DNA from: Salegentibacter sp. R32
GTDB lineage: Bacteria; Bacteroidota; Bacteroidia; Flavobacteriales; Flavobacteriaceae
Direction: 5' to 3'
Length of the DNA: 64,000 nucleotides
Assembly (NCBI RefSeq): GCF_008692195.1
Contig: NZ_RXOM01000063.1
Span: forward strand, 76,909-140,908
Shown here: in pieces, positions 1 to 64,000 of the stretch
Position numbering within the stretch: position 1 is the stretch's first letter
Layout of the letters: every line of letters begins with the position of its first letter
The notes under the pieces: model-generated
Told to the model about the DNA's origin: nothing
Database searches by the model: none
What the model saw: the letters and a program-made list of their open reading frames with translations, nothing else
Made by a program: the position numbers and the translations under genes

Positions 1-250
1 ACCAAAAAGGTTGTATAACTAGTAATAATATAGCAAAAATGGTTGCCAAAACTGCTGATGGCCACGTAATGATGAACCAAAGTCGTTTTGCCATGAGTTT
101 AAGTTGTTTCCCTAGAATTTCTTTTTCGGGTGAAGGTTTCTGAAAAGCTTCAATTTGATAGACAAACAACCTCGGAATATAAAATAAGCCGGCAAACCAA
201 GTAATTACAAAAATAAGATGAAGCGATTTGATGTAATTGTAATATTCCAT
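1..250 (-). CDS. hemJ: HemJ-type protoporphyrinogen IX oxidase, 5' part only (runs off the left edge)
   Basis: The first 83 codons are visible, starting MEYYNYIKSLHLIFVITWFAG at 250. HemJ is a small four-helix membrane protein that oxidises protoporphyrinogen IX to protoporphyrin IX, the step just before ferrochelatase. The visible part has a first membrane helix with the conserved His (LHLIFVITWFAGLFYIPRLF, around residues 10-30), then a charged loop (PSPEKEILGKQLKLMAKRLW) and the start of helix 2. This spacing is characteristic of the HemJ/UPF0093 family. Its position beside hemH and the rest of the heme genes supports the call. The C-terminal half lies outside the window. Confidence 0.85.
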   Translation of the reverse strand, partial: MEYYNYIKSLHLIFVITWFAGLFYIPRLFVYQIEAFQKPSPEKEILGKQLKLMAKRLWFIITWPSAVLATIFAILLLVIQPFW

Positions 251-312
251 TTAGGGTTTCTTTGAAGGATTTTGATGGGTGTTAATTTTTTATTGGTAGT
301 TTTCAATACTTC

Positions 313-384
313 ATGCTGAACTTGTTTCAGCATCTCATTCCGATTAAATCAATCCAAGATGTGACCCTGAATCAAGTTCAGGGT
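313..384. repeat. Two adjacent intergenic palindromes
   Basis: The gap between hemJ and the antitoxin gene holds two hairpins: ATGCTGAA/TTCAGCAT (313-320 with 326-333) and ACCCTGAA/TTCAGGGT (364-371 with 377-384). The second recurs nearly unchanged at 43979-43999, so it belongs to a dispersed intergenic repeat family. Either hairpin could also end transcription of the antitoxin gene. No toxin gene or toxin remnant is visible in this gap. Confidence 0.7.
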
Positions 385-401
385 GACGTCGAATCATATA
401 T

Positions 402-692
402 TTAACTTAAAATATTTATTCTTTCTTTTAATCCTCGTTTGACCTCATCCCAAGATTTTGCTTCTAATTTTCCTTTTTGATAAAGTTCAAAATCTTTTTC
501 CAGTTCATCATAAAAATTTTCAGGAACTACGTCTTCGTTTTTTTTTGCTGTATACTGACTTGTTTCTTCACGAACTGAAAAATGTTTTTCATTCAATATA
601 ACTTTTACTTTATTCAGCTTTTCTACATCATCACAATTAATGATTGCTTGTAAAAGTTCAATTTTAAAAGTATTTAATTTTTCTTCATTCAT
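402..692 (-). CDS. Orphan antitoxin-like protein of an addiction module
   Basis: The product is 96 aa, starting at the ATG (MNEEKLNTFK) rather than the in-frame GTG two codons upstream. It has a helical N-terminal part and a C-terminal acidic/basic tail ending ELEKDFELYQKGKLEAKSW-DEVKRGLKERI. That layout resembles the short antitoxins that pair with RelE/ParE-type toxins. The same W-x-x-VK-x-x-L ending is seen in the antitoxin at 33392-33589. No toxin gene follows: the 150 bp downstream is only palindromic repeat. The function as an antitoxin is therefore inferred; it may be a solitary remnant. A TATATTTG promoter element sits 16 bp upstream of the ATG. Confidence 0.6.
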   Translation of the reverse strand: MNEEKLNTFKIELLQAIINCDDVEKLNKVKVILNEKHFSVREETSQYTAKKNEDVVPENFYDELEKDFELYQKGKLEAKSWDEVKRGLKERINILS

Positions 693-707
693 AACCACCC
701 GTTTTTA

Positions 708-715
708 CAAATATA
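708..715 (-). promoter_or_regulatory. Bacteroidetes -7 element for the orphan antitoxin gene
   Basis: TATATTTG on the minus strand (715 to 708) matches the Bacteroidetes -7 consensus TAnnTTTG. It implies a leader of about 10 nt before the ATG at 692. The intact antitoxin gene at 33589 has the same octamer at a similar distance. No clear TTTG -33 element was found. Confidence 0.45.
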
Positions 716-727
716 AAAATTAAGCTT

Positions 728-2107
728 TTAAAATTTTTGTGGGCTTGCTCCTTCTTCCATTTCTCCAGGTTTTAAATGAAGCCGAATTTCCCTATTCAAG
801 AAAAATCCGGTAACAATAGTTGAAATTACATCGGCTAGCGGAAAGGAAATCCAAACGCCCAACTCTCCCAAATACTTCGGAAGAATTAAAATTAACGGAA
901 TAAAGAAAAATCCTTGTCGGGTTAACGTCAATAAAAGTGCGGGAAGAGCTTTGCCAATCGCTTGAAAATAAGCGGAACCGATTAATTGCAAAGCTATAAT
1001 GGGAATGGCGGCAAAAACCCAACGCATCGCCCCAGGTGTTTCTTTTAAAATCGTTTTATCTTGCGTAAATACCGAAACAATTTCTTTGGGGAAAATCATA
1101 ATAATTCCGAAGACAAAGAGTGCCAAAACACTAGCATATAAAATTGCTTTATTAATGCTTTCCCGTACTCGTTTAGGTTTTTCTGCTCCGTAATTATACC
1201 CGGCAATGGGGAGAAAACCTTGCGTAACGCCCAACACAGGAAATAAAGCGAACATGAGCATTCTACCAATAATTGCATAAACTGCTACAGATGATTCGCC
1301 CCCTAATTTAAAGAGGATATTATTCATCAGTAAATAAGTCACACTCACTACAGCTTGTCGGGCTAATGTCACAAAACCCAAAGCTGCGATTTCTTGCAAT
1401 ATTTTTTTATTCAATCCGAAATGATGAGGAGAAATTCTTAATTCAGAATGATTTGATAAGAAAAACCAAAGCACATATAGAAAACAGACAATGTAAGAAC
1501 CAGTGGTTGCCCAAGCGGCTCCCAACATTCCCATATCGAACACGTTAATTAAAAAATAATCGGCAATCAGGTTTCCAACGGAAGGAATAATCATCGCGAC
1601 CATAGCAAAATTCGGTTTTCCTTCTGCCCTAATTACATTGTTGCCCATCATACTCAGAGCGAGAATGGGAACACCGTACAATACTACTTTATAATAAATT
1701 TTAGCAGGTTCAAAAATTTCTCCTTTTCCGCCAAAAGCCGGAATTAAATCATCAATAAACCATAAACCGACAATTACAAAAGAAACCGTCAGTAAGACGG
1801 TTAAGGTGATTTGATTTCCGAAAGTTTTTAAAGCTTTTTTGTTATCATTAGCTCCTAACGCCCGCGAGATAATTGAAGACCCTCCAATCCCAATGGCCAT
1901 TCCTAAAGCTGCGATAAAAAATGAAACAGGTAAAACCACATTGATTGCCGCAATCGCTATGGGACCAATCCAATTTCCTACAAAAATGGTATCAACTAGG
2001 ATGTTTAACGACATCACTAAAATACCAATAGAGGCAGGAACCGATTGTTTGATTAACAGTTTGCTAATGGGTTCTTTGCCTAAAGTGGCCGAGTCTATTT
2101 TTGGCAT
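728..2107 (-). CDS. MATE family multidrug/Na+ efflux transporter
   Basis: A 459-aa membrane protein of the multi-antimicrobial extrusion family, with about 12 predicted helices. The paired MatE repeats are recognisable: PISKLLIKQSVPASIGILVMS near the N-terminus, and the second half from about residue 230 with GFVTLARQA and the loop GFLPIAGYNYGAEKPKRV, a family hallmark (QGxxPxxGYNxGA). MATE proteins export drugs or metabolites against Na+ or H+. I chose the ATG at 2107 over an in-frame start 22 codons upstream. The upstream start would lie inside hemH, while the ATG overlaps the hemH stop as TAATG, implying translational coupling. Its location downstream of hemH hints at a link to porphyrin handling, which is inference only. 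Confidence 0.9.
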   Translation of the reverse strand: MPKIDSATLGKEPISKLLIKQSVPASIGILVMSLNILVDTIFVGNWIGPIAIAAINVVLPVSFFIAALGMAIGIGGSSIISRALGANDNKKALKTFGNQITLTVLLTVSFVIVGLWFIDDLIPAFGGKGEIFEPAKIYYKVVLYGVPILALSMMGNNVIRAEGKPNFAMVAMIIPSVGNLIADYFLINVFDMGMLGAAWATTGSYIVCFLYVLWFFLSNHSELRISPHHFGLNKKILQEIAALGFVTLARQAVVSVTYLLMNNILFKLGGESSVAVYAIIGRMLMFALFPVLGVTQGFLPIAGYNYGAEKPKRVRESINKAILYASVLALFVFGIIMIFPKEIVSVFTQDKTILKETPGAMRWVFAAIPIIALQLIGSAYFQAIGKALPALLLTLTRQGFFFIPLILILPKYLGELGVWISFPLADVISTIVTGFFLNREIRLHLKPGEMEEGASPQKF

Positions 2108-3144
2108 TAAGCGTTTTGTGTTTCTGGTTGCATTGCCCACTCGTCTATCCAACGACTTAGGGTTTTCACCCAATCTTCCCTATCGTTTAAACACGGAATA
2201 AGGGTAAATTCTTCGCCTCCATTTTCTTCAAAAATCTCTTTTCCTTCCATTCCTAATTCTTCTAATGTTTCCAAACAATCGGAAACAAAAGCGGGAGATA
2301 CAATGGCCATTTTTTTCATTCCGTTTAAACCGAAATTCTCAATCGTTCTATCTGTATATGGTTTTAACCACGGGTCGAAGCCTAATCGAGACTGAAACGA
2401 AGTACTATACGTTCCTTCTTTAAGCTGAAGTGTTTTAGCTACTTGTTTTGTCGTTTCTAAACATTGATGGCGGTAACAAAATTGATGTGCCGGCGAGGGC
2501 CTGTCGCAACAAGAACCGTCTATTTTACAATGCGAATTGGTGACATCGCTCTTTTTAATATGTCGCTCAGGAACACCGTGATAACTAAACAATAAATGTT
2601 CGTAATCTACGCCTTCCAACTTTTCTGCAATACTTCTGGAAAGTACATTTATATAATCGGGATGATTGTAAAACGGCGGAACGGTAGTAAATTTTATCTG
2701 CGGAAAAAACTCTTTTTGCAATTCTTCTGCCAACACCAAAATGGTTTCTGTGGTAGCCATCGCAAATTGCGGATATAACGGCATTAACAAAACTTCATCT
2801 ACACCTTTATCGACCAATTCTTGTAAACCTTGTTTAATAGAAGGCTCGCCATAACGCATGGCCAAAGCAATGGGCACGCCGGTGTAACTATCTACTTTTT
2901 CTTGCAAACGTTCTGAAAGTACAATTAACGGTGAACCTTCGTCCCACCAAATGCGCTGATAAGCTTCAGCAGATTTTTTAGGTCTTGTATTCAACACAAT
3001 TCCTTTTACAATAAAAGCTCTTAATAAATAAGGCACGTCGATCACGCGCTCATCCATTAAAAACTGATCGAGGTATTTTTTTACGTCTTTAGGATCGGTA
3101 CTTTTAGGGGAACCTAAATTAACCAGTAAAACTCCTTTGCTCAT
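2107..3144 (-). CDS. hemH: Ferrochelatase
   Basis: A 345-aa enzyme that inserts Fe2+ into protoporphyrin IX in the last step of heme synthesis. Family features: N-terminal GVLLVNLGSP; the catalytic-His segment LLFSYHGVPERH (around residue 188); the later acidic segment FVSDCLETLEELG. A Cys-rich loop (CKIDGSCC ... CYRHQC, residues about 207-230) is typical of Bacteroidetes ferrochelatases; whether it binds a metal centre cannot be judged here. The stop overlaps the MATE start by 1 nt. A TATTTTTG -7 element lies at 3166-3173 on the minus strand. It faces away from the hemA operon but belongs to the same pathway. Confidence 0.96.
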   Translation of the reverse strand: MSKGVLLVNLGSPKSTDPKDVKKYLDQFLMDERVIDVPYLLRAFIVKGIVLNTRPKKSAEAYQRIWWDEGSPLIVLSERLQEKVDSYTGVPIALAMRYGEPSIKQGLQELVDKGVDEVLLMPLYPQFAMATTETILVLAEELQKEFFPQIKFTTVPPFYNHPDYINVLSRSIAEKLEGVDYEHLLFSYHGVPERHIKKSDVTNSHCKIDGSCCDRPSPAHQFCYRHQCLETTKQVAKTLQLKEGTYSTSFQSRLGFDPWLKPYTDRTIENFGLNGMKKMAIVSPAFVSDCLETLEELGMEGKEIFEENGGEEFTLIPCLNDREDWVKTLSRWIDEWAMQPETQNA

Positions 3145-3211
3145 ATTTTTTCTTTTTCCTGATTACAAAAATACAACTATAAATTTCTCTTGAATTAAAG
3201 CTTCATCAATT

Positions 3212-3928
3212 TTATTTATTTCTCGAAAGTCCCCATAAAACGCATTGTAAAAGATGAGTTTTAAAATGAGGTTCTTGGTAAGCTTCTTGGGTATGACCGC
3301 CACCGGTGTAAATGGCAACATTATTATTTTCTAATTCTTGATACCAAGCGATGGGATGATATTTTCCGTTCTCGCCACCTTCGTAAGTGGTTTCATCTAA
3401 ATTTAGTAAAACTTCGATATCGGGATTTACAAATTTATAATTGTACCACTCATCTGTTCGTCTCCAAACTTCCGGTAGGTGTTCAACAGTTTTGTGAGAA
3501 GATTTTTTAAGTTGAATTTCTGCTTCGCAAACTTGCGGATGACTTACAAAATAAGCGCCTACTAATTGCCCATACCATTCCCAATCATATTCGGTATCGG
3601 CTGCAGAATGAACTCCTAGAAAGCTTCCGCCTTTAGCTATAAATTTTTCAAAAGCTTTTTCTTGTTTTCGGTTAAGAATATTTCCTGTAGTATTCAAAAA
3701 AATAACCAATTTAAAAGTCTTTAGGTCTTTCTTATTGAAAATTGAAGCATCTTCACTTGTGACCACTTCAAAATTATTGTCATTTCCAAATTGCTGAAAA
3801 AATGAACAACCGGCCTCGATCGATTCGTGATGAAAGCCTTCGGTTTTATGAAAAACCAATACTGCATCTTGAGCTTGGCAAATCCCGAAAACAAAAAAGC
3901 TCACTATGAATAAGACAAACCGCATCAT
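3212..3928 (-). CDS. Secreted ThuA-domain protein
   Basis: A 238-aa protein with a signal peptide (FVLFIVSFFVFGICQAQ, cleavage after about residue 20) followed by a ThuA domain: VLVFHKTEGFHHESIEAG, LKTFKLVIFLNTTG, GGSFLGVHSAADTEYDWEWY and HPIAWYQELENNNVAIYTGGGH. ThuA proteins have a glutamine-amidotransferase-like fold and occur in sugar utilisation loci of Bacteroidetes; the exact reaction is unknown. It is 6 bp downstream of the AraC gene on the same strand, so the two are probably co-transcribed. A link to the adjacent heme genes is not evident from its family. Confidence 0.85.
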   Translation of the reverse strand: MMRFVLFIVSFFVFGICQAQDAVLVFHKTEGFHHESIEAGCSFFQQFGNDNNFEVVTSEDASIFNKKDLKTFKLVIFLNTTGNILNRKQEKAFEKFIAKGGSFLGVHSAADTEYDWEWYGQLVGAYFVSHPQVCEAEIQLKKSSHKTVEHLPEVWRRTDEWYNYKFVNPDIEVLLNLDETTYEGGENGKYHPIAWYQELENNNVAIYTGGGHTQEAYQEPHFKTHLLQCVLWGLSRNK

Positions 3929-3934
3929 CTTGAA

Positions 3935-4834
3935 TTAATTTGAAATGGGTAACGATAGAATATACTTTTTCGGTGTGGTGCCAAATTTCTTTTTAAATGC
4001 AGCGATAAAATGACTCGCCGTGCTGTAACCAACGCGCAAGCCGACTTCATTCACATTATGTTGACCGGTTTCTAAGAGTTTTCTGGCATAATCCATCTTA
4101 TAATCAAAGAGAAAACCAAAAACCGTTTCGCCATAAATTTCTTTAAAACCTTCCTTTAGCTTTTTTAAACTCAACCCAATTTCATCAGAAAGTTCTTGCA
4201 GCGATGGCGGTTCTGCCATTCTATTGATCACAATTTCTTTGGCTTTTCTAATTTTTCGAACGTTTTCTTCATCTACTAAAAATGGGCATTGTTCGATATC
4301 GGCTTCTTCCGGTCGGTTAAAATATAATCCGATCAATTCGTAAGCTTTTCCCTTCAAATAAATTTTCTTGACCGAAGGATGCAAATTAAAGTTTAAGATC
4401 TGACTCAAAACGACGGCCATCGACGGACTTATATTTTGTTCCTGATAATATTTTTTACCCATATTTTCTTCCGTCAAGAAATGAATATAATCTGCTTCTT
4501 CAGAAAATAAAGAGTGTAATTTTTGAATAGAAACCAATACGCAAACCAACCAAGATTTTGGAGAAACTTCAACGTTTAAAGGCAAGTCTTTAATAGGATT
4601 ATAAAGCAGTAAAGCTTTTTCGTCTCCCAAATTTAACGAGTAGCTTCCTTCATTAAAGTTGAATTTTGCACTTCCTTTTAGACAAAAGTGAAATTGAATA
4701 AAATCTCGATGGGTTTCTTCGGTTAAAATTTCAACCTCATCGGTATTATTCTGGTGCGTTAATATCTTAAAACTATCTTCTATCGATACTTTTTGAAAAG
4801 TACTTTCAGCGTTATTTTTTTGTATTGAACTCAT
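3935..4834 (-). CDS. AraC-family transcriptional regulator, divergent from hemA
   Basis: A 299-aa regulator. The N-terminal half (about residues 20-180) looks like a cupin-type sensor region (FQFHFCLKGSAKFNFNEGSY-type beta strands). The C-terminal ~100 residues form the AraC double helix-turn-helix: PPSLQELSDEIGLSLKKLKEGFKEIYGETVFGFL and NVNEVGLRVGYSTASHFIAAFKKKFGTTPKKY, with the family signature. It is transcribed away from hemA across a 203-bp gap containing phased repeats and a dyad. Regulation of the hem operon, itself, or both, by heme or iron status is the natural hypothesis, not shown. Confidence 0.9.
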   Translation of the reverse strand: MSSIQKNNAESTFQKVSIEDSFKILTHQNNTDEVEILTEETHRDFIQFHFCLKGSAKFNFNEGSYSLNLGDEKALLLYNPIKDLPLNVEVSPKSWLVCVLVSIQKLHSLFSEEADYIHFLTEENMGKKYYQEQNISPSMAVVLSQILNFNLHPSVKKIYLKGKAYELIGLYFNRPEEADIEQCPFLVDEENVRKIRKAKEIVINRMAEPPSLQELSDEIGLSLKKLKEGFKEIYGETVFGFLFDYKMDYARKLLETGQHNVNEVGLRVGYSTASHFIAAFKKKFGTTPKKYILSLPISN

Positions 4835-4900
4835 TTCTTTTCTCTCTTTTTTTATTTAGAATCGTTCTAAAATAAAGCTTTTAGAACTTCTGCCACATCT

Positions 4901-4970
4901 ACAAAAATAGGCTAAAAGCAACAAAAATAGACATTTAAGACAAAAAATAACTTTTATCGACAATAAAAGT
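4901..4970. promoter_or_regulatory. Putative operator array between the AraC gene and hemA
   Basis: ACAAAAATAG occurs at 4901-4910 and again at 4921-4930, and a related CAAAAAATAA starts at 4941, so the copies are spaced by exactly 20 bp (about two helical turns). A perfect dyad ACTTTTAT-CGACA-ATAAAAGT follows at 4950-4970, nested in a wider one (AAAATAAC 4944-4951 with GTTATTTT 4980-4987). AraC-family proteins often bind phased direct repeats about 21 bp apart. The repeats also contain CAAAAATA, which reads as the -7 consensus TAnnTTTG toward the AraC gene, so they may double as its promoter. Confidence 0.5.
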
Positions 4971-5004
4971 ACTTTTGCCGTTATTTTTAGAATTCCTTAA
5001 CGAT

Positions 5005-5012
5005 TAAATTTG
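5005..5012 (+). promoter_or_regulatory. Candidate -7 promoter element for the hemA operon
   Basis: TAAATTTG matches the Bacteroidetes -7 consensus TAnnTTTG and lies 25 bp before the hemA ATG. There is no TTTG at the expected 19-bp distance upstream. This fits a promoter that depends on the activator whose possible sites lie at 4901-4970. Confidence 0.5.
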
Positions 5013-5037
5013 CATCCGAATCACGGCTATTTTATTA

Positions 5038-6294
5038 ATGCTAAACGGACATACACCTAAACATACTACTTTTTACGCAATTGGTTTAAGCTACCAAAAA
5101 GCAGATGCCGAAGTTAGAGGTCATTTTAGTTTAGATGAAGAGCAGAAACACGCGCTCATCCAAGACGCTAAAAAAGAAGGAATTTCCGGAATTTTAGTGA
5201 CTTCAACCTGTAACAGAACTGAGATTTACGGTTTTGCACAGCATCCTTTTCAGCTTATTAAACTACTTTGCCAACATACACGAGGTACGGTAGAAGAATT
5301 TGAAAAAGTAGCTTACGTTTATAAATCGCAAGAAGCTATTGCCCATATTTTTAAAGTGGGTACCGGTTTAGACAGTCAGATTTTAGGAGACTTCGAGATT
5401 ATAAGTCAGTTAAAATACGCCTTTACGCTTTCTAAAAATTTGGGGATGACGACGCCACTTTTAGAACGTTTACTAAATTCTGTGATTCAGGCGAGCAAAC
5501 GCATTAAAAACGAGACCGAGATCTCTTCCGGCGCCACTTCTGTTTCATTTGCATCGGTTCAATATATTTTAAATGAAGTTGAAAACGTTTCAGAAAAAAA
5601 CATTTTACTCTTCGGAACCGGAAAAATAGGAAGAAACACTTGCGAAAACCTGATCAAACATACGCAAAATGAGCACATCACGCTTATTAACCGTACGAAA
5701 GACAAAGCAGAAAAGGTTGCGGGAAAATTCAATTTAATTGTAAAAGATCACGCAGAGCTTCAGGCCGAAATTAGAAATACCGATATTCTAATCGTTGCCA
5801 CAGGAGCGCAAAACCCAACCATCTCTAAAGAGCTTATTTATTGCAAAAAAGAGTTGTTGATTTTAGACCTTTCGATCCCAAAAAATGTGGCCGATGATGT
5901 TGCTGAATTAGAAAATGTGACGCTGGTACATTTAGACGATCTTTCTAGAATGACCGACGAAACTTTGGCAAATCGCAAAAAACACATTCCGCAGGCCGAA
6001 GAAATTATAGATGAAGTAAAAGCAGATTTTAACGCTTGGTTAGAAACCCGAAAATTTGCACCTACCATAAAAGCGCTTAAACGTAAACTTGGTGAAATGA
6101 AAGATGCCGAGTTAGACTTTCAACGTAAAAAAATAAATGATTTTAATAATGAACATGCAGAGATCGTGAGCAATCGCATTATTCAAAAAATCATGAATCA
6201 ATTTGCGAGCCACTTAAAAAATGGTTCAAATTCTACCGATGAAAGCCTAGAACTTATTCAAAAGGTTTTTCAATTAGACGAAGTTTCCAAATAA
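5038..6294 (+). CDS. hemA: Glutamyl-tRNA reductase
   Basis: A 418-aa enzyme that reduces glutamyl-tRNA(Glu) to glutamate-1-semialdehyde, the committed C5-pathway step. Visible features: the active-site cysteine motif VTSTCNRTEIYG (around residues 57-68), the tRNA/glutamate domain with GLDSQILGDFEI, the NADPH-binding Rossmann segment NILLFGTGKIGRNTCENL, and the C-terminal dimerisation helices rich in Lys/Glu. It is the first gene of the rightward heme operon, with a 1-nt gap to hemC. The next enzyme, hemL, is not in this window. Confidence 0.97.
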   Translation: MLNGHTPKHTTFYAIGLSYQKADAEVRGHFSLDEEQKHALIQDAKKEGISGILVTSTCNRTEIYGFAQHPFQLIKLLCQHTRGTVEEFEKVAYVYKSQEAIAHIFKVGTGLDSQILGDFEIISQLKYAFTLSKNLGMTTPLLERLLNSVIQASKRIKNETEISSGATSVSFASVQYILNEVENVSEKNILLFGTGKIGRNTCENLIKHTQNEHITLINRTKDKAEKVAGKFNLIVKDHAELQAEIRNTDILIVATGAQNPTISKELIYCKKELLILDLSIPKNVADDVAELENVTLVHLDDLSRMTDETLANRKKHIPQAEEIIDEVKADFNAWLETRKFAPTIKALKRKLGEMKDAELDFQRKKINDFNNEHAEIVSNRIIQKIMNQFASHLKNGSNSTDESLELIQKVFQLDEVSK

Positions 6295-6295
6295 G

Positions 6296-7210
6296 ATGAG
6301 CAAAACCATACGCATAGGAACCCGCGATAGTGAATTGGCATTATGGCAAGCCAATACCGTGAAAAATAAATTAGAAGCTTTAGGTTACCAAACCGAATTG
6401 CTTCCGGTAAAATCGACCGGCGATCTAAATTTAGATCAACCGCTTTACGAAATGGGTATTACTGGTATTTTCACGAAGACTTTAGATGTCGCGATGGTAA
6501 AAGACCAAATTGATATTGCTGTACATTCGATGAAAGATGTTCCTACCAAATTACCTAACGGAATTGTTCAAGGAGCCGTTTTACCAAGAGCGAATGTGAG
6601 CGATATTCTTATTCATAAAGGTTTAGATTTTCTTGCTGCGGAAGGAACCATTGCTACGGGAAGTTTACGTAGAAAAGCGCAATGGCTCAATCGTTACCCA
6701 ACGCATCAAGTAGAGAATTTACGCGGAAATGTAAACACACGTCTTCAAAAACTAGAAGATAACGATTGGAATGGAGCCATTTTTGCCGCAGCCGGTTTAG
6801 AAAGAATTAATCTAAAACCGGAAAATTTTATCGATCTCGATTGGATGATTCCTGCTCCGGCGCAAGGCGCAATGCTTATTGTCGCCAAAGAAAATGATGA
6901 TTTTTTTAAAGAAGCCGTTGCCCAATTAAACGATAAAAACACTGCTATTTGCGTTGAAATTGAACGTGAATTTCTTCGCGTATTAGAAGGTGGTTGTACT
7001 GCACCGATCGGAGCTTTAGCAACTATTACTAATGAAACGGTAGAATTTACCGGAGCATTATTCAGCTTAGACGGAAAAACAAAGCTGGAAGAAAAAGCTT
7101 CGTTTTCCTTAAATAATTACAAAAATCAAGGTGAAAAAGCTGCAAAAGCTATACTTTCAAACGGCGGAAAAGAATTGATGGCCAACATCAAAGCTAAATT
7201 GAATGCTTAA
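6296..7210 (+). CDS. hemC: Porphobilinogen deaminase (hydroxymethylbilane synthase)
   Basis: A 304-aa enzyme that polymerises four porphobilinogens into hydroxymethylbilane. Diagnostic features: start TIRIGTRDSELALWQA, VHSMKDVPT, the arginine-rich substrate loop TGSLRRKAQWL and ENLRGNVNTRLQKL, and the dipyrromethane-cofactor cysteine in LEGGCTAPIGA (around residue 231). The stop TAA overlaps the ATG of the downstream potassium transporter gene by one base (TAATG), so the two are expected to be translationally coupled. Confidence 0.97.
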   Translation: MSKTIRIGTRDSELALWQANTVKNKLEALGYQTELLPVKSTGDLNLDQPLYEMGITGIFTKTLDVAMVKDQIDIAVHSMKDVPTKLPNGIVQGAVLPRANVSDILIHKGLDFLAAEGTIATGSLRRKAQWLNRYPTHQVENLRGNVNTRLQKLEDNDWNGAIFAAAGLERINLKPENFIDLDWMIPAPAQGAMLIVAKENDDFFKEAVAQLNDKNTAICVEIEREFLRVLEGGCTAPIGALATITNETVEFTGALFSLDGKTKLEEKASFSLNNYKNQGEKAAKAILSNGGKELMANIKAKLNA

Positions 7211-8955
7211 TGCAACAAAAGTTTACCCGATCTAATATTATTGTCTGGTTTCTAGACCTGTTTTTAATTGCTTTTTTGGTTTTTGATTTCGGGTTTCAGA
7301 ATTTTAAAGATTTTAGGACGTATAAACTTATTGCACTTCCGGTACTGTTGTTATCGCTTATTGCATTTAATATTCATAAGTATAGAAGTTTTAACAGCAC
7401 GCTTAAAATAAAAAAAACAGCTCGGGTAAATTTAGTTTTACTTTCGCTGTTAATTGTTTTAGAGATCATTTCGATCATTACCAATTATCAAGGTTCATTT
7501 CTCGATACTTTTTTTAAAGAACGGTATATTATAGAATATGGTCTGCTGTTCTATTTTTTTACGCGCTTAACTTTCTTAATGCGTCGTATTTATAGCATTT
7601 ATTTTAATCCGGCGATTTTATTTGTAGGTAGTTTTGCGCTTATTGCTTTAGCCGGTACTTTCTTGTTAATGCTTCCCGCAGCAACGACACACGGAATCAC
7701 TTTTATCGATGCTTTATTTACAGCTACGAGTGCAACCGCCGTTACCGGACTTATAGTATTAGATACTGCTAAAGATTTTACGCCGTTTGGGCAAACCATT
7801 ATTATGGTGCTTTTTCAAATTGGCGGTTTAGGGATGTTAACCTTTACTTCTTTCTTTGCTTATTTCTTTAAAAGTGGCGCTTCGTTTAAAGAGAGTTTAT
7901 ATATGAAAGATATTTTGGGGCAAGAAAACCTCAACAGTATTATGCGTGTAGCGATGAGTATTGTGGTGTTCTCGTTAGTTTTAGAAGCTGTTGGAGCCTT
8001 GTTTATTTACTCGTCACTTCAGGGGATTGATAGTTATAAAGATCGTGGCTTTTTTGCAGTATTTCACGCCATTTCTGCTTATTGTAATGCCGGGTTTTCA
8101 ATTTCATCTACCGGTCTTTATGATGAATCGCTTCGCTTTAATTATTACATGCAATGGGTGGTTATGATCCTGATTGTCATGGGCGGTTTAGGATATAATA
8201 TTGCTTCCAATTTTATTCAATATGTAAAGCACTTTTTTTACAATTTATTCAACAAAAACAATAAGAAATTTATTTCAAGAGTAATTACACTCAATACCAA
8301 AATAGTGATTTACACGACCATTTTATTGATCGTAGTAGGAACGGGTTTCTTCCTTATTTCTGAACAAGAAACCTTTTTAAGTGAACATAAAACAGTATTT
8401 GGAAAGTTCACCACGGCAATGTTTTCATCGGTTACTTCAAGAACTGCTGGTTTCAACACTATCGACATGAGTAATTTTACGGTTCCCGGTATTTTATTTA
8501 TGATCTTTTTGATGTGGATCGGGGCTTCACCGGCTTCAACCGGAGGTGGTATTAAAACCACAACCTTCGCCTTAGCTACCTTAAATGTTTTTTCAACGGC
8601 GAGAGATAAATCGAACATCGAGATAGGTACAAGAAGAGTTTCAAAAGAATCGGTTCAACGAGCATTTGCGATTATGTCGATCTCGTTGGCCTCAATAGGT
8701 TTAGGTATTTTATTATTGCTTATTTTTAATCCGCAGTTTACACTTTTAGAAATTGCTTTTGAAGTGTTTTCTGCCTTTAGCACGGTAGGTTTATCTTTAG
8801 GGATTACGCCCGAACTTAGCGAACCGGGAAAATACGTGGTTATTTTCTTGATGTTTTTTGGAAGAATCGGCTTAATCAACCTTATGATCGGTATTTTGAA
8901 GAATGTAAACACCACAGAATATACCTATCCTAAAGAAAATATTTTAATTAACTAA
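7210..8955 (+). CDS. ktrB: TrkH/KtrB-family K+ uptake channel subunit
   Basis: A 581-aa integral membrane protein. The four pore-loop segments that form the K+ filter of the Trk/Ktr superfamily can be read: SATAVTGLIVLDT (about 177), SAYCNAGFSISST (about 285), SSVTSRTAGFNTID (about 410) and SAFSTVGLSLGIT (about 525). An extra ~140-residue N-terminal region with about four helices precedes the core, making it longer than classic KtrB (about 450 aa). A single-RCK partner follows, the pattern of KtrAB rather than the double-RCK TrkA. It starts within the hemC stop codon and lies inside the heme operon, an unexpected setting for potassium transport. Confidence 0.9.
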   Translation: MQQKFTRSNIIVWFLDLFLIAFLVFDFGFQNFKDFRTYKLIALPVLLLSLIAFNIHKYRSFNSTLKIKKTARVNLVLLSLLIVLEIISIITNYQGSFLDTFFKERYIIEYGLLFYFFTRLTFLMRRIYSIYFNPAILFVGSFALIALAGTFLLMLPAATTHGITFIDALFTATSATAVTGLIVLDTAKDFTPFGQTIIMVLFQIGGLGMLTFTSFFAYFFKSGASFKESLYMKDILGQENLNSIMRVAMSIVVFSLVLEAVGALFIYSSLQGIDSYKDRGFFAVFHAISAYCNAGFSISSTGLYDESLRFNYYMQWVVMILIVMGGLGYNIASNFIQYVKHFFYNLFNKNNKKFISRVITLNTKIVIYTTILLIVVGTGFFLISEQETFLSEHKTVFGKFTTAMFSSVTSRTAGFNTIDMSNFTVPGILFMIFLMWIGASPASTGGGIKTTTFALATLNVFSTARDKSNIEIGTRRVSKESVQRAFAIMSISLASIGLGILLLLIFNPQFTLLEIAFEVFSAFSTVGLSLGITPELSEPGKYVVIFLMFFGRIGLINLMIGILKNVNTTEYTYPKENILIN

Positions 8956-8967
8956 AAGTTAGCAGCT

Positions 8968-9672
8968 ATGAAAATTGTAGTTATTGGTCTGGGAAATTTT
9001 GGGATGGCGCTCGCTATTCACTTAGCAGACTCCGGAAATGAAGTGATTGCTGCAGATCGAGATATTGAGAAAATAGAACTCATCAAAGATAAAGTTTCTC
9101 ACGCCGTAGCTTTAGACGCCACCAACGAGAACGCTTACCACTCGTTACCTTTAAAAAGTACCGATTTAGCGATTGTGGCTATTGGCGAAAAAGATGGCGC
9201 AGCGATGATGAGTACCGCGATTATTAAAAAAATCACCAATGCGCGAGTTGTCGCAAGGTCTTCTTCACCTATTCAAGATACCATTTTAGAAGCGATGGGA
9301 GTAGATAATATCATTCATCCAGAACAAGAATTTGCCGAGCGACTCACTAAAAAAATCAATCTCAAAGGAAGTATTGATAATTTTGAAATTGATGATGATT
9401 ATTTAGTCTCAGAAGTGACGGTTTGCGACGATGTGGTTGGCAAAGACCTCATCGAATCTAATTTTAGAAGCAAGTACAACCTTAACATCATTACGATTTT
9501 AAGGCAGAAAGAATACACCAATATTATTGGTCGAAAATCAAGTAAAAAAGAAGTCATAGGAATGCCGCAACCAGAAACCGTTTTTCAAAAAAATGATGTG
9601 CTGGTTGTCTTCGGAAAGAATAGCGATATCGAAAAATATTTAGAAAAAGATGCCAAGCGTTCTAACCACTAA
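8968..9672 (+). CDS. ktrA: KtrA/TrkA-type RCK regulatory subunit of K+ uptake
   Basis: A 234-aa cytosolic protein with one RCK_N domain (Rossmann motif VVIGLGNFGMALAIHLADSG, acidic residue in VIAADRD) and one RCK_C domain (from about residue 145, SEVTVCDDVVGKDL). RCK rings bind nucleotides and gate the membrane subunit. It is about 12 bp behind ktrB. Its last 23 nt overlap the start of hemD in another frame, tying potassium and heme genes into one translation unit. The single RCK unit favours the KtrA name over TrkA. Confidence 0.9.
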   Translation: MKIVVIGLGNFGMALAIHLADSGNEVIAADRDIEKIELIKDKVSHAVALDATNENAYHSLPLKSTDLAIVAIGEKDGAAMMSTAIIKKITNARVVARSSSPIQDTILEAMGVDNIIHPEQEFAERLTKKINLKGSIDNFEIDDDYLVSEVTVCDDVVGKDLIESNFRSKYNLNIITILRQKEYTNIIGRKSSKKEVIGMPQPETVFQKNDVLVVFGKNSDIEKYLEKDAKRSNH

Positions 9673-10297
9673 AAAACTGACGAAAAGTCAAGAATCATTA
9701 CTGTTCAATGCCGGTATTTCTTGGGTAAATTATAGCGCAATTCAAATTGAATTCCATAAAAAAATTCAACTACCTGAGCTTATTGAAAATGCTATTATCA
9801 GCAGTAAAAATGCTTGGTTAGCCGTAAATAAAAAATCGAAAATCGAAAATGCTTTTGTCGTAGGAAGCAAAACCGAACAATTATTAAAAGAAGCAAACAT
9901 TACGATTATTGAAAAAGCCGATAACGCCAAAGATTTAGCAAATCGAATTATAGAAAATCACGCAGAAAAATCGTTTACCTTTCTCTGCGGAAATAAAAGA
10001 AGAGATGAGTTGCCAAAATTACTTCAGCAAAATCAAATTGAATTGAAGGAAATTGAAGTATATAACACCAAACTGAACCCTAAAAAATTTGATCAAGAAT
10101 TCGACGGAATTTTGTTTTTTAGTCCGAGCGCGGTGCAAAGCTTTTTTCAACTCAATAAAAGTAAAAATGAAATTGCTTTTTGCATTGGCAACACCACTGC
10201 AAATGAAGCTAAAAAATATACCTCAGCAATAAAAATAGCTAACCAACCCACGGTTGAAAATGTAATTGTTCAGGTAGTAAAAGAATTAAAAAAATAA
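9650..10297 (+). CDS. hemD: Uroporphyrinogen-III synthase
   Basis: A 215-aa protein of the fast-diverging HemD family, which closes hydroxymethylbilane with inversion of ring D. Supporting features: the second-domain signature DGILFFSPSAVQSFFQLN followed by AFCIGNTTANEAKKYT (around residues 155-200), and FLCGNKRRDELP in the first half. The ATG at 9650 overlaps the end of ktrA by 23 nt and gives a normal-length product. Operon position between hemC and hemE fits the pathway order. Confidence 0.88.
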   Translation: MPSVLTTKKLTKSQESLLFNAGISWVNYSAIQIEFHKKIQLPELIENAIISSKNAWLAVNKKSKIENAFVVGSKTEQLLKEANITIIEKADNAKDLANRIIENHAEKSFTFLCGNKRRDELPKLLQQNQIELKEIEVYNTKLNPKKFDQEFDGILFFSPSAVQSFFQLNKSKNEIAFCIGNTTANEAKKYTSAIKIANQPTVENVIVQVVKELKK

Positions 10298-10305
10298 CTC
10301 AAAAT

Positions 10306-10378
10306 TATACCTACAAGGTCTTCGAGACCTTGCAGGATAGAAAATGAGTTTCCTGCAAGGTTTTTAAAACCTTGTAGG
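10306..10378. repeat. REP-like palindromes upstream of the RAYT gene (two copies, opposite orientation)
   Basis: First palindrome 10310-10336 (stem CCTACAAGGTCT/AGACCTTGCAGG, one A-C mismatch, loop TCG). Second palindrome 10352-10378 (stem CCTGCAAGGTTTT/AAAACCTTGTAGG) is the reverse-complement type of the first. Together they form an inverted pair, as is common for REP elements. The block 10306-10339 recurs identically at 11081-11114 on the other side of the transposase gene. The rest of the 218-bp gap between hemD and the RAYT gene shows only a decayed third fragment near 10472. Confidence 0.85.
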
Positions 10379-10515
10379 TATGAGGAATAAATGAAATTAA
10401 AAAGATTCGAGAAAGAGCATAATAACTATTTGTTAAAAGAAATATTTAAAAATCAATACAAGTTCGCAACGACCTTGTAAGATCAAAAACTGTAGGTACA
10501 ATAAAGCAAGCAAAA

Positions 10516-11067
10516 ATGAAATTAGAAGCCTTAGAACAAGAAAAATACTATCACATTTATAACCGAGGAATAAATGGGAATACTATTTTCTTTTCTAACG
10601 ACAATAAATCCTATTTTCTATCAAAACTTAAAAAATACCTCGAAAATAAAGTTGAAATACTAGCTTACTGTTTATTGAGCAATCATTTTCATCTTATTGT
10701 AAAAATAATTACAAAACCTTCAATTGCCACACAGTCTTTTTCCAACTTATTTAATGCATATGCTAAGGCCATCAATAAACAACAAAAAAGAACAGGAAGC
10801 TTATTTGAAAAACATTTTAAAAGAATAGAACTGAAAAACGAAAAATATCTTCAGAACCTTATTTTATATGTTCACTTAAATCCAATGAAGCATTTTAATA
10901 TTGATTTTGAAAGTTATAAATATTCCTCATATCCTTCAATTTTATCTGATAAGCCAACCACATTAAAAAGAAATGATGTGCTACAAATATTTGATGGAAA
11001 AGAAAATTTTAAATATGTTCATCAACAGAAAAATTTAGAAATAGAGGAAAAGTTTAAATTAGAATAA
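10516..11067 (+). CDS. REP-associated tyrosine transposase (RAYT, Y1/IS200-like domain)
   Basis: A 183-aa single-domain Y1 transposase. Start YYHIYNRGINGNTIFFSND; HUH-type motif LLSNHFHLIVKI (around residues 57-68); the catalytic-Tyr helix SNLFNAYAKAINK followed by GSLFEKHFKRIEL; and LILYVHLNPMKHF, all typical of the RAYT branch (TnpA_REP). Unlike IS200, RAYTs are single domesticated genes that process REP palindromes and do not form a classic IS. Here the gene is bracketed by identical palindromes, and it interrupts the heme operon between hemD and hemE. AT-rich codon use and lack of coupling to neighbours fit later insertion. Confidence 0.92.
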   Translation: MKLEALEQEKYYHIYNRGINGNTIFFSNDNKSYFLSKLKKYLENKVEILAYCLLSNHFHLIVKIITKPSIATQSFSNLFNAYAKAINKQQKRTGSLFEKHFKRIELKNEKYLQNLILYVHLNPMKHFNIDFESYKYSSYPSILSDKPTTLKRNDVLQIFDGKENFKYVHQQKNLEIEEKFKLE

Positions 11068-11080
11068 TCTAAGAAAAACC

Positions 11081-11114
11081 TATACCTACAAGGTCTTCGA
11101 GACCTTGCAGGATA
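11081..11114. repeat. REP-like palindrome downstream of the RAYT gene
   Basis: Hairpin at 11085-11111 with the same stem and loop as 10310-10336. The 34-bp block is identical to 10306-10339 in direct orientation, 775 bp apart. It lies 43-46 bp before the hemE ATG, so it may form a hairpin in the hemE leader. Confidence 0.85.
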
Positions 11115-11156
11115 AACAATCTTCCTCTCTTTCTAGAGAGGACAAAACGAGAAAAA

Positions 11157-12185
11157 ATGATTAAAAACGATTTATTTTTAAAAGCTTTAAAAGGAGAAAC
11201 GGTCGAGCGTCCACCGGTTTGGATGATGCGCCAGGCAGGTCGTTATTTACCAGATTTTATGAAGCTGAAAGAAAAATACGATTTCTTCACGCGTTGTAGA
11301 ACTCCGGAACTTGCAACCGAAATTACCGTGATGCCTATTCATCAAGTAGGTACCGATGCAGCAATTTTATTTAGTGATATTTTGGTGGTTCCGCAAGCAA
11401 TGGGTATCGAAATAGAAATGAAACCCGGCGTTGGTCCTTGGCTTCCTAATCCGGTAAGAACTCCGGTTCAGGTAAACGAAATCGTGATTCCCGATGTGTA
11501 TGAAGAATTGGGTTACGTTTACGAAGCAATTAAAATGACGAAGCAAGAATTGAACGACGAAGTTCCGTTAATTGGTTTTGCCGGTTCACCGTGGACGATT
11601 CTTTGTTATTTGGTACAAGGTCAAGGTTCTAAAAACTTCGACAAAGCCAAAGAGTTTTGTTTTAAGCGACCAATGGCAGCGCACATTTTATTGCAAAAAA
11701 TTACCGATACCACCATTGCTTATTTAAAAGGAAAAGTGGAAGCCGGTGTCGATGCGCTACAAATTTTTGATTCTTGGGGGGGGATGCTTTCTCCAACCGA
11801 TTATCAAGAATTTTCTTGGAAATACATTCAGCAGATCATAGACGCACTAAAAGATGAAGTTCCTGTGATCGCTTTTGGTAAAGGTTGCTGGTTTGCTTTA
11901 AAAGAAATGAGTCAATCTGGAGCTTCTGCACTTGGAGTAGATTGGACGTGTTCTGCTAGAAACGCTCGTTATTTAAGCTGCGGGCAAATAACTTTACAAG
12001 GTAACTTCGATCCTTCTCGTTTATTTTCACCACCAAGAGAAATTAAATCGATGGTTCACCAAATGATCGATGAATTTGGTAAAGACCGCTACATTGTAAA
12101 TCTTGGTCACGGTATTTTACCAAATATTCCGGTTGAAAATGCGAAAGCTTTTGTAGAAGCCGTAAAAGAATATCAACCACGATAA
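11157..12185 (+). CDS. hemE: Uroporphyrinogen decarboxylase
   Basis: A 342-aa enzyme that removes four acetate carboxyls from uroporphyrinogen III to give coproporphyrinogen III. The signature [16 protein letters not shown] (around residue 20) and the second signature [19 protein letters not shown] (around 140) are intact, as is the C-terminal [21 protein letters not shown]. The next gene starts directly at the following base (TAAATG), suggesting tight coupling. Confidence 0.97.
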
Positions 12186-12677
12186 ATGGCAATCTGGGCC
12201 AAAATAAAACAGCTTAACTTGAAGCAAACTTTCATTTTAGGCAAAACCTTTTTATTTAGGCCCGGTTTACTTTTTCCTACGTATCGCGCGACCAAGCAAA
12301 CGGTACAAACCTGCAATCGCTTATTTGGCAAAGCGCATCACAAAGACAATAAAACCAATGCTTTTCGGCATGCGTTATGGAATTTTCTAATTGCTGAAAA
12401 ATCACTTCCGCAGTTAAAAGAAAAGACGAAAGCCATTGCTTGGGCTAAAGAAATTACCGATTTACACGAGAAACTTTCTCCCAATCCCGAATTGCCACGA
12501 ACGATGGATTTGCATAATAATGAAGTAGGAAGAAACTTATTTCAGCAAGAAATCACTTCGGAAGAAATTATTGAAAAGCTTCAAGAAATGATGAAAGAAG
12601 CTCAATTTGTCGATCAAGCTGCAGAAATACCCAATTATCCCGAAAGATTAGTTTATATCGAATCTTTAAAGAATTAA
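12186..12677 (+). CDS. DUF6973-like conserved protein between hemE and hemF
   Basis: A 163-aa protein without signal peptide or membrane helix. The motifs NAFRHALWNFLIA, TDLHEKL and MDLHNNEVGRNLF give a His/Asn/Glu-rich set resembling the DUF6973 family, which could form a metal site or hydrolase centre. It abuts hemE (no gap) and ends one base before hemF, so it is an integral operon member. A role in tetrapyrrole handling is inferred only from this position; I do not know of an assigned function. Confidence 0.7.
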   Translation: MAIWAKIKQLNLKQTFILGKTFLFRPGLLFPTYRATKQTVQTCNRLFGKAHHKDNKTNAFRHALWNFLIAEKSLPQLKEKTKAIAWAKEITDLHEKLSPNPELPRTMDLHNNEVGRNLFQQEITSEEIIEKLQEMMKEAQFVDQAAEIPNYPERLVYIESLKN

Positions 12678-12678
12678 A

Positions 12679-13602
12679 ATGAAAGAACAATTTTATCAAT
12701 ACATAGAAACGCTTCAAGACACGATTACTCAGAAACTCGAAGAAATTGACGGTAAAGCCAAGTTTCACGAAGATCTTTGGAAGCGTGAAGAAGGCGGCGG
12801 CGGAAGAACACGCGTTATCGAAAACGGAAATGTGTTTGAAAAAGGCGGTGTTAATATTTCTGCAGTTCACGGCCCGTTAGCTCCGGCAATGCAGAAATAT
12901 TTTAAGGTAGGCAATGTTAACTTTTTTGCTTGTGGTTTAAGTTTAGTAATTCATCCTAAAAGTCCGATGGTTCCTACGGTTCACGCTAATTGGCGTTATT
13001 TTGAAATGTACGATCAAGAAGGTAACACCATCGACCAATGGTTTGGCGGCGGGCAAGATCTTACGCCTTATTATTTGTTTGAAGAAGATGCTAAACATTT
13101 TCATCAGGTTTCTAAAAATGCTTGCGACAAACACGATAAAAGTTTTTATGCGGAATATAAAAAGCGGTGTGACGAGTATTTTTGGAATGCTCATCGTCAC
13201 GAAGCCCGAGGTATTGGCGGTTTGTTCTTTGATTATTTAAAACCTGCCCGCCGAGAAGGAGGGGATTCAGCAGAAAAAAGCATCGAAGACTGGTATAATT
13301 TCGTCACCGAAGTTGGGAATAGCTTTTTAGAAGCTTATATACCAATTATTGAAAAACGAAAAGATCTAAGTTACGATCAAACACATCGTGACTGGCAAGA
13401 AGTTCGCAGAGGTCGCTATGTTGAATTCAATTTAGTTCACGATAAAGGAACTTTATTCGGACTAAAAACCAACGGAAGAATAGAAAGTATCCTGATGAGT
13501 TTACCACCGCACGTACAATGGGTGTACAATCAAACACCGGAAGAAGGAAGTGAAGAAGCAAAATTATTGGCGGTGTTGAAGGAGCCGAAAAGTTGGGTTT
13601 AA
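12679..13602 (+). CDS. hemF: Oxygen-dependent coproporphyrinogen III oxidase
   Basis: A 307-aa enzyme that converts coproporphyrinogen III to protoporphyrinogen IX using O2. Family motifs: EEGGGGRTRVI, GVNISAVHGPL, PTVHANWRYFEMY, WFGGGQDLTPYYL and the long HRHEARGIGGLFFDYL, plus the C-terminal GLKTNGRIESILMSLPP. The oxygen-dependent form implies an aerobic lifestyle. No O2-independent HemN-type enzyme is seen in this window. Confidence 0.97.
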   Translation: MKEQFYQYIETLQDTITQKLEEIDGKAKFHEDLWKREEGGGGRTRVIENGNVFEKGGVNISAVHGPLAPAMQKYFKVGNVNFFACGLSLVIHPKSPMVPTVHANWRYFEMYDQEGNTIDQWFGGGQDLTPYYLFEEDAKHFHQVSKNACDKHDKSFYAEYKKRCDEYFWNAHRHEARGIGGLFFDYLKPARREGGDSAEKSIEDWYNFVTEVGNSFLEAYIPIIEKRKDLSYDQTHRDWQEVRRGRYVEFNLVHDKGTLFGLKTNGRIESILMSLPPHVQWVYNQTPEEGSEEAKLLAVLKEPKSWV

Positions 13603-13631
13603 TAGGAAGTAGGAAGTAGGAAGTAGGAAGT
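13603..13631. repeat. Short tandem repeat (TAGGAAG x4)
   Basis: Four perfect head-to-tail copies of the 7-mer TAGGAAG begin at the base after the hemF stop codon, inside the 122-bp gap before hemB. Such a tract is prone to slippage and would change the hemF-hemB spacing. It is non-coding. Confidence 0.85.
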
Positions 13632-13724
13632 AAATTCAGGAAAATTCAAAAAATAAAAAAATTCTGGCAAGTATAATTCAAAATAAAATGAACACTACTT
13701 TATCGGAAACTAAAAACAAAAAAT

Positions 13725-14714
13725 ATGTTCCCATTACAACGAAATAGAAGATTACGCACCAACGAAGCTTTACGAAGTTTAGTAAGAGAAACTATCGTAA
13801 CGCCAAACGATTTTCAGGCGCCATTATTTATCGTAGAAGGTGAAAACAAAAAAGAAGAAATCGCCTCGATGCCGGGCTATTTTCGATATAGCTTAGATTT
13901 ACTAAAAGCTGAAGTTAAAGAATTGTGGAGCTTGGGTATAAAATCGGTTTTGCTTTTTGTAAAGGTGGAAGAAAACTTAAAAGACAATAAAGGTTCTGAA
14001 GCGGTAAATGCTGAAGGATTAATGCAACGCGCCATTAAAACCGTAAAAGATACCGTGCCGGAAATGATCGTGATGACCGATGTGGCGTTAGATCCCTATT
14101 CAATTTACGGTCACGACGGAATCATCGAAAACGGAAAAGTCTTAAACGATGAGTCTGTAGAAGCTTTGGCAAAAATGGCACTTTCTCACGCTCAAGCCGG
14201 AGCCGATTTTGTAGCTCCGAGTGATATGATGGATGGCAGAATTTTAGCTATGCGCCAACTTCTAGAAAGCGAAGGTTTTGTAAATACTGGAATTATGAGT
14301 TATAGCGCCAAATATGCTTCGGCATTTTACGGTCCGTTTCGTGATGCGCTAGATTCTGCTCCGGTCGATGCGCAAGACATCCCGAAAGACAAAAAAACCT
14401 ACCAGATGGATCCTGCTAACCGTGAAGAAGCCATTAAAGAAACCTTGATGGATATTGAAGAAGGCGCCGATATTGTGATGGTAAAACCGGGATTGTGCTA
14501 TTTAGATATTGTTCGTGATATTAAAAATGCAGTCGATGTTCCTGTGGCGGTTTATCAGGTAAGTGGTGAATATGCGATGATCAAAGCAGCATCAGAAAAA
14601 GGTTGGCTAGATCACGATGCGGTTGTGCTAGAGCAACTTACTGCCATTAAACGTGCTGGCGCCGATTTTATATCGACTTACTTTGCAAAATATGCTGCTC
14701 AGTTAATTTCCTAA
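13725..14714 (+). CDS. hemB: Delta-aminolevulinic acid dehydratase (porphobilinogen synthase)
   Basis: A 329-aa enzyme that condenses two 5-aminolevulinates to porphobilinogen. Both Schiff-base lysines are in view: MSYSAKYASAFYGPFRDA (around residue 196) and DIVMVKPGLCYLDIVRDI (around 250). The metal-site region near residues 115-130 reads MTDVALDPYSIYGHDGI, without the three-cysteine zinc motif, so it belongs to the Cys-poor, probably Mg-type class. It is last in the rightward heme operon and is followed by a strong hairpin. Confidence 0.97.
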   Translation: MFPLQRNRRLRTNEALRSLVRETIVTPNDFQAPLFIVEGENKKEEIASMPGYFRYSLDLLKAEVKELWSLGIKSVLLFVKVEENLKDNKGSEAVNAEGLMQRAIKTVKDTVPEMIVMTDVALDPYSIYGHDGIIENGKVLNDESVEALAKMALSHAQAGADFVAPSDMMDGRILAMRQLLESEGFVNTGIMSYSAKYASAFYGPFRDALDSAPVDAQDIPKDKKTYQMDPANREEAIKETLMDIEEGADIVMVKPGLCYLDIVRDIKNAVDVPVAVYQVSGEYAMIKAASEKGWLDHDAVVLEQLTAIKRAGADFISTYFAKYAAQLIS

Positions 14715-14726
14715 CAAATCAATAAA

Positions 14727-14775
14727 AAACCTACCTCGCAGTTCTCGAATTATAAATTTGAGAATTGCTAGGTTT
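14727..14775 (+). terminator. Large hairpin after hemB
   Basis: An outer stem AAACCTA/TAGGTTT and an inner stem GCAGTTCTCGAAT paired with TTTGAGAATTGC (two G-T wobbles) form a stem of about 20 bp with a 4-nt bulge. The hairpin follows the hemB stop and probably ends the heme operon transcript. The trailing TTTATAT is only weakly U-rich. Confidence 0.65.
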
Positions 14776-14858
14776 ATATAGCTTCAAATTTTAGTTTCTT
14801 TTTAAGAGAAGGGTTGTCATTTAATTTATAACTTGTCCTAATAATCTAAGCTAACTCG

Positions 14859-15974
14859 ATGACCCTTTTAATAATTTACGCCTTACTTTCTATTGGTACT
14901 TCTTTTGTATGTTCGGTGTTGGAAGCTGCACTGTTAAGTGTCACTCCCACTTACATCAAAATAAAAACCAAAGAAGGAAAATCGTTTGCCAAAACCTTAG
15001 CCAAATTCAAACAAGATATCGATAAGCCGCTTATCGCTATTTTATCGCTAAATACCATTGCCCATACCGTTGGCGCAATTTTAGTGGGAGTTCAAGCAGA
15101 AAAAACTTTTGGTGATGGTAGCAATGCCGTAGGAATTGTCTCCATGATAATGACCATTTTAATTCTGGTGCTTTCAGAAATAATCCCCAAAACCATTGGT
15201 GCCAAATACTGGAAACAACTCGGCAACTTTACAGCCAAAATATTAACTGCCATTCTCATTCCGCTTAGGTATACCGGTATTTTATGGGTGTTAATGCTGT
15301 TTACCAAACTCATAGGAGGTTCTGCTCACGCTAATCAAATGAGTAAAGAAGAATTTATGGCGCTAACCGAAGCCGCCGAGAAAGAAGGAGTTTTTGAAAA
15401 AACCGAATCTAAATTCATTAAAAACCTGATGGTGTATAAATCTATCTTGGCAAAAGATGTAATGACGCCCTTTTCTGTAGCTGTTACTGCTGAAGAAAAT
15501 ACTTCTATTGAAGAATTTCACAGTCAACATAAAAACCTGAAATTCTCCAGAATCCCAATTTATAAAGACCGACCCAATAACATTACCGGATTTATTTTAA
15601 AAGACGATTTTCTGGAAGAAATCATTAACAATAATGGTAGTCAACCTTTATCTACCATTAAGCGTGATTTATTAATCACGCAATCAGAAACGCCTATTCC
15701 GCATCTTTTTGACTTTTTTATTGAAAAAAGGGCTCATATTGCCGTAGTTACCGACGAATTTGGAAATACCGTAGGCGTCATCTCCATGGAAGATGTTATT
15801 GAAACATTGCTCGGGCTTGAAATCATGGACGAGAGCGATAGTATTGAAGATATGCAACACTTGGCTCGAAAAAACTGGAAACGCCGAGCCAAACGCTTAG
15901 GAATTATTTCCCATCCTGAAGAAAATAAAGAAGAAGAAACTTCAACCGATTCAGATGAAAAAAGCAAGGATTAA
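14859..15974 (+). CDS. CNNM/DUF21 membrane protein with CBS pair (hemolysin family)
   Basis: A 371-aa protein. About four membrane helices in residues 1-150 form the DUF21/CNNM domain (ALLSVTPTYIK, LSLNTIAHTVGAILVG, LSEIIPKTIGAKYW). A CBS pair spans about 205-325 (AKDVMTPFSVAV, FGNTVGVISMEDVIETLLG), ending in an acidic low-complexity tail. The CorC_HlyC C-terminal domain seen in longer relatives is absent. CNNM proteins are linked to Mg2+/Co2+ efflux; the hemolysin label is historical. Its last 20 nt overlap the next gene. Confidence 0.88.
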   Translation: MTLLIIYALLSIGTSFVCSVLEAALLSVTPTYIKIKTKEGKSFAKTLAKFKQDIDKPLIAILSLNTIAHTVGAILVGVQAEKTFGDGSNAVGIVSMIMTILILVLSEIIPKTIGAKYWKQLGNFTAKILTAILIPLRYTGILWVLMLFTKLIGGSAHANQMSKEEFMALTEAAEKEGVFEKTESKFIKNLMVYKSILAKDVMTPFSVAVTAEENTSIEEFHSQHKNLKFSRIPIYKDRPNNITGFILKDDFLEEIINNNGSQPLSTIKRDLLITQSETPIPHLFDFFIEKRAHIAVVTDEFGNTVGVISMEDVIETLLGLEIMDESDSIEDMQHLARKNWKRRAKRLGIISHPEENKEEETSTDSDEKSKD

Positions 15975-16428
15975 AACTCCATTGGGAATTGCTGAAATTG
16001 AAGGCGACGAAAACGGAATTGCTAAAATTTCTGTGGAAAATGATGCTGAAGATTTTTCTACTGAAATCCCTTCAGAATTAAAAGAAGCAAGCCTTCAACT
16101 GCAAGAATATTTTGAAGGAAAACGAAAAGAATTCAATTTCAAAATGAATCCAAAAGGAACTGAATTTCAACAAAAAGTTTGGCAAGCATTGTTAGAAATT
16201 CCCTACGGAATAACCACTTCTTACCTTGAACTTTCAAAAAAATTGGGTGATGTAAAAGCAATTCGGGCAGTAGCTTCTGCCAACGGTAAAAATCCGTTAT
16301 GGATTGTCGTTCCCTGTCATCGGGTAATTGGAAGCGACGGTTCGCTTACCGGATACGCCGGCGGACTTTGGCGAAAAAAATGGCTTTTAGAACACGAAAA
16401 TCCTTCCCCACAGCAATCACTTTTCTAG
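15955..16428 (+). CDS. ogt: Methylated-DNA--protein-cysteine methyltransferase
   Basis: A 157-aa suicide repair protein that transfers alkyl groups from O6-alkylguanine to its own cysteine. The active-site motif is VVPCHRVIGSDGSLTGYAGG (around residue 122). The helix-turn-helix region FQQKVWQALLEIPYGITTSY and RAVASANGKNP is intact. The N-terminal domain is short and divergent. It starts inside the end of the CNNM gene. Confidence 0.95.
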   Translation: MKKARIKTPLGIAEIEGDENGIAKISVENDAEDFSTEIPSELKEASLQLQEYFEGKRKEFNFKMNPKGTEFQQKVWQALLEIPYGITTSYLELSKKLGDVKAIRAVASANGKNPLWIVVPCHRVIGSDGSLTGYAGGLWRKKWLLEHENPSPQQSLF

Positions 16429-16463
16429 CGAAATGATTAATTTAGAAGCACTAAATTATTTCC

Positions 16464-17603
16464 ATGAAAATTATCAAAAGAATTGCTGTCATTCTTTTAG
16501 GCCTCATCATTCTTTCCATTGGTTTATTATACCTTTTCGATAAAGAATATTTACTTAAAGGAATTAGAATCACTTACCTAAAAGGCCACAAAACCGCTTA
16601 TATTGATGATTACCCCGAATTTGATAATCGAAAAATTGAAGCCGGTCAATCGCAAGCTTGGCCTGAGCATTCAGCTTATAATTCAGTTAAAGCGACGAAA
16701 AAGCTTCAGCAAACCAATCAAGAATTAGGTACGGTAGCTTTTCTTATCATCAAAAACGACAGCATTTGGTATGAAGATTATGCAGAAGGTTATTCTGCAA
16801 ATTCTAAAACCAATTCGTTTTCCATGGCAAAAAGTATTACTTCAGCACTTTTAGGGAAAGCCATTCGGGACGGATATATTGAAAATTTAGAACAACCCGT
16901 CGCCGATTTCTATCCGCAATTCAACAAAAGATTAACCGTTGGCGACCTTTCTTCCATGGCAAGCGGACTCAATTGGGAAGAAGATTATTACAATCCGTTT
17001 GGGATGACAGCTCGCGCTTATTTAGATGAAAATATTCAAGCGCAAATTCTTAATTTAAAAGTTATAGAAGAACCGGGAAAAGAATTTAAATACCTCAGCG
17101 GAAATACCGAATTACTCGCAATGGTTATTGAAAAAGCTACCGGTAAAAACCTATCACAATACCTATCAGAAAGTTTTTGGCAACCTTTGGGAATGCACGA
17201 AAATGCCCTTTGGCAACTCGATAGCGAGAAAAGCGGGATGGAAAAAGCTTATTGTTGTATTGCCAGCAACGCTAGGGATTTTGCCAAATTTGGGAAATTA
17301 TATTCCAACAAAGGAAATTTTAAGGGAAAACAATTGCTTGATTCAAGTTTTGTGCAAAAGTCCATTCAACCCAGATTCAAAGAAACCCCTTATTACGGTT
17401 ACGGTTTTTGGCTCAGCAGTTTTATGGAAAAGAAAATCTTTGCCATGCGCGGTATTTTAGGGCAATACGTCATTAGTATCCCAGAAGATAACTTACTTAT
17501 TGTACGCTTAGGCCATCAACGAGGAAAAAAATTGGAAGACAAAAAATTCACTCAAGATTTTTATACTTATATTAGGGAGAGTTACAAGATGTTGAATAAT
17601 TAA
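16464..17603 (+). CDS. Membrane-anchored serine hydrolase, beta-lactamase/class C fold
   Basis: A 379-aa protein with an N-terminal signal anchor (IAVILLGLIILSIGLLYLF, residues 6-24). The catalytic SxxK motif is SMAKSIT (around residue 120) and the YxN-type motif is KYLSGNTELLA (around 211). The fold is that of class C beta-lactamases and related esterases or peptidases; the substrate cannot be told from sequence. Outward-facing location is inferred from the anchor. Confidence 0.85.
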   Translation: MKIIKRIAVILLGLIILSIGLLYLFDKEYLLKGIRITYLKGHKTAYIDDYPEFDNRKIEAGQSQAWPEHSAYNSVKATKKLQQTNQELGTVAFLIIKNDSIWYEDYAEGYSANSKTNSFSMAKSITSALLGKAIRDGYIENLEQPVADFYPQFNKRLTVGDLSSMASGLNWEEDYYNPFGMTARAYLDENIQAQILNLKVIEEPGKEFKYLSGNTELLAMVIEKATGKNLSQYLSESFWQPLGMHENALWQLDSEKSGMEKAYCCIASNARDFAKFGKLYSNKGNFKGKQLLDSSFVQKSIQPRFKETPYYGYGFWLSSFMEKKIFAMRGILGQYVISIPEDNLLIVRLGHQRGKKLEDKKFTQDFYTYIRESYKMLNN

Positions 17604-17605
17604 AA

Positions 17606-17710
17606 TTAGGGCGTTCCCTAACGGGTCGGGCTTTCATTACTCGCTTTTTTAGATTTTTGCTTGGGCAAAAACCTAAAAAGAGCTCAAACAAGCCATTCAA
17701 TCCCTAACGC
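17606..17710. repeat. Intergenic multi-hairpin repeat element
   Basis: The gap contains a small hairpin TTAGGG-cgtt-CCCTAA (17606-17621), a strong hairpin CTTTTTTAGATTTTTG paired with CAAAAACCTAAAAAG (17644-17680), and closing GCGTT/AACGC arms (17611-17615 with 17706-17710). The nested structure and GGGTCGGGCTTTC segment resemble a dispersed Bacteroidetes intergenic repeat. It may also act as a terminator for the serine hydrolase gene. Confidence 0.55.
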
Positions 17711-17725
17711 AAAAAGTAAAAGGCG

Positions 17726-18439
17726 ATGCTTAAAAAACTAAAATTAGAAAATATATTATTTCTAGATATAGAAACCGTTCCCGAGTTTGAAGCGTTTCAA
17801 GAATTGAGCGATGAGAAAAAATTGCTTTGGGAAGATAAAACTCAATATCAACGGAAAGAAGAATTTACCGCCGAAGAGTTTTACGACCGGGCAGGAATTT
17901 GGGCAGAATTTGGAAAAATAGTTTGTATATCGGTTGGTTATTTTACGTTTAAAAATGAAGATAGGGCTTTTAGAACAACCTCTTTTCAAGGTGAAGAAAA
18001 GGAAGTTTTAAAAGAATTCAAAAAACTTTTAAACGAATACTTCAATAAACCCAATCATCTTTTATGCGCTCACAATGGAAAGGAATTCGACTTCCCTTTT
18101 ATCGCCCGCCGTATGCTCATTCACGGCATTGAATTACCCACGAAACTCAATCTTTTTGGTAAAAAACCGTGGGAAGTTCCACATTTAGATACGTTAGAAT
18201 TATGGAAATTCGGCGACTATAAACATTTTACTTCTTTAAAGTTACTTACCAACATTTTAGGTATTCCTTCCCCAAAAGAAGATATTGATGGTTCGCAAGT
18301 ACGCGATGTCTTTTACAAAGAACAAAACCTAAATAGAATTGTGGAATATTGTGAAAGGGATGTGGTTGCTGTTGCTCAAATATTCTTACGCTTTCGGCAA
18401 GAAAAACTTTTAGAAGAGAAAGAAATAATTTCGGTATAA
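17726..18439 (+). CDS. Predicted 3'-5' exonuclease (PolB-exo2/DEDDy type)
   Basis: A 237-aa RNase H-like nuclease. DEDDy residues can be followed: Exo I ILFLDIETVPEFE (D and E, around residue 14), Exo II CAHNGKEFDFPFIARRM (around 115), and Exo III YCERDVVAVAQ (Y-x3-D, around 213). No polymerase domain follows, so it is a stand-alone nuclease. It converges on glyS with a shared terminator. Confidence 0.85.
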   Translation: MLKKLKLENILFLDIETVPEFEAFQELSDEKKLLWEDKTQYQRKEEFTAEEFYDRAGIWAEFGKIVCISVGYFTFKNEDRAFRTTSFQGEEKEVLKEFKKLLNEYFNKPNHLLCAHNGKEFDFPFIARRMLIHGIELPTKLNLFGKKPWEVPHLDTLELWKFGDYKHFTSLKLLTNILGIPSPKEDIDGSQVRDVFYKEQNLNRIVEYCERDVVAVAQIFLRFRQEKLLEEKEIISV

Positions 18440-18443
18440 AAAA

Positions 18444-18471
18444 AGCCCCACTAAAATTAATTAGCAGGGCT
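18444..18471. terminator. Bidirectional terminator between the exonuclease gene and glyS
   Basis: Stem AGCCC-CA-CTAA with TTAG-CA-GGGCT, preceded by an A run and followed by an AT-rich tract. It lies between two convergent genes, so it can serve both strands. Confidence 0.75.
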
Positions 18472-18495
18472 ATTATTCTTAGATAAGTATACTAC

Positions 18496-20034
18496 TTACT
18501 TATCCATCCAAGTTCTAAAATCTACTTCTTTAGCTAGCATGGCTTTTACCTCGGTAATCGGGATACGTTTTTGTTCCATGGTATCTCGGTTTCTTACCGT
18601 TACTTGTTTATCTTCTTTGGTATCATGGTCTATGGTGATACAAAAAGGTGTTCCGGCAGCATCTTGACGACGGTACCTTCTTCCTACGGCATCTTTTTCG
18701 TCGTAAGTGACGTTAAAATCCCATTTTAATTCATCTACCAATTCTTGCGCAATTTCCGGTAAACCATCCTTTTTAACTAACGGAAGAATAGCAGCTTTGT
18801 AAGGTGCTAAAATGGCGGGTAATTTCAATACAGTTCGGGTGGTACCGCCTTCTAATTCTTCTTCTTGTAAAGAGCTGGAAAATACCGCTAAGAGCATTCT
18901 ATCTAAACCAATAGAAGTTTCAATTACGTAAGGCACATAATTTTTATTCATTTCCGGATCGAAGAACTGTAATTTTTTACCGGAATGCTCCTCGTGTGCT
19001 TTTAAATCAAAATCGGTGCGGGAATGTATTCCTTCCAATTCTTTAAAACCAAAGGGAAAATTGAATTCTATATCGGTCGCGGCATTGGCGTAATGCGCTA
19101 ATTTTTCATGGTCGTGAAAACGGTAATTTTCATCTCCCAAACCTAAGGAAGCATGCCATTTTTGGCGGGTTTCTTTCCATTTTTCAAACCACGTGAGTTC
19201 TTCTCCCGGACGTACAAAAAATTGCATTTCCATTTGTTCAAATTCACGCTGACGGAAAATAAACTGTCTCGCTACAATCTCGTTTCTAAAGGCTTTTCCT
19301 ATTTGTGCAATCCCGAAAGGTATTTTCATTCTTCCGGTTTTTTGAACGTTGGCAAAATTCACAAAGATTCCCTGAGCAGTTTCCGGCCGCAAATATAAAT
19401 CAGTAGCACTATCGGCAGAAGCTCCTAGTTTGGTCCCAAACATTAGGTTGAATTGTTTCACATCGGTCCAATTTTTAGAACCGCTTTCCGGACAAGCGAT
19501 GCCCAATTCTTCAATTAACGCTTTTACATCGGCCAAATCTTCATTGGTTAAGGATTTTGCCAAACGCTCCAAAATTTCCTTTTCTTCTTTTTTATAGCGA
19601 ATGACCCGCGGGTTAGTAGTGACAAATTCCTCTTCATCAAACTTATCTCCAAAACGCTTACGGGCTTTTGCGATTTCCTTTTGCGCTTTTTGGTTGATTT
19701 TTTCAGCATAATCTTCTACCAACACATCGGCACGATAACGCTTTTTAGAATCTTTATTATCAATAAGTGGATCGTTAAATGCATCTACGTGACCGGAAGC
19801 CTTCCAGGTAGTAGGGTGCATTAAAATTGCAGCATCTAAGCCTACGATGTTATCGTGAAGCTGAACCATGCTTTTCCACCAATAATCTTTTATGTTTTTC
19901 TTTAATTCTGCTCCGTTTTGACCGTAGTCATAAACCGCGCTAAGACCATCGTAAATTTCACTTGAAGAAAAAATGTAACCATACTCCTTAGCGTGAGCGA
20001 TTACTTGTTTAAAATTATCTTGTTGTTTTGCCAT
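18496..20034 (-). CDS. glyS: Glycine--tRNA ligase (single-chain, eukaryotic/archaeal type)
   Basis: A 512-aa class II aminoacyl-tRNA synthetase of the alpha2 type. Features: N-terminal GYIFSSSEIYDGLSAVYDYG, motif 2 region FGIAQIGKAFRNEIVARQFIFRQREFEQMEMQFF, motif 3 SIGLDRMLLAVFSSS (around residue 385), and a C-terminal anticodon-binding domain from about 405 (ILAPYKAAILPLVKK). A TATTTTTG -7 element is at 20039-20046 on the minus strand, just before the ATG. Confidence 0.97.
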   Translation of the reverse strand: MAKQQDNFKQVIAHAKEYGYIFSSSEIYDGLSAVYDYGQNGAELKKNIKDYWWKSMVQLHDNIVGLDAAILMHPTTWKASGHVDAFNDPLIDNKDSKKRYRADVLVEDYAEKINQKAQKEIAKARKRFGDKFDEEEFVTTNPRVIRYKKEEKEILERLAKSLTNEDLADVKALIEELGIACPESGSKNWTDVKQFNLMFGTKLGASADSATDLYLRPETAQGIFVNFANVQKTGRMKIPFGIAQIGKAFRNEIVARQFIFRQREFEQMEMQFFVRPGEELTWFEKWKETRQKWHASLGLGDENYRFHDHEKLAHYANAATDIEFNFPFGFKELEGIHSRTDFDLKAHEEHSGKKLQFFDPEMNKNYVPYVIETSIGLDRMLLAVFSSSLQEEELEGGTTRTVLKLPAILAPYKAAILPLVKKDGLPEIAQELVDELKWDFNVTYDEKDAVGRRYRRQDAAGTPFCITIDHDTKEDKQVTVRNRDTMEQKRIPITEVKAMLAKEVDFRTWMDK

Positions 20035-20086
20035 ACCGCAAAAATATAAAACGGTAGGTTAAATAAATAGGCTTAAAGTGTTTTTT

Positions 20087-20968
20087 CTAATCTAACATGA
20101 AAGTTTCTGAAGCCAAGAGTACGTCATCCTGAAAAATATGCACGATATACTTGCCTTCTACCGCTTTTTCTTTAGCAATATTAATTAAAGCGCAGGCATC
20201 GATATCTATTTTATGATAATTTACGGTTGTAGTCGCACTGTAATACAATTCTTTTTCATTAAATTTTTGCTTCTTCTTCTCGCCAATTAAATTGTTTTTG
20301 GGATTAATTACCTGAATATAAAGTTGCTTCTCTCCTTCTTCTGCCAATTTACTTTCGTTAATGGTAAAACAAACTCTAATTTTTTCAATTCGGCCAGCTT
20401 TATTCATAGGATTAACTTCTCCGTTGTTTTTTACCGTCACTCCTTGTCCAACAATATTGGAAAGCTTAATAATGGAAGCTTCGTTAATTTTTTGCTGAAG
20501 TTCTTCATTCTTTTGATTAATAGAGTCTGTTTTCTTTTGTGTATTTTGAAGAATTTGATTGGTACTATCGATTGCCGTTTTTAATTTTTCATTTTCTTTT
20601 GAAAGCGCGTTAATGTGTGAAAGCAAACGCTGTTTTTCCATTTTCAGCTGGTCGGCCTGCAACCTATATTTTTTCAGCTGAAAATAATCTTGCTCCATTT
20701 GTTCAATAGAATCGATAAGCTGCGAAATACGTTGTTGCTCTTTTTTCAGGCTTTGTTTTAAACTGGCATTATCCAGTTCTAAACTATCGTAAGCCTGTTG
20801 AATGCCTTCCAACTCCTTTTGTAAAAAGACTTTTTCTTTTTCTAAAAACTTTATATTTTCATTTTTTTCACTGTGAAAACTAAAGGTATAAACCAACATA
20901 ATCACCAATCCGGCAAGTAATACGCCGATTAAAATTTTCAGAATATTCTCTTTCTTTTTCTCATTCAT
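20087..20968 (-). CDS. Membrane-anchored coiled-coil protein of unknown function
   Basis: A 293-aa protein with a single N-terminal membrane helix (ILIGVLLAGLVIMLVYTFSF, residues about 12-31). A long Glu/Lys/Gln-rich coiled coil covers about residues 35-165. A C-terminal globular beta-rich domain follows (AGRIEKIRVCFTINESKLAEEGEKQLY ... DDVLLASETFMLD). The topology suggests an envelope protein with an extracytoplasmic coiled coil. Such proteins are common in Flavobacteriaceae, but I cannot assign a role. It diverges from comF across only 49 bp. Confidence 0.75.
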   Translation of the reverse strand: MNEKKKENILKILIGVLLAGLVIMLVYTFSFHSEKNENIKFLEKEKVFLQKELEGIQQAYDSLELDNASLKQSLKKEQQRISQLIDSIEQMEQDYFQLKKYRLQADQLKMEKQRLLSHINALSKENEKLKTAIDSTNQILQNTQKKTDSINQKNEELQQKINEASIIKLSNIVGQGVTVKNNGEVNPMNKAGRIEKIRVCFTINESKLAEEGEKQLYIQVINPKNNLIGEKKKQKFNEKELYYSATTTVNYHKIDIDACALINIAKEKAVEGKYIVHIFQDDVLLASETFMLD

Positions 20969-21017
20969 ATATTTTCCTCGCGAAAATTTTATTAACTTCA
21001 GAAGAAATAAATAATAC

Positions 21018-21695
21018 GTGTTTCAAGATTTACTTCAACTGTTTTTTCCTAAAAAATGTGTTGCCTGTGAAGAAAGTTTGGTAGATAAAGAAATTATTTG
21101 CACTTCTTGTCTGCATCAACTTCCGCTAGCCAACACGCATCTAAATAACGAAAATACATTAAAAAAAGTATTTAATCACGAAGTTGATATAGAGAAGGCT
21201 TCTTGTTTGCTTTATTATTACAAGAAAGGAATTACCCAACGGCTTTTTCATAATTTAAAATATCGTGGTCATGAAGAAATCAGCTCTTATTTAGCCGAAT
21301 GGTTTTCTCCTTATTTAAAAGAAAATACTTTTATGGAAGATATTGATGTGATCGTTCCGGTACCTCTTCACCGGAGCAGATTAAAAGAACGTGGTTACAA
21401 TCAAGTGGAAGGTTTTGGCAAAACCTTAGCGAATAATTTTAATAAGATTTATGTAGAGGATGTTCTAATTAAAAAAGAAGCGACCAAAACCCAAGTTTTT
21501 AAAAACCGATTGGCCAGACAAAAAATAAAACCAAATTATTTTAGTTTAGAACAAGAAAGTAAAATTGAAAACAAGCACGTTTTACTTTGTGATGATATTA
21601 TAACCACGGGAGCTACCATGAAAAACTGCATCAAAGTTTTACAAGAAGCTCCAAATGTAAAAATTAGTATTGCATCGATGGCCTATGCCATCTAA
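21018..21695 (+). CDS. comF: ComF-family phosphoribosyltransferase-like protein
   Basis: A 225-aa protein with GTG start. The N-terminal zinc finger CVACEESLVDKEIICTSC is followed by a phosphoribosyltransferase domain with the PRPP motif HVLLCDDIITTGATMKNC (around residue 190) and VPVPLHRSRLKERGYNQ (around 117). ComF proteins take part in DNA uptake in naturally competent bacteria, with the biochemical role unsettled. No other competence gene is in the window. Confidence 0.92.
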   Translation: MFQDLLQLFFPKKCVACEESLVDKEIICTSCLHQLPLANTHLNNENTLKKVFNHEVDIEKASCLLYYYKKGITQRLFHNLKYRGHEEISSYLAEWFSPYLKENTFMEDIDVIVPVPLHRSRLKERGYNQVEGFGKTLANNFNKIYVEDVLIKKEATKTQVFKNRLARQKIKPNYFSLEQESKIENKHVLLCDDIITTGATMKNCIKVLQEAPNVKISIASMAYAI

Positions 21696-21744
21696 ATTAC
21701 GTTGATATCTAAAATAATTGTTTCTTTGCAGTAAAATTTTGTAA

Positions 21745-23361
21745 ATGAATTTTAAACGCTTCACCTACTTTTGTTTGTTGCTGCTAAGCTTTACGTTTTT
21801 CTTTAATTGCGCTAAACGCGGAATGCCCCAAGGTGGAATAAAAGATACTATTCCACCAGTTTTTGTAAGGGCGAACCCGGAGAATTTCAGCACCAATTTT
21901 AAGGCAGAAGAGATTAGGATTTATTTTAACGAATACATAAAATTAGATAATCCGCAACGGCAGATTATCGTTTCGCCACCCATGGACCCTAAACCTGAGT
22001 TTTACCCAATGGGGAGCGCCAGCAGGGACGTTAGGATTAAAATTTTAGATACTTTATTAGAAAATACTACCTACTCTATTAACTTCGGGAATAGTATTAC
22101 CGATAATAATGAAGGAAATCCTTTACCGTTCTTTAAATATGTTTTTTCTACGGGAAGTTATGTAGATTCACTTTCGGTTTCTGGAGCGGTGAGTGATGCT
22201 TATAAAAGAAAAAGTGATGAGTTTGTTTCCATAATGTTGTATGAGGTAGATTCTACTTATAACGATTCTGTAGTTTACAACAGGATGCCTACTTATATTT
22301 CTTACACCAGAGATACGCTGAACACCTTTACGGTAGATAATATGCGCGCAGGAACTTACCGAATGGTAGCCATGGTCGACAAAAACCAGAACTATAAATT
22401 TGACCCGCGAAGTGATAAAATTGGCTATGTCGATAGCTTAATTACTATCCCCACCAACGAAACTTACGGATTGAAAGTTTTTAAAGAAATTTTGGATTTT
22501 GAGATTCAGCGTCCTAAGCAACTTTCTAGAAACCATTTGATTTTTGGTTATAAAGGAAATGCAGACAGTACTGAAATTAACCTAATTTCTGAAGCTGCTC
22601 CTGAATTTGATTACCGAATTTTACCCGATGCCGAAACCGACACACTTCATTATTGGTACAAACCTTTTATGGAAGTGGACAGTTTGGTGTTTCAGGTGAA
22701 AAAAGAAAATTATATCGATACGGTTTATACCAAGATTCGGGATATGGAAAGTGATTCTTTAGAAATTAGAGCATTAACCAAAGGAAACTTCAACTTAGAT
22801 GAAAATTTTCAGCTTACGGCCAACACTCCGCTAGAAACCTTAGATACTACTTTGGTAAAAATCATAGATAAAGATTCTATTCCTGTTAATTTTGAGTACG
22901 CTTTTCAAGAAAGAGAAAATATTCTCCGCTTAGCTTTTGAGAAAAAAGAAGACCAAGCTTTTAAAATTCAGCTTTTGCCTGGAGCGATAACCGATTTTTA
23001 TGAACATTCCCACGATACGTTGGACTTTCAAGTAAAAACCCCTAAACTTTCAGATTTAGGAATTTTGAATTTGACAGTAAGCAATATTGAATCGTATCCG
23101 GTAATTGTTCAACTTACCAATTCAAAAGGAGAAACGTACAAAGAAATTATTCATACCCAAGAAGAAGGAAATGTGTTTAACTTCCAGTACATTAAACCTG
23201 CTTCTTACATGGTCAGGTTTATTTATGATGAAAACGAAAACGGAAAATGGGATACCGGAAGCTTTTTGAACAAAACCCAACCGGAACGGATTTTTTACTA
23301 TCCCGGCGAAATTGAAGTTAGGGCGAATTGGGATGTTAACGAAACTTTTATTTTAAGGTAA
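21745..23361 (+). CDS. Ig-like (Big_5) domain lipoprotein
   Basis: A 538-aa protein with a lipoprotein signal peptide; the lipobox cysteine is in FFFNCAKRG (residue about 22). Next come GGIKDTIPPVFVRANPENFSTNF and the strand EIRIYFNEYIKL, the Big_5 Ig-like domain seen at the start of this Bacteroidetes family. The rest is beta-rich with a Lys/Glu-heavy composition. It is probably an outer-membrane or periplasmic lipoprotein. Its last 14 nt overlap the convergent nitrilase gene tail-to-tail. Confidence 0.85.
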   Translation: MNFKRFTYFCLLLLSFTFFFNCAKRGMPQGGIKDTIPPVFVRANPENFSTNFKAEEIRIYFNEYIKLDNPQRQIIVSPPMDPKPEFYPMGSASRDVRIKILDTLLENTTYSINFGNSITDNNEGNPLPFFKYVFSTGSYVDSLSVSGAVSDAYKRKSDEFVSIMLYEVDSTYNDSVVYNRMPTYISYTRDTLNTFTVDNMRAGTYRMVAMVDKNQNYKFDPRSDKIGYVDSLITIPTNETYGLKVFKEILDFEIQRPKQLSRNHLIFGYKGNADSTEINLISEAAPEFDYRILPDAETDTLHYWYKPFMEVDSLVFQVKKENYIDTVYTKIRDMESDSLEIRALTKGNFNLDENFQLTANTPLETLDTTLVKIIDKDSIPVNFEYAFQERENILRLAFEKKEDQAFKIQLLPGAITDFYEHSHDTLDFQVKTPKLSDLGILNLTVSNIESYPVIVQLTNSKGETYKEIIHTQEEGNVFNFQYIKPASYMVRFIYDENENGKWDTGSFLNKTQPERIFYYPGEIEVRANWDVNETFILR

Positions 23362-24124
23362 ACTTATCCCTATCATTTAAAAAAGCAAAACGTTTACGGG
23401 TTTCGTTTAATTCCTCTTTACTCAATTGAATGGTTTCTGAAAAAACTACTTCATTGTTTAAGGTAGAAATTTGTTTGCCCAACATATCGTAAATTGCTGA
23501 ATGTCCGGAGTATTGATGCCCGTTCCCATCTAAACCAACCCGATTTACTCCTGCAACATAGCACATATTTTCAATAGCCCTCGCTTTTAGAAGTGCATCC
23601 CAGGCTTCGGTGCGCTTTTTAGGCCAATTGGCAACGTACAACAACAAATCAAAATCTTCAGTATTTCTGGACCAAACGGGAAAGCGAAGGTCGTAACAAA
23701 TTAGTGGACAGATTTTCCATCCTTTATATTCCACGAGCAATCTCTCTTTCCCTGCGGAATACGTATTTTGTTCGTGAGCTAAGGTAAACAGGTGTTTTTT
23801 ATCGTAGGTTTTAAAACTTCCATCAGGAAAAATAAAAAATAGACGGTTGTAATAATTATCGTTTTCAGTAATAATTACACTTCCGGTAAGTGCCACTTCA
23901 AACTTTTTTGCTTGTTTTTGAAGCCAGGCCAAACTATTTCCATTAGTTTCTTCCGCTAAATTTTCAGCATTCATCGAAAATCCCGTGGTGAACATTTCCG
24001 GTAAAATGATAAGATGGGTTGCTAGACTAAGCTCCTCAATTTTTCTGCTGAACATCTCTCGGTTAAGTTCAGCATCCTCCCAGTGTAAATCGGCTTGAAT
24101 AATAGTTATTGATAGTTTTTCCAT
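23348..24124 (-). CDS. Nitrilase-family amidohydrolase (omega-amidase-like)
   Basis: A 258-aa enzyme with the catalytic Glu-Lys-Cys triad of the nitrilase superfamily: LIILPEMFTTGFSM (E, around residue 42), YDKKHLFTLA (K, around 108) and CPLICYDLRFPVWSR (C, around 142). The motif set is close to YafV/Nit2-type omega-amidases, which hydrolyse alpha-ketoglutaramate. The exact substrate is inferred. It is cytosolic, without signal peptide. Confidence 0.9.
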   Translation of the reverse strand: MEKLSITIIQADLHWEDAELNREMFSRKIEELSLATHLIILPEMFTTGFSMNAENLAEETNGNSLAWLQKQAKKFEVALTGSVIITENDNYYNRLFFIFPDGSFKTYDKKHLFTLAHEQNTYSAGKERLLVEYKGWKICPLICYDLRFPVWSRNTEDFDLLLYVANWPKKRTEAWDALLKARAIENMCYVAGVNRVGLDGNGHQYSGHSAIYDMLGKQISTLNNEVVFSETIQLSKEELNETRKRFAFLNDRDKFTLK

Positions 24125-24301
24125 AAGCTAAAAATAAGAAATCTTCAACGGAAATAAAATCATTTGCAAACGACTACAATTGTTTAAAAACAGTTACAAA
24201 CGCAAGTAATTATTTATCAACCAATTAAAATTTCACTCTATTTTCATTTTTGTATTGTTGAATTGAACAAACGAAATTCAATACTATTAAAACTCAAAAT
24301 C

Positions 24302-24631
24302 ATGAATGCATTAAAAAACAAAGTACAGTTAATTGGAAACCTGGGAAATAACCCAGAAATCATTTATTTAGAAAGCGGAAAGAAATTAGCAAAATTTTCG
24401 TTAGCCACTAATGAAACTTACAAAAATGCTAAAGGAGAAAAAGTTACCAATACGCAATGGCATAATCTTATTGCTTGGGGAAAAACTGTTGAAATTATAG
24501 AAAATTATTTAGAAAAAGGAAAAGAAGTAATGATAGAAGGAAAACTAACTTCCAGAAACTACGAGACTAAGACAGGAGAAAAAAAGTATGTCACAGAAGT
24601 ACAAATCAATGAGTTACTTATTTTAAAATAG
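24302..24631 (+). CDS. ssb: Single-stranded DNA-binding protein, short form without acidic tail
   Basis: A 109-aa OB-fold protein: ALKNKVQLIGNLGNNPEIIYL, AKFSLATNETYKN, TQWHNLIAWGKTVEIIENYLEKG and MIEGKLTSRNYETKTGEKKYVTEVQ. The ATG at 24302 begins the conserved OB fold; an in-frame TTG 13 codons upstream adds no conserved residues. The protein ends right after the OB fold (INELLILK). It lacks the Gly/Pro linker and the acidic DDDIPF-type tip that housekeeping SSBs use to recruit partners. It is therefore probably a paralogue, not the main SSB. Confidence 0.9.
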   Translation: MNALKNKVQLIGNLGNNPEIIYLESGKKLAKFSLATNETYKNAKGEKVTNTQWHNLIAWGKTVEIIENYLEKGKEVMIEGKLTSRNYETKTGEKKYVTEVQINELLILK

Positions 24632-24764
24632 TCTTCATTATTCTCAGAAAGAATAGAAAAATGACAATTAAAAGCCTAAACAACTATTAAAAACTCTTAA
24701 AATTAACGCTTTTTAACACTCAGTAACAAACTTTTAACCCCCAAAACAAAACTACAGCACTTAT

Positions 24765-24787
24765 ATCTACGTAGTTTTCGTGTAGAT
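24765..24787. promoter_or_regulatory. Inverted repeat upstream of the ferritin-like operon
   Basis: ATCTAC (24765-24770) and GTAGAT (24782-24787) form a dyad with an 11-bp spacer, 21 bp before the ATG of the first ferritin-like gene. It could be an operator or lie within a promoter for an alternative sigma factor. No TAnnTTTG element is obvious here. Confidence 0.35.
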
Positions 24788-24807
24788 TAACAAAACTTAT
24801 TTTTATT

Positions 24808-25548
24808 ATGAAGAACAAAAATGTAAAAGTAGAAAACTTTGTTTCTAAAAAAGGAAACAAAAGAAGACAGTTTTTAAAAATGAGTGGACTCGCAATTGCC
24901 GGTAGTGGTTTAATTTTAAGCTGTAGCGATGATGACGATTTCACAGAACCTGCTCCAGAACCCGACCCAGACACGTTTGACTTAGGTGGTGGTGACTTAG
25001 GTGTTCTTAATTATGCATATGCTCTTGAACAACTAGAAGCGGATTTCTATACCAAGGTAGTAAACGGCTCTTATTGGTCTGGCGCTGCTATGGAAGAAAA
25101 ACAAATTTTAGAAGATTTATATAACCACGAAGTAAATCATCGAGAGTTTTTTAAAGCTGCTTTAAATGCAAATTTTGATGCAGAGGTGGTTTTGCCAGAA
25201 AGTCTGGAATTTGATTTTTCAAGTGTAGATTTTTCAGATAGAGACTCAGTATTAGAAACAGCACAATTATTAGAAGATACCGGAGTAAAAGCTTATAACG
25301 GTGCGGGAAAAATTATTGAAACTGCTGCATATTTAGTGATCGCAGGAAAGATTGTTTCAGTTGAAGCAAGACATGCCGCCGCGATTAGAAGTATAAGAGG
25401 TAACGATATGAACGACTTCAAACTTTTTGCAGGAGACGATATTGTAGATGAAGCTACAGGTTTAGATGGCGCAGAAGATCCATCAGTAATCATCAATGCC
25501 GCAGGCGGGTTTATTGTAACTCCATTTACAGCAAACGAATTGCCGTAA
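24808..25548 (+). CDS. Tat-exported ferritin-like lipoprotein
   Basis: A 246-aa protein. The N-terminus has a twin-arginine motif KRRQFLKMSG, a hydrophobic stretch and a lipobox cysteine (GLILSCSDDDD, about residue 36), so it is a likely Tat-exported lipoprotein. The remainder is a ferritin-like four-helix domain of the Ferritin_2 type: ALEQLEADFYTKVV, LYNHEVNHREFFKAAL, LEDTGVKAYNGAG and VSVEARHAAAIRSIRG, with Glu/His metal-ligand candidates. Relatives include desiccation-related proteins. It forms a tandem pair with the next gene. Confidence 0.85.
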   Translation: MKNKNVKVENFVSKKGNKRRQFLKMSGLAIAGSGLILSCSDDDDFTEPAPEPDPDTFDLGGGDLGVLNYAYALEQLEADFYTKVVNGSYWSGAAMEEKQILEDLYNHEVNHREFFKAALNANFDAEVVLPESLEFDFSSVDFSDRDSVLETAQLLEDTGVKAYNGAGKIIETAAYLVIAGKIVSVEARHAAAIRSIRGNDMNDFKLFAGDDIVDEATGLDGAEDPSVIINAAGGFIVTPFTANELP

Positions 25549-25596
25549 TTGAAAGATAATAAACTAATCATTTCAATAATTTAAAAAAATAACATT

Positions 25597-26430
25597 ATGA
25601 ATCTTATAAAATTTTTAGACGAATTTACAACAGAAAGCCTTAACAAAAAGGGAGCTTCCAGAAGAGACGCTTTTAATACACTTTCTTCATTAGGAAAAAA
25701 AGCAGCAATCGCAGCAGTTCCATTTGGAATGGCAGCTGGAGCCAATAAAGCCAAAGCAGCAACTATGTATCAAGAAAATGATGTAGTAGGAGCATTACAA
25801 TTAGCACTTACTTTAGAATATCTTGAAGCTGAATTTTACATGAAAGCACTGGACTCTGGAGTATTAGGAAATAGCCCAAGAGCTGAAGCAATTTATCAGC
25901 AAATTTCCAAGCATGAAGATGCTCACGTAGCTTTATTACAAGGTGCACTGGGAAGCAACTCCGTAGATTCCCCAGAATTTGACTTTACTGTACAAGGTAC
26001 ATTCGACCCGTTTATGGAAGATGCCAATACCACTCAAGAAACTGCTTATGCACAACTCTTAGCATTGGCCCAAGCTTTTGAAGATACAGGTGTGCGAGCT
26101 TACAAAGGTCAGGCAGGAAATGTTATGACAGATGCCGGTGTATTAACCACAGCCTTGCAAATCCACTCGGTGGAAGCAAGACATACTTCTGAAATTAGAA
26201 GATTAAGAGGTCTAGATGGTTGGATTACGTTAGCTGAAAGAGGTATGGGAATGCCGGAAGCCACCCAGCCTGTTTACAACGGTGAAGATAATTTAATGCA
26301 AGGTGGGGTTGATGTTTCTACTTTAGGAAACGGTGAGCCATTTACAGCCGAAGCTTCTTCGCAAGCTTATGATGAAATCTTAACAGGAGACGAAGCTACT
26401 ACTATTGCAAGTTTGTTTATAGTTGAATAA
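25597..26430 (+). CDS. Second ferritin-like protein, Tat-type signal
   Basis: A 277-aa paralogue of the upstream protein. A GASRRDAFNTLSSLGKKAAI leader with twin arginine and an Ala-rich segment ending AKAATM replaces the lipobox, so it is probably released to the periplasm. The ferritin-like core is LALTLEYLEAEFYMKAL, ISKHEDAHVALLQGAL, FEDTGVRAYKGQAG and HSVEARHTSEIRRLRG. Co-directional with a 48-bp gap and followed by a strong terminator, so the two form a bicistronic operon. Confidence 0.85.
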   Translation: MNLIKFLDEFTTESLNKKGASRRDAFNTLSSLGKKAAIAAVPFGMAAGANKAKAATMYQENDVVGALQLALTLEYLEAEFYMKALDSGVLGNSPRAEAIYQQISKHEDAHVALLQGALGSNSVDSPEFDFTVQGTFDPFMEDANTTQETAYAQLLALAQAFEDTGVRAYKGQAGNVMTDAGVLTTALQIHSVEARHTSEIRRLRGLDGWITLAERGMGMPEATQPVYNGEDNLMQGGVDVSTLGNGEPFTAEASSQAYDEILTGDEATTIASLFIVE

Positions 26431-26451
26431 GCTAACTTCGTTTTTCATTTT

Positions 26452-26486
26452 AAAAAAGTGCTATAAAAATCCAATAGCACTTTTTT
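26452..26486 (+). terminator. Rho-independent terminator after the ferritin-like pair
   Basis: A perfect 13-bp stem AAAAAAGTGCTAT with ATAGCACTTTTTT around a 9-nt loop, ending in a T run. Confidence 0.9.
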
Positions 26487-26600
26487 TATGCTAATAAATT
26501 AATTTAAAAATTAACAAATTCATAGCTATAGGTTTAAATTTTATCATTTTCATAATTCGAGGAAATTAATTATATTTAGTTAATTCTAAATTAGGATGTT

Positions 26601-27053
26601 ATGGGAATCAAAAGCTTTCAAGGTAAACAGGTAGGAGAAGTAATTGCTTCTGGAAATATTACTGTTGAAGATTTTATGACAGTAAATATGTATAAATTTT
26701 ACGCAGGACAAAGCGTTTTAGAAGTCATGGAAACTTTATTGAAGTATAGAATTTCAGGAGGCCCCGTAGTTAACGAACAAAACGAATTAATAGGAGTGAT
26801 TTCTGAAGGCGATTGTATTAAACAAATTTCAGAATCGCGCTATCACAATCAACCCATGGAAAATATGACGGTTGAAAATTATATGGCCAAGAATGTAGAA
26901 ACCGTAAGTCCTGACATGCATCTGTTTGATGTTGCCAATAAATTTTTAAACCTTAAAAAAAGAAGGTTTCCTGTTTGTGAAAACGGAAAACTGGTTGGCC
27001 TTATCAGTCAAAAAGATGTTCTAAAAGCAGCACTTGGAAATTGGAAAGTTTAA
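26601..27053 (+). CDS. CBS-domain pair protein
   Basis: A 150-aa cytosolic protein consisting of two CBS motifs: VEDFMTVNMYKFYAGQSVLE ... RISGGPVVNEQNELIGVISEGD and VENYMAKNVETVSPDMHLFD ... RRFPVCENGKLVGLISQKDVL. Stand-alone CBS pairs bind adenine nucleotides and act as energy sensors; the partner is unknown. Its last 4 nt overlap the convergent deacetylase-like gene. Confidence 0.88.
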   Translation: MGIKSFQGKQVGEVIASGNITVEDFMTVNMYKFYAGQSVLEVMETLLKYRISGGPVVNEQNELIGVISEGDCIKQISESRYHNQPMENMTVENYMAKNVETVSPDMHLFDVANKFLNLKKRRFPVCENGKLVGLISQKDVLKAALGNWKV

Positions 27054-27952
27054 AAGAAAATTTCTTGTGCCAATCGATAAGTATTGGCATGCGCTTCCAC
27101 AATATATTTAATTTCTTTAGAATAGCCTCCACCCATACTGCATTCCACCGGAATATTTCTATTCTTCAGACTCCGTAATACAAATCGGTCGCGCTCTTTA
27201 CAAGCTTCAATAGTAAGACTTAATTTACCCAGTTTATCCGTAGCCAAAACATCTACACCAGAAAGGTAAAAAACAAAATCAGGATTAACCTCCTCTAAAA
27301 GCTTTGGAAGGGTTTCTTTTAAAACTTCTAAATACTTTTCATCTTCGGTTCCATCAGCAAGTCCAATATCCAAATCCGATTTTTCCTTTTTAAAAGGATA
27401 GTTCCTTTCCCCGTGCATCGAAAACGTAAAAACCGAATTATCTCCTTCAAAAATTTCAGCTGTTCCATTTCCTTGATGAACATCCAAATCGATGATTAAT
27501 ATTTTCTCTGCTAATTTTTCCTGCTGAAGATACCTCGCTCCAATTGCTTGGTCATTCAGCATACAAAAACCTTCTCCCCGATTGGTATAAGCGTGGTGCG
27601 TACCTCCGGCAATATTCATCGCGATTCCGTGTTGCAAAGCAAATTCACAAGCCATGATTGTTCCGCCGGCAATTAGTCGTTCTCTTGCTACCAAAGCCCT
27701 AGAAAGCGGAAATCCTGTTCTTCTAATTTCTTTTTGGGTGAGTTTTAAATTTAGAAAATCGTAATAATAATCGGGATCGTGAACCGCACAAATGTATTTA
27801 TCGTTGGGAAGTTGGGGTTCAAAAAAGTTTTCTTCCGTACAAGTTCCTTCTAGCAATAATTGCTGTGGAAGCAACTCATATTTCTTCATAGGAAAGCGAT
27901 GTTTAGGCGGTAACGGATAAACATAACTGGGATGAAAAGCGATTTTGAGCAT
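27050..27952 (-). CDS. Histone deacetylase-like amidohydrolase
   Basis: A 300-aa Zn hydrolase of the class II HDAC/AcuC superfamily. Motifs: AVHDPDYYYDFLN, the His pair in NIAGGTHHAY (around residue 120), the metal-binding DLDVHQGNGTAEIF (around 155), and SGVDVLATDKLGKLSLT (around 230). In bacteria these act on acetylated small amines or acetyl-lysine; the substrate here is unknown. Confidence 0.9.
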   Translation of the reverse strand: MLKIAFHPSYVYPLPPKHRFPMKKYELLPQQLLLEGTCTEENFFEPQLPNDKYICAVHDPDYYYDFLNLKLTQKEIRRTGFPLSRALVARERLIAGGTIMACEFALQHGIAMNIAGGTHHAYTNRGEGFCMLNDQAIGARYLQQEKLAEKILIIDLDVHQGNGTAEIFEGDNSVFTFSMHGERNYPFKKEKSDLDIGLADGTEDEKYLEVLKETLPKLLEEVNPDFVFYLSGVDVLATDKLGKLSLTIEACKERDRFVLRSLKNRNIPVECSMGGGYSKEIKYIVEAHANTYRLAQEIFF

Positions 27953-27964
27953 GAAAATATATCA

Positions 27965-28000
27965 TAGACCTCACAAGTTTATGAAAATTTGTGAGGTCTA
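27965..28000. repeat. 16-bp-stem intergenic palindrome, possible terminator of metG
   Basis: The arms TAGACCTCACAAGTTT and AAATTTGTGAGGTCTA pair over 16 bp (one G-T) around a 4-nt loop. It lies between metG (ending at 28011) and the deacetylase gene, both on the minus strand. It resembles the palindrome class mobilised by RAYT transposases, but its arm sequence differs from the family at 10.3 and 11.1 kb. Confidence 0.75.
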
Positions 28001-28010
28001 TTTTTATAGT

Positions 28011-30071
28011 TTAAGAAATTACAGTTCCGCTATTTACTCCGTTTTCATCTGGATTCACAAACACTAATTTACCATCCGCGTTTTCAGTCATTAAAATCAT
28101 TCCTTCACTTAAGGTTCCGCGAAGTTTAATAGGTTTTAAGTTGGCGACCACGCTTACTTTTTTACCAATAATATCTTCGGGTTTAAAATGTTCTGCAATC
28201 CCAGAAACAATGGTTCTTTTATCGATACCGGTATCTACTTTTAGGACCAAAAGCTTTTTCGTTTTCGGCATTTTTTCAGCTTCAATAATAGTTCCTACAC
28301 GAAGGTCAAGTTTGGTGAAATCGTCAAATTCGATCAATTCTTTCTGTGGAATTACTTCTGCATCTTCCGTAGCGTTCGCCTTCTTGGTCGCTTCCAATTT
28401 ATCGAGTTGTTTTTGAATTTCTTGATCTTCAACTTTTGCAAATAATAATTCAGCTTTACCGATTTGGTGATTTTTCTCCAACAATACTTTTTCCGTTGAA
28501 ATATCTTCCCAAGAATAGTTTGTCTCGCCTAGATTCAGCATTTTTTTCAACTTTTCTGAAGTAAATGGTAAAAACGGCTCACTTAAAGTTGCTAAAGCTG
28601 AAGCGATTTGAAGCGCGACATACATTACGGTTTCTGTGCGCTCTTTGTCGGTTTTAAAGGTTTTCCAAGGTTCTTCGTCGGCTAAATATTTGTTTCCTAA
28701 TCGGGCAACATTCATTAACTCGGCTTGTGCTTCTCTAAAACGGTATTTTTCAATAGAACTCGCAATTACTGTAGGATAAGCTTTTAACTCGGTTAAAGTT
28801 TGCTCATCAATTTCTGTCAACGCACTTGGACTTGGTACTTTTCCGTCGTAATATTTATTGGTTAACACCACGACACGGTTAATGAAATTACCAAAAATAG
28901 CCACCAATTCACTATTATTTCGTTGCTGAAAATCTTTCCACGTAAAATCATTATCCTTAGTTTCTGGAGCATTGGCGGTTAATACATAACGTAACACATC
29001 TTCTTTCCTTGGGAAATCTTCCAAATATTCGTGCAACCAAACTGCCCAGTTTTTAGAAGTAGAAAGTTTGTTGCCTTCAAGATTTAAAAATTCGTTTGCA
29101 GGGACATTATCAGGTAATACATAATCACCGTGCGCCTTTAACATTACCGGAAAAATAATACAGTGAAAGACAATATTATCTTTCCCAATAAAATGTACCA
29201 ACTTGGTGTCTTCATCTTTCCAATAAGGTTCCCAATCTTTGCCTTCTCGTTCTGCCCATTGTTTGGTCGCAGAAATATAACCGATCGGCGCATCAAACCA
29301 AACGTAGAGCACTTTGCCGTCGCCACCTTCAACAGGAACGGGAATGCCCCAATCTAAATCTCGAGTTACTGCACGTGCACGAAGACCATCGTCGATCCAC
29401 GATTTACATTGGCCGTAAACATTCGATTTCCAATCTTTTTTATGTTCTTTTAAAATCCATTCTTTTAGAAAAGGCTCGTATTGATCTAAAGGTAAAAACC
29501 AATGGCGCGTTTCTTTTAAGATCGGAGTCGCTCCGGTAATTGCCGACTTGGGATTAATCAAATCGGTTGCATTGTGGGAAGTTCCGCATTTTTCGCATTG
29601 ATCGCCATAACTTTCTTCAAAACCGCATTTAGGGCAAGTTCCGACCACAAAGCGATCGGCTAAAAATTGCTGTGCTTCTTCATCATACAATTGCTGAGTT
29701 ACTTCTTCAATAAACTTATCTTCATCATACAATTTCTGAAAAAAATCGGATGCGGTTTGGTGATGAATTTCTGAAGAGGTGCGCGAATAATTATCAAAAG
29801 CTATCCCAAAATCTTGAAATGATTTTCTGATAATACCATCATACTTATCCACCACATCTTGTGGCGTTACGCCTTCCTTTTTAGCTTTTATGGTAATGGG
29901 CACACCGTGTTCGTCGCTTCCGCAGACAAAAACTACATCTTTACCACGTTTTCTTAAATATCTTACATAAATATCTGCCGGCACATAAACCCCCGCTAAA
30001 TGACCTATATGAATAGGGCCATTGGTGTAAGGCAAAGCCGCAGTAATTGTATATCTTTTTGGTGTACTCAT
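28011..30071 (-). CDS. metG: Methionine--tRNA ligase with C-terminal tRNA-binding domain
   Basis: A 686-aa class I synthetase. HIGH motif in [15 protein letters not shown] (around residue 20), zinc knuckle [18 protein letters not shown] (around 145-162), KMSKS-like loop [13 protein letters not shown] (around 345), and a C-terminal EMAP/Arc1p-type OB domain ([18 protein letters not shown] to the end) for dimerisation and tRNA binding. I start at the ATG of [10 protein letters not shown]; an in-frame start 21 codons upstream adds only nonconserved residues and overlaps the neighbouring promoter region. Confidence 0.97.
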
Positions 30072-30124
30072 TTCTTGAATTTTAAGCGGTAAAGGTAAGA
30101 AAAGCTCTTTAGTTTTTAGAAAGA

Positions 30125-30155
30125 TTTGAAACAAGCATTTATTAAGTTAACTTTG
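30125..30155 (+). promoter_or_regulatory. Full Bacteroidetes promoter for the first small lipoprotein gene
   Basis: TTTG at 30125-30128, exactly 19 bp, then TAACTTTG at 30148-30155, a complete match to the TTTG-N19-TAnnTTTG consensus. The expected transcription start is near 30160, about 19 nt before the ATG at 30179. This is the cleanest vegetative promoter seen in the window. Confidence 0.75.
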
Positions 30156-30178
30156 TGGCATATAATTCTATAATAAAT

Positions 30179-30709
30179 ATGAGAAAATACTGCTATAAGG
30201 TATTCATTTTTGTTTTAACATGTTGCTTTATTTCTTGTAATAATGATGATAACGAAGATTTTTATCCTGAAAACCAAGTGATCTATAAAGATAAAACCTA
30301 TACTATCGAAAATATAGAATTTGTGGATTCATGGACAATTGTTAGAGACAACAATATTTATACGGATTCTGAATTATATCCACAGAGATTAAAATTAATT
30401 CTAAGTTCTAAAATCGATACCTTACAAATTGATTTTGAAGCTTTCATGAATTATCCAAGCTATGATATTTATTATTTGGGCACACCAGTTCCTAATATAA
30501 ATTTTGATCAGTTTTTATATGGAATGGTATCTAAGAATAGTAGTATAGAAAATGGGGAACTTAAAGTCATAAAAACAGAACCTTTTTTTGAAATAAAGTT
30601 TAAAGGAGAAATTAAAAGGAGAACTAGAGAAGGAATTAAAAATGAAGGCGAAATTAGAGGACACTACAAAGGAAGTATTGATTTTCCTGAAGAGTGGATG
30701 GAAGATTAG
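30179..30709 (+). CDS. Small lipoprotein, first of a tandem trio
   Basis: A 176-aa lipoprotein; signal peptide MRKYCYKVFIFVLTCCFISC with the lipobox Cys followed by NNDDNED, an acidic stretch often seen on surface lipoproteins of this phylum. Start chosen at this ATG because it gives a proper signal peptide and fits the promoter. The mature part shares short motifs with the other two: YKDKTYTIENIEF near its N-terminus and FFEIKFKGEI ... IRGHYKGSIDF near its end. The function is unknown. Confidence 0.75.
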   Translation: MRKYCYKVFIFVLTCCFISCNNDDNEDFYPENQVIYKDKTYTIENIEFVDSWTIVRDNNIYTDSELYPQRLKLILSSKIDTLQIDFEAFMNYPSYDIYYLGTPVPNINFDQFLYGMVSKNSSIENGELKVIKTEPFFEIKFKGEIKRRTREGIKNEGEIRGHYKGSIDFPEEWMED

Positions 30710-30837
30710 CACTTCTTTTCTCATTTTTAAATCAATAAAATTTGTAATATCACTAGGATAAAATTTAGCTAATTTATTTTTTAAAACCGAAAAGTAATTT
30801 TTATATATTTGCCTCCGTTAATTTTAAAAATACTTTA

Positions 30838-31374
30838 ATGAAAAAAATTTTTTATTTATTTTTTGCAGTAGCAATGGTGTTGTCTAGCTGTGGAAATGAT
30901 GATGATGGAGGAAGCGATAACGGCGTCAAAGGAAAGATGCAAATAGGTAGTGAAAATTACAATTTAAAATCTGGAACTATTGAAAATTACGGAGAATCTG
31001 ATGACGGTACTACCTACAATTTCGATATTGAACTTTATTCAGAAGATATTAATTCTATAGATGATGAGTCGTCTTTAACAGGACTTAATATTTCTTCTGT
31101 GTATTTTGAATTGTGGTCTGAAAACTCTTCTAACTTAGCAGATGGAACTTATACTTACGATGACAACTATGGACAAAATGCCTTCACTTTTACTGATTCC
31201 GAAATTACTATTGACTATAGTTTTTTTGCTGAAGATGGAACTTATTATGAAATCAATTCAGGAGAGATTGAAGTTTCTAAAAACGGAAGTACTTACGATA
31301 TAACTTTTGAAGGGACTACTTCTGAAGGTAAAGATGTTTCTATTAATTATAAAGGCAAACTAACTGCTTATTAA
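30838..31374 (+). CDS. Small lipoprotein, second of a tandem trio
   Basis: A 178-aa lipoprotein, MKKIFYLFFAVAMVLSSCGNDDDGG, Cys at about residue 18. The mature protein is Asp/Ser/Tyr-rich and beta-like, and ends TYDITFEGTTSEGKDVSINYKGKLTAY, echoing the FEG...YKG ending of its neighbours. A TATATTTG -7 element lies at 30804-30811. A strong terminator follows, so it is probably monocistronic. The role is unknown. Confidence 0.78.
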   Translation: MKKIFYLFFAVAMVLSSCGNDDDGGSDNGVKGKMQIGSENYNLKSGTIENYGESDDGTTYNFDIELYSEDINSIDDESSLTGLNISSVYFELWSENSSNLADGTYTYDDNYGQNAFTFTDSEITIDYSFFAEDGTYYEINSGEIEVSKNGSTYDITFEGTTSEGKDVSINYKGKLTAY

Positions 31375-31408
31375 AAAAAGAGGAAGGTGTAAAACCTTCC
31401 TCTTTTTT
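31373..31408 (+). terminator. Rho-independent terminator after the second small lipoprotein
   Basis: Stem AGAGGAAGGT/ACCTTCCTCT (31379-31388 with 31394-31403), 5-nt loop, A run before and T run after. Confidence 0.9.
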
Positions 31409-31553
31409 ATTGATATCAACATAAGAAGCTAACAAAATATAAATCCACTATTTCATTCTTTTCAGGAAAGTAAATTATTATTTTACCCATTGTTTGTTTG
31501 ACAACCTTTTTATATTTAGGATTTATATAAGATTATTATTTTTGATCCCACCA

Positions 31554-31560
31554 TAATTTG
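31554..31560 (+). promoter_or_regulatory. -7 element very close to the third lipoprotein start
   Basis: TAATTTG (TAnTTTG form) ends only 5 bp before the ATG at 31566. Transcription would start at or beside the start codon, giving a leaderless or nearly leaderless mRNA. No -33 TTTG at the usual spacing. Confidence 0.4.
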
Positions 31561-31565
31561 GTATA

Positions 31566-32129
31566 ATGAAAAAAACCTACTATTTATATATCATCTGTTT
31601 AAGTGTTGTTTCTTTTATTTCTTGTAGTAAGGATAACGATGAAGAAGAAAACTACCAATTAAATAAATTGGAATATGACGGTAAGTTATATAGTTTAGAC
31701 AACATAGAGCTAAGAGAAAATGCCTATTTTATTTTAGGCTCTGGAGATGCCTATTGTGGTCAATTGGAAGATCCAGAACTAAGAAGGCTTGCATTGTATT
31801 TCTATTTTACGGATATTTCGAATGATAATTTAAGAATATTACCCTCTCTTACGTTAAACCTTATAATCCCTAAAAAAAACTTAGTTGATCGACGGCCTCT
31901 AACTATAGAGTTTAATTCCTGTCAGAATCTTTGTGATTGCTCTTCCTTTACTTATTGGGAAGTAATTTACAATACCACAACTCATCAGAGTGAAAGAAAT
32001 TATAATGCTTCCGTAAAAGGAAAAATTAGAGTAATATCATTAGAACAGCCTTTTATTAAAATAAAATTTGAAGGAACCTTAGAAAATAATAAAAAGATTA
32101 AGGGTTATTATGAAGGTTACTTATTGTAA
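31566..32129 (+). CDS. Small lipoprotein, third of a tandem trio
   Basis: A 187-aa lipoprotein: MKKTYYLYIICLSVVSFISC, then SKDNDEEENY. It is most similar in layout to the first member: LEYDGKLYSLDNIEL near the N-terminus and FIKIKFEGTLENNKKIKGYYEGYLL at the end. It carries three extra cysteines (SCQNLCDC, around residue 120). Surface or periplasmic location is inferred; the function is unknown. Confidence 0.76.
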   Translation: MKKTYYLYIICLSVVSFISCSKDNDEEENYQLNKLEYDGKLYSLDNIELRENAYFILGSGDAYCGQLEDPELRRLALYFYFTDISNDNLRILPSLTLNLIIPKKNLVDRRPLTIEFNSCQNLCDCSSFTYWEVIYNTTTHQSERNYNASVKGKIRVISLEQPFIKIKFEGTLENNKKIKGYYEGYLL

Positions 32130-32182
32130 GTAATAAAGTAAGCGCCTCAAATAAAAAACAGTTTTCTATCTTTAGGTTTAAT

Positions 32183-33079
32183 ATGATTACACCAAACCCT
32201 TTATCCGAAAGAGACAAAATAGCCATCATCGCCACGGCAAGAAAAGCTACCGAAGAAGATTTGCAACCGGCAATTCAACTTTTAGAAAAATGGGGGTTAC
32301 AGCCCATAATTGGTTCTAGTATTGGTTTAGTGGAAAATCAGTTTGCCGGAAGTGATGAAGAACGGGCAAAAGACCTTCAACAACAATTAGATAATCCTGA
32401 AGTTAAAGCCGTTTGGTGCGTAAAAGGAGGTTATGGAACGGTAAGAATTTTAGATCTCATAGATTTTTCAGCTTTTAAGAAAAATCCAAAATGGATTATT
32501 GGTTATAGCGATGTTACCGCTTTGCACTCGCATATTCATAATTTTGGGATTTCTACGCTTCACGCGCAAATGTGTTTAGGCGTAGAAACCAAATCTGAGG
32601 ATAGCCGGGAAACGTTAAGAAAAATTCTTTTTGGAGAAGAATTGAATTATCAATTTTCAACTTCTCAACTTAATAAAACAGGAACTGCTGAAGGGGAATT
32701 GGTTGGTGGAAATTTATCGGTACTCTATTCCCTCTGCGGAAGTAATTCTACTATCAACACGCATGGAAAGATCTTATTTCTGGAAGATTTAGACGAATAT
32801 CTTTACCATATCGATCGTATGATGCAAAACCTAAAACGTAATGGAATGTTAGAAAATTTAGCAGGGCTAATCGTTGGAGGAATGAATGATATGAATGATA
32901 ACAACATTCCTTTTGGGAAAACTGCGGAAGAAATTATTGCTGAAACCGTTGAGGAATATGATTATCCGATCGCGTTTAATTTTCCGGCGGGACATCTAGA
33001 AGATAACCAAGCCTTGATTTTTGGGAAAAAAGTAAAGCTGGAAGTAACCAATAAAAATTCATTTCTAAGCTATCTCTAA
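32183..33079 (+). CDS. ldcA: LD-carboxypeptidase (peptidase family S66)
   Basis: A 298-aa enzyme that trims the terminal D-Ala from murein tetrapeptides during cell-wall recycling. The nucleophile region WIIGYSDVTALHSHI (Ser around residue 113), the N-terminal KIAIIATARKAT and WCVKGGYGTVRIL, plus GNLSVLYSLCGS and the C-terminal FNFPAGHLEDNQALIFGKKV (His) give the Ser-Glu-His set of S66 peptidases. No signal peptide, so cytosolic. Confidence 0.93.
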   Translation: MITPNPLSERDKIAIIATARKATEEDLQPAIQLLEKWGLQPIIGSSIGLVENQFAGSDEERAKDLQQQLDNPEVKAVWCVKGGYGTVRILDLIDFSAFKKNPKWIIGYSDVTALHSHIHNFGISTLHAQMCLGVETKSEDSRETLRKILFGEELNYQFSTSQLNKTGTAEGELVGGNLSVLYSLCGSNSTINTHGKILFLEDLDEYLYHIDRMMQNLKRNGMLENLAGLIVGGMNDMNDNNIPFGKTAEEIIAETVEEYDYPIAFNFPAGHLEDNQALIFGKKVKLEVTNKNSFLSYL

Positions 33080-33082
33080 CTA

Positions 33083-33391
33083 TTATTGATTTCGTTTATG
33101 CCAACGAGATGGATTTCTACTTGTGTGAAATATGGCTTGGATAATAATAAGTTCGTCCTCTTCATCTAAAGAAAAATGAATCATAAACGGAAACGTTTTT
33201 AAAGGAATACATCTAATATTATCATATCTAATCTGGTAAAATGGATTTCCTTTTAAAATAGAAAATGTTTGCTCAATTTCATTCCGAAATTCTAAGTCTA
33301 AACCTTCTTGCTATTCTCGATATCAGTTCCAGTTTAAACCATCTTGAATATCAAATTTTACTTCAGGTTGTATTTTTACCCGAAAAGACAA
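33083..33391 (-). pseudogene. RelE/ParE-type toxin gene with two in-frame stop codons
   Basis: Read in one frame from a TTG at 33391, this 103-codon stretch encodes FRVKIQPEVKFDIQDGLNWN, a TGA stop, YRE, a TAG stop, then QEGLDLEFRNEIEQTFSIL and further to RWHKRNQ. The sequence has the ParE/RelE fold pattern (helical hairpin, then beta strands, ending in an Arg/His-rich tail). Two nonsense codons four codons apart without a frameshift mark it as a dead toxin. It directly follows its antitoxin gene, whose stop codon abuts the toxin start. Confidence 0.8.
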
Positions 33392-33589
33392 TTAAAGTTC
33401 TTTTTTTACTTTTTCCCAATCTAATAGTCGATCTGGGCTTTTTCGGTAAGCAGCATTTCGTTCTCGAACAATATTCTTATGTTCTTCAAGTATTTCAGCT
33501 TCCTGAGAAACCTCAAAGCCCAATTGCTGAACCAGTTCTATAAAAAACCGATATTTATCGTCCGGAACTTTTAATTTAATCTCTTTCAT
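33392..33589 (-). CDS. Antitoxin of a degraded toxin-antitoxin pair
   Basis: A 65-aa protein: MKEIKLKVPDDKYRFFIELVQQLGF, then a charged linker with RNAAYRKSPDRLLDWEKVKKEL. The N-terminal beta-helix segment suits DNA binding or dimerisation, and the C-terminal tail suits toxin wrapping, as in small antitoxins paired with RelE/ParE toxins in Bacteroidetes. It is intact while the toxin behind it is broken. A TATATTTG element at 33613-33620 (minus strand) is placed like the one before the orphan antitoxin at 692. Confidence 0.75.
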   Translation of the reverse strand: MKEIKLKVPDDKYRFFIELVQQLGFEVSQEAEILEEHKNIVRERNAAYRKSPDRLLDWEKVKKEL

Positions 33590-33674
33590 CTTTTAAACAT
33601 CACTCTTTCATACAAATATAAATCTTTTAAAAATAGTATCTTAGATGAACTGTTAAACTTTTCATGATGTACCC

Positions 33675-34034
33675 ATGGCACAACACAACGATTTAGGCAA
33701 AAAAGGGGAACAATTAGCCGTAGATTTTCTACAGCAAAAAGGCTATGCTATTTTAGAACGTAATTTTCGACATCAAAAAGCCGAAGTTGATATCATTGCT
33801 CAAAAAGAAGATGTGATTTGCGCGGTGGAAGTAAAAACCAGAAGCACGCCGGAATTTGGAAATCCTCAAGCTTTTGTAAAGCCGAAACAAATTCAGCAAT
33901 TGGTAAAGGCAATGGATTTTTACTTAATTGAAAATGATTTTGATGTTGAACTCCGCTTCGATATTGTTGCGATTATTAAAAACAAACTCGGAACTCGCCT
34001 AGAACATCTGGAAGATGCTTTTCTTTACTTTTAA
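33675..34034 (+). CDS. YraN-family (UPF0102) nuclease-fold protein
   Basis: A 119-aa protein with the PD-(D/E)xK-like core of the YraN/UPF0102 family: DLGKKGEQLAVDFLQQKGY, ILERNFRHQKAEVDIIAQKEDVICAVEVKTRSTPEFG and the C-terminal FDIVAIIK. The D..EVK arrangement is that of endonucleases related to Holliday-junction resolvases, but the physiological role is unproved. It diverges from the antitoxin gene. Confidence 0.93.
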   Translation: MAQHNDLGKKGEQLAVDFLQQKGYAILERNFRHQKAEVDIIAQKEDVICAVEVKTRSTPEFGNPQAFVKPKQIQQLVKAMDFYLIENDFDVELRFDIVAIIKNKLGTRLEHLEDAFLYF

Positions 34035-34090
34035 GAGAGTTTTAGGCTTCCTTATTTAATTCAATGAGAGATTCTTATTAGATTGTAGGT

Positions 34091-34507
34091 ATGAAAAAAT
34101 TAATCTTGATACTTATCTTTTTATTATCCATAACAATCACTGCTCAAAACCTTTCTAATTATAAACTTAAAAATAGATTGGTGCTTGTACTTACTCCTTC
34201 CATAGAGAATCCTAAATATCAAAAACAGATAGAAAAACTTCAAAACCATCTCGAAGGTTTGGAAGAGAGAAAAATTAAAGTTTTTCAAATCACTCCCAAT
34301 CAATACTCAGAAGATTTTACTGATAATTGGAAAAACAAAACTTTGTTATATCAAACCTATAAAAACGACAACCCTGAATTCGAAACTATTCTCATTGGTT
34401 TAGATGGTGGTGAAAAATTACACTTAGAAAAACCTATTTCAGCTCAGCAATTGTTTTCCGTAATTGATAAAATGCCTATGCGAAAAGCAGAAATGCGTAA
34501 AAATTAA
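34091..34507 (+). CDS. Secreted DUF4174 protein
   Basis: A 138-aa protein with signal peptide (LILILIFLLSITITAQ) and a DUF4174 domain: NRLVLVLTPSIENPKYQKQIE, KIKVFQITPNQY and ETILIGLDGGEKLHLEKPISAQQLFSVIDKMPMRKAEM. The DUF4174 fold is thioredoxin-like without the CxxC pair; the role is unknown. It ends 5 bp before the convergent mfd end. Confidence 0.85.
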   Translation: MKKLILILIFLLSITITAQNLSNYKLKNRLVLVLTPSIENPKYQKQIEKLQNHLEGLEERKIKVFQITPNQYSEDFTDNWKNKTLLYQTYKNDNPEFETILIGLDGGEKLHLEKPISAQQLFSVIDKMPMRKAEMRKN

Positions 34508-34512
34508 TTTAA

Positions 34513-37500
34513 CTATTCTGTCTCAACCTCAACTTCAGCGATTTTCTTTCTAAAATCTAAAGGCTGTAAAGCTTTTAAAGCTTTTTCGATGGAATTAATC
34601 CTCTCAAACGTAAGTAATAATCGTAAACCATTTCTGGTTTTCTTTTCCTTCATCTTGCAGGCATTAGGATGCGTTTGCACGTATTGCAAGACTTTAGTAA
34701 ACGTATTGGTTTGGTAGAAACTAGATTGCTGATCGGCAATAAAATAACCAATCAGTTTATTTTGTTTCATAATGATCCTCTCGAGTCCGATTTTCGAAGC
34801 GATCCATTTTATACGAACACTGTTCAGCAAATCAACCGCTGGAATTGGTAATTCTCCAAAACGATCGACCAATTCAGCTTCATATTTCTCTAATTCTTCT
34901 TCGGTTTTAAGCTCGTTCAGCTTGGTATATAAATTCAGTCGTTCTGCGATATTATTGATATAATCATCTGGGAACAGAATTTCAAAATCGGTATCGATCT
35001 GCGTCTCTTTTACGTAATCTTTTTCTTCAGCATTTTCTTGATCGGCATACAAGTCTTTAAACTCATTTTCTTTCAGCTCTTCTATGGCTTCACTTAGGAT
35101 TTTCTGATAAGTATCAAAACCAATTTCATTGATAAATCCGCTTTGTTCACCACCTAAAAGATCTCCGGCACCACGAATTTCCAAATCTTTCATCGCAATA
35201 TTGAAACCACTTCCCAAGTCTGAAAACTGCTCCAAAGCCGTCATTCGCTTACGCGCTTCTTCAGTCATCGCAGAATATGGCGGCGTGATAAAATAACAGA
35301 ACGCCTTTTTGTTGCTTCGCCCTACTCGACCACGCATTTGGTGCAGATCTGAAAGTCCGAAATTATTCGCATTATTAATAAAGATCGTGTTCGCATTGGT
35401 GACATCTAATCCACTTTCAATAATTGTGGTTGAAACCAAAACATCGAATTCCCCGTTAATAAAACTCAGCATCAATTTCTCTAATTTCTTCCCATCCATC
35501 TGGCCGTGACCAATGCCCACTTTTGCATCAGGAACCAAACGCTGAATCATCCCGGCAACTTCCTTAATATTTTCGATTCGGTTATGGATAAAGAACACCT
35601 GCCCGCCACGCTGAATTTCATATAAAACAGCATCCCGAATGGTTTCTTCGGAAAAGCGAATCACGTTCGACTCGATAGGATAACGATTTGGTGGCGGAGT
35701 AGTTATTGTAGATAAATCTCTTGCTGCCATTAAACTAAACTGAAGCGTACGCGGAATTGGCGTTGCCGTTAAGGTTAACGTATCTACGTTTTCTTTGATG
35801 GTTTTTAGCTTATCTTTTACCGCTACTCCAAACTTCTGCTCTTCATCAACGATTAGCAACCCAAGATCCTTGAATTTAACTGACTTGTTCACTAACTGAT
35901 GCGTCCCAATGATAATATCTACCGTTCCTTTTTCGAGATCAGCGAGGGTTTCACGACGTTCTTTGGCAGTTCTAAACCTGTTTAAATAATCGACCGTTAC
36001 CGGCAAATCTTTTAAACGTTCAGAAAAAGTTTGATGATGCTGAAACGCCAAAATCGTAGTCGGCACTAAAACCGCTACCTGTTTGCCGTTATCGACCGCT
36101 TTAAAAGCCGCACGAATCGCAACTTCTGTCTTCCCGAAACCAACATCCCCACAAACCAAGCGATCCATTGGGCGCTCGTTTTCCATATCTTTTTTAACCG
36201 CTTCGGTCGCGGTGCTTTGATCTGGCGTGTCTTCATAGATAAATGAAGCTTCCAGTTCGTGCTGTAAATAAGAATCGGGACCGTAAGCAAAACCTTTCTG
36301 TAAACGGCGTTTTGCGTATAATTCAATTAAATTATAAGCAATATGTTTAACACGGGCTTTGGTCTTTTTCTTTAGGTTTTTCCAGGCATTACTACCCAGT
36401 TTAAAGATTTTTGGTTCTTTCCCGTCTTTCCCGTTATATTTTGAAATTTTATGCAGTGAGTGAATACTTAAATATAAAATATCACGCTCGCCATAGATCA
36501 ATTTGATCGCTTCCTGCTTTTTGCCTTCCACATCTATTTTTTGCAGCCCGCCAAACTTCCCAATTCCGTGGTCGATATGGGTTACATAATCACCAACCGT
36601 AAGATTGGTCAATTCTTTTAGCGTTATCGCCTGCTTTTTCGCATAGCCATTTTTTAAGCTGAATTTATGGTAACGTTCAAAGATCTGATGATCTGTATAA
36701 CAAACATTTTTCGCCTGCTCATCGATAAATCCCTGAAAAAGCGAAAGTACCACCGTCTTATATTTTACCTCTTTCTCCTGATCTTTAAAAATATCGTGGA
36801 AGCGCTTCGCCTGCTGCTCACTTCCGCAGAAAATATAATTGGTATATCCTTTTTCCTGATTTTCGATTAGATTATTGATCAATAAATCGAACTGTTTATT
36901 GAACGAAGGTTGCGGAGTCACAAAAAATACGAGTTCCTTTATCGGTTTAAGATAGGCCTGATTGCTTAATTCGGCCACCGAAAAGTCAAGAAGCTGTTTT
37001 TTTATTAATTCTGAAGTACAAAAAAGTTCCTTTGGCTCACTTTGTTTAATTTCTCCTGAAATTTTTTCGAAAGCTTCTTCTGCTTTACTGAAGAGCTTAT
37101 CGATCTGTGCTGAAAAAAGGTCGAGATTTTTAACGAATATCAGCGTATGATCCGCGACATATTTTAAGAAGCTCTCCCGAACCTCATCGAGCTTTTTATT
37201 CTCGACATTCGGCATTATCGAAATCTTGTTCACCTTATCGGTAGATAATTGCGACTCTACATCGAAACTTCGAATGCTATCTACTTCATCCCCGAAAAAT
37301 TCGATTCGGTAGGGTTCGTCATTACTGAATGAAAATACATCGATAATCCCACCGCGCACTGAAAATTCACCAGGTTCAGTAACAAAATCAACCCTTTTAA
37401 ATTTGTATTCAAACAAAACTTCGTTTACAAAATCGATCGAAAGTTCGTCATTCACCTTGATCTTTAAAGTACTTCTGTCGAGTTCCTTTCGAGTGACAAC

Positions 37501-37902
37501 TTTTTCGAAAAGCGCATCGGGATAAGTAACGATCACGGCCGGTTTTTTACGCGAATTGATTCGGTTTAAAACTTCGGCACGTAAAAGCACATTCGCATTA
37601 TCGGTTTCTTCGATCTGGTAAGGCCTGCGATAACTGCCGGGATAGAACAACACATTGTCCTCACCAACTAACTGCTCGAGGTCATTTAAGTGATAAGCAG
37701 CTTCTTCCTTATCGTTTAAAACCATCAAAAATGGGCGCTTGGCGTCTTTAAAAGCATTAGCCACCACAAAAGAAAGTGACGAGCCAACAAGGCCTTTTAG
37801 ATGAATTTTATCGGTATTTATTTCAGAAACGGCAATAGCGTCCCGCAATTCCTGCTGTTGCTGGGATTGTGCAAAACTTTGGGCGATTGTAGATGTACTC
37901 AT
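34513..37902 (-). CDS. mfd: Transcription-repair coupling factor Mfd
   Basis: An 1129-aa ATP-dependent translocase that removes stalled RNA polymerase and recruits UvrA. Order: UvrB-like N-terminal region (GLVGSSLSFVVANAF; FSVRGGIIDVFSF near 190), RNAP-interacting CarD-like domain (LTVGDYVTHIDHGIGKFGGL near 435), motor domains with Walker A GDVGFGKTEVAIRAAF (about 590), DEEQ box LLIVDEEQKFGVAVKDKLK (about 690) and motif VI DLHQMRGRVGRSNKKAFCYF (about 870), then the C-terminal TRCF domain. Full length for the family. Confidence 0.97.
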   Translation of the reverse strand: MSTSTIAQSFAQSQQQQELRDAIAVSEINTDKIHLKGLVGSSLSFVVANAFKDAKRPFLMVLNDKEEAAYHLNDLEQLVGEDNVLFYPGSYRRPYQIEETDNANVLLRAEVLNRINSRKKPAVIVTYPDALFEKVVTRKELDRSTLKIKVNDELSIDFVNEVLFEYKFKRVDFVTEPGEFSVRGGIIDVFSFSNDEPYRIEFFGDEVDSIRSFDVESQLSTDKVNKISIMPNVENKKLDEVRESFLKYVADHTLIFVKNLDLFSAQIDKLFSKAEEAFEKISGEIKQSEPKELFCTSELIKKQLLDFSVAELSNQAYLKPIKELVFFVTPQPSFNKQFDLLINNLIENQEKGYTNYIFCGSEQQAKRFHDIFKDQEKEVKYKTVVLSLFQGFIDEQAKNVCYTDHQIFERYHKFSLKNGYAKKQAITLKELTNLTVGDYVTHIDHGIGKFGGLQKIDVEGKKQEAIKLIYGERDILYLSIHSLHKISKYNGKDGKEPKIFKLGSNAWKNLKKKTKARVKHIAYNLIELYAKRRLQKGFAYGPDSYLQHELEASFIYEDTPDQSTATEAVKKDMENERPMDRLVCGDVGFGKTEVAIRAAFKAVDNGKQVAVLVPTTILAFQHHQTFSERLKDLPVTVDYLNRFRTAKERRETLADLEKGTVDIIIGTHQLVNKSVKFKDLGLLIVDEEQKFGVAVKDKLKTIKENVDTLTLTATPIPRTLQFSLMAARDLSTITTPPPNRYPIESNVIRFSEETIRDAVLYEIQRGGQVFFIHNRIENIKEVAGMIQRLVPDAKVGIGHGQMDGKKLEKLMLSFINGEFDVLVSTTIIESGLDVTNANTIFINNANNFGLSDLHQMRGRVGRSNKKAFCYFITPPYSAMTEEARKRMTALEQFSDLGSGFNIAMKDLEIRGAGDLLGGEQSGFINEIGFDTYQKILSEAIEELKENEFKDLYADQENAEEKDYVKETQIDTDFEILFPDDYINNIAERLNLYTKLNELKTEEELEKYEAELVDRFGELPIPAVDLLNSVRIKWIASKIGLERIIMKQNKLIGYFIADQQSSFYQTNTFTKVLQYVQTHPNACKMKEKKTRNGLRLLLTFERINSIEKALKALQPLDFRKKIAEVEVETE

Positions 37903-37980
37903 TGCTGCAAAGATAATTGCTGTGTAGAGTAACTACAATAGTCTTAGGATTTTTTAACGGTATAAAAATATAGAGAAAGT

Positions 37981-38367
37981 TTATAAAAAGGCATCATCTT
38001 TAGGCTCCCAAAGTTCAATTTTGTTGCCTTCGGGATCTAAAATCCAACCGAATTTTCCGTAGCTGTATTCTTCTGGTTCGCCAACAATGGTTACACCTTC
38101 TTCTTTTAGAGCAGCTAACAATTCCTCTAAATTTTCAACACGAAAATTCATCATAAATTGCTTTTGCGAAGGCTGAAAATATTCGGTTTTTTCGTCCATC
38201 GGGCTCCACTGCGTTGAGCAATCCTTACCTTCTTTATCTTTCCACCAAAAGGTGCAACCGTATTGATCGGTGTCTAAACCTAAATGCTCTTTGTACCAAT
38301 TTTTTGCAGCATCGGGATTTTCAGATTTAAAGAAAAATCCGCCTAAACCGGTGACTCTTTTTTTCAT
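37981..38367 (-). CDS. VOC-family (glyoxalase/bleomycin-resistance fold) protein
   Basis: A 128-aa protein of beta-alpha-beta-beta-beta repeats: LGGFFFKSENPDAAKNWYKEHLGL, FMMNFRVENLEELLAALKEEGVTIVGEPEEYSYGKFGWILDPEGNKIELWEP. The C-terminal GNKIELWEP is the VOC metal-ligand Glu region. Started at MKKRVTGLGG, since an upstream in-frame ATG would overlap the previous gene. Co-transcribed with DUF1801 and DUF4199 genes. Confidence 0.85.
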   Translation of the reverse strand: MKKRVTGLGGFFFKSENPDAAKNWYKEHLGLDTDQYGCTFWWKDKEGKDCSTQWSPMDEKTEYFQPSQKQFMMNFRVENLEELLAALKEEGVTIVGEPEEYSYGKFGWILDPEGNKIELWEPKDDAFL

Positions 38368-38368
38368 A

Positions 38369-38830
38369 TTATTTATTTTTCTTGATGTTGTTTTCATAAA
38401 TCTCGATAAAATTTTCTGGGGTCATTTTAGTACACAATTCAGCAATTAAATCAAACGGGATTTTTTTCACATTTTTAAACCGAATACAACTTTTTCCCAT
38501 ATCGAGTTTTGTACTCACGTGTTTTGGATATTCTTTTACAAACCAATCATGCAATTTTTTATCAGCATAAATTCCGGAATGGTAAAGAGCGATAAAATTT
38601 TTCTGTGAAGCAATACTCATAAACGGTAGCGGTAATTCTGGATCGCAATGATAACCGTTAGGATATGTACTTTTAGGCACTACATAACCAATCATTCCGT
38701 AATTGATACATTCTGAAAATCCTTCAGGCAAATTTTCCAAAATCACGTTACGTAATTTAGAAAAGTCTTCTTTTCTTTCCTCGGGAATCTGAGCAATATA
38801 TTCTTCGGGCGTTTCGGCTTTATAATTCAT
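38369..38830 (-). CDS. DUF1801-domain protein
   Basis: A 153-aa protein with the DUF1801 (YdhG-like) pattern: TPEEYIAQIPEERKEDFSKLRNVI, ECINYGMIGYVVPKSTYPNGYH, FMSIASQKNFIALYHSG and MGKSCIRFKNVKKIPFDLIAEL. The family is structurally related to frataxin/YdhG folds, with unknown function. One base separates it from the VOC gene and 3 bp from DUF4199. Confidence 0.85.
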   Translation of the reverse strand: MNYKAETPEEYIAQIPEERKEDFSKLRNVILENLPEGFSECINYGMIGYVVPKSTYPNGYHCDPELPLPFMSIASQKNFIALYHSGIYADKKLHDWFVKEYPKHVSTKLDMGKSCIRFKNVKKIPFDLIAELCTKMTPENFIEIYENNIKKNK

Positions 38831-38833
38831 ATT

Positions 38834-39343
38834 TTATTTTTTCTGTTGTAAAATCAAGGCTGATATTAAAGATATAATAAATCCTATAATTACTACTGTT
38901 GCAAACATCACAAAGGCTAAGATTCCTGAACTATCCATCGATTGAATTTCATTTTCCAATTCTAATTTTTTCTGTTCAAATTCTTCTGGGGGAACGGTTT
39001 CTCTTAAGTTTTCTATTGAATAAGCAGTGTATTCTTCTACAAAATCAGGATTGATAACCGCAGTATAAATATAATCAGCAACAGCAATGCCAACACCAAC
39101 CAAAATGGCAATTCCTAAACCAATGAGTAAGGCTTTTCCAAAAGATACTTCACCATTATTAAAACGATCTCTATAATGTTTTATACCGAAAAAAATAAAA
39201 GAAAGTGAGGCTAACATTGTAGCATAACCTACAATTTCTTGAACGGAATAACTTAAACTCATCCCAAGCCATAAGACCAATAAAAATAGAATTAAGGCCG
39301 TTAATAAACCGTAACCGCCAAATTTTAAAATTGTTTTTTTCAT
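38834..39343 (-). CDS. DUF4199 membrane protein
   Basis: A 169-aa protein with about four membrane helices: ILKFGGYGLLTALILFLLVLW, IVGYATMLASLSFIFFGIKHY, GLGIAILVGVGIAVADYIYTAV and ILAFVMFATVVIIGFIISLISAL. The segment HYRDRFNNGEVSFGKALLIGLG is the DUF4199 signature. Function unknown. It leads a three-gene operon and has a -7 element (TAGTTTTG, 39370-39377, minus strand) and an upstream dyad. Confidence 0.88.
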   Translation of the reverse strand: MKKTILKFGGYGLLTALILFLLVLWLGMSLSYSVQEIVGYATMLASLSFIFFGIKHYRDRFNNGEVSFGKALLIGLGIAILVGVGIAVADYIYTAVINPDFVEEYTAYSIENLRETVPPEEFEQKKLELENEIQSMDSSGILAFVMFATVVIIGFIISLISALILQQKK

Positions 39344-39401
39344 AGATTAGTTAATTAAAATTTCTGCTTCAAAACTATATTGAAAGTTCATTTTTAGCCT
39401 C

Positions 39402-39435
39402 ATACTAAAGTACCAAATCGCTCATACTTTGGTAT
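39402..39435 (-). promoter_or_regulatory. Inverted-repeat operator candidate upstream of the DUF4199 operon
   Basis: ATACTAAAGTA (39402-39412) and TACTTTGGTAT (39425-39435) are an 11-bp dyad with one wobble and a 12-bp spacer. Its centre is about 54 bp upstream of the start site predicted from the -7 element at 39370-39377. That is a usual place for an activator, and the promoter lacks a good -33 box. The adjacent gene encodes a LuxR-type regulator, the obvious candidate to bind here. Confidence 0.5.
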
Positions 39436-39447
39436 AAAATAGCAGTT

Positions 39448-39864
39448 TTAAAGAATATGAAGCTCTTTTGCAATTTGAACCGCTTGCGTTCTTCGTTTTG
39501 CATTCAATTTTAAAAGTAAACTGGAAACGTGCGTTTTTATAGTGCTTTCTGAAAGAAATAATTTCTCGGCAATTTCTTTATTTGATAAACCTTTAGCAAC
39601 CGCTTGTAAAACTTCATATTCCCGATTGGTAATTTCTAATTCTTCAATTTTATCGGAATCGATTTCGGTTTGAGGTTGAATTTCTTTTTTCTGCTGAAGA
39701 CTTTTTTTGTTTAACACCACGCCAATTCCAAAAAAGACAAATGCAACAACAGCAATCACAATTTCGATGGTTATATTACCGGTAACCAGTGAATATTCTC
39801 CTAATTGAAATAACAATAAGATTGAAAAAATTAAAGCTGCAAAAACAAGAACTGTTTTTTTCAT
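39448..39864 (-). CDS. Membrane-anchored LuxR-type (GerE HTH) response regulator-like protein
   Basis: A 138-aa protein with two N-terminal membrane helices (VLVFAALIFSILLLFQL and IEIVIAVVAFVFFGIGVVL), a linker, then a LuxR/GerE helix-turn-helix at about residues 73-138: ITNREYEVLQAVAKGLSNKEIAEKLFLSESTIKTHVSSLLLKLNAKRRTQAV. No receiver domain. DNA binding from the membrane suggests sensing of envelope state. I use the ATG of MKKTVLVF; another ATG 6 codons upstream would overlap the dehydrogenase gene end. Confidence 0.85.
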   Translation of the reverse strand: MKKTVLVFAALIFSILLLFQLGEYSLVTGNITIEIVIAVVAFVFFGIGVVLNKKSLQQKKEIQPQTEIDSDKIEELEITNREYEVLQAVAKGLSNKEIAEKLFLSESTIKTHVSSLLLKLNAKRRTQAVQIAKELHIL

Positions 39865-39874
39865 TTTAAGAAAG

Positions 39875-40816
39875 TTATCCAAAGTTTGCTTTTATTTTAT
39901 CGACAATCACTTGTGCCAATTTTCGTTTGCTTTCAACAGTCCAACCGGCTACATGGGGCGATAGCAAAACGTTTTCGGCTTTAATTAAATACTGAAAAGC
40001 TTCTGGCATTTGAGCTGGAGAAGTAAATAGATTTTCAAATGATGTTTTTTCATACTCTAACACATCGAGCCCGGCACCTAACACTTTTCCAGATTTTAGT
40101 GCTTTCACCAAATCTGAAGTCACCACGCTTTGCCCGCGACCGGTATTGATAAACCAAAAATTATTTTTAAATGAATTGATAAATTTGGCATCAATCATAT
40201 TATTAGTGGTCTCTGTTAACGGCGTATGTAAACTCAAGACTTCTATTTTTTGCTGAAATTCTTCTAAACTCACCTGTTTTGCAAATTGATCGCCTACATT
40301 TTCTTGTATATCGTAACACAACACCTCAACATCAAAACCCATTAATTTTTTAGCAAACGATTTCCCCATATTTCCGTAACCGATGATTCCTACGGTTTTA
40401 CCCTCAAGTTCTACTCCGCGATTTTCTTCTCGCAACCACTTCCCGTTTCTTACTTCCCGGTCTGCTTTATTGAGTTTATTAAACAGAGAAAGCAACATTC
40501 CCAAAGCGTGTTCTCCCACAGCATTTCGATTACCTTCAGGAGCTGAAAAAAGTTTGATACCTTGCGCCGAAGCGTATTCAGTATCGATATTTTCTAATCC
40601 TGCACCTAATCGGCCGATAAACTTTAAGTTTTTTGCTGCGGAAAGAAAAGCTTGATCGAGTTTGAAGCGACTACGAATGATAATTCCATCGTAAGCATCG
40701 ATTTTCTGCAAGACTTCTTCTTTGGAAGAAGTATAATCTTCTTCGTTAGTAAAACCTAATTCTTGTAATTGTTCTAAGATTAAGGGATGGTTTTTATCAA
40801 GGTGAAGTACTTTCAT
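39875..40816 (-). CDS. D-isomer-specific 2-hydroxyacid dehydrogenase (phosphoglycerate dehydrogenase-like)
   Basis: A 313-aa NAD-dependent enzyme. The Rossmann motif is VGIIGYGNMGKSFAKKL (around residue 146). The catalytic Arg is in WFINTGRGQSVV (around 231), Glu in GLDVLEYEK (around 262) and His in VLLSPHVAGWTVES (around 286). It is shorter than three-domain SerA, lacking an ACT domain. Phosphoglycerate or another 2-hydroxyacid could be the substrate. The start at MKVLHLDKN was chosen over an upstream ATG that lies in intergenic repeat sequence. Confidence 0.9.
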   Translation of the reverse strand: MKVLHLDKNHPLILEQLQELGFTNEEDYTSSKEEVLQKIDAYDGIIIRSRFKLDQAFLSAAKNLKFIGRLGAGLENIDTEYASAQGIKLFSAPEGNRNAVGEHALGMLLSLFNKLNKADREVRNGKWLREENRGVELEGKTVGIIGYGNMGKSFAKKLMGFDVEVLCYDIQENVGDQFAKQVSLEEFQQKIEVLSLHTPLTETTNNMIDAKFINSFKNNFWFINTGRGQSVVTSDLVKALKSGKVLGAGLDVLEYEKTSFENLFTSPAQMPEAFQYLIKAENVLLSPHVAGWTVESKRKLAQVIVDKIKANFG

Positions 40817-41121
40817 TATTTTTAATGTTATTTTTATTTCTTCCTTACTTTTTTTCATTGCCAAAAAAAGTAACAAAAAAGTCTAGACTTACGATAAATA
40901 TATAAGAAAATACTACGGAATCCTCCTCCACAGATGAAAAGAACTCAACCTTCCTATCGGTCGGTTTCAAACAACTTTTCATCTTCTGGCCAAACTGCTT
41001 CCTTGATTTTCAATATATTTATCGATATGTCGGTTTTAGGTTTAAATTTAATTTGTTAAATTGAGCATAGTTGAAATTGATAAGACCTTTCGACTCCGCT
41101 CAAGGTGACATTAGAAATTGC
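40817..41121. other. 305-bp intergenic stretch with a 133-bp inverted-repeat-bounded element
   Basis: No credible gene. From 40892 to 41024 it holds a unit bounded by a perfect 12-bp inverted repeat (CGATAAATATAT / ATATATTTATCG) with a nested 9-bp repeat GATGAAAAG (40933-40941) / CTTTTCATC (40975-40983). Near 41085-41111 is a CGACTCCGCTCAAGGTGAC-like segment of the kind dispersed in Bacteroidetes genomes. The unit could be a small non-autonomous element or a structured RNA upstream of the dehydrogenase gene. Confidence 0.6.
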
Positions 41122-41523
41122 TTAATCTTCAAAAAAAGGCTCGGTGATTTCTGGGGTGATTCGTGTGGGGCGATGATTTTGTTTTTCGATGAGACACCAT
41201 AAAGTTCTGGCTTGCGCTATAATTTTATTGTCTTTTTTTCGAATAACTTCAACGCGACGTTCACTTTTTACACCTTCATGACTTTGGATCCAGGTTTTTA
41301 AAATGAGTTTTTCGTTTAAAAACGCCGGACTTTTATATTCAATAAAATGGTTGAGCACCACCCAACCGTATTTTTCTCTTAACTCTTCTGAAGTTTTCAG
41401 GTTCCAATGTTTTTCACCTACGTCTTGCACCCATTGTAAATAAGTGACATTATTGACATGCTTTAAATCGTCAATATGTTCGGGTTGTACTTCAATTTCG
41501 TATTGAAACGGGATGGGTTTCAT
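41122..41523 (-). CDS. Hotdog-fold acyl-CoA/acyl-ACP thioesterase (4HBT, YbgC/FadM-like)
   Basis: A 133-aa hotdog protein: FQYEIEVQPEHIDDLKHVNNVTYLQWVQDVGEKHW (Asp/Asn of the active-site helix), WVVLNHFIEYKSPAFLNEKLILKTWI, and RRVEVIRKKDNKIIAQARTLWCLIE. It hydrolyses acyl thioesters; the chain specificity is unknown. The ATG of MKPIPFQYE begins the domain; the longer upstream frame runs through repeat sequence and is not conserved-looking. Confidence 0.87.
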   Translation of the reverse strand: MKPIPFQYEIEVQPEHIDDLKHVNNVTYLQWVQDVGEKHWNLKTSEELREKYGWVVLNHFIEYKSPAFLNEKLILKTWIQSHEGVKSERRVEVIRKKDNKIIAQARTLWCLIEKQNHRPTRITPEITEPFFED

Positions 41524-41565
41524 TCTTTTTTGCTTTTCTTCAAATGTAGGGATATTTTGCTTAAA

Positions 41566-41608
41566 AACCCTTCTGCCTTCGGCACCTTCCCCTAAGAATG
41601 GAAGGAAG
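41566..41608. repeat. Dispersed intergenic repeat, copy 1 (GCCTTCGGC type)
   Basis: Contains AACCCTTCTGCCTTCGGC, then an imperfect CTTCCC/GGAAG hairpin. It matches the 43-bp copy at 46258-46300 at roughly nine of ten positions. It lies between mgtE and the thioesterase gene. Confidence 0.7.
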
Positions 41609-41640
41609 TTTAAAAGAGGCTTTTTTAGAGCTCTTTGGAG

Positions 41641-41660
41641 ATTCCTGCCTACGCAGGAAT
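41641..41660 (-). terminator. Perfect hairpin after mgtE
   Basis: ATTCCTGC-ctac-GCAGGAAT is a perfect 8-bp stem located 35-54 bp past the mgtE stop on the minus strand. It may end the rsmA-mgtE transcript or be another dispersed palindrome; no clear U tract follows. Confidence 0.5.
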
Positions 41661-41694
41661 TAGCAACCCGTAGGGTCACGCTCAAATTATTTTG

Positions 41695-43047
41695 TTAAAA
41701 ACCAAGTATAAGTTTGGCGATAGAAAAGTAAATGAGGATTCCGCAAATGTCGTTGCTCGTGGTGATAAAAGGCCCAGTGGCCATTGCAGGATCGATGCCT
41801 TGTTTGTCTAGAATAATGGGAACAAACGTCCCAATGAGCGAGGCAGTGATAATTACAGAAATTAAAGAAATGGCAACAGTTAAGCCAAAATCGAAATCTA
41901 AATTGAGTAAGAAAACTCCGCCCAGTACTAACAATCCGGCTAAGACAAATCCGTTGAGAAGACTTAACAGCACTTCTTTTAATAACCGGTTTAGTAAAGA
42001 ACCCCGTAACGAACCATTGGCCAAACCTTGCAACACAATCGCAGAAGATTGCACGCCTACATTCCCAGCCATCGCAGCAATTAAGGGAACAAAAAAGAAT
42101 AAAGCACCGTGCTTTTCCATTGCTCCATCGAAGGTCTCTAAAACATTTACACTTATAAAACCTCCTAAAAGAGCGAGGATTAACCACGGTAAACGTGCGC
42201 GGGTAAGTTGCCAAATGCTACTGTCTGCTTCTACATCTTCAGAAATACCAGCCGCCATTTGGTAATCTTTTTCGGCCTCTTCACGGATAAAATCAAGAAT
42301 ATCATCAACGGTAATACGACCGACGAGTTTACCCATTTCATTTACTACCGGAATGGCCTCTAAATCGTATTTTTGCATAATACGGGCAACTTCTTCGCCT
42401 TTGGTATCTACCGAAACATAATCTACTTTATCGATATACACATCACTAATTTGTGCCGTACTCGGTGCAGTGATTAAGTCTTTTAAAGAAAGTCTTCCTT
42501 TGAGTTTGTTTTTGTTATCGACGACATAAATGGAATGAACACGCGTTACATTTTCGGCTTGTTGGCGCATTTCACTCATACAACCGGTGACACTCCAATT
42601 TTCATTAACTTTTACGAGCTCTTTTGCCATGAGACCTCCGGCAGAATTTTCGTCGTAACGCAAAAGGTCTACAATATCATCGGCGTGTTGCTCGTCTTCA
42701 ATATTGGCAATAACCAGTTCTTTTACTTCGGGGGAAAGTTCACCAACGATATCGGCAGCATCATCGGTGTCCATTTCTTCAATTTCTTCAGCAATTTCTT
42801 TGGCGGAAAGGTTATTAAGGACTTTTTCGCGGTCTTCCTCATCGAGCTCCATCAAGACTTCTGCCGTCTTATCGCTTTCTAGCAATTTGATGACATAAGT
42901 GGCATCGTCGAGGGAGAGTTCTTCTAAAGTTTCAGCAATATCGGCGTGGTGCATATTTTCAAATTGCACCAATAGCTCCTTGTTGTTTTTTTGTTCAACA
43001 AGGTTTTCAATTTTTTCTATAAACTCCCGACTAATCTGAAACTGCAT
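41695..43047 (-). CDS. mgtE: MgtE-type magnesium transporter
   Basis: A 450-aa Mg2+ channel. The N-terminal superhelical MgtE_N domain ([24 protein letters not shown]) covers about 1-130, a CBS pair follows ([18 protein letters not shown] to [13 protein letters not shown], about 135-255), then five C-terminal membrane helices with [39 protein letters not shown] and [36 protein letters not shown], the conserved pore segment with Asp. The start overlaps the end of rsmA by 17 nt. Confidence 0.97.
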
Positions 43048-43891
43048 CGTGTTGTATCTTTTGGGTGAGTTCTAAAAATTGCTGCACCGATAATTGCTCG
43101 GGTCGCTGCCCAAAGATACTATCTTCTTTTAATTGTGGACTAAGGTTGAAGCTTTTTAAACTGTTTCTTAACGTTTTTCTTCGTTGTTGAAAGGCTGTTT
43201 TTACGACTCTAAAGAATAGTTTTTCCTCTACGGGAAGGCTATAATCGGCTTTTCTAATTAATCGTAAGACTCCGCTATCTACTTTTGGTGGCGGATTGAA
43301 TACGCTTGGCGGAACGGTAAACAGATATTCGGCATTGTAATAGGCCTGCGTTAAAACGGAAAGGATTCCGTAAGTTTTACTGCCTTCTTTTTCGCAAATG
43401 CGTTGAGCGACTTCTTTTTGGAACATCCCGGTAAACTCAGGTACCAATTCTCGATTTTCAATGGCTTTGAAAACGATTTGGGTAGAAATGTTGTACGGGA
43501 AATTTCCTGTGATGGCGAAAGGTTTTCCATTAAAAAGTTTTTCTAGGTTCATCTTTAAAAAATCGGCTTCGATTACCTGAAAATTTTCAGTGGAAATGGA
43601 AGGATGGTCTAACGCGAACGATTGGTTTAAGTATTCTATGGATTCTGTATCTAAATCGGCTGCAATGACGTTTTTTCCTTTTTGTAGGATGTATTTGGTA
43701 AGCACTCCTGTTCCCGGACCAATCTCCAATACATTGTCATAACCGTCTAAGGTTAATGTATCTCCAATTTTTTCCGCGACTTCTTCATCTTTTAAAAAGT
43801 GTTGTCCTAAATGCTTTTTGGCTCTTACAGGGTCGGAGGAATATTGCTTTTTAGAAGACTTCTGTTTTTTATGGAAGTTCTTTTTTTTCAT
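43031..43891 (-). CDS. rsmA: 16S rRNA (adenine1518/1519-N6)-dimethyltransferase
   Basis: A 286-aa SAM-dependent enzyme that dimethylates two adenines in the 3' end of 16S rRNA. Motifs: [19 protein letters not shown]-binding [16 protein letters not shown] (around residue 60), and catalytic [12 protein letters not shown] (around 135). A Lys-rich N-terminal extension of ~25 residues precedes the domain. Overlaps mgtE by 17 nt, an arrangement common in this family of bacteria. Confidence 0.97.
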
Positions 43892-43978
43892 GCTTTAGAA
43901 AGTATTTTATAAATCATCTTCATTCTAGGCTTGATTTGGAAACCTATTTCAAATAAAAAACTTTAAAGATGAGATGTG

Positions 43979-43999
43979 ACCCTGAATCACTTTCAGGGT
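43979..43999. repeat. Second copy of the ACCCTGAA/TTCAGGGT intergenic palindrome
   Basis: ACCCTGAA (43979-43986) pairs with TTCAGGGT (43992-43999). The ~31 bp around it matches the copy at 358-388 at all but about two positions. It lies in the rsmA-DUF4286 gap, 43.6 kb from the first copy. Confidence 0.75.
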
Positions 44000-44040
44000 G
44001 ACGGCACATTTTAATGTTAATTACATTCAACCAAGTAGAA

Positions 44041-44349
44041 CTATTGTTCAGAAATCACTTCTAGTTCGGTTCTAAAGGATACTACTTTGTCTTTAAAACG
44101 TTTAGAAATACTTCTTAATTCTTCGGCATTTTCTTCATAGTAACTTTCTAACATGGCTTTGCTTTCGGCTTTGTATTGTACTGAATAAGTTATCCCGCCC
44201 ATAGGTTCTTCTACCAAAACCTTTGTCATAAGCGCGTTGATGAACTTTCCCGTATCGAGCATTTGCGGAATGTGTTCTTGCTTCATCCAGGTAAGCCACT
44301 CGTCGTGAACTTCTTCACTTACATTAATGGTAACGTTGTAAATAATCAT
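44041..44349 (-). CDS. DUF4286 protein
   Basis: A 102-aa protein with the DUF4286 pattern: MIIYNVTINVSEEVHDEWLTW, HIPQMLDTGKFINALMTKVL and GGITYSVQYKAESKAMLESYYEENAEEL. It has a ferredoxin-like dimeric alpha/beta-barrel look. Function unknown. Placed between the TPR gene and rsmA on the same strand. Confidence 0.9.
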   Translation of the reverse strand: MIIYNVTINVSEEVHDEWLTWMKQEHIPQMLDTGKFINALMTKVLVEEPMGGITYSVQYKAESKAMLESYYEENAEELRSISKRFKDKVVSFRTELEVISEQ

Positions 44350-44379
44350 AGCTTGAAAGTTTAAAGCTACAAAATTGCA

Positions 44380-46170
44380 TTATTCTAGTTGATCGCCACG
44401 TAATATGCGGTATTTTTTTCGGGACTCGACAAAATAAATACTATCGGCAAAATTGAAAATAATCTGTTCGTAGTTCTCTTTGGCTTTTTCGGGTTGGTTG
44501 AGTTGATTTCTATAGAGTTCTGCTAAATAATAATAAGCATCATCCGCCAAAATATCTTCTGAATAATACTGAATGATCTGCTGATAGTTTTCTTCGGCTT
44601 TTTCGTATTCACCCAATTGCTCAAAAAGTTGTGCTTTTCTCAAGAGCGCTTCGTCTTCAATTTTTTCGCCTTTATGCTGAAGTAAAATCGTATCTAACAC
44701 ATTAAGGGCTTTTTCATCTTTCTTTTGAAAGGTATATAAATCGGCTTTCGCAAAAAGTTTTAGAGCGGTTTGGGTTGAATCTTCTAAAGAATTATCAGAA
44801 ATTAATAAATTCAATTGAAGGGCGTCGTTAGCAATTAACTGACTCGTTGCGGTTTTCAACACTTTTAATTGTGTCTGCGCCCATTTAAAATCTCCTTTAT
44901 AATAACTGGTTTTGGCTACTTTAAAGGTGGCTTCTTGTGCCAGCTCATTATTTTGCACCAAGTTTTGCACTTGACTGTAATAAATTAACGCCTGATTAAA
45001 TTTTTGTTCTAACACCAAAATATCAGCCAAGACCATTTTGGTCCGTGCTTCTTCAAATCGGTTAATATTTTCTTCTAAGGCATTTCGCAATAGAGTTTTG
45101 GCTTCTTCATTTTGATTATTGTTGAAGGCCAAAAACTTGGCATATTGTAATTGTAAACCAAGCGTATTCCTAGCTTTTCCATATTGCTGAAAGACTTCTT
45201 GAAAATAATTATCGATTTCTTCTTTTTCTTGTGCTGAAGAAATATGTTCAATTTCAATGGCTAACAACAATTCGTAGGCGTTTAGTTTTTGACTTTCTAC
45301 GGCAGCGGTCTCAATAGTATAATTCAAGATTTCCTTCGCAGTTTCCGGCTCGCCGTTTTCATTCGCGATTTCTGCAAGTTCAGTGATTTTGCGTAAGCTT
45401 TTTTCTGGGGAACGTTGGTAAATGGCTTTCTCCTGAATAAAAGCTTTTTTATATTCTTGCTGCTGCGTGAATAACCAACTGAGCATCTGGTTGTAAAACA
45501 AATCAGGTTCTTGTTGAATACGCTTCAGCAATAATTTCCGAAGAATTTGATTGGCTTCATTAGCTGCATCTTCGGTGATATATTCTGAAAAATTTCGGTT
45601 AACGGCATAGAAATATTCGGCTTTTTGTTTAATCAGGTCGAGATATGTAGCGAACATTTCTTCCAGTTTTCCTTGTTCCCCGTAAATCCTCGCCAACTGA
45701 ATGATAAAGTTAGGATTGGGCTGTTTTCCTAGTCCCTTTTCGTAAGCCAAAGCAGCTTCTTCCAACAAATTATATTTTTGAAATGCCCGTCCAACGGTAT
45801 AGGCATAACTGGGGATTTTATCTATTTTCTCAATCGCTTGTTGGTAGTATTCTTTTGCTTTTTCCGGTTGTTCTTGCAGTTGATAATTATAGCCAAGCTC
45901 TACCAATAAATTGGGATAAGCAGTATTGCGGTGAGTAAAATCTAAGAGGTATTTTTCGACTTCTTGGTATTGCTCCAATTCTTGCATGCTACTGATCAAA
46001 CCTTGTAAATAATTGAGATTACCGTTGCTTCTTTTGTACAACTGCTCGTAAACCGACTTGGCTTTTTCGTATTCTCCTTGGTCAAAATAGTTTTGGGCGA
46101 TTTCAGCTGATTGTGAAAAAACCGAACTGCTTAAACCAAGTGTAATAAATAGTGTAATTAAAAAACGCAT
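44380..46170 (-). CDS. Exported tetratricopeptide-repeat protein
   Basis: A 596-aa protein with a signal peptide (FLITLFITLGLSSSVFSQ) and many TPR-like helical pairs throughout. Examples: EIAQNYFDQGEYEKAKSVYEQLYK, VELGYNYQLQEQPEKAKEYYQQAI and, near the C-terminus, LLRKAQLFEQLGEYEKAEENYQQIIQYY and YYLAELYRNQLNQPEKAKENYEQI. It is probably a periplasmic scaffold; the C-terminal repeats resemble YfgM/YbgF-like arrays. Partners unknown. Confidence 0.88.
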   Translation of the reverse strand: MRFLITLFITLGLSSSVFSQSAEIAQNYFDQGEYEKAKSVYEQLYKRSNGNLNYLQGLISSMQELEQYQEVEKYLLDFTHRNTAYPNLLVELGYNYQLQEQPEKAKEYYQQAIEKIDKIPSYAYTVGRAFQKYNLLEEAALAYEKGLGKQPNPNFIIQLARIYGEQGKLEEMFATYLDLIKQKAEYFYAVNRNFSEYITEDAANEANQILRKLLLKRIQQEPDLFYNQMLSWLFTQQQEYKKAFIQEKAIYQRSPEKSLRKITELAEIANENGEPETAKEILNYTIETAAVESQKLNAYELLLAIEIEHISSAQEKEEIDNYFQEVFQQYGKARNTLGLQLQYAKFLAFNNNQNEEAKTLLRNALEENINRFEEARTKMVLADILVLEQKFNQALIYYSQVQNLVQNNELAQEATFKVAKTSYYKGDFKWAQTQLKVLKTATSQLIANDALQLNLLISDNSLEDSTQTALKLFAKADLYTFQKKDEKALNVLDTILLQHKGEKIEDEALLRKAQLFEQLGEYEKAEENYQQIIQYYSEDILADDAYYYLAELYRNQLNQPEKAKENYEQIIFNFADSIYFVESRKKYRILRGDQLE

Positions 46171-46257
46171 CTTGCTAAGATAACAAAATGCGTTTTGAAT
46201 TATTGTTTTTAATGGGAATTATCTTTTTGAAGTTTAAACCCTTCTGCTTGAAGTTAG

Positions 46258-46300
46258 AACCCTTCCGCCTTCGGCACCTTCCCTTAGAAAGGGAAGGAAC
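46258..46300. repeat. Dispersed intergenic repeat, copy 2 (GCCTTCGGC type)
   Basis: AACCCTTCCGCCTTCGGC followed by a 9-bp hairpin CCTTCCCTT-aga-AAGGGAAGG (46277-46297). It lies just past the serS stop on the minus strand, where it may act as terminator. Related to the copy at 41566-41608. Confidence 0.75.
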
Positions 46301-46315
46301 TTTTTGGGATAAATT

Positions 46316-47587
46316 CTAGTTAATCAAATCGAAACCGGTGTAAGGCACTAAAACTTCAGGAACTTTGATACCATCTTCAGTTTGGTAATTTTCTAAAATA
46401 CCGGCCATTACACGAGGTAAAGCTAATGAGCTTCCATTTAAGGTATGTACCAATTCTTTCTTTCCTTCTTTGTTTTTGTAACGAACTTTTAGTCGGTTAG
46501 ACTGAAAGGTTTCAAAATTTGAAACTGAAGAAATTTCTAACCAACGATCTTGCGCGGTAGAAAATACTTCAAAATCGAAAGTTAAGGCTGAAGTAAATCC
46601 CAGATCGCCACCACAAAGTCTCAACACTCGATAAGGGAGCTTTAAATCTTTTAAAATATCTTTTACGTGCTCAACCATTTTATCTAAAGTGGCGTAAGAA
46701 TCTTCCGGTTTTACCAGGTTTACCAATTCAACTTTATCAAATTGGTGTAAACGGTTTAAACCACGAACGTGCGCACCGTAAGAACCTGCTTCTCTACGAA
46801 AACAAGGCGTAAAAGCCGTACAACTAATAGGTAATTGTTTTTCTTCTAATAAATCGCCTCTAAACATATTGGTTAGTGGCACTTCTGAAGTCGGGATTAA
46901 ATAAAGATCATCGTTTTGCACGTGATACATTTGTCCTTCTTTATCAGGTAATTGTCCCGTACCGTAACCAGACTCTTCATTTACCACCAAAGGCACTTGA
47001 TATTCGGTATAACCGGCTTCAATATTTTTATCTAAAAAGTAAGTGATTAAAGCGCGTTGTAATCTCGCTCCTTTTCCTTTATACACAGGAAAACCGGCTC
47101 CGGTAATTTTGTTACCTAATTCAAAATCGATGAGGTCATATTTTTTTGCCAATTCCCAGTGCGGCAGACTTCCTTCTGCTAAAACAGGAACGTCTCCTTC
47201 TTTATAAACCTCTTCATTATCTTCTTCATCTTTCCCCGCAGGTACAGATTCGTGCGGAATATTAGGAATGGTGTATAAAAGCTGATTTAATTGTTCTGAA
47301 ACCGCGTTCAGCTTTTCGCTTAATTCTTTCGATTTTTCTTTTAAATCGCCGGTTTGCTCTTTTACCTTATTGGCTTTTTCGTGCTCTCCCGATTTAAACA
47401 ACAACCCAATTTCTTTGGAAAGTTTGTTAGATTCTGCTAACGTATTGTCTAACTCGGTTTGAGTGGAACGACGTTCTTCGTCTAACGAAATTACTTGCTC
47501 TAAAATACTTTCTGCTTCAAAATTTCTCTTTTTTAAAGCTTGTACGTAAACCTCTTTGTTTTCTCTAATGTGAGCTACTTGTAACAT
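46316..47587 (-). CDS. serS: Serine--tRNA ligase
   Basis: A 423-aa class II synthetase. The N-terminal coiled-coil tRNA-binding arm (LDEERRSTQTELDNTLAESNKLSKEI, about 30-110) precedes the catalytic domain with motif 2 FTPCFRREAGSYGAHVRGLNRLHQFDKVELV (around 260) and motif 3 NGSSLALPRVMAGILENYQ (around 390). Complete. Confidence 0.98.
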   Translation of the reverse strand: MLQVAHIRENKEVYVQALKKRNFEAESILEQVISLDEERRSTQTELDNTLAESNKLSKEIGLLFKSGEHEKANKVKEQTGDLKEKSKELSEKLNAVSEQLNQLLYTIPNIPHESVPAGKDEEDNEEVYKEGDVPVLAEGSLPHWELAKKYDLIDFELGNKITGAGFPVYKGKGARLQRALITYFLDKNIEAGYTEYQVPLVVNEESGYGTGQLPDKEGQMYHVQNDDLYLIPTSEVPLTNMFRGDLLEEKQLPISCTAFTPCFRREAGSYGAHVRGLNRLHQFDKVELVNLVKPEDSYATLDKMVEHVKDILKDLKLPYRVLRLCGGDLGFTSALTFDFEVFSTAQDRWLEISSVSNFETFQSNRLKVRYKNKEGKKELVHTLNGSSLALPRVMAGILENYQTEDGIKVPEVLVPYTGFDLIN

Positions 47588-47641
47588 TGGGTTGAATTTT
47601 TCTGTTTAATTAAAGGCTCAAAGTTAATTATTTCGGCGTAA

Positions 47642-48961
47642 CTAATCTCCATCTTCGTGAAGTAAAATCCAATCGTTATGAAAGAAATAATCCCACTCGG
47701 CTTCTGCCATATTTACCATGGGATCGATAAGTTGTTTTCGCTCTTTATGGTTTACACTTACACGAGCGTTGACGTAAATTTCAATTTCTTCACCTTTTTC
47801 AGCATAAATCTCTTTTAAACGCTGTGAGAATTGCCAAATCACATCGGGTTTCGTGCTAGCTTGTCTAATTTGTTTTCGGGTAAGGTAATCTCCTTTTTTT
47901 ACGTAGTTAACTTCTCCTGTGGTTTTATTCACGATTTTACAGGAAGCTATTCCGCTTTTGCTGCGCAACATCATTCGCCAACTCATCCGGTGTCCTTCTT
48001 CGGTCCACAACACATCGCCTTTAATTGCCCAATGACGAAGCGGCATTAAAATTTGAAACGGAAACCAAACACAGAATATCCCAACGAGTAAATTTCTATA
48101 TTCCGGGACAACCACTTCGGCTTTGTTGTAAAAAGGTTTTTTATAAAGAAATCGTCGATGGATTAATTCTGGAGAAAAGAAAAACAAACAAAATGCTAAT
48201 GATAGATACGGAAAAATGCCTATTCTGAAAACGTAACTGTTGAATAAATGAAAGAAAATTGCCAGACAGAACATAGGAAGTCTGGTTTTTCGGTACAACA
48301 ATAACGGAACGATAAGCAAGTCGAATAAAATTCCGAAGTATAAAATTACATAATGCGTCCATTTTTGCTGAAGAATTTCACCGACCAGCCAATAATCTTT
48401 TTTACCTTTCATGAGCATTGCCGGAACTTCACCACTTAACCAATCGGGATAAAGTTTAGCGACGGAAGCGTATGTATAAACAATCCATAACTGAAAAACA
48501 ATAAACAATACTACCCAACGCGGCATCGAAATCTGTTTGAGTTTCGGATTGAGTTTTGCATCAACCGACGCATAAGTATTTGCCGGCACTAGCAACATAA
48601 AAACCAAAATAAGAATGAGCAGGTAATAGTGGTTGTTATAACTGGATTTTTGCATCAAGTAAACGCAAGTCCACATTAATGTATAACCGGAAATACTCCA
48701 TTTGTATTTGTAGCCAATGGTTACCAACACGCCAAAAAAGCCCATTATGCCGTAATAGACATACATCCAATTTCCGGGGAGTGGTTGCAAAAAGTCGAAA
48801 CCAATAAAATTAAAAGTGAACTGTGGTTCGATGAGTGTTCTACGAATCCAACCGGTAAAAATTGCACCCCAAGCTTCGGCTGTGATTAAAACTCCAAAAA
48901 TAATTCTGAAAACGATTAAAGAACTATTATCTACCCGCTGAAATAACCACTTATTAAGCAC
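47642..48961 (-). CDS. HTTM-domain membrane protein (vitamin K-dependent carboxylase-like)
   Basis: A 439-aa protein with a GTG start one base after the ribF stop. The HTTM domain covers about residues 10-290 (SLIVFRIIFGVLITAEAWGAI; PLPGNWMYVYYGIMGFFGVLVTIGY; the loop YNNHYYLLILILVFMLLVPANTYASVDAKLNPK; FFHLFNSYVFRIGIFPYLSLAFCLFFF), which is homologous to vertebrate gamma-glutamyl carboxylase. A soluble C-terminal region follows (RMSWRMMLRSKSGIASCKIVNKTTGE). The bacterial substrate is unknown; carboxylation activity should not be assumed. Confidence 0.85.
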   Translation of the reverse strand: MLNKWLFQRVDNSSLIVFRIIFGVLITAEAWGAIFTGWIRRTLIEPQFTFNFIGFDFLQPLPGNWMYVYYGIMGFFGVLVTIGYKYKWSISGYTLMWTCVYLMQKSSYNNHYYLLILILVFMLLVPANTYASVDAKLNPKLKQISMPRWVVLFIVFQLWIVYTYASVAKLYPDWLSGEVPAMLMKGKKDYWLVGEILQQKWTHYVILYFGILFDLLIVPLLLYRKTRLPMFCLAIFFHLFNSYVFRIGIFPYLSLAFCLFFFSPELIHRRFLYKKPFYNKAEVVVPEYRNLLVGIFCVWFPFQILMPLRHWAIKGDVLWTEEGHRMSWRMMLRSKSGIASCKIVNKTTGEVNYVKKGDYLTRKQIRQASTKPDVIWQFSQRLKEIYAEKGEEIEIYVNARVSVNHKERKQLIDPMVNMAEAEWDYFFHNDWILLHEDGD

Positions 48962-48962
48962 C

Positions 48963-49883
48963 TTATTTTGTTTTTAATTGATTGATGTAATTTATAGAAA
49001 ATTCTTCATCTTTTTTCATCGCTTTGATAAGTTCTTCTACTCCACCAAACTTCTTTTCTTCCCGAATGCGTTTTAGCATTTCTATTTGAAGTTCTTTACC
49101 GTATAGGTTTTTACCTAAGTTGAAAAAGTAGGTTTCGATGGTTTTTTCTGAGCCGCCAACGGTTGGATTGTAACCTATATTCATCATCCCAAAAACTTCT
49201 TGGTTATCTATTATCGCTTTTACTACATAAACCCCGGTTTTAGGAATAAGCTTATAGTCTTCTTCAATTTTTAAATTGGCAGTAGGAAAACCTAAATCTT
49301 TCCCTAAACCTTTTCCTTTCACTATTTTTCCGGATAGTAGAAAATTACTTCCTAGATATAAATTTGCTTTTTCTACATCACCTTCTTTGAGCGCTTTTCT
49401 AATTTTAGTAGAACTTACGGCTACTTCATCTACATCTTGTTTGGAGATTTCTTCTACTTCAAACCCATATTCTTCTCCGTATTTTTTTAGGTCTTCAATA
49501 TCGGCATTTCTATTTCTGCCAAAACGATGGTCGTAACCAATAATTACTTTTTTCGCCTGAAGTTTTTTTACTAAAACTTCTTCAATATATTCTTGCGCAG
49601 TTAATCTAGAGAAAGCTCGTGTAAATGGGTATACAATTAAATGATCGATACCGGTATTCAGCAGAATTTGCTTTCTTTCTTCAATAGTATTAATTAGCTC
49701 AATTCCTGTTTCTTTCTGCAACACCATTCGCGGGTGCGGAAAAAAGGTAAGCACCGCAGATTCCAAGGCTGAACTTTGAGCAGTTTCAACTAAGCTTTTT
49801 ATGATTTTTCGATGACCTATATGAACTCCATCAAAGGTGCCGATGGTGATTACTTTTGGTGTTTTATCTGTAGAAATTTTCAC
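48963..49883 (-). CDS. ribF: Bifunctional riboflavin kinase/FAD synthetase
   Basis: A 306-aa enzyme that makes FMN and FAD. The N-terminal nucleotidylyltransferase domain has ITIGTFDGVHIGHRKIIKSL (HxGH motif) and VIIGYDHRFGRNRNADIEDL (about 105-130). The C-terminal flavokinase domain has GKGLGKDLGFPTANLKIEEDYKLIPKTGVYVV (around 190) and GGSEKTIETYFFN. Confidence 0.96.
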   Translation of the reverse strand: MKISTDKTPKVITIGTFDGVHIGHRKIIKSLVETAQSSALESAVLTFFPHPRMVLQKETGIELINTIEERKQILLNTGIDHLIVYPFTRAFSRLTAQEYIEEVLVKKLQAKKVIIGYDHRFGRNRNADIEDLKKYGEEYGFEVEEISKQDVDEVAVSSTKIRKALKEGDVEKANLYLGSNFLLSGKIVKGKGLGKDLGFPTANLKIEEDYKLIPKTGVYVVKAIIDNQEVFGMMNIGYNPTVGGSEKTIETYFFNLGKNLYGKELQIEMLKRIREEKKFGGVEELIKAMKKDEEFSINYINQLKTK

Positions 49884-49929
49884 TCAATTTAATTTTTACA
49901 AATTTAAGGAAGGAAGGGGTTTGACTATA

Positions 49930-50550
49930 TTATTTCCCGTTAAAATTATTCATGGTATTGGAAACGCCGGCCGTTCCAAAAGAGCGGATAGCTTCAGCAG
50001 ACTTTTTTAAACGTTCAGGTAATTTTTTTCGTTCTTCTTCTTCCCATTCGCCAAGCACATAATTAATCTGGTTTCCTTTACTGAATTCGTCACTAATACC
50101 AAATCTGAATCTTGGATATTTAGAAGTATTCAATTGGGCTTGAATATCTTTTAATCCATTATGGCCGCCATCACTACCTTTCGTTTTTATTCTTAGAGTT
50201 CCAAAAGGTAAGTTCAAATCATCGGTAACAATCAGTACATTTTCCAGTTGAACTTTCTCTTTTTGCATCCAATAATTTACCGCTTTTCCGCTTAAATTCA
50301 TAAAGGTGGAAGGCTTGATTAAAATAAAGGTTCTTCCCTTCCATTTAAATTCAGCACGATCTCCCAACTTTACAGTTTCAAAAGTAATATTTTCTTCAGC
50401 AGCTAATTGGTCTAAGACTTTAAAGCCAATATTATGTCGGGTTTCCTCGTATTTTTCACCAATATTTCCTAAACCAACAATTAAAAATTTTTTCATTGGG
50501 TCTGTATTATCCTTAGTTGTACTTAAAATTCTACCAAAAAACGACAGCAT
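49930..50550 (-). CDS. pth: Peptidyl-tRNA hydrolase
   Basis: A 206-aa hydrolase that rescues peptidyl-tRNA. The core begins [29 protein letters not shown] (catalytic His) and continues with [43 protein letters not shown] and the C-terminal ANTMNNF-like end. I use the ATG at 50550 because it lies just past the rplY terminator and allows a short leader; an internal ATG at 50496 begins exactly at the conserved core and is an alternative (188 aa). Longer upstream frames run into rplY and the terminator and are not credible. Confidence 0.93.
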
Positions 50551-50572
50551 CTGTTCAATTTTCAGTAAAAAT

Positions 50573-50605
50573 AAAAAAGCATCTTGATAAATACCAAGAT
50601 GCTTT
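50573..50605 (-). terminator. Rho-independent terminator between rplY and pth
   Basis: On the minus strand the stem AAAGCATCTTG/CAAGATGCTTT closes an 8-nt loop and is followed by a T run, about 22 nt after the rplY stop codon. It should limit read-through from prs-rplY into pth. Confidence 0.9.
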
Positions 50606-50626
50606 ATGATAAACGTTTGCAATTTT

Positions 50627-51274
50627 CTATGCGTCTTCAGAAGCTGCAGCTGCACCTTCATCGTGAGTTTCTGTTGATGGAACATCTCCTGGATCAACTT
50701 CATCCTCATCTTCCTCATCAAGAGCAACGATGTTACGAGAAGTTTTCACCTGACAGATTACCGTGTTATCTGGGTGAAGGATAGTGTAATCTTCACTTTC
50801 TACAGCAGTAACGTATAATTTGTTTCCTATTTTAAGCGGAGTTACATCTGCAACGATATAATCTGGTAATTTGGCCGCAAGACCTCTTACCTTCATACGA
50901 CGTAAGTTGAAACGTAAAACCCCTCCGTTTTTCACACCTTTTGGAATTCCTTCTGCGTGTACAGGAATTTCCATACTAATGTGTTGTTCTTCTCCAAACT
51001 CATAAAAATCCATATGAAGGATTTCGTCGGTTACCGGATGAAATTGAATGTCTTGAAGGACAGCGTTATGCTTGGTACCATCAAAATCCAACACTACGGT
51101 ATGCACATCTGGCGTGTAGATAAGATTGTTAAAGGAAACTTCTGGTGCTGAAAAGTGAATAGCTTGCTCTCCTCCGTATAATACGCAAGGAACCTCTCCA
51201 GCATTACGTAAGGCTTTTGTTGACTTCTTGCCTACGCTTTCTCTTTTAGATCCATTGATCGTAATTGACTTCAT
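50627..51274 (-). CDS. rplY: 50S ribosomal protein L25 (general stress protein CTC form)
   Basis: A 215-aa two-domain L25/CTC protein that binds 5S rRNA. N-terminal L25 domain: [32 protein letters not shown] and [36 protein letters not shown]-terminal TL5 domain: [53 protein letters not shown]. An acidic/Ala-rich tail ends the protein. Confidence 0.97.
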
Positions 51275-51308
51275 TTCTAAAAAATATTAATTAATAAATA
51301 AAATTGTT

Positions 51309-52250
51309 CTACATTAAAAATTTAGAGCTGATGGATTTATTCTCGTGAACGCTTCGCATCACATCGGCAAACAGCTCTGCACAACTTACTACTTTAATCT
51401 TTCTGCTATCTTGTCTTAGCGGAATAGAATCGGTAACAATAAGTTCTTGTAATTGTGAGTTTTCAATACGCTCGTACGCATTACCCGACAACACCGGATG
51501 TGTACAAACGGCACGTACACTTTTCGCGCCACGCTCCATCATCACATCTGCCGCTTTGGTTAACGTCCCGGCGGTATCTACCATATCATCTACCAAGACC
51601 ACATTTTTACCGGTTACATCCCCAATTAATTCCATATGTGAAATTACATTGGCTTTTGCCCGTTGCTTATAACAAATTACCACATCGCTTTCTAAGGCCT
51701 TAGAGTAAGCATACGCTCGCTTAGAACCTCCCATATCTGGGGAAGCAATGGTTAAGCTATCAAGGTTTAATTTTCTTAAATAAGGTAAAAATATGGTAGA
51801 AGCAAATAAGTGATCTACCGGACGCTCAAAGAAGCCTTGAATTTGATCGGCATGTAAATCCATGGTGATAATCCGGGTAGCTCCGGCGGTTTCCAGCATT
51901 TTTGCAATAAGTTTGGCCGCAATAGGAACCCTTGGCTTATCTTTTCTGTCTTGACGCGCCCAACCAAAATAAGGCATCACGGCCGTAATATGTCTGGCCG
52001 ATGCTCTTTTGGCCGCATCTAACATGAGTAACATCTCCATTAAATGATCGCTTCCGGGATGGGTAGAACCAATTAAGAACACCCTCGCTCCACGAATAGA
52101 CTCTTCAAAAGAAGGTTGAAACTCGCCATCACTATAGGTAGAAGTAATTACGTTTCCTAATTTAGCACCATAATATCCGGCTATTTTTTCAGCCAATACG
52201 GTGCTTTGCGAACATGCAAATATTTGTGCTTCTGTAATTACTTTTGCCAT
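51309..52250 (-). CDS. prs: Ribose-phosphate pyrophosphokinase
   Basis: A 313-aa enzyme that makes PRPP from ribose-5-phosphate and ATP. Conserved: FSDGEFQPSFEESIRG-like loop (YSDGEF), MPYFGWARQDRKDKPRVPIAAKLIAKML, ATRIITMDLHADQIQGFF, and the PRPP-binding VVLVDDMVDTAGTLTKAADVM (around residue 220). A TAAATTTG -7 element is at 52301-52308 (minus strand), about 50 bp upstream. Confidence 0.97.
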   Translation of the reverse strand: MAKVITEAQIFACSQSTVLAEKIAGYYGAKLGNVITSTYSDGEFQPSFEESIRGARVFLIGSTHPGSDHLMEMLLMLDAAKRASARHITAVMPYFGWARQDRKDKPRVPIAAKLIAKMLETAGATRIITMDLHADQIQGFFERPVDHLFASTIFLPYLRKLNLDSLTIASPDMGGSKRAYAYSKALESDVVICYKQRAKANVISHMELIGDVTGKNVVLVDDMVDTAGTLTKAADVMMERGAKSVRAVCTHPVLSGNAYERIENSQLQELIVTDSIPLRQDSRKIKVVSCAELFADVMRSVHENKSISSKFLM

Positions 52251-52373
52251 TTTAGTAATGTTGTGTAAACTAATTGTTTACTGTTTTTTAAAATGAGCTG
52301 CAAATTTATAAATTTATTTTCAGCATAAAAGTAATATTCTGACTAATTTTTACGGAAGTTTCAAATTATTTTT

Positions 52374-52381
52374 TAATTTTG
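52374..52381 (+). promoter_or_regulatory. -7 promoter element of the tRNA-Leu gene
   Basis: TAATTTTG matches TAnnTTTG and ends 11 bp before the mature tRNA 5' end. At -33 only a TTTACG-like sequence is present at the right distance. Confidence 0.6.
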
Positions 52382-52392
52382 CGCACTCAATC

Positions 52393-52474
52393 GCTCAAGT
52401 GGCGGAACTGGTAGACGCGCTGGATTCAAAATCCAGTTCCTTCGGGAGTGTGGGTTCGATTCCCACCTTGAGTA
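52393..52474 (+). tRNA. tRNA-Leu (anticodon CAA)
   Basis: Cloverleaf: acceptor GCTCAAG/CTTGAGT (last pair G-T), D-arm with AACTGGTAGACG, anticodon stem CTGGA/TCCAG with loop TTCAAAA (CAA anticodon, reads TTG), long variable arm TTCCTTCGGGAGTG as expected for a class II tRNA, and T-arm TGGG-TTCGATT-CCCA. Discriminator A, CCA not encoded. A strong terminator follows directly. Its 3' side borders the accessory region. Confidence 0.97.
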
Positions 52475-52477
52475 CTT

Positions 52478-52517
52478 AAAGCAAAACTTCTTTTTTAAAA
52501 AGGGTTTTGCTTTTTTT
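52478..52517 (+). terminator. Terminator of the tRNA-Leu transcript
   Basis: AAAGCAAAAC (52478-52487) pairs with GTTTTGCTTT (52504-52513), with an inner T6/A5 stem, and runs into a T tract. Confidence 0.85.
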
Positions 52518-52588
52518 GTTTCTCCACTTTTCATCCCTTACTCTGTTAAAAAATGCTGTTGATTTTGGGTTTATTCTGAATTTAAAAC

Positions 52589-52727
52589 TTTTTGATTACT
52601 TTAGGCATACGGAAACCCGTAAATGTGGTTGCAGACAGTTTTGTAACTTGCCTCATCAACAACTGTTAAATTTAAGTTTGTTCAGTTGGATTTACTGGGT
52701 ACACAAAAAAATTTATTGTATAACAAG
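52589..52727 (+). repeat. Accessory-region leader element, copy A (upstream of the protease gene)
   Basis: A 59-60 bp core (52589-52647) starts TTTTTGATTACTTTAGGCA and holds a small hairpin ACGG-aaac-CCGT (52610-52621 region) and a stem-loop GTTGCAGA-cagt-TTTGTAAC (52628-52647). After about 65 variable bp comes a box TTTATTGTATAACAAG (52712-52727), 21 bp before the ATG. The same layout recurs at 54481-54623 and 55751-55897. The 52475-52748 gap contains no gene besides this and the tRNA terminator. Confidence 0.7.
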
Positions 52728-52748
52728 TTAGTCACGATTATAAAAAAA

Positions 52749-53573
52749 ATGGAAGTAAGAAATAAATTTGAAGAACAAGTATTCTTTACCACAACTCGAA
52801 TCACCATACCCCAACCTAATGGAAATGGAACGTCTATAGGAACTGGATTTTTATACAACGTACCATTAAACGACGGAACAGATCGACAAGTCACATTATT
52901 AATTTCAAATAAACACGTTTTTCACAATCCAAATGGAGCAATTAGCTTCAACTTTAATAAAAAGACTGCTGATGGAAATCCTGATTTGGGTAACCTTCAT
53001 ACTTTCACTGGACAAGATTTTTCTGGAATTTACACTGAGCACCCAAATCCAAATATAGATTTGGCTTGTATAAATGCTTCTGTTATAACTCAAGAGGAGC
53101 ATAATGTTTACTACCGGAATGTTTCTCCTAATATGATAGCTAATTTTAATGAGGAGCAATTAAATCCTGGAGTTGATGTTTGGTTTGTTGGTTATCCAGC
53201 CAATAGATTCGATATCAGTAATAATTTACCATTATTACGAAAAGGCTATGTTTCAAGTATTCCCAGAGTGAACTTTAATGCTCAGGACCAGTTCATTATT
53301 GATGCTCAAGTATATCAAGGCTCAAGTGGAAGCCCAGTTTTTGCATCAGTAAACGGACGATTCAAATTGATAGGCATCGTCACCCAAACTATGATTCGGC
53401 ACGGACGACTACAAGCAATTCCTACATTACAAACTGGAATTGGAGTTGAACAAACGTTAGGTTTAGGAATAGTTTTAAAATCAACTTTATTAAACGAATT
53501 GATTGATTCAGCAGTAGCTAAAGTCATAGCAGCTTTGCCACAGAATGATGAACCGCTAATAGAAGAGGAATAA
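52749..53573 (+). CDS. Trypsin-like serine peptidase, no export signal
   Basis: A 274-aa chymotrypsin-fold protein. Catalytic triad candidates: His in LISNKHVFHNP (around residue 58), Asp in NPNIDLACINA (around 101), Ser in QGSSGSPVFA (around 198), the GxSGSP oxyanion motif. The ATG of MEVRNKFEEQ has no signal peptide or membrane helix, so it should be cytosolic, unlike DegP-type housekeeping proteases; no PDZ domain either. Stand-alone cytosolic trypsin-like domains often act as effectors in accessory or defence loci, which is the suggestion here, not proof. Confidence 0.82.
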   Translation: MEVRNKFEEQVFFTTTRITIPQPNGNGTSIGTGFLYNVPLNDGTDRQVTLLISNKHVFHNPNGAISFNFNKKTADGNPDLGNLHTFTGQDFSGIYTEHPNPNIDLACINASVITQEEHNVYYRNVSPNMIANFNEEQLNPGVDVWFVGYPANRFDISNNLPLLRKGYVSSIPRVNFNAQDQFIIDAQVYQGSSGSPVFASVNGRFKLIGIVTQTMIRHGRLQAIPTLQTGIGVEQTLGLGIVLKSTLLNELIDSAVAKVIAALPQNDEPLIEEE

Positions 53574-53603
53574 TAACTGTGGCTAACAGTGCATCGTTCT
53601 GAC

Positions 53604-53617
53604 TGTGGCCTTATGCC
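53604..53617. repeat. 3'-tail motif after the protease gene
   Basis: TGTGGCCTTATGCC, 31 bp after the stop codon. A 12-of-14 match, TGTGGCCTTGTACC, lies at 57869-57882, 8 bp after the stop of the DUF6602 gene. Shared sequence after unrelated genes suggests common unit boundaries. Confidence 0.5.
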
Positions 53618-53679
53618 TAAGAATACAAACAATTACATGTAACTCTTTTATTATTTCACAAAAAACCCTGAACATAAAA

Positions 53680-54267
53680 CTATTGATAAGCAAACAATAC
53701 CACTATAATTAAAATGGCTATACTTATATTCAGCTTCTCTTCTTTATAAAACAGGGAAGAGAATTTCACAATAAATTTATATCCTGCCCACCAAAAAGGC
53801 AAATTTGTAAAACTAGACCAGTGCCAAAGATCTGGGACAAAATAATAGAAGAAATAGTCGTTGAATAAAAAATACGCAACAAAGTTGAAAATCATTTCAA
53901 TAACCAACAGGAAGCCAGATTCAAATAAAAATGACTTAATGGGATTCTTTTTCTTTAAAGGAAATAGTTGATAGTTTTTATGAAAGCAAATGTAAATCGC
54001 CGCATTTCCCCACATAATAGGACCAAAAGATGAAGTGATTCCATTGTGGACAGGGAAAGTTCTATACTCCCAAATAGGCATATGAAAAATCCATTCTATA
54101 ATTTTATATAGAAATAACTCCCCCATCATCCCAAACCAAGAGCCAAAAGCAAAATAACTAAGTATTAATCTCCAGTCAACTTGAATATTTTTTCTTTTTA
54201 ATAAATAAAACCATACAATTAAAGGAACAAACTGTATAATGATAAAGATGAACACTTTAAAAAACAT
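53680..54267 (-). CDS. Integral membrane protein, unknown (CmpB-like at low similarity)
   Basis: A 195-aa protein with about six membrane helices and many aromatic residues. The motifs FGSWFGMMGELFLYKIIEW, GITSSFGPIMWGN and LWHWSSFTNLPFWWAGYKF recall the layout of the CmpB/ABC-transporter type IV family (GS..G...E / G..GP....G / W.WS..NL), but the match is too weak to name it. It is the only gene of the accessory stretch on the minus strand and has no leader-element copy. Confidence 0.6.
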   Translation of the reverse strand: MFFKVFIFIIIQFVPLIVWFYLLKRKNIQVDWRLILSYFAFGSWFGMMGELFLYKIIEWIFHMPIWEYRTFPVHNGITSSFGPIMWGNAAIYICFHKNYQLFPLKKKNPIKSFLFESGFLLVIEMIFNFVAYFLFNDYFFYYFVPDLWHWSSFTNLPFWWAGYKFIVKFSSLFYKEEKLNISIAILIIVVLFAYQ

Positions 54268-54642
54268 AACAACTACTTAAAATAAAAAGCAATAAAAGTA
54301 ATATATAATTTAAAACAACTTGTAGAATAGCTTTTTAAAATTAAACCAACTTCCTACAACAACTCCTACAAACTACTTTTTAGCACTTACTTGAGAGCAC
54401 TCAGACAGATGGGTTGTAGCTTTATTTCCAAGAGTAAAAAAATAACAATTAAAACTTATTTCGGTTTATCTAGGATATGACTTTTTTGATTATTTTAGAC
54501 ACGGAAAAACCTCAGATACTGTTACAAACTATTTTGTAACTATATCACTCCAAAACACTTACAACAATGGTTGCATGTAGATTAAATTTATCAAGCAAAA
54601 AATAACTTTTATGACATAACGAACCAATAAACATGAAAACCA
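54268..54642 (+). other. 375-bp intergenic stretch before the propeller gene, with leader element copy B
   Basis: No coding sequence seen. It holds an inverted pair CTACAAC ... GTTGTAG in its left part (about 54351-54421), then leader copy B: core 54481-54540 beginning CTTTTTTGATTATTTTAGA and ending in a perfect 8-bp stem-loop GTTACAAA-ctat-TTTGTAAC (54521-54540), and the box TTTATGACATAACGAA (54608-54623), 20 bp before the ATG. Copy B is the most diverged in sequence yet has the best-paired stem. Confidence 0.65.
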
Positions 54643-55686
54643 ATGAAACAAATTTGCATCTTAACCGTAATTTTATTCTATAATTATTTTAACCTCCACG
54701 CACAAACAGTAGATGTTGCTACGGGATTGTCAAATCCAAGAGGAATGGTACTCACTAACAATGAACTATACTTTTGTGAGGTGTTTAAAATTTCTAAAAT
54801 TGACATTACAGCAACCACGCCAACCCCTACGACTGTTGTTTCAAGTTTGCTTTTACCAGAAGCAATAGCACTGCATGGCAACAACCTTTACATTGCTGAA
54901 TACGAGGCAAACAAAATTTCTAAAATAGATATTACCGCAACTACACCAACTGCCACCAATGTGTTGATGAACCTGAGTGGACCTTCCGGGATGTTTTTCA
55001 ATGGAAATGACCTCTATTTTACTCAAGCGCTTGCAGGTAGAGTTTCTAAAATTGACGTGACCGCAACTACGCCCACGGTTACAAATGTAGTAACAGGCTT
55101 AGACGGCCCTACCGGAATAGTGCTCATAGGAAATGACCTCTATATTAGTGAAGTTTATGGCGGTAAAATTTCTAAAGTAGATATTACCGCAACTACACCA
55201 ACTGCCACAGAGGTGGTGACTGGTTTAGATGCGCCACGTGGAATAGCTTTTAGCGGAAATGAGCTATACATCGCCGAGTTTGGTGCAGATAGAATAACTA
55301 AGATTAACATTACCGAGACTATGCCAACCCCCACAGATGTTGTCACCGGATTGGATAGCCCTCAAGGATTAACCATCAATGGAAATGATTTATATATGAG
55401 TACTTCGGTAGAAGGTAAAATTCTTAAATTAGATTTAGCGACACTTTCTACCAACAATTCACCATTAAAAAGCTCCATCAACCTATACCCCAACCCTTCA
55501 CCCAATTTTATTCAAATTACGGGACTAAGCCAAAAAGAAAATTACAAGGTTTATAACATATTAGGAGAGAACGTACTAAGCGGCAATATCGCTAACCATG
55601 AAAAGCTATTTATTAACGAACTAGAAAGCGGTTCCTATTTCTTAAAGCTTGGTAATGGCCATACCATAAAATTCATAAAAAAATAA
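54643..55686 (+). CDS. Secreted beta-propeller-like protein with type IX sorting domain
   Basis: A 347-aa protein: signal peptide (ICILTVILFYNYFNLHAQ), six to seven ~40-residue repeats of the form GLxxPxGIxxxGNDLYIxExxxGKISKIDITATTPTxTxVV (residues about 25-260), then a C-terminal type IX secretion sorting domain (SINLYPNPSPNFIQITGL ... ESGSYFLKLGNGHTIKFIKK). The repeats resemble NHL/SMP-30-like propeller blades. Thr/Pro-rich blade ends are nearly identical at DNA level, which suggests recent blade duplication. It is expected on the cell surface or secreted. Confidence 0.85.
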   Translation: MKQICILTVILFYNYFNLHAQTVDVATGLSNPRGMVLTNNELYFCEVFKISKIDITATTPTPTTVVSSLLLPEAIALHGNNLYIAEYEANKISKIDITATTPTATNVLMNLSGPSGMFFNGNDLYFTQALAGRVSKIDVTATTPTVTNVVTGLDGPTGIVLIGNDLYISEVYGGKISKVDITATTPTATEVVTGLDAPRGIAFSGNELYIAEFGADRITKINITETMPTPTDVVTGLDSPQGLTINGNDLYMSTSVEGKILKLDLATLSTNNSPLKSSINLYPNPSPNFIQITGLSQKENYKVYNILGENVLSGNIANHEKLFINELESGSYFLKLGNGHTIKFIKK

Positions 55687-55750
55687 AAATTTTTGCTCAC
55701 AAACATACTAAAATACCTATCAAGACCTGTTTGTTTTTTAGGCTATAAAA

Positions 55751-55897
55751 TTTTTTGATTACCTTAGGCATACGGAAATCCGTAAATGCTGTTGCAACTA
55801 GTTTTGTAAATTATAGCTCTTCTACTATAGTGGTTGAACTTGAGTTTATTTGTCTAAACATACTAGATAAATCAAATAAAATTTATGATATAATGAG
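55751..55897 (+). repeat. Accessory-region leader element, copy C (upstream of the HD gene)
   Basis: Core 55751-55810 (TTTTTTGATTACCTTAGGCA) matches copy A at about 50 of 59 positions, keeps the ACGG-aaat-CCGT hairpin and a GTTGCAAC-tagt-TTTGTAAA stem-loop. The box TTTATGATATAATGAG (55882-55897) overlaps the start codon of the HD gene. Spacing core-to-box is about 71 bp versus 64 (A) and 67 (B). Confidence 0.7.
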
Positions 55898-56945
55898 TAA
55901 TCCACAAGCTAAAAAAATGACCACGGTAAAAGAGCAAATTTCGTCTTTAAAACAATCTGATTGGGATTACTATGCTGATATTGGAAATAAAGAATTAAAA
56001 AATCCATTTACAAGTCGATTATCGCATAAGAACTTTGTGAAAAAATATTTTAAACGTTCAGGAAAAAATGATGTTTTGGATTTTATAAAGTATATGCCAA
56101 ATCAAGAGTTAAATAATAACCGAATAAAGCATACAAATTCAATATTTTTTTTAGGAGTCTTAATTTATAATAGAACTAATCTTCAAAGTGATTTCTTCGA
56201 TAATTTAAATACTGCTGAATATAGACGCTTTCCATTCCTTTGGTTTTTAACGTGTTTATTTCACGATTTTGGATTTGATATAGAAAAAGACTCAAAAGCC
56301 ATCAACGGAATTAAAAACCTATCAGACCTTAAAAATAAATATTCAATAAATAATTGTTTACTAAAAACAAAACCCAAAGAAACAAACAAAGTCCTCATAA
56401 GTTCAATCGAAAATTATTTCAAATATCGGTTGAATAATAGTAAAATCGACCACGGAATTTTTGCAGGATTATACTTTTATGATAGTCTATTGAAAATTCG
56501 AAAAAGAAAAATATTAAATAATGAAACAACACTATTCTGGGGCAAAGAACTCGAAGAACAATACGCACAAGTAGCAACTGCAATTTGTGTTCACAATATT
56601 GGGATACCAGAAAAGAAAGATTTTAAAGAATATAAAAAGTATAATCTCGATAAACTAATAACAGATTTTAAACCTTTGAAATTTAAAGATTTTCCGTTAT
56701 TATATATTTTAGGTATCGTTGACACTATAGACCCAATAAAAACATACATACGATTTGGATTTCGACCAAAAGAAATTCTGGAAAGTCTTGAAATGGGATT
56801 TAATGAAAATAAAGTTATATTTAGAAATGGGAAAAATTCTAAATTGAACTTCAAGAAAATGATTGAGAATGCAGATAGATTAAAGAATTGGTTAAATGTT
56901 AAAATCGAACATACCGATTCCGAACTATATTTAATATTAAGATAA
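55893..56945 (+). CDS. HD-domain (metal-dependent phosphohydrolase-like) protein
   Basis: A 350-aa protein. HD-superfamily residues are traceable: NRIKHTNSIFFLGVLIY (first His), FLTCLFHDFGFDIE (HD pair, around residue 120), DHGIFAGLYFYDSLLK, AQVATAICVHNIGIP (His, around 233) and LYILGIVDTIDPIK (Asp, around 275). Such a H...HD...H...H...D set binds two metals and hydrolyses phosphate esters, nucleotides or cyclic nucleotides. No sensor domain is recognisable. The ATG of MSNPQAKK is used; the upstream frame reads through leader copy C. AT-rich codons set it apart from the neighbouring core genes. Confidence 0.75.
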   Translation: MSNPQAKKMTTVKEQISSLKQSDWDYYADIGNKELKNPFTSRLSHKNFVKKYFKRSGKNDVLDFIKYMPNQELNNNRIKHTNSIFFLGVLIYNRTNLQSDFFDNLNTAEYRRFPFLWFLTCLFHDFGFDIEKDSKAINGIKNLSDLKNKYSINNCLLKTKPKETNKVLISSIENYFKYRLNNSKIDHGIFAGLYFYDSLLKIRKRKILNNETTLFWGKELEEQYAQVATAICVHNIGIPEKKDFKEYKKYNLDKLITDFKPLKFKDFPLLYILGIVDTIDPIKTYIRFGFRPKEILESLEMGFNENKVIFRNGKNSKLNFKKMIENADRLKNWLNVKIEHTDSELYLILR

Positions 56946-57029
56946 AGCCACCTGCTAACCACGTAAACAATAATTGCTGCTATCTTAGTTTTTAACTAAT
57001 TCCAATTTTTGTTGCATACAACCAAAAAA

Positions 57030-57860
57030 ATGAATTCAAAAGATTTTTTAAAACTTATAGAATTTGAAACAGAAGAAATTAATCATTTTTTCAAAAAAGC
57101 TAGTGTCGAAGGCAGGGGTACATCTCAGGAAGTTTCTGACAGAAGAGAATTAGCCGTTAAAAAATTTTTAGAACGTTATTTCCCATTTCCTTATAGAGTT
57201 GCTAAAGGTAATATTATTGATAGTTTTGGTTTAAGAAGTAATTCCATAGACTGTATCATTTTAAATCCTTGTCATCCATATACGGTTTCCGATGAAAATA
57301 AATATTCTGTAATTTTTGCAGACGGTGTAGATTGTGCAATAGAAGTTAAACCAGATTTATCAAATAAAAAAGAGATAGTAAGAAGTTTAGATCAAATTAG
57401 ATCCGTCAAAAAATTAAGGAGAAAAAAAGATGATAGAATTAAACTTTTAAATGAAAAAGAAATACCTGAAAAAGAAGAAACAAGAAAGCAAATTGCTAGT
57501 GTGATCTTTAGTAATAAAACTTTTTCAGACCTGGAATATTTAATTAAGCATATAGGTAATTATTATATTGACAATAAAATCCCACGTAAAGAACAATTTG
57601 ATCTTATTGTAATAAATGGCAAAGGCATACTTTATAATTCTAGAAAATTTTCAAATATAAACTTCCCACATCATCAAGGTCTCTATTTCATTAATCACGA
57701 AAAGAACACATTGGCTTCTTTCCTTTTACAATTAAATAAGTTTCCCCAGCCTGAAGAAAAATTTGGAGTTCCTGTTTTGAATTTCTATTATAAAGACCCT
57801 CAAACTAGTATGGCTATTTATAATGCTGAAATTAACGAAGAATTAAATAATATTAAATAA
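57030..57860 (+). CDS. DUF6602 protein with PD-(D/E)xK-like motif
   Basis: A 276-aa protein. FKKASVEGRGTSQEVSDRRELAVKKFLERYFP, VAKGNIIDSFGLRSNSIDCIILNPCHP and FADGVDCAIEVKPDLSNKKEI are hallmarks of DUF6602. The spacing SID...(~40)...AIEVK is that of a restriction-endonuclease-like (PD-(D/E)xK) core. DUF6602 genes are often found in defence or mobile contexts; the activity is unproved. It follows the HD gene by 84 bp on the same strand and may act with it. The ATG at 57030 is preferred over an in-frame TTG seven codons upstream. Confidence 0.75.
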   Translation: MNSKDFLKLIEFETEEINHFFKKASVEGRGTSQEVSDRRELAVKKFLERYFPFPYRVAKGNIIDSFGLRSNSIDCIILNPCHPYTVSDENKYSVIFADGVDCAIEVKPDLSNKKEIVRSLDQIRSVKKLRRKKDDRIKLLNEKEIPEKEETRKQIASVIFSNKTFSDLEYLIKHIGNYYIDNKIPRKEQFDLIVINGKGILYNSRKFSNINFPHHQGLYFINHEKNTLASFLLQLNKFPQPEEKFGVPVLNFYYKDPQTSMAIYNAEINEELNNIK

Positions 57861-57868
57861 TGGCAATT

Positions 57869-57882
57869 GTGGCCTTGTACCC
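57869..57882. repeat. 3'-tail motif after the DUF6602 gene
   Basis: TGTGGCCTTGTACC, matching 53604-53617 at 12 of 14 bases, 8 bp past the stop. Just beyond (57886-57896), CGAATCCCACC differs by one base from part of the tRNA-Leu T-arm (52457-52467). Confidence 0.5.
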
Positions 57883-57990
57883 TGCGAATCCCACCACACA
57901 AGCATAAAAGTTTATCATACTTTTTAATTATCCTTCTTCACCCCCACCCTGATAAATATCATTTTTTAAGAACAATTATCCTGTAAGCTT

Positions 57991-58006
57991 TGCAACAGAA
58001 GTTACA
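57991..58006. promoter_or_regulatory. Crp/Fnr-type dyad upstream of the MBL-rhodanese gene
   Basis: TGCAAC-AGAA-GTTACA is a near-perfect dyad (half-site TGTAAC, one C/T deviation), 57 bp upstream of the ATG. The form and position suit a Crp/Fnr-family activator, which in Bacteroidetes is often linked to sulfide/persulfide genes. The protein that binds it is not in the window. An overlapping bulged hairpin (ACAGAAGTTA/TAACTTTCTGT) is also present. Confidence 0.5.
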
Positions 58007-58062
58007 TAACTTTCTGTAAATCAGAATTATTTTTACAGTAAGATTTTTAAAAAATAGTTATC

Positions 58063-59478
58063 ATGAAAGTAGAACAAATCTATACCGGATGTTTAGCGCA
58101 CGCCGCTTATTATATTGAAAACAACGGCGAAGCAGCCATTTTTGACCCCCTACGGGAAGTAGAACCTTACCTTCACCGAGCCCAAAAAGACAATGCGAAA
58201 ATCAAATACGTGTTCGAAACCCATTTTCATGCCGATTTTGTGAGTGGTCATTTAGACTTGCAAAAGAAAACCGGAGCGCAAATCGTCTTTGGTCCCGGAG
58301 CAAAACCTAATTACGAAGCCATTATCGCAGAAGACAACCAAGTCTTTAAAGTCGGTAATTATCAAGTAAAAGCGCTGCATACTCCCGGCCATACCATGGA
58401 AAGCACCACCTATTTACTCATCGACGAAACCGGTAAAGAACACGGCATCATTACCGGAGACACTTTATTTATTGGCGATGTAGGAAGACCCGATTTGGCG
58501 CAACACGTCGTTTCAGAACTAACCGAAGAAAAACTCGCCGGACATCTTTACGATTCACTTCGTAATAAAATTATGCCACTAAGCGACGATTTAATCGTGT
58601 ACCCTAATCACGGCGCCGGTTCTGCTTGCGGTAAAAAAATGAGCAAAGAAACCACCGATACCTTGGGCAATCAGAAAAAGACAAATTACGCCTTGCGGCC
58701 CAATATGACCAAGGAAGAATTCATTAAAGAATTGCTCGACGGCTTAACCACACCTCCCGGATACTTCCCAAAAAATGTGCTGATGAACATTCAGGGCTAC
58801 GAAAGTTTTGATGAAGTAAAACATAAAGCTGAAAATCCACTTTCCCCTGATCAATTTGAAGCACTTGCCAATGCCTCTCACGCTTTAATTTTAGACACCA
58901 GAAATGCCAACGATTTTTCCAAAGGCTTTATCCCCAATAGCATCAATATTGGTCTAGATGGAAATTACGCGCCTTGGGTGGGAGAACTTATCAAAGATAT
59001 TAATCAGGAAATACTATTGGTCATCGACGAAGGAAAAGAGGAAGAAGCCATTACCCGTTTGGCGCGTGTGGGTTACGACCACGCCATCGGTTACTTAAAA
59101 GGCGGTATGAAAAGTTGGCTTTTAGCAGGAAAAGAAATTGATAAAACTGAACGTATTTCAGCAAAAGAATTCGAAACAATTTTCCACGAAAAAACAGCAA
59201 AGCTTATCGATGTTCGTAAGAAAAGTGAATACGATTCAGAACATGTGGAAGGAAGTATCAATATTCCGCTAAATACCTTAAACGAGCATCTAGCAGAAAT
59301 CCCAAAAGAAGAACCCTTTGTCGTTTTCTGTGCTGGAGGCTACCGTAGTATGATTGCCAGCTCTATGCTAAAACAACGTGGTTACGATAATTTTAAAGAT
59401 GTACTCGGCGGCTTTAATGCCATTAAAGAAACCAACGTCAACACATCAGATTACGTTTGCCCAAGTACATTGTTGTAA
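58063..59478 (+). CDS. MBL-fold persulfide dioxygenase-like protein fused to two rhodanese domains
   Basis: A 471-aa protein. The N-terminal metallo-beta-lactamase domain (1-240) has VFETHFHADFVSGHLDL, LHTPGHTMEST, TGDTLFIGDVGRPDL and VYPNHGAGSACGK, the ETHE1/persulfide-dioxygenase pattern with one mononuclear iron. Two rhodanese domains follow. The first (about 265-365) has Asp in place of the catalytic Cys (LLVIDEGKEEEA) and is likely inactive. The second (about 370-465) has the active loop VVFCAGGYRSMIAS. The fusion couples persulfide oxidation with sulfur transfer in sulfide detoxification. Confidence 0.9.
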   Translation: MKVEQIYTGCLAHAAYYIENNGEAAIFDPLREVEPYLHRAQKDNAKIKYVFETHFHADFVSGHLDLQKKTGAQIVFGPGAKPNYEAIIAEDNQVFKVGNYQVKALHTPGHTMESTTYLLIDETGKEHGIITGDTLFIGDVGRPDLAQHVVSELTEEKLAGHLYDSLRNKIMPLSDDLIVYPNHGAGSACGKKMSKETTDTLGNQKKTNYALRPNMTKEEFIKELLDGLTTPPGYFPKNVLMNIQGYESFDEVKHKAENPLSPDQFEALANASHALILDTRNANDFSKGFIPNSINIGLDGNYAPWVGELIKDINQEILLVIDEGKEEEAITRLARVGYDHAIGYLKGGMKSWLLAGKEIDKTERISAKEFETIFHEKTAKLIDVRKKSEYDSEHVEGSINIPLNTLNEHLAEIPKEEPFVVFCAGGYRSMIASSMLKQRGYDNFKDVLGGFNAIKETNVNTSDYVCPSTLL

Positions 59479-59504
59479 TAGTTAGCTGATATTTTCCAGA
59501 AGAG

Positions 59505-59568
59505 GCTGTCTGAAAACAATATATTAAAAATGTCATCTCGAGCGGACAAAATATGTTGTTCAGACAGC
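59505..59568. repeat. Intergenic inverted repeat (GCTGTCTGA/TCAGACAGC)
   Basis: GCTGTCTGA (59505-59513) and TCAGACAGC (59560-59568), with further imperfect pairing of ACAATATATT against AATATGTTGT. The long hairpin sits after the MBL-rhodanese gene and may terminate it. It has the look of a dispersed flavobacterial repeat. The rest of the 200-bp gap shows no gene. Confidence 0.65.
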
Positions 59569-59678
59569 TTTTGTAATTCTTCTCTCTTTTCAAGCACTTC
59601 GCTTTGTAAGTTTTTAGTATATTAATAGCAATTTTATTCTGAAAAATGTAAGTTTGATATACTAAACAACTACCCCAC

Positions 59679-60263
59679 ATGAGCGAATTTTGGATTTACT
59701 TTAAACTCGGTCTTACGCATGTTTTGGATTGGAATGCTTACGACCACGTACTTTTTCTAATTGTATTGGTAGCTTCTTACACCTTTTTAGAATGGAAAAG
59801 GGTATTTTGGCTGGTGACCACTTTTACGCTAGGCCACACCGTAGCCCTATTACTGGCTACTTTCGATATAGTAAAAGTCAATTCAACTTACGTAGAGTTT
59901 TTAATTCCCGTAACTATTTTTGTTACCGCATTTTATAATTTAATACACGCCGGAAAAACACCTAAAGAAGGCGGCATGGGCGTTCTTTTTGCCGTCACCC
60001 TTTTCTTCGGAATTATACACGGGCTCGGCTTTTCATCTTTCTTTGTAGGCTCTGTAGGTTCGGGTACCGATAAACTTATTTGGTTATTAGAGTTTGCCTT
60101 AGGCATTGAAGCAGCACAAGCCATTGTGGTTATTTGCGTTTTAATCTTGGCTTTAATCTTTCAGTCCCTATTCAATTATTCCAAAAGAGATTGGGTCTTG
60201 GTGGTTTCTTCCATCGTGATTGGTCTTGTAATTCCTATGTTGTTGGAGAATAATATTTGGTAA
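59679..60263 (+). CDS. HupE/UreJ-family membrane protein
   Basis: A 194-aa protein with about six membrane helices and the family histidines: LGLTHVLDWNAYDHVLFLIVLVASY, TFTLGHTVALLLATF, FYNLIHAGKTP and FFGIIHGLGFSSFF. HupE/UreJ proteins are putative nickel/metal permeases; in Bacteroidetes they occur without hydrogenase or urease genes, as here, so the cargo is uncertain. Confidence 0.88.
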   Translation: MSEFWIYFKLGLTHVLDWNAYDHVLFLIVLVASYTFLEWKRVFWLVTTFTLGHTVALLLATFDIVKVNSTYVEFLIPVTIFVTAFYNLIHAGKTPKEGGMGVLFAVTLFFGIIHGLGFSSFFVGSVGSGTDKLIWLLEFALGIEAAQAIVVICVLILALIFQSLFNYSKRDWVLVVSSIVIGLVIPMLLENNIW

Positions 60264-60460
60264 ATATTCGTTATTGTTTTTCAAAGACTTAAAAAGAAAA
60301 ATTATTCTTATAAATTTACAATTCAAACTTAGGAGGTATGCTGAACGTTAAGTTCTTCGATTCGAGTAAAATTTTTTCCCTACTTTGTCACAAAAAAACA
60401 CTCGAAACGACTAATTTTTACAATCAGAATACATCTAGTTAGTAATTTAAACCTTGAATA

Positions 60461-60895
60461 ATGTCTGCTGAAAAACAGCTCAAATTTGATAAAGCTTATT
60501 TGCGAATGGCCGTAGAATGGGGGAAACTCTCTCACTGCCAACGGAAAAAAGTGGGTGCTATTATCGTGAAAGACCGAATGATTATCTCTGACGGCTACAA
60601 CGGTACGCCCAGCGGTTTTGAAAACTGCTGCGAAGATGAAGAAGGCCTCACCAAATGGTATGTTTTACATGCCGAAGCCAATGCGATTCTAAAAGTAGCC
60701 GGTTCTACCCAATCCTGTAAAGATGCAACGCTGTACATCACGATGTCGCCTTGTAAAGAATGTAGCAAATTAATTCATCAAGCTGGCATAAAACGTGTAG
60801 TGTATCAAAATGGATATAAAGATGATTCCGGTCTCGATTTTTTACAAAAAGCCGGCGTCCACATTGAACAAATAACCCAACTCAACGAAGAATAG
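60461..60895 (+). CDS. Deoxycytidylate (dCMP) deaminase
   Basis: A 144-aa zinc enzyme converting dCMP to dUMP for dTMP synthesis. Zinc-site motifs HAEANAILK (catalytic Glu, around residue 71) and MSPCKECSKLI (around 102). The additional Zn-lobe residues DGYNGTPSGFENCCEDEEG belong to the ComEB/dCMP deaminase type. The next gene starts 6 bp later. Confidence 0.92.
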   Translation: MSAEKQLKFDKAYLRMAVEWGKLSHCQRKKVGAIIVKDRMIISDGYNGTPSGFENCCEDEEGLTKWYVLHAEANAILKVAGSTQSCKDATLYITMSPCKECSKLIHQAGIKRVVYQNGYKDDSGLDFLQKAGVHIEQITQLNEE

Positions 60896-60901
60896 CGTAT
60901 A

Positions 60902-62494
60902 GTGAAAACTTACTCTAAAAAATATTTGCCCTTAATTATTGGTACAGCCTGTGCGGTAGGTGTTCTCATTGGCTCTTATCTTGATTTTTCAGATAATTCT
61001 GAAGGACTTTTTGCCAAAAACGCTAAAAAAGAAAAGCTTAACCGATTAATAGATTACATAGATTACGAATACGTAGATGAGGTGAATACCGATAGCATTG
61101 TCGATATTACCGTCAATAAAATTTTAGAAGATTTAGACCCACATTCTACTTATATTCCGAAGAAAAAATACGACGCCGTTGCTGAAAATATGAAAGGTGA
61201 TTTTGTGGGCATTGGCGTAAGTTTTTATACCCTGAATGATACAATTGCTGTGATTAGGCCCATTCCCAACGGCCCCAGCGAAAAAGCAGGAATTAAAGCC
61301 GGCGATAGAATTTTATATGCCGATGGTATTGAACTCGCCCAAAAAACTATTGGTACCGATTCGCTTTCTACGCTGTTGAAAGGAGAAATTAACACTACAG
61401 TTGACTTAAAAGTACAACGTAAAGGGGAAGAAAAGCTCTTAAATTTTAAAGTGAAAAGAGGCACAATTCCTATAAAAAGTGTCGATGCCGCCTATATGTT
61501 AACCAACAAGCTGGGCTACGTAAAAGTAAACCGTTTTGCCGAAACTACTTACGAAGAATTTGAAAAGGCCATCGAAAACCTCATCCAACAAGGAGCTACA
61601 GAACTCGCATTAGATTTAAGGGATAATGGTGGTGGCTATTTAGACCAAGCTATAAAAATAGCTGATGAATTTCTCAGTAATAAAAAACTGATTGTGTTCA
61701 CTAAAAATAAGTCTGGAGAAATCAATAAGACTTTCGCCACCGAAAAAGGGAAGTTTGAAAACACCAAAGTCTATGTGCTTATTAATGAAAATTCGGCTTC
61801 TGCAAGCGAAGTAGTTGCCGGAGCTTTACAGGACAACGACATCGGAATTATTGTAGGCCGACGCTCTTACGGAAAAGGTTTGGTGCAACGCGAAATGAAT
61901 TTAGGTGATGGAAGTGCCGTTCGGTTAACTGTCGCCCGATATTACACTCCGACCGGAAGGTCTATTCAAAAACCTTATGCTGCCGGAAATGAAGAATATT
62001 TTAATGAATACCATAACCGCTATACCAATGGCGAACTACAGAGCAGAGATTCTATTCATGTAAACGATTCGTTACGTTATGAAACCCCGGAAGGAAAAAT
62101 AGTTTATGGCGGCGGTGGAATTATCCCGGATGTGTTTGTCCCTAAAAACACCGATTTTGAAAAGGAAAGTTTAACCTATATGCTTCGCGGCGGAGTAATG
62201 GACCGTTTTATCTTCAATATTTTAGAAGAAAATAGAAGTTATTACAACCAACTCAGTCAACAGGAATTTGAGGAAAATGAAATGATTTCAGAAGAAATTT
62301 TAGAGGAATACATTTCCTACCTCAACGAATTCAACTTCGATTTTAAAACCACCAATTATCGCTATTTATTGAAAAAGTACCTGCGGGCAACAATGGCTGA
62401 ACAGTTATTTGGCAGCAATGCTTTTGAAAAAATTATCAATCAAGATGATGCGATGATTGAAAAGATTCTGGAACTAGAGAAAAATGCTTCCTAA
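60902..62494 (+). CDS. S41-family C-terminal processing peptidase with PDZ domain
   Basis: A 530-aa protease with a GTG start and an N-terminal signal anchor (LPLIIGTACAVGVLIGSYL). The PDZ domain lies at about 85-175 (FVGIGVSFYTLNDTIAVIRPIPNGPSEKAGIKAGDRIL). The S41 core has LRDNGGGYLDQAIKIADEF, the nucleophile in VLINENSASASEVVAGALQD (around residue 300) and the general-base Lys in GRRSYGKGLVQ (around 325). It acts in the periplasm on C-termini of envelope proteins. Its end overlaps the minus-strand gene by 4 nt. Confidence 0.93.
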   Translation: MKTYSKKYLPLIIGTACAVGVLIGSYLDFSDNSEGLFAKNAKKEKLNRLIDYIDYEYVDEVNTDSIVDITVNKILEDLDPHSTYIPKKKYDAVAENMKGDFVGIGVSFYTLNDTIAVIRPIPNGPSEKAGIKAGDRILYADGIELAQKTIGTDSLSTLLKGEINTTVDLKVQRKGEEKLLNFKVKRGTIPIKSVDAAYMLTNKLGYVKVNRFAETTYEEFEKAIENLIQQGATELALDLRDNGGGYLDQAIKIADEFLSNKKLIVFTKNKSGEINKTFATEKGKFENTKVYVLINENSASASEVVAGALQDNDIGIIVGRRSYGKGLVQREMNLGDGSAVRLTVARYYTPTGRSIQKPYAAGNEEYFNEYHNRYTNGELQSRDSIHVNDSLRYETPEGKIVYGGGGIIPDVFVPKNTDFEKESLTYMLRGGVMDRFIFNILEENRSYYNQLSQQEFEENEMISEEILEEYISYLNEFNFDFKTTNYRYLLKKYLRATMAEQLFGSNAFEKIINQDDAMIEKILELEKNAS

Positions 62495-62688
62495 CCTTCC
62501 GTTTTCTTTTTAATTTCTTTAGAGACCAATAAAATTAGCATGAGCACGATTACACAAAGCGAAGCCAACGCACAAGCTACAGCTACTTTGCTATCTTTTG
62601 CCATTAAATCGCTATAATCTATCATGGTGAGGTTATAAATTAGTAAACCTGCCGCACTTACAATTAAGAAATAAATAAGATATTTCAT
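62491..62688 (-). CDS. Small two-helix membrane protein
   Basis: A 65-aa protein made of two membrane helices (YLIYFLIVSAAGLLIYNLTMI and VAVACALASLCVIVLMLILLV) and a basic C-terminus KEIKKKTEG. It starts 4 bp after the marC stop on the same strand, so it is a plausible operon member. Function unknown. Confidence 0.7.
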   Translation of the reverse strand: MKYLIYFLIVSAAGLLIYNLTMIDYSDLMAKDSKVAVACALASLCVIVLMLILLVSKEIKKKTEG

Positions 62689-62692
62689 GGGG

Positions 62693-63265
62693 TTAAAATA
62701 AGTTTTGAATATTCGCTGCGAATAATTTCACTGCAATGGCTAACAAAACTACACCAAAAATTTTACGTATCACACTAATTCCCTGTTTTCCTAAGATGCG
62801 TTCAATTTTTCCGGAAGATTTTAACACCGCATATACGATAATAATATTTATTAAAATAGCGACAATAATATTGACGGTATGGTATTCTGCCCTTAACGAA
62901 AGTAAAGAGGTCATTGTTCCCGCTCCGGCAATCAACGGAAATGCCAACGGCACAATAGCAGCGGTTTCCGGCGCATCATCTTTATAAAGTTGAACGCCCA
63001 GAATCATTTCAATAGCCAAGAAAAACAGAATGAAAGAACCGGCAACGGCAAAGGAATTCACATCTATCCCAATAAGTTTTAAAATAGTTTCCCCAACAAA
63101 CAGAAAAACGACCATTAAAATAGCCGCCACAATCGAGGCTTTTTCACTTTGAATGTGTCCTACTTTTTCCCTTAAATCTACAATAATTGGTATGCTCCCG
63201 ATAATATCAATTACCGCAAATAAAATCATTCCTGCTGTAAAAATTTCTTTAATATCGAATCCCAT
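62693..63265 (-). CDS. MarC-family integral membrane protein
   Basis: A 190-aa protein with about six helices. MarC signature: FDIKEIFTAGMILFAVIDIIGSIPIIVDL, SFILFFLAIEMILG, and AAIVPLAFPLIAGAGTMTSLLSL. Despite the name, a role in multiple antibiotic resistance is not supported for this family; the transported substrate is unknown. Confidence 0.92.
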   Translation of the reverse strand: MGFDIKEIFTAGMILFAVIDIIGSIPIIVDLREKVGHIQSEKASIVAAILMVVFLFVGETILKLIGIDVNSFAVAGSFILFFLAIEMILGVQLYKDDAPETAAIVPLAFPLIAGAGTMTSLLSLRAEYHTVNIIVAILINIIIVYAVLKSSGKIERILGKQGISVIRKIFGVVLLAIAVKLFAANIQNLF

Positions 63266-63400
63266 AACATTTCCTTTTTTAAAATGCGCGCAAAAGTATT
63301 TTATTTTGAATAGGTTACAAGACCTACAATCAAAAATTTATATTAATTTTTTGTTACCTCATTGTCGATGTTAAATCTATGGCTTACAAAAAAATCCTAT

Positions 63401-63408
63401 TAACTTTG
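63401..63408 (+). promoter_or_regulatory. -7 promoter element abutting the DUF3109 start codon
   Basis: TAACTTTG, a perfect TAnnTTTG, ends 5 bp before the ATG at 63414. A TATG lies at 63378-63381, exactly 19 bp upstream (3 of 4 match to TTTG). The transcript should start at or next to the ATG, implying a leaderless mRNA. Confidence 0.55.
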
Positions 63409-63413
63409 CAATT

Positions 63414-63983
63414 ATGTTTCAGATAGGAAAAACAATCGTTTCAGAAGATATTATAGAGAAAGATTTTGTGTGTAATCTTTCGGCTTGTAAAGGTGCTTGC
63501 TGTGTAGAAGGTGAAGCTGGAGCTCCGGTGGAAGCCAAAGAGGTAGATTTATTGAAAGAAGTTTACCCCACCGTCAAACCTTTTTTGAGAAAAGAAGGAA
63601 TTGAGGCTATTGAGGCGCAAGGCACTCATGTAGAAAATGATTTTGGTGAATATGAAACACCACTCGTGAACGGAGCCGAATGTGCATATGTAACTTTTGA
63701 TGACCGCGGAACTGCACTTTGCGGAATCGAAGCTGCTTATCGTGCCGGCGAAATCAAATGGAAAAAACCCATTTCTTGTGAACTTTACCCAATTAGGGTA
63801 CAGGAATATTCGCAATTTTCTGCAGTGAATTACCATCGCTGGCCTATTTGTGATGATGCGTGTTCATTAGGGAAAGAATTACAGACACCTATTTACAAGT
63901 TTGTAAAAGAAGCGCTTATTAAAAAGTTTGGCGAAGATTGGTATTTAGAAATTGAAAAAACTGCTGAAAATCTTCAGCGATAA
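63414..63983 (+). CDS. DUF3109 cysteine-rich protein
   Basis: A 189-aa protein complete within the window. FVCNLSACKGACCVEGEAGAPV near the N-terminus, NGAECAYVTFDDRGTALCGIEAAY, PISCELYPIRV and RWPICDDACSLGKELQTP give the eight-cysteine pattern of DUF3109 (YkgJ-related), likely a Zn or Fe-S cluster ligand set. Function unknown. Confidence 0.9.
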   Translation: MFQIGKTIVSEDIIEKDFVCNLSACKGACCVEGEAGAPVEAKEVDLLKEVYPTVKPFLRKEGIEAIEAQGTHVENDFGEYETPLVNGAECAYVTFDDRGTALCGIEAAYRAGEIKWKKPISCELYPIRVQEYSQFSAVNYHRWPICDDACSLGKELQTPIYKFVKEALIKKFGEDWYLEIEKTAENLQR

Positions 63984-64000
63984 TACTAGTTTTGACAACC

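What the first reader, a model, noticed from the sequence alone, without database searches (positions are those of the whole stretch)
55893..57860. HD-domain + DUF6602 (PD-(D/E)xK-like) gene pair beside a tRNA: candidate small defence module
A predicted two-metal phosphohydrolase and a protein with a nuclease-like SID/EVK pattern are adjacent, co-directional, AT-rich and sit in an accessory region downstream of tRNA-Leu, with a cytosolic trypsin-like protease in the same stretch. HD hydrolases, nucleases and proteases are common effectors in anti-phage systems. I know of no named system with exactly this pair.
Basis: inference. Interest (0 to 1): 0.6.

Follow-up and report, generated by a model that had tools for sequence, protein, structure and literature searches.

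The report
Unpaired nuclease and hydrolase genes
Two neighbouring bacterial genes, a probable metal-dependent phosphohydrolase and a relative of the immune DNA-cutting enzyme NucC, look like separate passengers at a variable spot beside a tRNA gene rather than a two-part system; the nuclease belongs to a branch that keeps the cutting site but appears to have lost the site where NucC senses its alarm signal.

Summary
Both genes are real, but I found no sign that they are a conserved pair. The HD gene (55893-56945) has no significant match in Pfam, NCBIfam, PADLOC or the PDB; H80, H124-D125, H187, H234 and D277 are identical in all 21 aligned sequences (P0001 plus 20 of 23 loci). The DUF6602 protein (57030-57860) is a NucC relative with NucC's ID-x30-ExK motif. 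HD was found in 0 of 27 other genomes with a DUF6602 hit; 2 of 23 HD genomes hold a distant DUF6602, on other contigs; no other locus read carries both. Both are cargo of a 5.46-kb variable site between tRNA-Leu(CAA) and an MBL-rhodanese gene; three congeners carry other cargo there. Most interesting: all 23 DUF6602/NucC proteins near a CD-NTase-profile match keep Arg53 and Thr/Ser226, recalled as cA3-pocket residues; P0002's supported branch lacks both, yet keeps the catalytic residues and shares a His at position 81. I read it as a NucC-like nuclease with a different trigger. A 67-nt repeat precedes two island genes (diverged copy before a third); its core matches nowhere else in this genome.

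The parts
52393..52475 (+). tRNA-Leu (CAA), left border of the variable site
   Evidence: ARAGORN; at the same border in 3 congeners
52477..57940 (.). variable island: nucleotide similarity to congener G002 stops at 52476 and resumes at 57941
   Evidence: blastn against congener regions; different cargo in G002, G012, G014
52686..53573 (+). trypsin-like serine protease, PADLOC candidate PDC-S45 (TTG ORF as listed; true start uncertain)
52583..52649 (+). repeat copy 1, upstream of the protease gene, with palindrome TACGGAAACCCGTA
54455..54540 (+). diverged repeat copy (limits approximate) upstream of the Vgb-like gene (54643-55686)
   Evidence: alignment score above all 500 shuffles against copies 1 and 2
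55746..55812 (+). repeat copy 2, upstream of the HD gene (87% identical to copy 1), palindrome TACGGAAATCCGTA
55893..56945 (+). HD-domain protein P0001, 350 aa, unclassified family; probable metal ligands H80, H124, D125, H187, H234, D277
57030..57860 (+). DUF6602 / NucC-related nuclease P0002, 276 aa; catalytic D74, E105, K107; positions aligned with NucC Arg53, Tyr81 and Thr226 are Pro, His and gap

Best explanation
The two genes are independently acquired accessory cargo at a tRNA-Leu-associated variable site, not a two-gene system. The DUF6602 protein is a NucC relative from an orphan branch: it keeps the metal-dependent DNA-cutting motif but lacks the residues aligned with the cA3 (cyclic tri-AMP) pocket that all 23 CD-NTase-linked relatives I compared retain. 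Most likely it is a stand-alone DNA endonuclease held inactive until a trigger other than cA3 appears during phage or plasmid entry, after which it cuts DNA as NucC does (inferred). The HD protein is most likely a two-metal phosphohydrolase of nucleotides or nucleic acid that acts on its own; in some other genomes it lies beside restriction, Abi or TIR genes and is therefore plausibly, but not demonstrably, defensive. Shown here: sequence relationships, motif conservation, no co-occurrence found, variable site. Inferred: nuclease activity, trigger, HD chemistry, defence role.
For: Pairing: no HD match in 46 DUF6602 regions; no DUF6602 among 344 ORFs of the 26 HD loci held, three of them duplicates; HD and DUF6602 profile hits fall in disjoint loci over 1,503 ORFs, own-genome loci around the island left out, 26 HD loci recovered as positive control. 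HD in 0 of 27 other DUF6602 genomes; DUF6602 in 2 of 23 HD genomes against 16 of 395 in the phylum sample, own genome included (p = 0.24). The 79%-identical DUF6602 in G575 shares DNA similarity only over window 57010-57836, without HD. NucC relation of P0002 itself: PADLOC NucC 1.1e-17, Serratia NucC 7zgv 3.4e-8. D74-to-E105 distance 31, as in all 23 CD-NTase-linked members. Pocket: Arg53 in 23 of 23 and Thr/Ser226 in 23 of 23 of these, both absent in P0002's branch; tree with separate CBASS-type clade (96/97) and P0002 branch (98/95). HD: six ligand residues in 21 of 21; Arg three residues before the first His in 17 of 21. Site. Defence-type neighbours at 5 of 23 HD loci (L024, L025, L031, L034, L040), from 10 hand-picked proteins.
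Against: The genes are co-directional, 84 bp apart, similarly AT-rich and have no terminator-like site between them, so co-transcription here is possible. Only 1 of 23 HD loci encodes a relative above 40% identity, so a young pairing in a narrow lineage cannot be excluded. The 2 HD genomes with a DUF6602 are fragmented: both genes lie on different contigs, so nearness there is untested. In 3 of the 5 defence-flanked HD loci (L024, L034, L040) the HD frame is interrupted. The H..HD..H..H..D set is also that of HD oxygenases (PMC8177086). The pocket roles of Arg53, Tyr81 and Thr226 are recalled from Lau et al. 2020, not read, and the 226 column is a gap in P0002's branch, so its counterpart is unsure. 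7 of the 23 CD-NTase-linked loci supplied the home-made CD-NTase profile that labels them; PADLOC confirmed the two tested. The P0002 model was poor (pLDDT 46.7). There is no direct evidence of defence.
Confidence: 0.6

Rival explanations
1. A true two-gene defence module: HD makes, removes or processes the nucleotide signal that controls the NucC-like nuclease.
For: Adjacent, same strand, 84 bp gap, similar AT-richness, no terminator-like site between them. Some HD enzymes hydrolyse cyclic dinucleotides (PMC8177086, passages read), so the chemistry could fit an off-switch.
Against: No other locus found with both; no genome-level association; the 79%-identical DUF6602 exists without HD; the repeat element precedes HD but not DUF6602.
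Confidence: 0.12
2. P0002 is an ordinary cA3-activated NucC that answers a signal synthase encoded elsewhere in the same genome.
For: NucC homology; the genome holds a SMODS-type CD-NTase. Other synthases (Cas10, non-SMODS CD-NTases) were not searched.
Against: That CD-NTase sits beside its own patatin-like phospholipase effector, a type linked to 3'3'-cGAMP (PMC10419184, passage read); Arg53 and Thr226 are missing in P0002.
Confidence: 0.08
3. P0002 and HD are not defensive: decaying or domesticated mobile-element genes. P0002's relatives in viral contigs L046/L047 lie one gene upstream of terminase-like genes (terminase judged by eye).
For: Gene order in L046 and L047; sporadic distribution; interrupted frames in some relatives (L107 DUF6602 in two pieces, L024/L034/L040 HD).
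Against: Open frames here with fully conserved active sites. From general knowledge, prophages often carry defence genes, so the position does not argue against defence.
Confidence: 0.2
4. For the HD gene only (not exclusive with the others): it is an HD oxygenase or other non-phosphohydrolase enzyme.
For: PMC8177086 gives H..HD..H..H..D as the oxygenase ligand set (figure legend read), the very pattern here.
Against: Arg three residues before the first His in 17 of 21, which the same paper gives as a mark of phosphohydrolases; the top fold rows are mostly phosphatases and phosphodiesterases, though at middling Z.
Confidence: 0.1

Closest known systems
NucC (CBASS and type III CRISPR effector nuclease; E. 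coli, Serratia, Vibrio)
   Same: Homologous by sequence, same ID-x30-ExK motif and similar length
   Different: No CD-NTase or CRISPR genes in the island; Arg53, Tyr81 and Thr226 positions are Pro, His and gap; separate branch
DUF6602 (PF20247), unnamed stand-alone members
   Same: Pfam hit 5.6e-20, over cut-off; stand-alone gene as in G575, G083, G032
   Different: Nothing to compare with: 0 papers in the library searched hold the word DUF6602
Dinuclear HD enzymes (YqeK, Cas3 HD, PgpH, HD-GYP; oxygenases MIOX, PhnZ)
   Same: H..HD..H..H..D ligand set, and mostly the Arg three residues before the first His, as in PMC8177086 (passages)
   Different: No significant sequence-family match; one His (not HH) at 234-235 in 20 of 21 aligned sequences
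Clover (CloA dNTPase + CloB)
   Same: An HD enzyme serving in phage defence (PMC12265719, outline, abstract and opening text read)
   Different: No nucleotidyltransferase beside the HD gene here; CloA is described with an HD motif and HE dyad
Nuclease-protease pairs of Hachiman/AVAST (PMC12799240, outline with abstract and introduction read)
   Different: There the nuclease is an MBL-fold proenzyme and the protease is fused to other defence proteins; here PDC-S45 and P0002 are 3.5 kb apart, and no PDC-S45-like ORF was found in the DUF6602 loci read; the one weak hit (1.5e-4) lies in an HD locus, L043

Membership tests
NucC (cA3-activated nuclease) | homology to NucC with catalytic ID-x30-ExK | tested here: met
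   (D74, E105, K107; distance 31); the profile match is driven in part by CBASS-linked rows
NucC (cA3-activated nuclease) | cA3-pocket residues (Arg53, Thr226; roles recalled) | tested here: not met
   Pro and gap in P0002; Arg in 23 of 23 and Thr/Ser in 23 of 23 CD-NTase-linked members
NucC (cA3-activated nuclease) | neighbouring CD-NTase or type III CRISPR locus | tested here: not met
   Pfam scan of the island's genes shows neither; the genome's one SMODS hit lies on another contig with its own effector. Cas10 and other CD-NTase families were not searched genome-wide
NucC (cA3-activated nuclease) | trimer to hexamer on cA3 binding, dsDNA cleavage | not testable with these tools
   needs purified protein
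HD-domain superfamily | H..HD..D metal ligands | tested here: met
   H80, H124-D125, D277 in 21 of 21 aligned sequences
HD-domain superfamily | HD fold | tested here: inconclusive
   model pLDDT 88.1; Foldseek 0 matches at E <= 0.001; VIA second look: exopolyphosphatases Z 10.0 and 9.6, PDEs up to 8.2, Ddi2 7.7, values the tool calls possible for unrelated helical models
HD-GYP / PDE subclass | H..HD..H..HH..D (HD-GYP also the GYP triad) | tested here: not met
   Asn follows H234 in 20 of 21, His in 1 of 21
conserved HD + DUF6602 defence system | recurrent adjacency in unrelated genomes | tested here: not met

The most novel reading that the evidence does not exclude
P0002 represents an orphan NucC branch whose allosteric pocket has been re-tooled (shared His at the NucC Tyr81 position, Arg53 and Thr226 gone) to sense a different small molecule or a phage cue, giving a one-gene immune nuclease that travels on prophages and tRNA islands.
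Probability: 0.3. Interest if true: 0.6.

Novelty: new variant of a known kind. Interest (0 to 1): 0.35.

Why it matters
NucC is known as an effector that waits for cA3. A related branch that keeps the blade but not the cA3 sensor would show that the NucC scaffold has been rewired to other triggers, and offers a one-gene, testable case. It also corrects the proposed HD + DUF6602 module, which would otherwise invite pair-wise tests with little prospect.

Tried and rejected
Tried without result: P0001 in plasmids and phages (no match) and in viral contigs (none); P0002 in plasmids and phages (no match); P0001 alone and the 21-row profile against the PDB (one insignificant hit at 0.11; none); the 21 HD proteins against Pfam (three families at E 0.07-0.1, one member each); Rfam over the island (only the tRNA above its gathering score); DNA folding of the repeat copies, five strands (z-scores -0.17 to -1.92); exact or near-exact copies of the tRNA 3' end inside the island (none); shared partners of the DUF6602 genes without a CD-NTase (no convincing one). 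The P0002 structure model was too poor to search with.

Considered and rejected: an integron-like cassette array for the repeats (no attC-like structure shown); Cas3 membership of HD (E 0.021); a PDC-S45 protease + NucC-like nuclease pair (no PDC-S45-like ORF in the DUF6602 loci read).

Limits: one search carries the tool's warning that an empty answer without a positive control in the same search shows nothing; the control for the HD family is, made with another profile (A3) on loci already read. Several HD loci end within a few kb of the gene. The HD alignment left out 3 of 23 loci with interrupted frames (L024, L034, L040). The bulk scans of HD neighbours took 80 ORFs from 22 of 23 loci, gave no per-member rows, listed 25 of 171 and 25 of 109 families, and had no control set; 10 hand-picked proteins were scanned in detail. 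Before the residue counts I dropped 3 of 47 DUF6602 ORFs (two L107 pieces, L159) and added P0002, giving 45 rows; before the tree, L047, L122 and L149, giving 42. Seven loci (L108-L112, L115, L124), with L126, supplied the CD-NTase profile by which the 23 were labelled. The tree is rooted at its midpoint for drawing only.

Full report
Observation. The finding names two co-directional genes at 55893-57860. Both are there: the first encodes 350 aa (P0001), the second 276 aa from ATG 57030 (P0002). They are the two most AT-rich of 42 ORFs of 200 aa or more in the window by a simple ORF caller. tRNA-Leu(CAA) at 52393-52475 and a trypsin-like protease at 52686-53573 (Pfam Trypsin_2 2.9e-10, PADLOC PDC-S45 4.8e-52) are as described.

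Where they sit. The MBL-rhodanese gene (58063-59478) has a long match of 61% or better in 10 of the 15 other genomes of the genus searched; I read the region of those 10. In 3 of them (G002, G012, G014) the same Prs/tRNA-Leu(CAA) block lies on one side and the MBL-rhodanese gene on the other, and none of the 3 has an HD, DUF6602 or PDC-S45 match between them. In the other 7 the block is not in the stretch read; G010's contig ends first. DNA similarity to G002 ends at 52476 and resumes at 57941, so the window carries a 5.46-kb cargo. G002 has there a CapP-like protein (9.3e-17), an HTH protein (PADLOC HTH_VI 3.7e-12, capH 6.6e-8) and a weakly E1-like protein (1e-6); in G010 a CD-NTase match, spread over two ORFs of which the second also matches E2 models, lies upstream of the same gene. 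The cargo of G012 and G014 is not recognisably defensive (by eye; the one G012 protein scanned had no PADLOC hit). The site is variable and sometimes takes defence-type genes. The host family is Flavobacteriaceae by inference: contig G018:C83, 'same family', has the length and HD gene of the named record in L025.

The HD protein. No Pfam, NCBIfam, PADLOC or PDB match is significant. Homologues are rare: 2 of 60 relatives and 4 of 395 genomes of the phylum, own genome included and one of the four a 32-residue match; 23 loci in the genome collection, mostly Bacteroidota, also Ignavibacteria, a Chlorobiaceae bin and Firmicutes. In an alignment of P0001 with 20 of these 23, H80, H124, D125, H187, H234 and D277 are identical in 21 of 21; Arg stands three residues before H80 in 17, Lys in 3, His in 1. 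PMC8177086 (passages read) describes two extra histidines between HD and D as a dinuclear arrangement, gives H..HD..H..HH..D for phosphodiesterases and H..HD..H..H..D for oxygenases, and an arginine before the first histidine for phosphohydrolases. The ligand set alone thus fits a YqeK-like phosphohydrolase or an oxygenase; the arginine favours the former. The model is confident (pLDDT 88.1, pTM 0.89); Foldseek gave nothing at E of 0.001 or better; the VIA-align second look puts exopolyphosphatases (Z 10.0, 9.6), a tRNA-processing enzyme (8.5), cyclic-nucleotide phosphodiesterases (up to 8.2) and cyanamide hydratase (7.7) on top, middling values for a helical protein. I take it as a two-metal HD enzyme of unknown substrate, most likely a phosphohydrolase. 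Neighbours vary: a type I restriction operon with a SIR2-like gene (L025), helicase and methylase (L024), Abi_alpha (L031, L040), methylase (L040), TIR (L034) among 10 hand-picked proteins, but in many Bacteroidales LRR, TPR, Hsp70 or kinase genes. In L024, L034 and L040 the HD frame is interrupted. Defence is plausible, not shown.

The DUF6602 protein. Pfam DUF6602 5.6e-20; PADLOC NucC models 1.1e-17 and 1.3e-16; Serratia NucC in the PDB 3.4e-8 by P0002 alone. A 14-member profile, which includes CBASS-linked relatives, finds five PDB sequences at 1.3e-45 to 1.1e-37, four named NucC and one ORF C62. I73-D74-x30-E105-x-K107 has NucC's spacing. In 46 regions holding 47 DUF6602 ORFs, 23 ORFs have a match to a home-made CD-NTase profile within five ORFs, and no region has HD. 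Seven of these 23 loci supplied the profile; PADLOC scans of two loci (L108, L110) confirm cyclase, E1-E2 and JAB matches. P0002's nearest relatives (G575 79%, viral contigs L046/L047 45%, G083 34%, G032 32%) have none of these beside them. The own genome holds a second, distant DUF6602 on contig 2.

The pocket. I mapped columns on the NucC-like protein of viral contig L124, which lies near a CD-NTase-like gene. All 23 CD-NTase-linked proteins have Arg at 53 and Thr (22) or Ser (1) at 226, and Tyr (18) or Phe (5) at 81. Of the 22 others, P0002 included, 3 keep Arg53 with Thr226: L147 and L166 fall in the CBASS-type clade, and L122 (not in the tree) opens its contig at this gene. P0002, L105, L046, L047, L104 and L106 have Pro or Asp at 53, a gap at 226 and His at 81 in a shared P-x-HP motif. 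The catalytic D/E/K is present in 23 of 23 and 21 of 22. The maximum-likelihood tree of 42 has a CBASS-type clade of 25 (96/97, 23 labelled CBASS) and P0002's branch of 5 (98/95); other orphans have long, unsure branches. That Arg53, Tyr81 and Thr226 contact cA3 is recalled from Lau et al. 2020, not read here.

Is there a cA3 source? The genome's one SMODS hit lies on contig 48 beside a patatin-like phospholipase, a CBASS arrangement with its own effector. PMC10419184 (passage read) links CapV to 3'3'-cGAMP and NucC to cA3. Cas10 and other CD-NTase families were not searched.

Pairing. HD in 0 of 27 other DUF6602 genomes (with the tool's caution about a missing positive control); DUF6602 in 2 of 23 HD genomes, both distant (29% and 34%) and on contigs other than the HD contig, in fragmented genomes. 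Backgrounds, own genome included: 16 of 395 in the phylum sample, 14 of 397 in the family, 18 of 395 in the class, the last two with profiles. 2 of 23 against 15 of 394 gives Fisher p = 0.24. Over 1,503 ORFs of the loci read, own-genome loci around the island left out, HD and DUF6602 profile hits never share a locus. The G575 orthologue matches the window's DNA only from 57010 to 57836. The pair is best read as chance neighbours in a cargo site.

Mechanism, steps marked. Shown: homology, intact motifs, missing pocket residues, stand-alone context. Inferred: P0002 is an oligomeric DNA endonuclease kept off until a non-cA3 cue, then cuts DNA in an abortive or restrictive way; the HD protein hydrolyses phosphoesters independently. 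The two could still be co-transcribed in this strain: no terminator-like site lies between them.

A side finding. A 67-nt direct repeat (87% identical) lies upstream of the protease gene and of the HD gene, with a diverged copy upstream of the Vgb-like gene. All three pairwise scores exceed each of 500 shuffles; the stretch before DUF6602 does not. The core pattern, up to 3 mismatches, is found twice in the whole genome, and a slightly shorter one in none of 275 other genomes. The repeat holds a TACGGAAAyCCGTA palindrome; TACGG-N4-CCGTA occurs 6 times in 1.56 Mb of loci, two of them here, one about 100 bp upstream of a gene I judge by eye to be LexA-like, heading a CBASS operon in L110, and one inside a gene in L109. 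An operator or a cassette scar are both possible.

Novelty. In the listings seen (10-20 rows each) no paper is presented as describing NucC relatives without the cA3 pocket, and none in the library holds the word DUF6602; most subscription papers and preprint servers are outside that library. I rate it a new variant of a known kind (NucC-like nuclease), with the pair itself rejected as a system.

Noticed in passing
window 52583-52649, about 54455-54540, 55746-55812: A repeated element (67 nt in the two clear copies) with a TACGGAAAyCCGTA palindrome in those two precedes three island genes in the same orientation; the core pattern is found twice in the whole genome and in 0 of 275 other genomes.
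   Followed up: partly
L110:5304: The palindrome TACGGAAACCCGTA stands about 100 bp upstream of a gene that looks LexA-like (by eye), directly before a CD-NTase/E1-E2/NucC operon; a possible operator.
   Followed up: no
L108:7839-8909, L160:6500-7306, L162:6127-7191, L167:9147-9935, and L169: In these five loci a second gene matching the home-made CD-NTase profile lies directly beside the NucC-like gene, besides the usual one; in L108 and L162 it has an N-terminal membrane-like stretch by eye.
   Followed up: no
L046:3104-7504, L047:2-5980: Viral contigs carry a P0002 homologue followed by one unknown gene and then terminase-like and portal-like genes (by eye).
   Followed up: no
L126 (G000:C48): The window's own genome carries a small CBASS with a patatin-like phospholipase and a CD-NTase.
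   Followed up: partly
L117 (G000:C2:12000-31000), 8897-9841: A second, distant DUF6602 gene in the window's own genome, close to one in G629.
   Followed up: no
L094:2582-6501: In a congener the same tRNA-Leu site holds CapP/CapH-like proteins and a weakly E1-like protein next to what looks like a ubiquitin-like protein gene (by eye).
   Followed up: no
window 54643-55686: A Vgb-like protein with 126-nt internal repeats and a C-terminal sorting domain lies inside the island.
   Followed up: no
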